In this document: positions 1 through 24,655 of the stretch, one piece after another
Layout of the letters: the number at the start of each line of letters is the position of its first letter
Numbering within the stretch: the stretch's first letter is position 1
IMG/VR virus record: IMGVR_UViG_3300032323_001142
Coordinates: 1-24,655 of that record
DNA from: a virus
Reading direction: 5' to 3' (one strand)
DNA length: 24,655 nucleotides
Translations under genes and position numbers: made by a program
The notes under the pieces: model-generated
What the model was told of the DNA's origin: nothing
Databases searched by the model: none
Seen by the model: only the letters and a program-made list of their open reading frames with translations

Positions 1-1
1 C

Positions 2-277
2 ACAGCAGTTACACTCAATAAGCCAACTGGTCAGATTACCATGAATAACGCGGCATTAGCGGCGGGGGCAAGTGTAGTTTTTACGCTCAGTAACACTTTT
101 GTTAATTCAACAACAATCCCAGTTGTCACGACTGACGGGTATACAAACTATCGTGTTGAATGTGCTGCTGTAAACGGATCAGGTCAAGCGTTTATCCGAG
201 TAACCAATGTATCCGGCAGTAATTTAGGAGATGCTGTTGTTATCAACTTCGCCATCATCAAAGGCGCAACATCTTAA
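2..277 (+). CDS. C-terminal part of a phage fibre-like structural protein (5' end outside window)
   Basis: The reading frame is open from base 2 with no stop, so the gene starts upstream of the window; the ATG at 41 is internal. The visible 91 residues are rich in Thr, Ser, Val, Asn and Ala and alternate hydrophobic and polar residues, as in beta-sandwich tips of phage fibres and head decorations. The stretch LNKPTGQITMNNAAL followed by AAGASVVFTLSN resembles, from memory, C-termini of many phage head-fibre or minor structural proteins. It lies just upstream of other virion genes on the same strand. It is AT-richer than the genes that follow, which is common for exchangeable fibre tips. The exact role cannot be fixed from this fragment. 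Confidence 0.7.
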   Translation, partial: TAVTLNKPTGQITMNNAALAAGASVVFTLSNTFVNSTTIPVVTTDGYTNYRVECAAVNGSGQAFIRVTNVSGSNLGDAVVINFAIIKGATS

Positions 278-291
278 TCAGAGGAAAAGAA

Positions 292-663
292 ATGGCCGAT
301 TACAAAGAAACTGACGTATCCGGTGTCGCATGGCAACGGGCGTATCAAATCCTGATCCTGAACCCACTGGACCAACCAGCGACGGTGCGGTATGACGAAG
401 AGCAGGTGATTAACCTCAATGATGGACAGATCAAGCAATTTGTCGGCAATCTGGGCTACACGGTAGACCCGCTCGGCATCATCGAACTCCGCGACCCAGA
501 AACCTTGGAACTGACCGGCGAAACGATCCCGGTGGCGACGGTGCATGTGGCCCTGCTGTCCGACTATATCAATCGGGCGCTCCAAAGAGACTCCGAAGTC
601 AACCTGATCCCGCCGGTCGTTGAACCGGCACCTGAAATCACTGAAACATCCGAAGAGGAATAA
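292..663 (+). CDS. Small conserved phage protein of the late operon
   Basis: A 123-residue acidic protein. The start at 292 follows AGAGGAAAAGAA, a good ribosome binding site, 14 bases after the previous stop. The N-terminus (DVSGVAWQRAYQILILNP) and the middle segment ending LRDPETLELTGETI match a recurring pattern of small proteins encoded between major structural genes and tail genes in siphoviruses. The C-terminal 20 residues are Pro/Glu-rich and probably disordered. No enzyme motif, membrane segment or signal peptide is visible. The position suggests a virion-associated or head-tail joining accessory role; that is inference only. Confidence 0.75.
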   Translation: MADYKETDVSGVAWQRAYQILILNPLDQPATVRYDEEQVINLNDGQIKQFVGNLGYTVDPLGIIELRDPETLELTGETIPVATVHVALLSDYINRALQRDSEVNLIPPVVEPAPEITETSEEE

Positions 664-666
664 ACC

Positions 667-825
667 ATGCCCGAAAAAATTACGCTTTCCACCCAGCTTG
701 TAAACGCCGTGCTTGCCTACCTCGGTAGCCAGCCCTACCAGAATGTCGCGCAACTTATCCAGGGCATTCAGAGCGAAGCGCAAGGGCAGGTCGCGGCCCA
801 AGCGGAAGAACCGGCGGCTGAGTAA
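667..825 (+). CDS. Very small late-operon protein (52 residues)
   Basis: ATG at 667 follows the previous stop by three bases; the frame ends at TAA 823-825. The predicted 52-residue protein begins MPEKITLSTQLVNAVLAYLG and ends in an Ala/Glu-rich acidic tail. It has an amphipathic helical look, with Gln- and Leu-rich stretches and no cysteines. Similar 50-60 residue proteins are common directly after the preceding small gene in siphovirus late operons. Function is unknown; a small chaperone-like or virion accessory role is possible but unproven. Its tight spacing and same-strand context support it as a real gene. Confidence 0.7.
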   Translation: MPEKITLSTQLVNAVLAYLGSQPYQNVAQLIQGIQSEAQGQVAAQAEEPAAE

Positions 826-848
826 CTTGTACTGAGCGAAGTCGAAGT
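826..848. repeat. Copy of a bacterial dispersed-repeat-like motif filling an intergenic gap
   Basis: The whole 23-base gap between two late genes is CTTGTACTGAGC followed by GAAGTCGAAGT. From memory this resembles a short dispersed repeat (ACTTCGACT..GCTCAGT type) scattered through many bacterial chromosomes. It replaces the place where a ribosome binding site for the next gene should be and leaves only weak GAAG-like signals. This was not verified by search. Confidence 0.4.
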
Positions 849-2453
849 ATGTCCTTTTACCTCCTTCTTGAGACCGGCGACCGGCTGCTGACCGAGAATG
901 GCGACCGCATTCTGCTGGAGCAGGCCCCGGCAGATGTGGCGTACTTTGTCCGCCGCTTCACGCATATCTTCCTCGCGGAGATCGAGGCGTATGACCCGGC
1001 GACCGAGACGACCAAGACCTGGCTATTTGCCAGCGGGTCGGGTTTTGACAAGGCGGGGGATTTCTACACGCCGCGCATGGAGAATCCGGCGACGTTCAGC
1101 CGGTCCATGTCGGGCATCTCAGGGCGCACCGGGCAGTCGTTTGGCGAACTGACCCTGCTAAATCCCGACAACGCCATTGCCGCGTTGGGTGAGGACTTCT
1201 TCGACGGACGCACCCTGACGCTGAAGTGGGGCGACCGCGATGGCACGTATGCCAGCTTCCAGACCATTCTGGTGGCGACCATTGAAACGCTGGGCATTGA
1301 GAAGGACCGCTTGAGCTTTCGCCTGCGCGACAAGGCCATCACGCTGGACCAGCCGTTTGCGACCGTCAAGTATGCGGGCACCAACGCCCTACCGCTCGGC
1401 GTGGAAGGCACGCCCGATGACATCCAGGACCAAATCAAGCCGCGCCTCTTTGGCCGCATCGCGCTGATGCAGCCGGTGCTGGTCAACACCAGCCAGCTGA
1501 TTTATCAAGTCAACGAGCAGGCGGTGGATGCCGTGCTGAATGTGTTTGACGGGGGCGCGTATCTGACCAAGGCCAGCGATTACAACAGCCTGTCGGACCT
1601 CTACGCCTTTGACCCACCCGCAGGCCAGTGGCGGGCGTTTCCACCGCTGGGGCTGATTCGGTTGGGGTCCACGCCCATCAACACGCTGTCGGTATCGGTG
1701 GTCGAGAAATGGGACCACCTCCAGAATACGGCAGCGGGACTGATTCAGCGAATCCTCACCGAGAAGGGGGTGACGAACTGGGTATCCGGCGACTTTACCC
1801 TGCTGAACCAGAAGAACGCCGGTTCCATCGGCATCGTGGTGGAAGGCGAAGAGACGACGGCCAGCCTGCTGGATCGCATCTGCGCCAGTGTCGGAGCCTG
1901 GTGGGGTTTTGATGCCTTGGGCCGGTTCCGCGTGGCCCGCTTTGAAGCCCCGGCTGGATCACCTGTTGCTACGCTGACCGATGACCTCATCATTGATGCC
2001 GAGCGCCAGCCTGAGACGCAGTTGCCGTTCTGGTCCGTCAAGGTCAAGGCAGACATCAACCATATCCCGCAGGACAAGAATGGCCTCGCCGGAGTGGTGA
2101 CAGAGGCCCGTGCCGCGTGGCTGAAGGAAGCCAGCCGCGAACAGAAGGCCGAAAACGCCACCGTCAAAACCACTCGACTGTTGGCCGATGAGATCACCTA
2201 TGACACGTCGCTGAACGGCATCAGCATCGCCCAGGCTGAAGCGGCCCGACGCTTGAACCTGTACGCGGTTCGCCGCGATGTCGTCAACATCACGCTGGCC
2301 AATCCGCAACAGCATTACACCTCGCTGGATCTGGGTGCCGTCGTCAATCTGGCTTCGACCCGTCTCGGCTATGGCACCGGGCGCCTGATGACCGTCACCA
2401 GCGTGGGTGTGGACTACCAGACCAATACCATCGACCTGACTTTGTGGGGATAG
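849..2453 (+). CDS. Putative tail hub/baseplate-like protein
   Basis: A 534-residue protein. The N-terminus carries a tandem motif (LLLETGDRLLTENGDR, then ILLEQ) seen at the start of many phage tail proteins. The body is rich in beta strands with conserved-looking patterns such as FGELTLLNPDN, LRDKAITLDQPF and RLFGRIALMQPVLV, and it ends in a compact domain (LGAVVNLASTRLGYGTGRLM). This organisation suggests a hub or adaptor that anchors the central fibre. It is followed after one base by a second tail gene and then the fibre gene. The start has no strong ribosome binding site because the upstream gap is a repeat-like sequence. The family was not identified by search, so the hub role is inferred from position and fold-like features. 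Confidence 0.7.
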   Translation: MSFYLLLETGDRLLTENGDRILLEQAPADVAYFVRRFTHIFLAEIEAYDPATETTKTWLFASGSGFDKAGDFYTPRMENPATFSRSMSGISGRTGQSFGELTLLNPDNAIAALGEDFFDGRTLTLKWGDRDGTYASFQTILVATIETLGIEKDRLSFRLRDKAITLDQPFATVKYAGTNALPLGVEGTPDDIQDQIKPRLFGRIALMQPVLVNTSQLIYQVNEQAVDAVLNVFDGGAYLTKASDYNSLSDLYAFDPPAGQWRAFPPLGLIRLGSTPINTLSVSVVEKWDHLQNTAAGLIQRILTEKGVTNWVSGDFTLLNQKNAGSIGIVVEGEETTASLLDRICASVGAWWGFDALGRFRVARFEAPAGSPVATLTDDLIIDAERQPETQLPFWSVKVKADINHIPQDKNGLAGVVTEARAAWLKEASREQKAENATVKTTRLLADEITYDTSLNGISIAQAEAARRLNLYAVRRDVVNITLANPQQHYTSLDLGAVVNLASTRLGYGTGRLMTVTSVGVDYQTNTIDLTLWG

Positions 2454-2454
2454 C

Positions 2455-3219
2455 ATGGCTTTTATCTTGGGGTACGCGAATCAGGTAGACGATGCGCCGG
2501 TTTCTGGAGGCAGTTGGGAGGCGGCCTATCCGCTGACCAATATCAAGACCCGCTATCTGTTTCAGCGAGCGCGGTCTACCGATGACTTGGCCACCAGCAG
2601 CACGATGGTCATCGACACGGGCGAAAACCAGACCATCGGCGTGGTGGCCTTGATTCGGCACAACATCAGCAGCAACGGCACGGTGCAAATCCTCGGTTAT
2701 GAAAACGCGGGGCTGACCGAGTTGGCCTATGACTCCACGGAACTGTCGGTGTATCCGGGCGGCGAGTTCGCCCATGCCTTCACCCCGGTCGCGGCCCGCT
2801 ATTGGAAGATCATCATCGATGACAGCGGCAACCCGGACGACTATATCGAACTGGGGCGGGTGTTTATCGGCTGGAAGTTTGAACCGGAAGTCTGCACAGA
2901 CTGGGGTATGTCCATCGGCGTCGAATCCAAGACGGCGGTGATGGAGGCCTTGGCGGGTCCCGAATACTTTGACAGCCGCCCGAATCGCCGCATCGTTACC
3001 GGCCAATGGTCCTGGCTGACGCAGGCCGAGGCGCATGGGGTTTATCTCAGCATCTTGCGTCAGCAGGACGTGGAGAAGGAGGTCTACGCCATCTTCGACC
3101 CGGACACGCCGTTTCCTGACCAGTGCTGGTTTCTGGGGCGATTCAGGGCACTGAATGCCATCGAGTGGCCTTACCTTGACCGGCACTCAGTCGGCTTCGA
3201 GATTGGAGAGGTGCTGTAA
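2455..3219 (+). CDS. Putative tail protein with beta-sandwich (discoidin-like) character
   Basis: A 254-residue protein starting one base after the previous stop; its TAA overlaps the ATG of the next gene (TAATG). The N-terminal half has features reminiscent of carbohydrate-binding beta-sandwiches: a region starting YPLTNIKTRYLF, TIGVVALIRHN, and ARYWKIIIDDSGNPDDYIELGR, which recalls the closing strands of F5/8 type C-like domains. The C-terminal half (SWLTQAEAHGVYLSIL, then a late segment with PDQCWFLGRF) is a separate module. Position between the hub-like and fibre genes suggests a tail-tip component. The domain similarity is my reading of the sequence, not a search result. Confidence 0.68.
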   Translation: MAFILGYANQVDDAPVSGGSWEAAYPLTNIKTRYLFQRARSTDDLATSSTMVIDTGENQTIGVVALIRHNISSNGTVQILGYENAGLTELAYDSTELSVYPGGEFAHAFTPVAARYWKIIIDDSGNPDDYIELGRVFIGWKFEPEVCTDWGMSIGVESKTAVMEALAGPEYFDSRPNRRIVTGQWSWLTQAEAHGVYLSILRQQDVEKEVYAIFDPDTPFPDQCWFLGRFRALNAIEWPYLDRHSVGFEIGEVL

Positions 3220-6158
3220 TGGCCCTCTATCGCCAAACAGCCACCCAGTTCATCGGTGAGTTCGCCAGCCATCCGGGTACCGGCTGGGTACTGATTGCCG
3301 CGCAGCCGACCGACACCCTCGCCAACCGCGTGACATGGTGGCGCAATCTGGACAAGGGGACCTTCACCTCCGCGTGGCATCCGTCCGAATTGGCCAGCGC
3401 CGAAGTGCCGGGGCGCGACACCAATGCCGGATCGGGCGTCAACATTCTGCCGAACGATTACAGCAGCTTTGAGTGGGCCGGGGCGATGCCGCCCAATTAC
3501 ACCAGCGGCATGACGGTCAACCGCACGGCGGCGGCCACCTATCACGGGCAGTATGGCGTTCGACTCACCACCACCTCCGCAGGTGGCACCGTCTGGCTGG
3601 CGGCGAGTGGATCGGACTTCAACATCCCGCTGGCCGCGTCATCGAAGTGGATCGTCTCGGCCCATGTCAGGCCGCTGACGAATGCGGCGGTCAGCTTGTC
3701 ATTGCGACTCAAGACGCAGGGCGGGACCACGCATAGCGTCACCCTGACCTCGGGCGCATCGTCCACCGGCTGGGTGCGCGTCTCCGGTGTGCTGGACTTG
3801 TCGAGTGACACGTCCGCCTTCGGGCAATTGGGCGTCAGCCTCACGAACAACAGCACCAGCCTCGACATCGATGCGCTGATGCTGGAGGAGAAGATCGGGC
3901 CTTACGACACGGCCAGCACCTTCTACAGCCCGTGGGGCAATGGGCTGTCCGGCGGTGAGATCGGCGACGGCAGCATTGTCCAGGATAAGCTGTTTGGCGA
4001 CCTGTCCAGCCGCATCAACCTCATCGATGCGTCGTCTTTGGTGCCCAATTCTGTCAACGCCCGACTTGCCGCCCAATACGACACGCTGGTTCAGCAAATC
4101 AGCGAAGTCTCGGTCGGCAACGGCCAGTTCGACTCGCGGATCATCTATTACTTCGACCAGGCATCGGACATCACCGGCTGGACCGGCACCAGTGCCTCGC
4201 TGGCCGTCTCTGGCGGCTTTTTGGCGGTCACTGCCACGGGCAGCAATCCCAAGTTCAAAACCGCCACCATCGCCGTCGATGGCAGCGCTTATCCGCTGGT
4301 GCGTCTCCGCGTCAAGCGCACGGGCGGCAGCGGCTGGACCGGCACCTTGCGCTACTACTATTCGGGCGGGTCGGCTGTGTTGACGGTGTCCGAACCGCCG
4401 CAGATCGGCAGCGAGTATGTCGAGGTGGATTGGGACCTGTCTGCCCAGACGCTGTACACCGGCAACACCATCACCGCCATTGAGATCCAACTCGGCACGG
4501 CCTCCGGCGACAATTACAGCATTGACTGGTTGGGCGTGGGTCGCAACGCACCCGGGGCGTCGTTCTCGCAAGTCGAAGCCGTGCGCGTGCTGTCGGACAA
4601 CAAAACGCGGGTGTTCTATCAGAACGCGGCACCGACCAGCGATGCCAATTACACGCTGAAAGCCAACGACCTGTGGTTTGACACCGATGACGGCAACAAG
4701 CCGTACCGATGGAATGGCAGCGCCTGGGTCGAAACGACCGACACCCGCCTCGCGGACAGTTGGGCGGAAATCCTCGACATCCGCAACGCCACGGCCAACC
4801 CATCCGGTGCCGCCGCCCAGCGCATCAACAGCATCAGTGCCACGGCCAGCGCCAAAAACCGGACGTTCTACCAGGCCAGCACTAGCCCACCGTCATCTCC
4901 GACCACGGGGGATATTTGGTTCCAGACGGACCAAGGCAACAAGGCCCTCCGTTGGAGCGGATCGGCGTGGGTGGAGACCACCGACACGCGCCTTCCGACG
5001 GCGGTCAGCAGCATCACCAACATCGAAACCGCCCGCATCGGCTATTGCACCATCGGCGGCAACACCTCCGTGCATGGCGACAAGGCCGCGTGTGAAGCGG
5101 CTGGCGGAACGTGGAACGTCGGCCTGCCTTGGGCCACGGCGGTCAAGCAAGTCAGCATCACCGCCGGCAACGGCCAGTCGGCCACGGTGCAGCAGCAGTT
5201 CGAGACGATCTATGGGGCAGGGGGCTTACGAGCGCAATACACCGTCAAGCTGGACGTCAACGGCTACACCGTCGGCTACGGCCTCTTTAACGAAGGGCCA
5301 AACGCCAATGGCTTCATTGTCCGGGCGGACAAGTTCGTCGTCGGATCGGCGGGCAGCAATGTTGTCCCGTTTGAGGTGGTCAGCGGCATTACCTATATCA
5401 AGAATGCCGTAATTCAGGACGGCACCATCACCGCGGCCAAGATCGCCACCCTCAACGCGGACAAAATTACCTCAGGCACCATCGGCGCTCAGACGATCAC
5501 GCTCAATGGGTCGTCTTCCATTCTGCGATCCAGTAACTATGTGGCCGGGTCAGCCGGTTGGCAGATTCGCGGCGATGGAGCGGCTGAATTTGCCAGCGCA
5601 GCGATCAGAGGAACATTGACAGCGGATAGGATCAGCGGGGGTACGCTGAACTTCAGCAACTTTACGGCGAGCAACATTAACGCAGATAGTATTACTGCCC
5701 GCACCATATCAACAGGAAAGATTGCAATAGGCGGCATCGGCACGGATAACCTGGCCGCCAGTGCGGTTACCAAGACCTATGCGGGTTATGGCAATCCCAC
5801 CAATTCCATAGCCTATGGCGTTGCTGTAGAGGTTTTTTCACAAACTGTATCATCAAATTATGGCGATTTAGGCCCGGTCGTTCTTGGTCTTTCTGTCTCA
5901 GCCCTAAATCCACGATTTAATGATCGCGGCCTTTATATAAAATGCCTCGTGGTGTCGAACGACGGATTTTCCTTTTATCAAGAAGGTGCCTGTACGGCCA
6001 ATACCTTTGCCTTAGCCGTTCCGATGATTGTGGTGCAACCAGCCAATAGCAGCACATCAAGAACCTATACTTTTTATGTTGAGTTTGCGGATGGCCTCAA
6101 CAGTAGCGGTTCTGTAAATCGCAGATATTCAGCTTACGCCCTGCTGCTTCAGAGATAA
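3219..6158 (+). CDS. Central tail fibre / tail tip protein
   Basis: A 979-residue protein. The central part contains two copies of a short module, starting near residues 464 and 548, each ending in WNGSAWVETTDTRL or WSGSAWVETTDTRL. Residues from about 640 (SITAGNGQSATVQQQFET) resemble the DUF1983/central-fibre region found near the C-terminus of lambda J-like proteins. After it comes a Gly/Thr/Ala-rich repetitive shaft (DGTITAAKIATLNADKITSG and similar), typical of trimeric phage fibres. The last 130 or so residues form a distinct tip encoded by AT-richer DNA. It probably forms the receptor-binding end of the tail. Start overlaps the previous stop as TAATG. Confidence 0.8.
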   Translation: MALYRQTATQFIGEFASHPGTGWVLIAAQPTDTLANRVTWWRNLDKGTFTSAWHPSELASAEVPGRDTNAGSGVNILPNDYSSFEWAGAMPPNYTSGMTVNRTAAATYHGQYGVRLTTTSAGGTVWLAASGSDFNIPLAASSKWIVSAHVRPLTNAAVSLSLRLKTQGGTTHSVTLTSGASSTGWVRVSGVLDLSSDTSAFGQLGVSLTNNSTSLDIDALMLEEKIGPYDTASTFYSPWGNGLSGGEIGDGSIVQDKLFGDLSSRINLIDASSLVPNSVNARLAAQYDTLVQQISEVSVGNGQFDSRIIYYFDQASDITGWTGTSASLAVSGGFLAVTATGSNPKFKTATIAVDGSAYPLVRLRVKRTGGSGWTGTLRYYYSGGSAVLTVSEPPQIGSEYVEVDWDLSAQTLYTGNTITAIEIQLGTASGDNYSIDWLGVGRNAPGASFSQVEAVRVLSDNKTRVFYQNAAPTSDANYTLKANDLWFDTDDGNKPYRWNGSAWVETTDTRLADSWAEILDIRNATANPSGAAAQRINSISATASAKNRTFYQASTSPPSSPTTGDIWFQTDQGNKALRWSGSAWVETTDTRLPTAVSSITNIETARIGYCTIGGNTSVHGDKAACEAAGGTWNVGLPWATAVKQVSITAGNGQSATVQQQFETIYGAGGLRAQYTVKLDVNGYTVGYGLFNEGPNANGFIVRADKFVVGSAGSNVVPFEVVSGITYIKNAVIQDGTITAAKIATLNADKITSGTIGAQTITLNGSSSILRSSNYVAGSAGWQIRGDGAAEFASAAIRGTLTADRISGGTLNFSNFTASNINADSITARTISTGKIAIGGIGTDNLAASAVTKTYAGYGNPTNSIAYGVAVEVFSQTVSSNYGDLGPVVLGLSVSALNPRFNDRGLYIKCLVVSNDGFSFYQEGACTANTFALAVPMIVVQPANSSTSRTYTFYVEFADGLNSSGSVNRRYSAYALLLQR

Positions 6159-6160
6159 TC

Positions 6161-6517
6161 ATGGATTCACTCACTGAGTACGAAACAGAGACAGGCCAAA
6201 TCTTTATGGCTTACTCTTTCCCATCGGGTGAAGATGGCATTATCCGCCGAGAGGGTTTCTCGTATGTGTCCGGGTTTTACACCAACACCGACCACTACAT
6301 GCTCAACGGTGAACCCACAGAACGCCCCACACAATCCACCACACTGGATGGCCGCAGCCTGACCGGGCTACCTGTCCCCGCCTTATTGCACATTGACGGC
6401 GAGACTTACACTGTCGATAACGGCGAGGCCGAACTTGAGTTTCCGCTACCCGGCACCTACCGGCTGCGCGTGGAGGCATGGCCGTTCAAGGATTGGGAGG
6501 GGGAGGTGACAGTATGA
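6161..6517 (+). CDS. Small late-operon protein downstream of the fibre gene
   Basis: A 118-residue acidic protein starting two bases after the fibre stop. It contains an extended strand-rich N-terminus (MAYSFPSGEDGIIRREGF) and a C-terminal segment (LLHIDGETYTVDNGEAELEF) ending in PGTYRLRVEAWPFKDWEG, which looks like a small immunoglobulin-like or jelly-roll domain. From memory such proteins follow central fibre genes in several siphoviruses; a fibre accessory or assembly factor is plausible. The stop codon overlaps the next start as ATGA, indicating translational coupling. No enzymatic motif is visible. Confidence 0.7.
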   Translation: MDSLTEYETETGQIFMAYSFPSGEDGIIRREGFSYVSGFYTNTDHYMLNGEPTERPTQSTTLDGRSLTGLPVPALLHIDGETYTVDNGEAELEFPLPGTYRLRVEAWPFKDWEGEVTV

Positions 6518-6780
6518 AGATCGTCTATCGCAAAAACCTCGACACGCTCAGCGTCGATCCGATTCAAGCCCGCGAAGCCATCCGCAGGGCAGGGTTGTTG
6601 GAAGCCGTCGAGACTTACATCAACGCCCCGGGGACTGATCCATTGGTCAAAAGCGCCTGGGAATACGCGCTGACATTCAAGCGTACCTCACCGACGATCT
6701 TGGCCGTTGCCGCCGCAATGGGCTGGAGCGATCAGGAGTTGGATGGACTATTTATTGCGGCGAGTCAGATTGAGTATTAG
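6514..6780 (+). CDS. Small last gene of the late operon
   Basis: An 88-residue protein. I place the start at 6514 because this ATG overlaps the preceding TGA (ATGA) and is preceded by GGGAGGTG; the longer reading from 6478 would run through the previous gene. The sequence has a helical region (DPIQAREAIRRAGLLEAVE) and a C-terminal segment SPTILAVAAAMGWSDQELD that resembles end-of-operon proteins paired with the preceding small protein. Function is unknown. Its stop overlaps the stop of the convergent integrase gene by three bases, leaving no room for a terminator or attachment site between them. Confidence 0.72.
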   Translation: MKIVYRKNLDTLSVDPIQAREAIRRAGLLEAVETYINAPGTDPLVKSAWEYALTFKRTSPTILAVAAAMGWSDQELDGLFIAASQIEY

Positions 6781-7763
6781 CGGTTGAGAATATCCGCGAT
6801 GCTTGATGCCGTGGGGTTGTAATACGTCATCGCCATCTTGGGATTGGTCCAGCCGAAGGTTTTACACAAATCCAGAACGTCTAGTTTTCTGGATAACATC
6901 GTTGCCGCTGTATGGCGCGTATCGTGAAAGGTGAACCCGGATAAGCCGGCGCGGTCACGGTACTTTCTGAAGTTGGCATCCAGTGTCTGACTTGTCAGTC
7001 CAAACACACTCTCTGTTTCGTAATTCCGCATTTTGGCAATCAGCCGCAGGGCCTTGCGCGTCAGCGGGACATTGCGCTTCTTGGTCTTGGTGACGGGCAA
7101 GAAGCAGTAATCATCAAAGACGCGATCCCACGTCAATCCAGCCAATTCGCCTGCCCGCATCCCGGTTCGCATGGCCAAAAGAAAGCACACGGCGACCGAC
7201 TGAGCGACAGTACGCACAGGCTTTGCGGGACTGTAATGCATCGTCCGCAGCATGACCCGGACTTGCGCGGGACTGATGACCACCTCACGGTGGTCTGGCA
7301 TTTTTGGCTTGCGGATGTTCTTTATAGGATTGCTGTCGATCCAGCGCCATTCGATCCTGGCGCATTCAATGACCGCTGATATGAAACTGATCTCGCGCAG
7401 TACCGTTCCAGCCTGGACCTCACGCACCCGCGCATCACGCCAATCGGCCAGATGTGTAGTGTCCAGATTACGCAGGATTACACTGGCAGGAAAATGCGGA
7501 TCTCGCCGCATGGCTTCTGCGCGGATGATTTCCCACCGCTGGCCGCGCTTGGTCGGTGAGACTTCCTTGATGTAGCGGGCGAGGGCATCCCCGAGTGTGT
7601 GCTTTTCCGATAAAGGCTTGCCCGCGTCCTCTCGAATCTCAACTTCACGCTGCGCAGCCCATATTGAGGCTTCGCGCTTGGTTGCAAACTGCCTGGATTC
7701 ACGGGTGCCGTTGACGTAGAGGAAGGCCCGGTAGCCTTTCGCCGTCTTCTGGATTGAAGCCAT
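6777..7763 (-). CDS. int: Tyrosine site-specific integrase
   Basis: A 328-residue integrase that would catalyse insertion into and excision from the host chromosome. An N-terminal arm-binding-type domain (MASIQKTAKGYRAFLYVNGT) and a core-binding helical domain (about residues 55-150) precede the catalytic domain. Catalytic residues visible: Arg203 in TGMRAGEL, Lys in TKTKKR (about 226-229), His280 and Arg283 in HDTRH, Trp305 in FGWTNP (where many relatives have His), and the nucleophile Tyr314 in MTYYNP. I chose the start at 7763 because MASIQKT is the canonical beginning of this family; the frame extends to 7901 through the repeat-bearing DNA. It is the last gene of the leftward early operon and converges on the tail genes. 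Confidence 0.95.
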   Translation of the reverse strand: MASIQKTAKGYRAFLYVNGTRESRQFATKREASIWAAQREVEIREDAGKPLSEKHTLGDALARYIKEVSPTKRGQRWEIIRAEAMRRDPHFPASVILRNLDTTHLADWRDARVREVQAGTVLREISFISAVIECARIEWRWIDSNPIKNIRKPKMPDHREVVISPAQVRVMLRTMHYSPAKPVRTVAQSVAVCFLLAMRTGMRAGELAGLTWDRVFDDYCFLPVTKTKKRNVPLTRKALRLIAKMRNYETESVFGLTSQTLDANFRKYRDRAGLSGFTFHDTRHTAATMLSRKLDVLDLCKTFGWTNPKMAMTYYNPTASSIADILNR

Positions 7764-7998
7764 GTGTAATTCTGCGTGTAATTTTTGCGTAGATGAACTA
7801 CGCAAAAGTACACATGAGACGGGAATCTGCGTCAACCGCGATTTGGTAAGCGGTTGTTTTTCCTGTGTTTTCTCAGTGATTGAGAAACAAAAGGCAAGCA
7901 AATGGTGCCGGAGGTCGGCACCATAAAACTCAATGGCGGCGGGCCTTGCGTGTAATTTGTGTGTAGCGTGTGCGTAGTGATTTTGGCAACGAACCGGC
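7764..7998. other. Candidate attP / integrase-binding region with several inverted repeats
   Basis: This gene-free 235-base segment lies between the integrase start and the excisionase-like gene. It holds four inverted repeats: TTTTGCGTAG-N5-CTACGCAAAA (7783-7807), CAACCGC-N10-GCGGTTG (7833-7856, followed by TTTTTCC on the + strand, so possibly a terminator for rightward transcripts), TTTCTCA-N5-TGAGAAA (7869-7887) and ATGGTGCCG-N5-CGGCACCAT (7902-7924). Related direct repeats, GCGTGTAATTTTTGCGTAG (7774-7792) and GCGTGTAATTTGTGTGTAG (7948-7966), flank them and resemble paired arm-type sites. Location and structure fit an attP with integrase and excisionase sites, but the crossover core cannot be named without the host junction. 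Confidence 0.55.
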
Positions 7999-8220
7999 CT
8001 AACGCTTCTGAAGCGCGATAAGACGGTCTACTTCGCAGGTTGGGATCATGCCGCACGGGTTCACGTTTACCCATCCATTACGCATACGATTACTCAGCGT
8101 CTTTCGGCTGATGCCTAACATCTCTGCTGCCTGGCCAATGTTGACGTGTGACGGCCTCGGGTGCGACTCGGCATAAAGCTGCACGGCCTTGGTTGCGACT
8201 TCCAGAACTTCAGCGTTCAC
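7999..8220 (-). CDS. Excisionase-like small HTH protein
   Basis: A 73-residue protein read from a GTG at 8220, chosen because AGGAGGAGAACG precedes it directly; an in-frame ATG at 8253 lacks such a site. Residues 27-47 (VNIGQAAEMLGISRKTLSNR) form a helix-turn-helix of the MerR/excisionase type, followed by a short wing ending in CEVDRLIAL. It lies immediately upstream of the attP-like region and the integrase in the same operon, the classic place for a recombination directionality factor or a regulator of int. Its start overlaps the 3' end of the upstream gene by 11 bases. Excisionase function is inferred from HTH type, size and position. Confidence 0.65.
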   Translation of the reverse strand: MNAEVLEVATKAVQLYAESHPRPSHVNIGQAAEMLGISRKTLSNRMRNGWVNVNPCGMIPTCEVDRLIALQKR

Positions 8221-8404
8221 CGTTCTCCTCCTGTATATACAAATCAATTCCATCCCGGCAAATCATGTTGGTGATCGGCGTCCGCTCCCCACCCGTGTTG
8301 CGCTGGACGTAGCGGGCGCAGGTTTGACGGCGGTCGCAGATTCGGTAGATTCCCGACTCTTCTAATGAGCCAAGGCAGCGTGAAACATCATTCAATAGGC
8401 GCAT
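8210..8404 (-). CDS. Small Cys-containing phage protein
   Basis: A 64-residue protein with four cysteines (SRCLGS, RICDRRQTCARY and NMICRD), suggesting a small metal-binding fold. It starts with ATG at 8404 and overlaps the 3' end of the upstream gene by 17 bases and the start of the downstream one by 11, so it sits in a translationally coupled chain. From memory, comparable small proteins with the CDRR..CARY pattern occur in early regions of many proteobacterial phages. There is no assigned function. It may bind nucleic acid or a host protein. Confidence 0.6.
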   Translation of the reverse strand: MRLLNDVSRCLGSLEESGIYRICDRRQTCARYVQRNTGGERTPITNMICRDGIDLYIQEENGER

Positions 8405-8537
8405 TGTCCCAGCCCTCTATCGTTTGCTGAGTCCGCAGCAGTTCCAGCAGCACTTCACTGGGCATTCCGTTATTGACCGCTTGGTTCATCACGCGGATTT
8501 TCTCGATCAGGTATTCCAGCTTTTCTTCAGTGGTCAT
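8388..8537 (-). CDS. Small helical early protein
   Basis: A 49-residue protein starting at the ATG at 8537 (MTTEEKLEYLIEKIRVMNQA), preceded by GGAGAAAGTCA. The frame continues upstream to 8588, but the extension has no ribosome binding site and reads through an intergenic gap. The N-terminal 35 residues are predicted to be a charged amphipathic helix, perhaps a short coiled coil, and the C-terminus ends in WDNAPIE. Its function is unknown. The overlap with the following Cys-containing gene suggests coupled expression. Confidence 0.6.
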   Translation of the reverse strand: MTTEEKLEYLIEKIRVMNQAVNNGMPSEVLLELLRTQQTIEGWDNAPIE

Positions 8538-8584
8538 TGACTTTCTCCAAAATATAATCGTGATTCCCGAACCCGTTAGTTGCC

Positions 8585-9037
8585 TCAAATATACTTTTCA
8601 CGATCCGCTCCCGCTCCGCAGTCATTATTCCCCCACAAAGCCCTTACTTTCTCCCACTCCCGCTTGTCGCAGTCATCACCAAGCACTTTCATATCAGGGT
8701 TTCTTGCGTCCATGTCAAACTCATATTCAAGGTCACGCTGAATGGCGTTTTTTACCTTCTCCGGCCAGTCGTCCCAGTTCGAGAGTATCCAATCAGCGCA
8801 TTCTCCAGATATGTAGGTGCGCCTTCCAACGCAGTATCTAGCCGCCGCTATAATCATCAGGCCATTCATGCCGTAGGCTTTGTTAAAGTTCATCACGCCC
8901 CCCTTATCCCGTTCTGTCTCGGCGGCTAGGAAAGCGTGGATTTCTTCCATGATTTCATTGATGTCATCAAATTGCGGTTCGTCTACAAAATCCCAAGCCT
9001 CAAGCGCCCGTTCCAGCAGTTCGGTTGCGTTACTCAT
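8585..9037 (-). CDS. Conserved hypothetical early phage protein
   Basis: A 150-residue acidic protein. The N-terminus (SNATELLERALEAWDF) is a helical segment like those of many early phage proteins. The central part (GLMIIAAARYCVGRRTYI, then SGECADWILSNWDDW) is the most distinctive block and recalls a recurring domain in small phage proteins where a YC.GRRTY motif is followed by a Trp-rich helix. Its ATG at 9037 overlaps the stop of the upstream membrane peptide as ATGA. There are no catalytic signatures and no membrane segment. Role unknown; placement in the accessory part of the leftward operon suits host takeover or counter-defence, but that is speculation. Confidence 0.7.
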   Translation of the reverse strand: MSNATELLERALEAWDFVDEPQFDDINEIMEEIHAFLAAETERDKGGVMNFNKAYGMNGLMIIAAARYCVGRRTYISGECADWILSNWDDWPEKVKNAIQRDLEYEFDMDARNPDMKVLGDDCDKREWEKVRALWGNNDCGAGADREKYI

Positions 9038-9165
9038 GGCTTACACTCCGCTTGGATCTTGGCGAGTTCTATTTGAGTTTTGTTGTACGCACTAAAGGCA
9101 AACGCTCCGAAAATTACTAAAAGCGCTACAACTGCAAAAACTAAGTCTCCTTTGTCAAAGTTCAT
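9034..9165 (-). CDS. Single-pass membrane peptide (43 residues)
   Basis: This small gene reads from ATG at 9165, preceded by GGGAGGAATA, and ends at TGA 9034-9036. The peptide has a short charged N-terminus (MNFDKGD), one hydrophobic helix (about residues 8-26, LVFAVVALLVIFGAFAFSA) and a short polar tail containing one cysteine. Both ends overlap neighbouring genes (TAATG upstream, ATGA downstream), which strongly supports translation. It is likely to sit in the inner membrane with the N-terminus inside or outside undecided. Function unknown; candidates include superinfection exclusion or modulation of a host membrane protein. Confidence 0.65.
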   Translation of the reverse strand: MNFDKGDLVFAVVALLVIFGAFAFSAYNKTQIELAKIQAECKP

Positions 9166-9506
9166 TATTCCTCCCAAGAAATCTCGTGGTATCTAAGTGC
9201 GTGGGGTTCTGCCGCTTTTGCTTCTTCTTCACTGACATAAGGACCCTTGCAAAACCTATGCTCAAACATAGCTAGCCAACCCGTCTTCCTGACGGGAGCC
9301 ATAAATAAGTCGAGCCTGCTGTGATCGTTAAATTCATAACTGCCATTGGGGTACCATCTTTCTATGTGCCGGCCACTCGTTACCCCTACCAGTATAACTA
9401 CTCCTTTTTCAGGAAGGTCGAACTTCGTTAGCTGCGTCACTGGTTTCCCTTCCCTTGTACAAACTGGCGCACCCGCCAAGGCCTGCTCTAAATCAAATGG
9501 CTTCAT
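9165..9506 (-). CDS. Conserved hypothetical early phage protein
   Basis: A 113-residue protein beginning MKPFDLEQALAGAPVCTREG, a start shared from memory with a widespread group of phage and prophage hypothetical proteins. The rest shows strand-rich segments (GVVILVGVTSGRHIERWYPN), a DLFMAP motif and a C-terminal YVSEEEAKAAEPH tail. The group looks like small beta proteins with conserved surface loops; its function is unknown. Its TAA overlaps the next start as TAATG, and the coding 3' end supplies the next gene's ribosome binding site. Confidence 0.75.
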   Translation of the reverse strand: MKPFDLEQALAGAPVCTREGKPVTQLTKFDLPEKGVVILVGVTSGRHIERWYPNGSYEFNDHSRLDLFMAPVRKTGWLAMFEHRFCKGPYVSEEEAKAAEPHALRYHEISWEE

Positions 9507-9507
9507 A

Positions 9508-9813
9508 TTATTCTCCTGTTGCTTTCTTTATTGCGGCACGGGCTTTATTGGTAGCGTAATTTGAGTCCCTTTCTTCAATGATTCCAGAATAGGCAAGCAT
9601 TTCTTTCAAAGCCTCTAGCAATTCCGGGGCGGCGGCAATTAGGGCGGCATCTGCATCCACGTCATTTGTCATAGCACCTCGCCAACGGATAGCACGGGCA
9701 ACAACCGTTTCGGATTCGCCTTTACCAGCCCATACGTTTCGATAGGGCTGTCCGTACCCGTCATAACTTCCAAGATTGCCAATACGCCAAGGCCCCGGCG
9801 TGTGCTTGCTCAT
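9508..9813 (-). CDS. Conserved hypothetical phage protein (HTPGPW type)
   Basis: A 101-residue protein. The start at 9813 (MSKHTPGPWRIG) is preferred over 9852 because it overlaps the upstream stop as ATGA and follows GGGGAAAGCGGA. The N-terminal HTPGPW followed by a segment and then DADAALIAAAPELLEALKEM is characteristic of a very common phage protein group whose function is not established. The middle includes a VVARAIRWRG strand. C-terminal residues form an Ala/Lys-rich helix. No catalytic residues can be assigned. It is part of the accessory block of small genes between the hairpin leader and the integrase. Confidence 0.75.
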   Translation of the reverse strand: MSKHTPGPWRIGNLGSYDGYGQPYRNVWAGKGESETVVARAIRWRGAMTNDVDADAALIAAAPELLEALKEMLAYSGIIEERDSNYATNKARAAIKKATGE

Positions 9814-10034
9814 TCCGCTTTCCCCTGCATCATTGCCATCGTTTTCATCCACGTCGCGTAGGCTTCACCCGCGTCTGTGATGCGCTCACCCAAGAAGATC
9901 ATGCCTTCTTTGTCCAGCCTCATGATTTCTTCGTTCTGTGGCTTGAATATAAGGGAACTGTGAGGTGCTATATCAGCGCTGGAGAGAATGCCCGCAGGCA
10001 GGTCTCCAGTGTTCACGATCAATTTAGTGTCCAT
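9810..10034 (-). CDS. Small early protein directly behind the hairpin leader
   Basis: A 74-residue protein starting MDTKLIVNTGDLPAGILS and ending in GMIFLGERITDAGEAYATWM, a C-terminal pattern that recurs in small phage hypothetical proteins. ATG at 10034 follows AGGAGAAAGCA, a strong ribosome binding site, and its TGA overlaps the next start as ATGA. Just upstream lie three inverted-repeat hairpins; the last ends about 20 bases before the start, so its expression may depend on their folding. Function unknown. Confidence 0.7.
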   Translation of the reverse strand: MDTKLIVNTGDLPAGILSSADIAPHSSLIFKPQNEEIMRLDKEGMIFLGERITDAGEAYATWMKTMAMMQGKAE

Positions 10035-10055
10035 TGCTTTCTCCTGTAAATAGGC

Positions 10056-10226
10056 GCCCTCGGCGGTTTGATCGACCGGACCATTTCAAAAGTTGAAATA
10101 GATTGCCGAGGGCAAAAGGGTGGGGCGGTTTTTTTTGCTGAGTGACCTCGTTAATGGAAGTCCCGCCCCATAAAGGGTGGGCAGCGGTCGTTTTGTTGAA
10201 CCGTTAAAAGTAGGTTCCCGCCGCCC
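10056..10226 (-). ncRNA. Three consecutive structured RNA-like hairpins (two are homologous copies)
   Basis: Read on the - strand. Copy A (10226-10179): outer stem GGGCGGCGG/CCGCTGCCC with one G-U pair, stacked inner stem GAACC/GGTTC, loop TACTTTTAAC, and a 10-base A-rich strand before the outer 3' arm. Copy B (10169-10122): outer stem GGGGCGG/CCGCCCC, inner stem GACTTC/GAGGTC with one U-G pair, loop CATTAAC, and a 15-base A-rich strand. Both are followed by CACCCTTT. Inner stems differ in sequence but keep pairing, as expected for a conserved structure. A third hairpin (10113-10056) has outer stem GCCCTCGGC/GCCGAGGGC and inner stem ATTTCAA/TTGAAAT. It could be a regulatory leader, processing or antitermination signal, or a DNA site. 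No known family assigned. Confidence 0.5.
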
Positions 10227-10233
10227 ATTAAAC

Positions 10234-10494
10234 TCATTCGCTGAAACTCTTCGGTAGCGCAGCTTTGCGATTCATGAACGCCGCGTGGCGCTCTTTCGCC
10301 AGGCACCCGCAGGATTTGCTGGCTCCGTTGCGCAGTCGGGTGAGCGCGACCCAGCGACGGACGCCACAGTCGCAGGAACACAGGGTTTGCCGTGCGGCCT
10401 TGACGTGGGTGCCTCCTTTGCGTTCGCCGCCGATGACTTGCCAGCGTCCGTAGCGGGTGCCGGGGTTGGGGACGGGATGGATGATGTTGGACAT
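10234..10494 (-). CDS. Small Cys-cluster (zinc-finger-like) phage protein
   Basis: An 86-residue basic protein. After an N-terminal segment with RYGRWQVIGGERKGG comes a cysteine cluster: Cys39, Cys41 and Cys43 (LCSCDCG) and Cys62, Cys64 (SCGCL), separated by the basic stretch VALTRLRNGASK. This arrangement recurs in short phage proteins and in DNA-binding modules attached to HNH or AP2-type homing proteins, so a metal-stabilised DNA-binding function is likely. No HNH nuclease residues are present. It follows the Gp157 gene by three bases and precedes the hairpin leader. The DNA-binding role is inferred. Confidence 0.7.
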   Translation of the reverse strand: MSNIIHPVPNPGTRYGRWQVIGGERKGGTHVKAARQTLCSCDCGVRRWVALTRLRNGASKSCGCLAKERHAAFMNRKAALPKSFSE

Positions 10495-10497
10495 GGG

Positions 10498-10998
10498 TTA
10501 CTTCACCCTCAACGACTCACCCTGGCGCAAGACTGCACCCGGCACATATTCACCGGCTTTCAGGCGTTCGCTGATGGCTTTCTTGTCGATCTTGACTTCC
10601 ACCACTTCGGCCTTGAAATCATCCGGTATCTTTTGCGGATCAATAATTTCAACCGCTGGCGGATTGGCCTGAATACGGGCGGCAAACTCTGGCCATTCCA
10701 GTTTGCTTTTTCCAAGAATCTTCATGCTTTCTTTTGCGTAATCCTTGAGCCATTGGGAGCGCTTGCGCTTGGCGTCCAGGCGAGATTTCATAGCGTCCAA
10801 CGCATCCTTGATGGCCTCGGCTTCGACTTCCAAATTCCGCGAGTAGGCGATCACCGCCTTGAGCTTGTCTTCGGCTTCACCCTCGATCCCTTGGAGGGTA
10901 TCGGTAAAAAGGTCGGGTGATAGGTCCGATTCAGGATCAGTCGCCGCGTCCAGGGCTTGCATATAACGAGCGTTGATATCGTAAAGCGTGCTGTTCAT
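10498..10998 (-). CDS. Siphovirus Gp157 family protein
   Basis: A 166-residue protein recognised as Gp157-like. It has a long charged helical N-terminal region with a coiled-coil look (EGEAEDKLKAVIAYSRNLEV, continuing to about residue 80) and a C-terminal segment with a strand-rich part (KAEVVEVKIDKKAISERLKA) ending in GAVLRQGESLRVK. Gp157 proteins typically sit with phage SSB and recombination genes, as here next to the helicase, DUF669 and Sak4-like genes. The original Gp157 was linked to phage resistance in Streptococcus thermophilus, but its biochemical role is not clear. Its ATG overlaps the preceding stop as ATGA. Confidence 0.88.
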   Translation of the reverse strand: MNSTLYDINARYMQALDAATDPESDLSPDLFTDTLQGIEGEAEDKLKAVIAYSRNLEVEAEAIKDALDAMKSRLDAKRKRSQWLKDYAKESMKILGKSKLEWPEFAARIQANPPAVEIIDPQKIPDDFKAEVVEVKIDKKAISERLKAGEYVPGAVLRQGESLRVK

Positions 10999-11321
10999 TG
11001 TGGTCTCCAGTCATTACAGCCAGTGGTTAAAATCCGGGTCGGTATCGGCTTTTGTCGGTTCATGCAGTAGGGGTCTGATTCATCGGGCCGGGTGTATTCG
11101 GCGCATTCATGGCAGACCAGTTCGGGTACTTTCATATCGTGCTGAATCGGGTCAGTGAATCCATCCAGCCTTTGGCTGTGCATCCAGTGTTCACATAAGC
11201 CCCAGGCGTCGTCCTCGATAAGCCAGCCGATCTGCTCTTCGGGTAGTCGCTGGAAGAACTGTTGCGCGTCCGCACCGCCGATGGCTTTGAAGCGGGTGAA
11301 GAACTCATGCGGCGTCAGCAT
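10995..11321 (-). CDS. Small protein with C-terminal Cys-rich motif
   Basis: A 108-residue protein. The start at 11321 (MLTPHEFFTRFKAIGG) is chosen because GGAGATCGCC precedes it; an ATG four codons upstream has no such site. The N-terminal half is helical and Trp-rich (GWLIEDDAWGLCEHWMH). The C-terminal half carries CHEC, a later Cys in DPYCMNRQ and one in TTGCNDWRP, a spacing like small zinc-binding tails found in phage replication-associated proteins. The gene overlaps the helicase 3' end by 17 bases and the Gp157 start by four, so it is translated in tight coupling with both. Confidence 0.68.
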   Translation of the reverse strand: MLTPHEFFTRFKAIGGADAQQFFQRLPEEQIGWLIEDDAWGLCEHWMHSQRLDGFTDPIQHDMKVPELVCHECAEYTRPDESDPYCMNRQKPIPTRILTTGCNDWRPQ

Positions 11322-12981
11322 GGCGATCTCCAATGATGCGGTCGAGAATCTTTGGGTATTTGCCGCGAAGGTCGAGGCTCAATAAGACATCATGTTTAGA
11401 TGTCCTTTTATCAATTGACTGCTTTTGCCAGTAATAACTCGCTGATTCGAGGGCTTCGTCTGTTGGGCCGGTAACGTACCAATTAACAATCCACCAGTTA
11501 TCAGCCTGGCGTTTTGCCCAACTTCCATCCGGGTGGTAATCACAAACCCACTCCGTTGCAACCTTCACCGGCCACATACCGCTATCGTCAAAGTAATCAA
11601 CTCGCGTGACGGGGTATTCGCTCCCAGGCTTCTGGTATTTACTAAACTCAATCCGCGTGACTTTCTGAATCACCGGCTCCCATTGCGTCGAGATGAGCGC
11701 GGCCTCTGACGCAATATCCGCAACTTTCGGCTTTGGGGGCGGGAATGCGTGACCACATTGCGGACATTCCAGAATCTTGGCGTGAACGATGGACTCACAC
11801 TCGGGGCAGGTCTTGACGACCGGCTCGCCGGGTTCGCGGTCTTCCACGACTTTGCCGAGGTTGATGTTGGGATCATCCACGCACCCATGCCGCTCAATGT
11901 TCCCGGCGTAATCCAGCACCAGGCAATCGGCCTTGGCGTCGTGTGGCCGCATCCCTCGACCGAGCATTTGCAGATAGAGTCCCGTGCTGGCGGTCGGGCG
12001 TAGCAACACGATGCAATCAATCAGCGGAAGATCCACGCCCGTGGTCAGCACTCCGACATTCACCAGTGCGCGCACTTTGCCGAGTCGGAACTCATCCAGC
12101 ATCGCCTCGCGGGTCCGCTTGGGTGTTTGGCCCGTGACCAGATGGTTGCTGATGCCGTGCTTGTTGAGTTCGTGGCAGATTTCCGCCGCGTGTTCGATGG
12201 TGCAGGCAAAGACGATCCAGTGGTTGCGATCACTGCCACGATAGGCCGCATCCTCAATGGCCTTGCCGGTATTGCCGTCCGCCATCATGGCGGTACCTGC
12301 ATCACCGATGACAAACTCACCGCCGCGCTTCTTGACGGTCTCAAGGTCTACGGTAAAGCTGGTTCGTTTAGCCGTGAGCGGAGCCAGATACCCGGCCTCG
12401 ATCAACGGCAATAATTCGATTTGAGCGCCGATGTCGGTGAATAGCCGACCTTCGCCCTCATGGAGATAGCCTGAATCCAGACGGTAAGGCGTGGCCGTGA
12501 ATCCGACCACGCGCAATTTGCCGCCGTTGACCTGGCGCAGATGGTTGAGGAAACGACGATACCGACCCATTCCGGCGTGTGGTATCAAATGCGCTTCATC
12601 AATCAGCACCAGGTGAAATTCACCCAGTAGCGTGGCTTTATCCGCCACACTCTGAATGCCAGCAAAGATGACGCGGTTGTTGGTATGGCGTAAACCGATA
12701 GACGCAGAATAGATACCCGCGTCGCATTCGGGGAAAACCGCCAGCAACTTGGCGTGATCTTGCTCGATCAATTCCTTGACGTGCGTCAGTACCAGAACGC
12801 GCTGGCCTTGGAATTGCACCAGCGCATCGTGGATGATCTTCGCAATCAACAGGCTTTTACCTGAGCCAGTCGGAGCCACTACCAGGGGGTTATGCTCCAC
12901 TTCCGGCTCATGCTTGCGCAGACGAAACCAAGCATAAAGCTGCTCGATCGCGTCTTGTTGGTATTGGCGAAGGGTTAGCAT
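11305..12981 (-). CDS. SF2 DEAD/DEAH-box helicase with zinc ribbon
   Basis: A 558-residue ATP-dependent helicase. Motifs in order: Q-motif-like start LRQYQQDAI, Walker A APTGSGKS (36-43), DEAH (128-131), motif III TAT (162-164), and motif VI QMLGRGMRP (338-346). A four-cysteine zinc ribbon follows (Cys392, Cys395, Cys406, Cys409). The C-terminal 130 residues form an additional domain with several aromatic residues (SKYQKPGSEYPVTRVDYF). Phage helicases of this type act with recombination proteins at replication forks; here it sits between SSB-like DUF669 and Gp157. It has no methyltransferase or nuclease domain. Substrate preference is not visible from sequence. Confidence 0.93.
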   Translation of the reverse strand: MLTLRQYQQDAIEQLYAWFRLRKHEPEVEHNPLVVAPTGSGKSLLIAKIIHDALVQFQGQRVLVLTHVKELIEQDHAKLLAVFPECDAGIYSASIGLRHTNNRVIFAGIQSVADKATLLGEFHLVLIDEAHLIPHAGMGRYRRFLNHLRQVNGGKLRVVGFTATPYRLDSGYLHEGEGRLFTDIGAQIELLPLIEAGYLAPLTAKRTSFTVDLETVKKRGGEFVIGDAGTAMMADGNTGKAIEDAAYRGSDRNHWIVFACTIEHAAEICHELNKHGISNHLVTGQTPKRTREAMLDEFRLGKVRALVNVGVLTTGVDLPLIDCIVLLRPTASTGLYLQMLGRGMRPHDAKADCLVLDYAGNIERHGCVDDPNINLGKVVEDREPGEPVVKTCPECESIVHAKILECPQCGHAFPPPKPKVADIASEAALISTQWEPVIQKVTRIEFSKYQKPGSEYPVTRVDYFDDSGMWPVKVATEWVCDYHPDGSWAKRQADNWWIVNWYVTGPTDEALESASYYWQKQSIDKRTSKHDVLLSLDLRGKYPKILDRIIGDRHADAA

Positions 12982-12987
12982 GACGAT

Positions 12988-13473
12988 TTACCAGGGTACG
13001 TCGCTGCCAATATCGTCGGCCTCAGCCGGTGCGGCCTCAGGCTTCACCGATTGCAGCATCGGCATGTAGGACTTAATGCGGTTTTGCAGCTTGTCGGGGT
13101 CACGGTTATCCGGCTCCAGTGCGATACGCACCAGCATGGGCTTACCGTGAAGCTGTTCGGTGGTAGTCACTTGCATCTGATTGACCGCGTGACAGATCGC
13201 GCTGAAATTGCGCTGGGCGATTTCCTGCGTCTCCTGTTTGGCATGTTGCACACACAGCCATTGCTTCAGTGTCCGGTTCTTGTATTCGCCCTCGACGATC
13301 TTGAACTCCAACACTAGATTGGTTCCGCTGCCGGTCTTCGCCGGTTCCAGCGAAGAACTGTTGATGATGGCCTTGTAAGTCCCAGCCTTCATCGGCTGGA
13401 AGTCTTGCGAAGGCTCCACATTGGCGGCGTTAAAGCCTTTGTTGTTGCCGAATAATCCTGCGAGAGATGCCAT
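12988..13473 (-). CDS. DUF669 family, SSB-like protein
   Basis: A 161-residue protein of the DUF669 type, which from established work often substitutes for a single-strand DNA-binding protein in phages. The body is an OB-like strand-rich fold (GTYKAIINSSSLEPAKTGSG, then LVLEFKIVEGEYKN and TLKQWLCVQHAK). The C-terminus ends in an acidic tail, DDIGSDVPW, reminiscent of the conserved SSB tip that recruits partner proteins. It lies directly next to the Sak4-like ATPase gene and the helicase, forming a likely recombination/replication unit. Ends 13473 with ATG. Confidence 0.88.
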   Translation of the reverse strand: MASLAGLFGNNKGFNAANVEPSQDFQPMKAGTYKAIINSSSLEPAKTGSGTNLVLEFKIVEGEYKNRTLKQWLCVQHAKQETQEIAQRNFSAICHAVNQMQVTTTEQLHGKPMLVRIALEPDNRDPDKLQNRIKSYMPMLQSVKPEAAPAEADDIGSDVPW

Positions 13474-13478
13474 AGTCG

Positions 13479-14258
13479 TTATGCCTCTTTGGTGGTAGTT
13501 GTTTCTGGTTGAGTCGCTTTCTTAAAGGCGGCCTGGAACGCTCGCCATGACAGCGGGAGTTCATGCGGGAGGCCATAGCGGTTGCCAGCAAGACAACCGG
13601 GTGAATTACCGAGGATCAGGATGTTGCCCCCGGTGGAGGTATCACTGAGCGGCTTACCGTCAGCGACGAGGAGAGGGATACGGGCGTATCCAATAATGTC
13701 CGCCCATTCCTTGAGCATGTCGGCAGCTCCGTTGCCATTCTTCGGCGTGTGCAGCTTGAGGCTGGCAACGTCATAGGGTTCGTGCAGGGGATCGTTGACG
13801 GTGACAATTCGCGAGTGGCAGATGACGATAACGATCATGCCTTTTTCGCGGTTGAGCTTATCCAGCAAAGCAAAGATGGCCTTCCAGATATTCATGGCCA
13901 GGGTGTAGCCGTTCCCGTAGCCGCCTCCCGCACGGATGATGTTGTCCACGCCTTCCTTCTTACAGACGGCTTCATGCACTAGACGCTCCAGCCAATCGGC
14001 GGAATCCAGTACCACCGTCTTGAAGTCATGATCTTCATTAACCAGCGTCATCAACTGTTGGCGAACGGTTTCAGCATCCAGGGCCAACGGGAACGCATCC
14101 GCGTCGATGCCGTTGAGTCCGTCTTCCGTGCGAAGGAAAATCGGCTTGGGCGCGCTGGCACTAAAGGTAGACTTTCCCGACTTTTCAGCCCCGTGAATCA
14201 AGATTCGCGGCGGCGTTTCGTGCTTGGTCTTTTGGATGGTGGCGAGTAATGAAGTCAT
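13479..14258 (-). CDS. Sak4-like RecA-fold single-strand annealing ATPase
   Basis: A 259-residue P-loop protein. Walker A is GAEKSGKS (23-30) and the Walker B segment is TVVLDSADW (81-89). The central region (AGGGYGNGYTLAMNIWKAIF) and VIVICHS form the RecA-core pattern found in AAA_24/Sak4 proteins. Such proteins promote annealing or strand exchange for phage recombination and usually neighbour an SSB gene, here DUF669. The C-terminus is Lys/Thr-rich (QPETTTTKEA) and probably disordered. The gene start overlaps the previous stop as ATGA. Identification is from motifs and context; the precise recombinase subgroup cannot be proven here. Confidence 0.88.
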   Translation of the reverse strand: MTSLLATIQKTKHETPPRILIHGAEKSGKSTFSASAPKPIFLRTEDGLNGIDADAFPLALDAETVRQQLMTLVNEDHDFKTVVLDSADWLERLVHEAVCKKEGVDNIIRAGGGYGNGYTLAMNIWKAIFALLDKLNREKGMIVIVICHSRIVTVNDPLHEPYDVASLKLHTPKNGNGAADMLKEWADIIGYARIPLLVADGKPLSDTSTGGNILILGNSPGCLAGNRYGLPHELPLSWRAFQAAFKKATQPETTTTKEA

Positions 14259-14458
14259 GTCGTTTGCTCTTGGTTTAGTGATCTTTCCAGTTCTGCCTTT
14301 TCAGCCTGCAACCGCCCGATGTGCGCGGCCAGATTGCTGCACTCGGTCTGCAACTCTTCCAGTTCCAGGCTGATCTGTTGATTGCGCCATTGCTTGTGGC
14401 GTTGTTCCAAATCAGTCAGCCCGGCCCAATCCATCAGTCGGTTAAGAAGGGCGCTCAT
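14255..14458 (-). CDS. Small coiled-coil early protein
   Basis: A 67-residue protein starting MSALLNRLMDWAGLTDLEQR. The start at 14458 overlaps the upstream TGA as ATGA; the alternative ATG at 14473 lies inside the previous gene with no better ribosome binding site. Residues 20-64 are strongly helical with heptad-like Leu/Glu spacing (ISLELEELQTECSNLAAHIG, then RLQAEKAELERSL), so a coiled coil is likely. Its own stop overlaps the Sak4-like start as ATGA. Function unknown; it might be a dimeric adaptor or regulator. Confidence 0.65.
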   Translation of the reverse strand: MSALLNRLMDWAGLTDLEQRHKQWRNQQISLELEELQTECSNLAAHIGRLQAEKAELERSLNQEQTT

Positions 14459-14652
14459 CGGTGCGCGTGCCACTTGTAGGGAATGGCCAGGTAGCTGAAG
14501 AAGCCGACCTTCTCGACAATCTGGTAAGCCTTGCGGCCCTTGCGGATAATGTCGCCGTGAAAGCGTGGGCGCCAGCTCCAGATGGATTGGCAGAGCTTGG
14601 GCCTGGCAAACTTCAGGCCAGCTACGTCGATGCAGTCTTGATTCATCATCAT
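14455..14652 (-). CDS. Small basic early protein
   Basis: A 65-residue basic protein beginning MMMNQDCIDVAGLKFARPKL. I start it at 14652, which overlaps the previous stop (ATGA) and has GAGGAGG about ten bases upstream; the frame open to 14760 would run through the upstream gene. Two in-frame ATGs follow directly, so the exact first codon is not certain. It contains Trp- and Arg-rich parts (SIWSWRPRFHGDIIRKGRKA), giving a positive charge compatible with nucleic acid binding, but no recognised domain. Function unknown. Confidence 0.6.
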   Translation of the reverse strand: MMMNQDCIDVAGLKFARPKLCQSIWSWRPRFHGDIIRKGRKAYQIVEKVGFFSYLAIPYKWHAHR

Positions 14653-14936
14653 GGTTCGTCGTCCTCCTCGATGTTGGCGATCTCTTCTTGAAAGCGTTCT
14701 ATTTCGCTGTCCGGTAGCAGCGGCATCACGTCCACGATCACCCGATCGACGCGCTGCCATTTGCCGTCAATAAAGGCTTTGCCTTTGGTTTCGTACTCGA
14801 CGGCTTCAATCTCAACTTCGCCGCCTTCGGCTGGGCACCAGTTGTCGGGGTGCCCGGATAGGTTTGGGGGGATGTAGACGCTGGCTGTGTAGTCCACTTC
14901 CACTTCGGTGCCGTTCAGGTCTAGCAGGACGCCCAT
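14649..14936 (-). CDS. Conserved small early phage protein (lambdoid accessory type)
   Basis: A 95-residue acidic protein. The N-terminus (GVLLDLNGTEVEVDYTASVY) and the segment NWCPAEGGEVEIEAVEYE recall a widespread phage protein with a cysteine or proline-rich CPAEPPEVEI motif, encoded in early operons of lambdoid phages. The C-terminus is strongly acidic (EEIANIEEDDEP). ATG at 14936 overlaps the upstream stop as TGATG, and its stop overlaps the next start as ATGA. The biochemical role is unknown; I name no family. Confidence 0.72.
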   Translation of the reverse strand: MGVLLDLNGTEVEVDYTASVYIPPNLSGHPDNWCPAEGGEVEIEAVEYETKGKAFIDGKWQRVDRVIVDVMPLLPDSEIERFQEEIANIEEDDEP

Positions 14937-15115
14937 CAGCGTTCACCGCAGTGGATGCAGGCCAGCTTTTGTCCTTGCTGGCTGGTTTTGTATTTGGCAA
15001 CTGCCGAGGATTTCTCGGCCATTGCCGCGTCATTCCCATCCATCCAGCCCACGATCAGAATCCCGCAGACAATGGCGATCATGGCAAAGCGTTCTTGTTT
15101 AGTGGTTTTGTTCAT
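14936..15115 (-). CDS. Small membrane protein with C-terminal CxxC
   Basis: A 59-residue protein starting at ATG 15115 (MNKTTKQERF), preceded by GGAGACCAAC; the frame extends to 15166 without support. Residues 10-26 (FAMIAIVCGILIVGWMD region) make one membrane helix. The soluble tail is polar and ends CIHCGER, with a CxxC pair that could bind metal or form a disulfide if exported. Positively charged residues before the helix suggest the N-terminus inside and the tail outside. Its stop overlaps the following start by one base. Confidence 0.6.
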   Translation of the reverse strand: MNKTTKQERFAMIAIVCGILIVGWMDGNDAAMAEKSSAVAKYKTSQQGQKLACIHCGER

Positions 15116-15155
15116 GTTGGTCTCCGAAAGAGTGGCCGTCCGTGGCCGAAGTGGG

Positions 15156-15602
15156 TTAAGCGGCAAGGCGAACGCGGGGTTTCAGTTGCGACCAAAAGCC
15201 AGCGCCGATGCTGTCCATGTCAAAGCGTCCGTAAAGCATCCCGCGAACGGTGTCGTCTTGTTCCCATGCGGTCTGATCCCTAAAAAGCTGGCTTACAAAC
15301 TCAACCGCTCTGGCGCGGAGGTCATCGCTGATGTTGTTGTTGACGTGGATGTACTTGGCAGTCGGGCCGGTTTTGCTGTGGTCGTAGCTGTAGCAATCGG
15401 TCATGCCGTCAAAGTGACCCGCCTCGTATTGGCCACAAAAAGCCTCAATCTTGCGAATCACGGCGGGCGACTGGTTGTAAACCGTGACGTTGACTGAGTT
15501 GCCCATGCTGTATGACTTGCTGGTGACACGGGCGGCGATGCCGTTCTTCTTCAGTTCGGCGCGAATCAGGCTGGCTACGGTGGCGACTTCACTTCTATTC
15601 AT
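15156..15602 (-). CDS. LPD29-like protein, first gene of leftward operon
   Basis: A 148-residue protein. The start at 15602 (MNRSEVATVASLIRAELKK) is preferred because AGGAGATGAAG lies before it; ATGs further upstream are too close to the Shine-Dalgarno or unsupported. The segment KKNGIAARVTSKSYSMGNSV and later YNQSPAVIRKIEAF and HFDGMTDCYSYD resemble the large polyvalent protein-associated domain 29 (LPD29), usually embedded in long multidomain phage and plasmid proteins. Here it stands alone. Being first behind the strongest leftward promoter, it would be made early and abundantly after infection. LPD assignment is from memory of the domain pattern. Function is not known; counter-defence is possible. 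Confidence 0.7.
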   Translation of the reverse strand: MNRSEVATVASLIRAELKKNGIAARVTSKSYSMGNSVNVTVYNQSPAVIRKIEAFCGQYEAGHFDGMTDCYSYDHSKTGPTAKYIHVNNNISDDLRARAVEFVSQLFRDQTAWEQDDTVRGMLYGRFDMDSIGAGFWSQLKPRVRLAA

Positions 15603-15643
15603 CTTCATCTCCTGGTTGATGCCGTCTCTGCGGCGTTGGGAGA

Positions 15644-15672
15644 ATAATAAAACCAAGGTAATGACATGTCAA
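15644..15672 (-). promoter_or_regulatory. Leftward early promoter (pL-like)
   Basis: On the - strand a perfect -35 TTGACA (15672-15667) and a -10 TATTAT (15649-15644) are separated by 17 bases. The -10 ends 41 bases before the first leftward start codon (15602). Both boxes are overlapped or flanked by the 11-mer operator copies. This is the only strong leftward promoter seen for the block of genes running down to the integrase. Confidence 0.72.
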
Positions 15673-15684
15673 CACCAAGGTAAT
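15652..15684. promoter_or_regulatory. Pair of repressor operators (ACCAAGGTAAT x2)
   Basis: Two identical 11-mers ACCAAGGTAAT occupy 15652-15662 and 15674-15684, 22 bases apart (about two helical turns), with a perfect palindrome TGACATGTCA (15662-15671) between them. They cover the -35/-10 boxes of both divergent promoters. Related sequences occur in the repressor/Cro intergenic region (19392-19452), so the immunity repressor or the Cro-like protein is the likely ligand. Confidence 0.68.
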
Positions 15685-15689
15685 ATAAT
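15661..15689 (+). promoter_or_regulatory. Rightward promoter for the helicase/methyltransferase gene
   Basis: A -35 ATGACA (15661-15666, five of six consensus bases) and a perfect -10 TATAAT (15684-15689) are separated by 17 bases. Operator copies overlap the first two bases of the -35 and end on the first base of the -10. The downstream gene starts at 15725 behind AAGGAGACAAGCG. Confidence 0.7.
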
Positions 15690-15724
15690 TTCTCCACGCC
15701 AATTCCGGCGCAAGGAGACAAGCG

Positions 15725-18325
15725 ATGAACTACGAGGAATTTCTAAAGGCCAAGGTGCCGATGGCGGTGGAGGATCAGGAAACGACCCAGATGCCGGTGC
15801 ATCCGATCCTGAAAGCGCATCAGGTGGATATTGTCCGGTGGGCGGTCAAGCGGGGCAGGGCGGCTATCTTTGCCAGTTTTGGCCTGGGCAAATCTGTCAT
15901 GCAGATTGAAATAGTGAAGGCTTGCCTGAAGCAGACCGAAGGCGGCAAGGGCTTGATTGTGGCCCCACTTGGGGTCCGTGGCGAGTTTCGTCGGGATGCC
16001 GCGATGCTGGGGGAATCCATCACCTTCATCCGCTCCACCGAAGAGGCGACCGGGCCGGGACTGTATATCACCAACTACGAAAGCGTTCGCGATGGCAAGC
16101 TGGACCCACGAGCATTTGAGGCGACCAGCCTTGATGAAGCGGCTTGCCTACGTGGCTTTGGGGCCACCAAGACTTTCCGCGAGTTTATGCGGCTGTTTGA
16201 GGGAGTCCGCTATAAGTTCGTGGCCACGGCTACGCCAAGTCCGAATGAGTTTATCGAGCTATTGGCTTATTCGGCCTATCTGGAAGTGATGGATGTCGGG
16301 GAAGCGAAGACTCGATTCTTTAAGCGCGACTCCACCAAGGCCGACCAGTTGACCATACACCCGCATAAGGAACGCGAGTTCTGGTTGTGGGTAGCATCCT
16401 GGGGCATATTTCTGCAACGACCGTCTGACTTGGGCCACGATGATACCGGCTACGCTTTGCCGCCGATGCTCGTCCATTATCACGAGGTAGAGGTAGACCA
16501 GTCCGAAGCGCATCCGAATCAATGGGGGCAGTTCCAGTTATTCCGGGAAGCGACTGGCGGCATTGTGGAAGCCGCACGGGAAAAACGCGAGACGCTGGAC
16601 ACCCGCGTGGCGGCTGTGGCCGATATTCTGGCCGATATGCGGAATTCGGATGGCACGCTTCAAGATCAGGTAGTGATTTGGTGTGACCTCAACGACGAGC
16701 AGAAGGCGCTGGAAAAGATGCTGAAAGAAGGCGGCTACAGCTTTTCCAGCCTCTACGGCAACCAATCTATCGACCTGCGCGAAACGCTACTGGATGACTG
16801 GCGTGAACGGCGGACGGCGGTCTTTCTTAGCAAGCCGGTCATGTACGGGGCCGGGATCAACATGCAGCAATGTCACACGATGATCTTTGCCGGGGTCGGC
16901 TACAAGTTTGCCGACTTCATCCAGGGCGTGCATCGGGTCTATCGCTTCCTACAAGCGCACCCGGTCAACTTGCATATCGTCCATGCCGAATCAGAACGGC
17001 AAGTGCTGCGCATCCTTCAAGACAAGTGGACTAGACATAATCAAACGGTGGACACCATGAGCGAAATCATTCAGGAATACGGATTAACCACGGCTGGCAT
17101 GCGTGAAGCGTTGCAGCGGCAAATGGGCGTGGAACGGGTGGAAGTGACCGGCAAGGGCTGGACAGCGGTCAATAATGACTGCGTGATTGAGACGGGGCGC
17201 ATGGCGGAAAACAGTGTCGATTTGATCCTAACCAGCATCCCGTTCTCTACCCAGTACGAATACAGCCCGAGTTATCACGACTTCGGCCATACGGACTCTA
17301 ATCAGCACTTCTTTGAGCAGATGGATTACCTGACGCCAAACCTGTTGCGCGTATTGCAACCGGGGCGCATGGCAGCGATTCATGTCAAGGATCGGATTGT
17401 CCCCGGTGGTTTGACCGGGCTAGGATTCCAGACGGTGTACCCGTTCCACATGGACACCATCAACCACTACACCAAGCACGGCTTCGCCTATATGGGCATG
17501 GTGACCATCGTCACCGACGTCGTGCGGGAAAATAACCAGACCTATCGGCTCGGCTGGTCTGAACAATGCAAGGACGCAACAAAAATGGGCGTGGGAATGC
17601 CGGAATACCTGCTGCTGTTCCGCAAGCCGCCGACCAGTAATGAAAACAGCTACTCCGACAAACCGGCCAAAAAGAGCAAGCCGAATTGTATTGATGACGA
17701 TGGAAACGAGATCCCCTTCGACCTCTATAAGCCGATTAAACCCGGCACCGGCTACAGTCGCGCCCGATGGCAGTTAGACGCGCATGGCTTTCAGCGATCC
17801 AGTGGCGACCGGCTATTGATGCCGGAAGAGTTGAGCAACCTGGCACACGATGTCATCTTCAAGCTGTTCCGCGATTACAGCATGACGACCATCTATGACT
17901 ATGAGCATCACGTGAAGATTGGCGAAAGCCTGGAAGGGGAGATGCGGCTCCCGACCTCTTTTATGCTGTTGCAGCCGCAATCGTCTAATGGGCATGTCTG
18001 GACCGATGTGACACGGATGCGAACCTTGAACGGCAACCAATACAGCAAGGGTCAGCAGATGCACTTATGCCCGATGCAGTTTGATATAGCCGACCGGGTG
18101 ATTGATCGCTTGACCATGCCGGGTGAAACCGTGCTGGACCCTTTCGGTGGACTGATGACAGTGCCTTACCGGGCCGTGCTGAAAGGCCGCAAGGGCTATG
18201 GGATCGAACTCAGTCCGAGCTATTTCTTTGACGGGGTAGGCTACTGCAAGGCGGCTGAAGAGCAGATGGCGACTCCCTCGCTGTTTGATACCTTTGAGGA
18301 TGAATCGGAGCTGGAAGCGGCTTAA
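15725..18325 (+). CDS. Fused SF2/SNF2-like helicase and DNA methyltransferase
   Basis: An 866-residue two-part protein. The N-terminal half is a helicase: Walker A ASFGLGKS (50-57), motif II DEAA (137-140, not DEAD/DEAH), motif III TAT (168-170), and a C-terminal RecA lobe with motif VI-like QGVHRVYR (400-407). The second half is an amino-methyltransferase of the N4-cytosine/N6-adenine class: motif IV-like TSIPFS at 503-508 comes before the AdoMet-binding DPFGG (805-809), the beta-class order. SIPF differs from the usual (D/N/S)PP(Y/F). It is a single gene between a repressor-controlled promoter and the immunity region. Likely roles are protective methylation of phage DNA or other anti-restriction; the mixed helicase/MTase layout recalls phage antirestriction proteins such as P1 DarB, but similarity is architectural only. 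Confidence 0.88.
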   Translation: MNYEEFLKAKVPMAVEDQETTQMPVHPILKAHQVDIVRWAVKRGRAAIFASFGLGKSVMQIEIVKACLKQTEGGKGLIVAPLGVRGEFRRDAAMLGESITFIRSTEEATGPGLYITNYESVRDGKLDPRAFEATSLDEAACLRGFGATKTFREFMRLFEGVRYKFVATATPSPNEFIELLAYSAYLEVMDVGEAKTRFFKRDSTKADQLTIHPHKEREFWLWVASWGIFLQRPSDLGHDDTGYALPPMLVHYHEVEVDQSEAHPNQWGQFQLFREATGGIVEAAREKRETLDTRVAAVADILADMRNSDGTLQDQVVIWCDLNDEQKALEKMLKEGGYSFSSLYGNQSIDLRETLLDDWRERRTAVFLSKPVMYGAGINMQQCHTMIFAGVGYKFADFIQGVHRVYRFLQAHPVNLHIVHAESERQVLRILQDKWTRHNQTVDTMSEIIQEYGLTTAGMREALQRQMGVERVEVTGKGWTAVNNDCVIETGRMAENSVDLILTSIPFSTQYEYSPSYHDFGHTDSNQHFFEQMDYLTPNLLRVLQPGRMAAIHVKDRIVPGGLTGLGFQTVYPFHMDTINHYTKHGFAYMGMVTIVTDVVRENNQTYRLGWSEQCKDATKMGVGMPEYLLLFRKPPTSNENSYSDKPAKKSKPNCIDDDGNEIPFDLYKPIKPGTGYSRARWQLDAHGFQRSSGDRLLMPEELSNLAHDVIFKLFRDYSMTTIYDYEHHVKIGESLEGEMRLPTSFMLLQPQSSNGHVWTDVTRMRTLNGNQYSKGQQMHLCPMQFDIADRVIDRLTMPGETVLDPFGGLMTVPYRAVLKGRKGYGIELSPSYFFDGVGYCKAAEEQMATPSLFDTFEDESELEAA

Positions 18326-18702
18326 CCTCTATGTACCATCGCGTCGGTAATTGCTGACGCGATGATCTCAATATCAGTGGCATTGGTTGATGTGAGCGCG
18401 TTTACTTCGCCACCAGCCGCCCTCAAAAACAAATGGAATTTTGGAGCTTTTGCATTATCCACGACCATAGCTCCAATGCCTGCAATAGCGACAAGTATGC
18501 CAATAACTAGAATTTTTGGCGTCATCGCAAGCCCAATCAGCATCACTAGAAAGCTCATGAGAAAACTGGTTTTTGGTTCTTCTGTGCGTACTTCAACCGA
18601 TGTTATGCCAGACATCGCAAATGTCTGATTTCCTATCACCACCCGAGCATTGGTCACTTTGGCCGCATCACTGTTTAGAAAAATCGTTTCTTCTTGGGTC
18701 AT
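18322..18702 (-). CDS. DUF6232-like membrane protein co-transcribed with the repressor
   Basis: A 126-residue protein with start at 18702 (MTQEETIFLNSDAAKVTNAR), two bases after the repressor stop; an upstream in-frame ATG at 18720 lies inside the repressor gene. The N-terminal part (TNARVVIGNQTFAMSGITSV) is a strand-rich domain; a hydrophobic hairpin follows (about residues 45-83, FLMSFLVMLIGLAMTP and ILVIGILVAIAGIGAMVV), then a C-terminal soluble part. This layout matches my memory of DUF6232. No strong ribosome binding site is seen, so translation likely depends on the repressor gene. Expression with the repressor implies activity in the lysogen, which makes it a candidate superinfection-exclusion or lysogenic-conversion gene. 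Its stop overlaps the stop of the convergent methyltransferase gene. Confidence 0.7.
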   Translation of the reverse strand: MTQEETIFLNSDAAKVTNARVVIGNQTFAMSGITSVEVRTEEPKTSFLMSFLVMLIGLAMTPKILVIGILVAIAGIGAMVVDNAKAPKFHLFLRAAGGEVNALTSTNATDIEIIASAITDAMVHRG

Positions 18703-18704
18703 AG

Positions 18705-19379
18705 CTAGTCCGGCAACCAATGTGATTTCATGGAAATGCCCACCACCGGATGAAATACGGCGATCTCTTGCAGCGGAAACGCATGGGGCGGAAAGGCTTC
18801 ATTGATGGATAGCAGATGGATCATGCCGTCGCGTTCGTAAAGGAACCGCTTCACCATCACCCGGCCATCAACATGCCTAACCAGAACGTCATCCCCCGAC
18901 ATGGGTGTCTTGTTGGGTTCCAGCACTACAAACTCGCCATCCCGAATCCTCGGCATCATGGAGTGGCCCCGGCAGCGCACGGCATAAGCGTTTGCGTCTC
19001 TCGTCTCAAACCGCACCACACCATCACCATGCCCGGTCGGACCGTCAAGCTCTGCCCAGTAACCGTCATCCCCTAGCTGGGCCGTGCCGACCACAGGGAC
19101 GCGGTGACGGTAGGGGTTTGGCAGTTTTAGTCCAAGCTGGATGTTGTCGTAACCGGACTCATCCATACCTAACTCTTTTGGTAAATCACCAGTAGCCAAC
19201 CATTGAGGCTGCACCTTCAAGGCAGCGGCAATTTCTAGCAGCTTACGGGATTGCTTGGCTTTACCAGAGGATAGCTTGTGGATGGCGGACTGGCTCACCT
19301 TGGCCAGCTTCGCCAGTTCTTCTTGCGTCAGGCTGAGTTCAGCCATCCGCAAATTTATACGATCAGCAAGAGTGTTCAT
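18705..19379 (-). CDS. CI-type repressor with S24 autoprotease domain
   Basis: A 224-residue immunity repressor. The N-terminal helix-turn-helix (about residues 16-37, SLTQEELAKLAKVSQSAIHK) binds operators. A linker leads to a LexA/S24 peptidase domain with nucleophile Ser140 (GHSMMP) and base Lys177 (VMVKRF). The expected cleavage region is VGTAQLG (97-103), where Ala-Gln stands in place of the usual Ala-Gly. It would keep lytic genes silent and respond to host RecA on DNA damage. It is transcribed away from the Cro-like gene, and three operator-like 11-mers lie in the intergenic region. A membrane protein gene follows two bases after the stop. Confidence 0.93.
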   Translation of the reverse strand: MNTLADRINLRMAELSLTQEELAKLAKVSQSAIHKLSSGKAKQSRKLLEIAAALKVQPQWLATGDLPKELGMDESGYDNIQLGLKLPNPYRHRVPVVGTAQLGDDGYWAELDGPTGHGDGVVRFETRDANAYAVRCRGHSMMPRIRDGEFVVLEPNKTPMSGDDVLVRHVDGRVMVKRFLYERDGMIHLLSINEAFPPHAFPLQEIAVFHPVVGISMKSHWLPD

Positions 19380-19391
19380 GCGGATGACTTT

Positions 19392-19457
19392 ATTACTTGA
19401 GTTATTGACTGTCCAATGACCAAAGTCATTGACACCAGACTACCTTGGTAATAAAGT
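19392..19457. promoter_or_regulatory. Immunity operator region with divergent promoters
   Basis: Three 11-mers similar to the operators at 15652-15684 are present: ACTCAAGTAAT on the - strand (19402-19392), ACCAAAGTCAT (19419-19429) and ACCTTGGTAAT (19442-19452) on the + strand. The rightward promoter has a perfect -35 TTGACA (19429-19434), a 17-base spacer and -10 TAAAGT (19452-19457). On the - strand ACTCAAGTAAT is followed by the same AAAGT, giving a similar -10 for the repressor gene with a weaker -35 (TTGGAC). An AATGAC-N4-GTCATT inverted repeat (19415-19430) overlaps the middle site. The Cro ATG at 19466 lies close to the predicted transcript start, so that mRNA may be nearly leaderless. 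Confidence 0.65.
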
Positions 19458-19465
19458 GGCGCTCT

Positions 19466-19690
19466 ATGAACGCTATTACAAGAGCAATTGAACATTTTGG
19501 TTCCCAGGAGAAGCTGGCCAAGGCTTTGGAAGTGACTCAGGGAGCCGTTTCCCAGTACGCCACTGGCCAGAAAAGGCCGTCTGCCGAGGTGGCTATCAGG
19601 CTGGAAGAAATCACTTGCGGCGAATTTAAGGCTGACGATGTGCGTCCAGACATCAAATGGGACGTCATCCGCAACTCACGCGCCGCTTGA
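19466..19690 (+). CDS. Cro/YdaS-like HTH regulator
   Basis: A 74-residue protein starting MNAITRAIEHFGSQEKLAKA with a helix-turn-helix in about residues 12-38 (KLAKALEVTQGAVSQYATGQ). The size, HTH and C-terminal WDVIRNSRAA fit the YdaS/Cro-like group that occupies the Cro position in many prophages. A longer frame from a TTG at 19445 would start within the operator, so 19466 is preferred. It is divergent to the repressor gene and first in the rightward operon. It probably competes with the repressor for operators to favour lytic growth; a toxin partner typical of chromosomal YdaS is not seen. Confidence 0.85.
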   Translation: MNAITRAIEHFGSQEKLAKALEVTQGAVSQYATGQKRPSAEVAIRLEEITCGEFKADDVRPDIKWDVIRNSRAA

Positions 19691-19908
19691 CCATGCTGCT
19701 CTTCCCCACCCGCTTTTCCTATACGTACAACTACGTATTACCCGCTCTGCGAAAGCATCGGGCTGAAGTCCCAGCAATGGGCCGTCGGGTATCACCCGGC
19801 GTCTGTTCTCTCACCGCCCTGCTGCCGAGGCGGACCAGTATCGGCAGATCCTTCTCTCCTCACTCCCCGTCGGGCAGACAGACGGCGGGATCTTTTTGAG
19901 GTGACCGC
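19691..19908 (+). promoter_or_regulatory. Hairpin-rich untranslated leader after the Cro-like gene
   Basis: I see no convincing gene in these 218 bases; frames are open but lack ribosome binding sites. It carries inverted repeats in series: ATACGTA-N4-TACGTAT (19721-19738), a GC-rich hairpin around CGGGT-ATC-ACCCG (about 19786-19798), CTGCCGA-N12-TCGGCAG (19822-19847) and a terminator-like hairpin at 19866-19897. The position corresponds to where lambda-like phages place nut/terminator signals after cro. A role in attenuation or antitermination of the replication operon is inferred. Confidence 0.45.
19866..19897 (+). terminator. Possible Rho-independent terminator / attenuator
   Basis: CCCGTC (19866-19871) can pair with GGCGGG (19884-19889), or the shorter CCGTC with GACGG, followed by ATC and five T residues (19893-19897). 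It sits 12 bases upstream of the next start codon and overlaps that gene's ribosome binding region, so it would stop or attenuate rightward transcription unless antiterminated. Confidence 0.5.
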
Positions 19909-20061
19909 ATGAAGGAACAAGAACCCCAAGACGCACCACCCCCATGCGAAACCTGCTTTCGGCGGGAACGCTGCGAGAAGGCGCCGGTGGACTGCTACCG
20001 ATTCGACTATTGGGCCGAGACGGGCCGTTCAGCTCCGCTCACGGTGAAGGTGTCTGCATGA
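19909..20061 (+). CDS. Small four-cysteine protein
   Basis: A 50-residue protein read from ATG 19909, preceded by TGAGGTGACCGC; its TGA overlaps the next start (ATGA at 20058-20061). Four cysteines (Cys13, Cys16 in PCETC, Cys22 and Cys29) give a likely zinc-binding site in the N-terminal half, with an aromatic stretch CYRFDYWAETG after it. It is the first gene after the attenuator-like leader. No known family is assigned; a small DNA- or protein-binding regulator is possible. Confidence 0.65.
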   Translation: MKEQEPQDAPPPCETCFRRERCEKAPVDCYRFDYWAETGRSAPLTVKVSA

Positions 20062-20396
20062 AGCGTTGCCCGCATTGCAAGACCGATAAACCTGAGAGCG
20101 ATTTCCACGCAAACCGGGATCGTCCTGACGGCACCCTGCAAGCCTGGTGCAAGCCCTGTAAAGCGGAAGGAATGCGGGCGTTACGCGCCTCTCGCACCCG
20201 TCAAGGCCGTATCCGCTACTGGTATCCCGCTTATGGTGAAAAGTCCCATAAGGCGAAGCTGACGAATGAGGACGTGCGGTTGATTCGCGGTCTGTTGCCG
20301 CATCTTTCGTGTGCCGAGATTGCCCGTAAGTTTGAAGTGAGCCGGTCCACGATCAGCGCCATCAAGAATGGCCGGTATTGGACGGAGGTCGCGTGA
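20058..20396 (+). CDS. Zinc-finger plus HTH DNA-binding protein
   Basis: A 112-residue protein. The N-terminus has a CxxC..CxxC zinc ribbon (Cys4, Cys7, Cys31, Cys34; MKRCPHCKTDKPESDF), of the type often seen at the start of HNH proteins, but no HNH nuclease motif follows. The C-terminal half has a helix-turn-helix (about 84-104, SCAEIARKFEVSRSTISAIK). I chose the start at 20058 because it overlaps the previous stop as ATGA; the longer open frame to 19944 runs through that gene. Together the modules suggest a site-specific DNA-binding protein, perhaps a regulator or a nuclease-derived remnant. Confidence 0.78.
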   Translation: MKRCPHCKTDKPESDFHANRDRPDGTLQAWCKPCKAEGMRALRASRTRQGRIRYWYPAYGEKSHKAKLTNEDVRLIRGLLPHLSCAEIARKFEVSRSTISAIKNGRYWTEVA

Positions 20397-20629
20397 AAAC
20401 CAGCCGCGTGGCCTACCTTGCTCCAGACGTGTGCCAACGCATTGATGATCTGCGTCGTCAGCGGCTTTGCGTTTCTGAAATATGCGACCGACTGGGCATA
20501 ACCAAATCATCAGAAATGAATGCCGTCAGCGTGTTTTGCGCTGACCCGTCATTGCGGAGATTCCAGGTCGGTATCGAATCGGGGCCGCATTCGAGTCCTC
20601 ACAAAATCAGGACTGGGAACTGGGCGTGA
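20393..20629 (+). CDS. Small HTH-like protein upstream of the primase
   Basis: A 78-residue protein read from a GTG at 20393 that overlaps the previous TGA (GTGA) and follows ACGGAGGTCGC, a strong ribosome binding site. The central part (LCVSEICDRLGITKSSEMNA) has a helix-turn-helix look, with basic residues on either side (RIDDLRRQR). The last 30 residues are low in structure and could be a linker. Its stop overlaps the primase start. Function unknown; it could assist loading of the primase or act as a regulator. Confidence 0.62.
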   Translation: MKTSRVAYLAPDVCQRIDDLRRQRLCVSEICDRLGITKSSEMNAVSVFCADPSLRRFQVGIESGPHSSPHKIRTGNWA

Positions 20630-22956
20630 GCAGCGTGAGCAATATCATCCATTTTGATAAGGCGACCTTGTTGAAAGCGGCGCTGGATTATGCCCGTATC
20701 GGCTGGCAGGTCTTCCCTACTTACGGGATTAAGGAACTCGATGATGGCAGCCATCAATGCCGTTGTGGGGATGTATCTTGCAAGTCAGCCGGTAAGCACC
20801 CGTATGAGCGGTTTGCACCGCAAGGTCATCATTCCGCGACGACCGATGAGGCAACGATTCGGAAATGGTTTAGCAGTGAATCCGATCTGAATATCTCGAT
20901 CAGCCTGGAGCATTCCAACCTGGTGGCGGTGGATATTGACCCGCGCAACGGCGGGCTGATGACGATGGAGGCATTGGAAGCCAAGCACGGTGATCTGGTG
21001 TCTGACGTGCTGCAACTGACCGCAGGCGGCGGGGAGCATCGGGTGTTTTCCATGCCGAAGAATATGGGGCACCTACCCGGCAAACTCGGGGCAGGCGTGG
21101 ACCTCAAGGCCAATGGCTATATCGTGGCGTGGCCGTCGTTTGGCGTGTCCGGTCTGCAATATGAATGGGAGGCGTCATCTGATCCTCTGGATGGCGCGAT
21201 TCCTTCACCATTACCTGACTGGATCAGAGACCTGGCCTTTGAACGGGTTGAGCCAACGCATCAACCTGGGAGCCGGTTTGCGACACAAGAGCAAATCGAT
21301 GAGCTGCAATCGGCGCTGACTTTTCTGTCAGCCGATGACTACCATCAGTGGGTTAATTTCGGCAATGCACTGAAGTCTCTCGGCGCTGCCGGGTATCAGA
21401 TATGGGATGAATGGTCACGCCGGTCTGAAAAGTATGACGGCAACCAGATGGGCCATAAGTGGCGGTCGTTCAAGCCGGGTGCCTTCAACATTGAGTCGAT
21501 CTTTCATGAGGCTATGGCGGCGGGGTGGCTGAATACCATCAAGATATCGCCAGATGTGGCTATGGTCGAACCCGAATGCCCACCCATTGATGAGTTACCC
21601 CCCGACTACACCTATCAGCACGAACAAAGCGATTTCGATGGCGTATTTGATGCGCCGATTCCTGGCGTATTGGGTGAGTTTGAAGAGTGGGCCTATCGCT
21701 CATCATTGAGCGCAACCCCATCAAGACATGCTGCGCGCATGGCAGCACTGGGGTTTGGGTCGATTGCGCTGGCACGCATCTATAAAACCCAGCGGGACAA
21801 TTATTCCAGCCTGCTGTTGTTGCAGATTGATGATTCTGGTGGCGGCAAGGAAGACTTGAAAACCGCCATTGACAAGGCCATGCGCTTGACTGGGTTACAT
21901 AGCACCCGCATGGGAGGAAGCTGGTACACCAGCGATATCGGTGTCATTTCGGCGCTACATGATAAGCCCGCGCATATCACCATCGTGGATGAGTTTGGCT
22001 TGAAGATTGCCAATTCACGCAAGAAGGGCAACTCAACGGCATCGTCTGCGCTGTCTGCGGTGATGGAGGCATCGACGAAATGCCATTCATCTATCAGTTC
22101 AACCGCTGCTGGCACTCGCGGACTGAGCCGCTCCGATGCGGCCAAGATGCAGATGACCATCGTCAACCCGGGTTTGTCCGTGGTGGCGATGTCAACCAAA
22201 ACCAGCATGATTGAGGCGTTAACCTCTGACGACATTACCAGCGGATTCTTGAATCGCTGGGTCATCATGGTCAACCCGACCGTCACAGAAAAGCCTGATT
22301 ACAGTCGATTCTTCGATGCACAGCCATCGTTCCCGTTACCCGAATCCATTCGGAGATGGGTAGACACGCATTGCCCACTGGCAACGCGGCTGGGTGGTTC
22401 AGCCCCTGAATGCGAAGACGCAAGTGTAGACGTAGACGCCACCATTATCCCTTTCTCAAAACCGGCCCAGGCGCTAGTCATCCAATATCTGGATGACATT
22501 GAGCGGATGAAGTTGGGGGTATTTGCGAGCGCACCGGAAATGACCAAGCGCATGAATGAATCCGCGATGCGGCTTTCTCTCATTGTGGCCTTGAGCGATG
22601 GGAAAAAGACTATCGGCGCTGAACACTTTGCTTGGGCGCGTGACTTCATTACCAGCCATCAGATTGCCGCTTTCCGGGTATTGGCCAGCCAACTGGCTGG
22701 TACGGAATTTGGAAAGCTGCGTAACGCGATTCTTGAGTTCATCCGATCCCGCAATGACGGCAAGCCGGTCACGCGCCGCGATCTTGGGCAGTCATGCCGC
22801 TCATGGAAGGAATCACCCAAGCATCTCCGTGATTCGGCCATTGCTGTGCTGATAGAGGACGGGTTGATAGCGCGGGCCGATGCAGTCACGACTGCTGGCC
22901 GCACCGTCATCACGTACCAGGGCGTTAATCACGATACGGCAGACGATGATTCATAA
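20626..22956 (+). CDS. Prim-Pol primase-helicase (bifunctional replication protein)
   Basis: A 776-residue replication protein. The N-terminal 200 residues form a Prim-Pol domain with the metal-binding D-x-D at Asp103/Asp105 (VDIDPRNGG), the His in GGEHRVF (138) and VDLKANGYIVAWPS (158-171). A Cys-rich loop (CRCGDVSCKSAGKHP) precedes it. Residues 225-300 resemble a PriCT-2-like linker, and the C-terminal half is a DUF3987-like P-loop domain with DDSGGGKEDL (402-411) and IVDEFG (453-458). The P-loop lacks the usual GxxGxGK[TS] pattern. Starts from GTG 20626 overlapping the previous TGA; GTG at 20635 is possible. It probably opens and primes the origin, perhaps at the GTAGACA cluster just downstream. 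Confidence 0.88.
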   Translation: MSSVSNIIHFDKATLLKAALDYARIGWQVFPTYGIKELDDGSHQCRCGDVSCKSAGKHPYERFAPQGHHSATTDEATIRKWFSSESDLNISISLEHSNLVAVDIDPRNGGLMTMEALEAKHGDLVSDVLQLTAGGGEHRVFSMPKNMGHLPGKLGAGVDLKANGYIVAWPSFGVSGLQYEWEASSDPLDGAIPSPLPDWIRDLAFERVEPTHQPGSRFATQEQIDELQSALTFLSADDYHQWVNFGNALKSLGAAGYQIWDEWSRRSEKYDGNQMGHKWRSFKPGAFNIESIFHEAMAAGWLNTIKISPDVAMVEPECPPIDELPPDYTYQHEQSDFDGVFDAPIPGVLGEFEEWAYRSSLSATPSRHAARMAALGFGSIALARIYKTQRDNYSSLLLLQIDDSGGGKEDLKTAIDKAMRLTGLHSTRMGGSWYTSDIGVISALHDKPAHITIVDEFGLKIANSRKKGNSTASSALSAVMEASTKCHSSISSTAAGTRGLSRSDAAKMQMTIVNPGLSVVAMSTKTSMIEALTSDDITSGFLNRWVIMVNPTVTEKPDYSRFFDAQPSFPLPESIRRWVDTHCPLATRLGGSAPECEDASVDVDATIIPFSKPAQALVIQYLDDIERMKLGVFASAPEMTKRMNESAMRLSLIVALSDGKKTIGAEHFAWARDFITSHQIAAFRVLASQLAGTEFGKLRNAILEFIRSRNDGKPVTRRDLGQSCRSWKESPKHLRDSAIAVLIEDGLIARADAVTTAGRTVITYQGVNHDTADDDS

Positions 22957-23184
22957 GCGTAGACATGAGGACAAGTGTAGACACGCTGTTGTCTACACCA
23001 AAACCCGCGTCATCCGTGGCGTACAGGCTTGCGTAGACAAAAGACGCACGTTAATAAACACCTCCTATCTACCCCATATAAATATAAAAGAGAGAGAGAG
23101 TTATCTCCTGTCTACATTAAGGCTCTATGCCAGTAATGGCGGGCTTCTTGGTGTAGACAAAATTTTGTCTACACATGTCTGCAC
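22957..23184. repeat. Iteron-like GTAGACA cluster, candidate replication origin
   Basis: Seven perfect copies of GTAGACA/TGTCTAC occur in about 215 bases of gene-free DNA. Two form identical inverted pairs GTGTAGACA-N6-TGTCTACAC (22975-22998 with spacer CGCTGT, and 23151-23174 with spacer AAATTT, the latter fully palindromic). Single sites are at 22957-22965, 23031-23039 and 23109-23117, with a one-mismatch site at 23176-23184. An AT-rich stretch with an AG-repeat (about 23049-23100) lies between the pairs, like a DNA unwinding element. The cluster follows the primase-helicase gene, as P4-type origins do. A regulator-binding cluster is the alternative. Confidence 0.6.
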
Positions 23185-23197
23185 CAGCACATAAGCC

Positions 23198-23485
23198 ATG
23201 CCCCGAAAAGCCAGAGTGGATGCCAACCAGGAAGAGATCGTCAGCGCGTTTAGAAAGTGCGGGTTCTCTGTCACCCATTTGCACAGCATCGGCAAGGGAG
23301 TGCCCGATTTGCTGGTGGCCAGGAACTGGCACACGGCGCTTGTGGAAGTGAAAGACGGCAACAAGCCACCCAGCGCAAGAAAGCTGACTGATGACCAAGA
23401 GCGGTTCATCGGTAAGTGGCGCGGCGTTGTGCATATCGTGGAAACCGTAGATGACGTGTTGCGGATTGCTGGGGAGGCGGCGTGA
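23198..23485 (+). CDS. VRR-NUC / PD-(D/E)xK nuclease
   Basis: A 95-residue single-domain nuclease. The VRR-NUC pattern is visible as GKGVPDLLV (Pro36, Asp37), followed by LVEVKDG with Glu50 and Lys52, the catalytic metal-binding and Lys residues, and a final helix (DDVLRIAGEAA). Such small proteins are thought to act as structure-specific nucleases, for instance on Holliday junctions or during replication restart. It starts just after the iteron-like cluster with no strong ribosome binding site, so transcription or translation may depend on that region. Identification is based on motifs and size. Confidence 0.85.
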   Translation: MPRKARVDANQEEIVSAFRKCGFSVTHLHSIGKGVPDLLVARNWHTALVEVKDGNKPPSARKLTDDQERFIGKWRGVVHIVETVDDVLRIAGEAA

Positions 23486-23613
23486 AACCCATCCTCACCC
23501 ACATCCTATCCGCAGCGCTGGTCATGCTGACACTGTTGGCGATTGTGGCAATGCTGCCGTTTGGGATTGTCATCGCCTTATTGAATCAGGAGAAAAACCA
23601 CGATGCAGGATGA
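23482..23613 (+). CDS. Small membrane peptide (43 residues)
   Basis: Read from a GTG at 23482 overlapping the nuclease stop (GTGA) and preceded by GGGGAGGCGGC, an excellent ribosome binding site. The peptide has one long hydrophobic segment (about residues 8-34, ILSAALVMLTLLAIVAML then PFGIVIALL) and a short polar C-terminus. It overlaps the next start by 11 bases. No family is known; possible roles are membrane docking of phage functions or modulating the host envelope. Confidence 0.6.
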   Translation: MKPILTHILSAALVMLTLLAIVAMLPFGIVIALLNQEKNHDAG

Positions 23614-23872
23614 GACAGGCCAAGCAAAGTACGGAACGGATTCGTATTCGTTGACGCTGTTTAACGATCGAGGCGCAAAGCTGGCGAAGGTCTGGCTGGG
23701 CAATCTTGGCTTGGTACGCGCCACCGAGATTGCACGGGAAAAAGTACAGGCGGGCGAGGCGCATTCGTTCGTCGTGGAGCGCGTGCTGATGAACTCGATG
23801 GACACTAGAGAATCGTGGCAAGCAAAAGGCACGGGTAGATATTCAGACGGTAAACCTTACGAGGGAAAGTGA
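23603..23872 (+). CDS. Small hypothetical early protein
   Basis: An 89-residue protein starting MQDETGQAKYGTDSYSLTLF, with ATG 23603 behind AGGAGAAAAACCACG. It has alternating strands and a helix (NLGLVRATEIAREKVQAGEA) and a C-terminal polar segment. Its TGA overlaps the next ATG as TGATG. I do not recognise a family. It lies among replication accessory genes and may serve in nucleotide or DNA metabolism, which is a guess. Confidence 0.6.
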   Translation: MQDETGQAKYGTDSYSLTLFNDRGAKLAKVWLGNLGLVRATEIAREKVQAGEAHSFVVERVLMNSMDTRESWQAKGTGRYSDGKPYEGK

Positions 23873-24258
23873 TGAGTAACTGGGCAGAAGATCAAGCGCA
23901 TTTCATGCTGGCGGGCGGGCAAACCGTCAACCGGATCAATCAGGATCAAATGGAGCGCTACAAGCACCACATCATCGAGGAGGCTAACGAGATCGAAGAT
24001 GCCTGGGCCGAGGGCGACATGCTGAAGGTGTTGGATGGGGCGGTGGATACCATCGTCGTCTGCATCGGCCTGATTCGCAGCATGGGTATCAATCCGAATG
24101 AAGCCTGGAACGCGGTGCATGGGGCGAATATGCGGAAGGTTGTGGATGGGAAGGTATACCGCCGCGCTGACGGGCAGATTGGTAAGCCACCCGGCTGGTA
24201 CGGGCCTGAGAATGAACTGAAGGTGATGCTGGATCGTGCGGGGTTTAGCCAGAAATGA
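23872..24258 (+). CDS. MazG-like nucleoside triphosphate pyrophosphohydrolase
   Basis: A 128-residue MazG/PRA-PH-like protein. The metal-binding helix motif is HHIIEEANEIEDAW (Glu36, Glu37, Glu40), followed by KVLDGAVDTIVVCIGL with Asp55 and Asp59, the second half of the catalytic site. The C-terminal GKVYRRADGQIGKPPGWYGP is typical of phage members. It probably removes damaged or unwanted NTPs, or affects alarmone and nucleotide signalling during infection. The start at 23872 overlaps the previous stop and follows GAGGGAAAGTG; the GTG three bases earlier is possible. Confidence 0.85.
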   Translation: MSNWAEDQAHFMLAGGQTVNRINQDQMERYKHHIIEEANEIEDAWAEGDMLKVLDGAVDTIVVCIGLIRSMGINPNEAWNAVHGANMRKVVDGKVYRRADGQIGKPPGWYGPENELKVMLDRAGFSQK

Positions 24259-24542
24259 AAGCATCTGATTTCTTACAAGCTGGCCTTGATGCAATGAAAG
24301 ATCGTGCCGAAGTGCGTGACCAGCCATCGGGTGAGCGGAGTGCAGCGCGCGCCGCATCAATACTCAGGGCATGGACTGGTAAAGATTGGGTTGAGGCTGA
24401 CGTATGGCGTTGTCTCATGGCCGTGAAGATGGCGCGTGAATCGCAAGGGCAATTGCATATCGATGACCTCATCGACGGTGCGGCGTACTTCGCGCTGTTG
24501 GGTGAGTGCAGGGTGAAGACGGAAGGCACTGGCAATGACTGA
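24255..24542 (+). CDS. DUF6378-like phage protein
   Basis: A 95-residue protein whose pattern (DFLQAGLDAMKDRAEVRDQP, then SGERSAARAASILRAWTG, and IDDLIDGAAYFALLGECR at the end) matches my memory of DUF6378. These are all-helical proteins that occur very often beside MazG-like genes in phage early operons, as here, and may share the same enzymatic fold. Their function is not known. The start overlaps the MazG-like stop as ATGA. Confidence 0.78.
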   Translation: MKASDFLQAGLDAMKDRAEVRDQPSGERSAARAASILRAWTGKDWVEADVWRCLMAVKMARESQGQLHIDDLIDGAAYFALLGECRVKTEGTGND

Positions 24543-24594
24543 CTTCTTGCTACTAGCGCTGTTAGGTGTTGGTCTGTTGGGATTGTGGTGGTGA
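24535..24594 (+). CDS. Tiny hydrophobic peptide (19 residues)
   Basis: ATG 24535 lies inside the end of the preceding gene, and the frame ends at TGA 24592-24594, overlapping the next ATG. The peptide MTDFLLLALLGVGLLGLWW is almost entirely a membrane helix. It sits between coupled genes, like other tiny membrane peptides in phage early operons, but lacks a clear ribosome binding site and is short enough to arise by chance. Confidence 0.35.
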   Translation: MTDFLLLALLGVGLLGLWW

Positions 24595-24655
24595 TGGTGT
24601 TCGCTGAGAAACGCGCGGGTCCTCCCGCGCAACCTGCGGGGCGGGTAGTGCGAAC
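24594..24655 (+). CDS. Start of a further early gene, cut by the window end
   Basis: ATG 24594 overlaps the stop of the preceding tiny peptide (TGATG), and the frame is open to the end of the window (MVFAEKRAGPPAQPAGRVVR). Only 20 residues are visible, basic and Pro/Ala-rich. No ribosome binding site is strong here, and no function can be assigned. Confidence 0.4.
   Translation, partial: MVFAEKRAGPPAQPAGRVVR

Follow-up and report, generated by a model that had tools for sequence, protein, structure and literature searches.

The window, meaning the whole stretch of DNA that was analyzed, is a 24,655-base IMG/VR virus record, and its - strand carries three structured elements, E1, E2 and E3, in tandem at 10226-10056, exactly filling the interval to which the earlier note had pointed. 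The array is flanked by two small genes on the same strand. Upstream is an 86-aa Cys-rich ORF (10494-10234) that has a partial match to the HNH endonuclease family phrog_374 and ends 7 nt before E1, while downstream is a 74-aa ORF (10034-9810) with a ribosome binding site, AGGAG, at 10045-10041, an ATG at 10034 and no match in Pfam, PHROGs or PADLOC. The neighboring genes form a leftward early operon that includes genes for a Sak4-like annealing protein, a DUF669/ssDNA-binding protein, a Sipho_Gp157 protein and a helicase. The best candidate promoter for this operon, TTGACA-17-TATTAT at 15644-15672 on the - strand, is predicted from an 11/12 match to the sigma-70-like consensus and lies ~5.4 kb upstream of E1. 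The 206-nt array stretch folds with a free energy of -74.5 kcal/mol, compared with -54.7 +/- 4.5 kcal/mol in dinucleotide shuffles (z -4.4), and none of 200 such shuffles was as stable. An intrinsic terminator, consisting of a GC hairpin and an immediate T run, was not found in the array, where the sole match was a 5-bp stem within E3; ACCC separates the array stems from the T runs.

Both of the copies that the earlier note had described on the - strand are present with the architecture it gave them. E1 (10226-10179), which was delimited from its sequence, its fold, a covariance-model match and covariation among its homologues, reads GGGCGGCGG-GAACC-tacttttaac-GGTTC-aacaaaacga-CCGCTGCCC-ACCCTTTAT. 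Its 9-bp outer stem (10226-10218/10187-10179) is followed by the inner stem GAACC/GGTTC (10217-10213/10202-10198), a loop at 10212-10203 (TACTTTTAAC) and an unpaired 3' strand at 10197-10188 (AACAAAACGA). The tail and linker at 10178-10170, ACCCTTTAT, consists of an RCC trinucleotide and a T-rich spacer, and its ACCCTTTTAT is identical in most relatives. E2 (10169-10122), delimited from sequence and fold, reads GGGGCGG-GACTTC-cattaac-GAGGTC-actcagcaaaaaaaa-CCGCCCC-ACCCTTTT. It has a 7-bp outer stem (10169-10163/10128-10122; 8 bp if U10170-A10121 is included), the inner stem GACTTC/GAGGTC (10162-10157/10149-10144), the loop CATTAAC (10156-10150) and an A-rich strand at 10143-10129. The tail and linker of E2 at 10121-10114, ACCCTTTT, is part of a 10-nt direct repeat with the tail of E1, the two occurrences being 57 nt apart.

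The third hairpin that had been placed before the ribosome binding site is also there and is followed by AGGAG, but it folds as a three-way junction and not as a plain hairpin. This element, E3 (10113-10056, - strand), is the best supported of the three, with a covariance-model match and covariation in 9-12 homologues, and reads GCCCTCGG-caat-CTATTTCAACTTTTGAAATGG-tcc-GGT-cgatcaa-ACC-g-CCGAGGGC-GCC. Its outer stem (10113-10106/10063-10056) has 8 bp, or 9 with the 10105-10064 pair, and encloses an inner arm (CTATTTCA.../...TGAAATGG) together with a short hairpin, GGT-CGATCAA-ACC, that stacks on the 3' side of the outer stem. The GCC tail occupies 10055-10053, and in the window E3 ends 10 nt upstream of AGGAG.

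Homologous arrays were found in 22 other IMG/VR contigs by searches with the flanking proteins and with E1 and E3 patterns, and the order of elements is E1-(E2)-E3 wherever E1 and E3 could both be read. E1 occurs once per record, and all E1 stems start with GGG. Covariance model R1, trained on five close E1 copies, scored 90 bits in the window at 10169-10228 and also detected E1 copies with an altered outer helix (1e-7 in L140, ~1e-5 in L100 and L002, 4e-4 in L144 and 0.02 in L145). The corresponding model of E3, built from four close copies (R2), scored 94.5 bits in the window at 10052-10117 and recovered E3 in L088 (9e-10), L144 (4e-7), L002 (5e-6), L140 (1e-5) and L010 (1e-3), with weaker matches to an isolated L088 E3 that precedes a gene (0.03) and to L145 and L143 (0.09 and 0.18, respectively). 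The E3-pattern matches L136-L139 proved to be chance matches upon folding and model search.

Compensatory changes, which the earlier note had expected, are seen in E1 and in E3 when each is compared with its own homologues in other phages. In the alignment of 12 E3 sequences, 97.3% of cells are paired, 11 of the 19 pairs are double-changed, and the covariation score is 0.606, compared with 0.238 +/- 0.030 in shuffled alignments (0 of 500 reached it) and at most 0.128 in slid versions; alignments of nine and ten sequences agree with the larger one. The E1 alignment, with nine sequences, has 99.1% of cells paired, 5 of 14 pairs double-changed and a score of 0.290, compared with 0.155 +/- 0.022 when shuffled (0 of 500) and at most 0.113 when slid. 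The E1 covariation is more modest than that of E3, and the inner stem adds little to its score. Both alignments were fitted to the model, which favors structure, although the margin over the slid controls is still large. E2 is almost invariant in L008, L009, L013 and L092, so the covariation evidence is that of E1 and E3. Of 344 pairs, 39 are G-U, which is consistent with the - strand being the one that acts as RNA.

Whether the three elements are copies of one another is a separate question. The inner stems of E1 and E2 differ in bases while both pair, and this had been read as covariation between homologues. By itself the difference does not make that case: R1 ranks E2 first among its non-E1 matches, yet at 13.3 bits (E ~1), which is chance level, and the E3 model scores E1 at only 11 bits, which is chance level as well. 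E1, E2 and E3 are alike in layout, in the ACCC tail with a T-rich linker and in a loose YTCRR(T)CAAAA 3' strand. The view that E1 and E2 are two copies of a single element is thus only weakly supported by the sequences, and in light of the cross-scores we treat E1, E2 and E3 as a set with common ends and not as proven paralogues. Certain other readings of the elements were set aside. A pseudoknot between the loop and 3' strand of E1 can be drawn in some copies and is not conserved, TTTTAAC of E1 matches boxA only partially, and the short ORFs that start from an ATG before many elements were found upon inspection to have no Shine-Dalgarno sequence, non-conserved frames and stops inside.

The array appears to be new. 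In the window and ten relatives, no Rfam 15 family reached the gathering threshold. The only family scoring at the E3/ribosome-binding-site region was freshwater-2 RNA (RF02980), which was dismissed since its 17.9 bits (gathering score 49.9; E 2.1) are at chance level. ARAGORN found no tRNA or tmRNA in the window or in L002-L015, blastn against 50,697 annotated phage records gave only 20-30-nt chance matches, no E3 was found in EBPR siphovirus 2 (which, through one tail protein with 29% identity, is the closest annotated relative), and a search of the open-access literature found no description of these RNAs. The earlier suggestion of an undescribed phage RNA element is therefore borne out by tandem homologues with compensatory changes in the other contigs and by the lack of an Rfam match. 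Judging from paired bases that have changed together across related uncultured phages, we consider the E1-E3 array to be a set of real, so far undescribed phage RNA elements. The E1 pattern matched five times among GTDB genomes (one genome per species), and since none of these matches was backed by the E1 model, no prophage or host was found. A sequence resembling a tRNA/tmRNA 3' end (GGGCGGTTCGACTCCGCCACGCGCCTCCACCA) in L009 (5341-5410), L094 (3263-3330) and L096 (8782-8850) is possibly an integration site and could identify the host.

The genes around the array change from one relative to another. The upstream gene is a member of one and the same Cys-rich family in two groups of contigs, that of the window and the divergent group L004/L143/L145, and is otherwise different: L100/L101/L103 share one gene, L102 has another and L092/L140 a third. 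The downstream gene also differs between relatives, and in many of them E3 is followed by several hundred nt of further structured modules before the next gene. Modules have been gained and lost between close relatives.

Several of these sequences have features of their own. A conserved structured module of ~250 nt follows E3 at about 3374-3626 in L010, 3436-3689 in L013, 885-1124 in L088, 2734-2985 in L004 and 750-986 in L145; it has apparently covarying hairpins (GGGTTRCATGGCCC; GGATTAAGTCG...CGACACTGATCC), a terminal GCTGC-GCGA-CTGGTAA-TCGT-GGGCAGC-ACC and no Rfam match. In L088 (contig 3300042946_000412), a tRNA/tmRNA-like fold lies within the same array at ~563-766 on the + strand. It has a 7-bp acceptor stem (GGAGCGG/CCGCTCC) followed by ACC, a D-like arm, a T arm with the loop TTCGACT and a ~150-nt arm closed by ACGGT/ACCGT, and its flanks, UUUAC|G...C|ACC|CUAUUU, are like those of the array elements. 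This fold has no convincing tag frame, ARAGORN with default settings was negative, and the Rfam permuted tmRNA model gave only 22.6 bits. A Gly/Tyr/Asp/Asn-rich repeat ORF (GYGYGNG..DG) is found downstream of the array at about 10047-10420 in L100, 2612-2960 in L002 and 1060-1300 in L092, and non-coding DNA at 3580-4080 in L132 (contig 3300044974_000239) contains repeated AGAAACCCGTTCTA...GACGGAGGGAGCGCG units.

The ends of the elements are more constant than their helices. Counted over 25 distinct element sequences, which are related by descent so that the counts are not independent, the base at -1 is a pyrimidine in all 25 (23 U, 2 C), the terminal pair is G-C in all 25, and a 3' RCC follows in 20 (ACC, ACC and GCC in E1, E2 and E3 of the window). 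The five exceptions are GAC in E1 of L004, UCC in E3 of L100 and AAC in three related E3s, and for two of them a relative (L143, L144) has RCC in the corresponding position. Among 933 further strong hairpins in these contigs, 30 have the full end pattern in either of two registers; the background is 5-9% for RCC and 1-3% for the full pattern. The pattern is retained while most helix pairs change. In many elements U-1 is able to pair with A73, which could move the boundary outward by one pair, and the terminal A of RCC(A) is not encoded. Bacterial RNase P contacts U-1, G+1/C72 and RCC (PMC11143913, PMC12710915) and measures a 12-bp stack (PMC11143913), and a non-tRNA pseudoknot substrate of the enzyme likewise needs a 3' RCCA (PMC12710915). 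In E3 of L009 and L092, the 8-bp outer stem and a 4-bp stem with a 7-nt loop make a 12-bp stack that is contiguous on the 3' strand, much like a tRNA acceptor/T arm; in the window-type E3, outer helix plus short stem amount to 11-12 bp with little or no break in the 3' strand. The short stem with the loop CGATCAA covaries. E1 and E2 have the other topology: their helices form a 13-14-bp stack whose unbroken strand is the 5' one, whereas in tRNA it is the 3' one, and they lack a T-loop. E3 thus recalls a tRNA or tmRNA in its outer helix, arm, T-arm-like short hairpin with a 7-nt loop and 3' RCC, whereas the array elements are negative with ARAGORN and have no cloverleaf, anticodon arm or canonical T-loop.

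What might such an array do? Our tentative preference, held with less than even confidence, is that the elements are tRNA-like and are cut by RNase P from the leftward early transcript, which would yield small RNAs and segment the mRNA. According to this proposal, the leftward early transcript of these uncultured phages includes the array, and host RNase P would read the G-C-closed outer helix and 3' RCC of each element and cut just 5' of it, at the U|G boundary. Exonucleases would then trim the T-rich linker beyond the RCC. E1, E2 and E3 would be released as discrete RNAs of ~50-60 nt, the long early mRNA would be segmented by the cutting, and a lone or last element may remain at the 5' end of the next gene as a protective hairpin. 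The proposal draws on the match of the element ends to contacts of bacterial RNase P, on the tRNA-like stack of E3 and on known non-tRNA phage substrates. The five tails without RCC, the optional U-1/A73 pair, the topology of E1 and E2 and the negative ARAGORN results count against it. The presence of different upstream and downstream genes among relatives, which makes the array independent of particular genes, was also counted in its favor, as was the tRNA-like RNA with the same flanks inside the L088 array. Non-tRNA phage RNAs processed by RNase P include M3 RNA, C4 antisense RNA and T4 gene 32 mRNA, which are cut by the host enzyme from longer transcripts (PMC11143913). The array shares G+1/C72, U-1 and RCC with these RNAs and differs from them in being tandem, in having several element classes and no Rfam homology, and in that its cleavage is predicted from sequence.

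Other explanations are compatible with part of this evidence. The array lies between genes of one long operon and has stable GC stems and T-rich linkers, so it may instead act only in cis as a set of intergenic hairpins for mRNA stabilization or processing, without RNase P or free small RNAs; the stems would block exonucleases, or RNase III/E would cut the T-rich linkers, and either would determine the ratio in which the flanking genes' products are made. Such a role would suit the lone E3 found ahead of a start codon in L088 (1376-1443). Generic stabilizers, however, need neither conserved unpaired motifs (TTTTAAC, CAAAACGA, CGATCAA) nor a G...C|RCC boundary that stays fixed as the helices vary, and we regard this explanation as somewhat unlikely. 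The same lone E3, the 10-nt spacing between E3 and AGGAG in the window and a conserved gene after E1-E3 in L092 and L100-L102 could also point to a cis-regulatory leader of the downstream gene, for example a protein- or ligand-responsive translation switch, and the earlier note had proposed a leader controlling accessory genes. The downstream gene changes among relatives, though, and in L008, L009, L010, L013 and L143 several hundred nt of additional structured sequence lie between it and E3; nor does the fold show any evident alternative pairing that would sequester the ribosome binding site. A leader is conceivable but distinctly unlikely.

Antitermination, another of the functions raised earlier, would have the array itself load RNA polymerase for read-through of the leftward operon, and it gains little from the comparison with the put RNA of phage HK022, a pair of closely spaced stem-loops that antiterminates without other factors through the zinc-binding domain of RNA polymerase. 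Both have neighboring stem-loops of similar size (~50 nt) within an early phage operon, and TTTTAAC of E1 loosely recalls boxA. The published put elements are placed immediately after PL or ~270 nt after PR (PMC9378689), whereas the array is ~5.4 kb from its likely promoter and also differs in its linkers of 8-13 nt and in its number of elements, three or more; in addition, E3 stands alone in one relative. We find a put-like function very improbable. Hardly any probability attaches to a DNA-level element, in which hairpins in single-stranded DNA would serve as recombination or replication sites and explain the swapping of modules between close relatives: the G-U wobble pairs of the - strand would be A-C mismatches in the other sense, there are almost no unpaired cells, and no recombinase was seen next to the array within the window. 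A type III toxin-antitoxin system was also considered, as ToxI likewise has tandem short structured RNAs before a small gene. This reading was unsupported, since no ToxN-family toxin lies beside the array (six neighboring proteins were negative in PADLOC, and Pfam and PHROGs gave no toxin), and no pseudoknot is supported.

Among the functions named in the earlier note, a processed small RNA fits best because of the RNase P-like boundaries, the independence from neighboring genes and the further structured modules in the arrays of relatives. It is further imaginable, if rather doubtful, that the arrays define a new class of tRNA-like small RNAs that are encoded in swappable tandem arrays, are matured by host RNase P and act in trans in early infection, e.g., by decoying host enzymes away from tRNAs.

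Structured RNAs of uncultured phages are poorly catalogued, and the array provides a covariation-backed set, without an Rfam match, in at least 23 viral contigs. Its boundaries predict RNase P cleavage at three bonds, 10227|10226, 10170|10169 and 10114|10113. If the predicted processing is true, the array would add to the few phage RNAs other than tRNAs that RNase P is known to process, and would suggest that modular arrays of tRNA-like RNAs occur in some phages.
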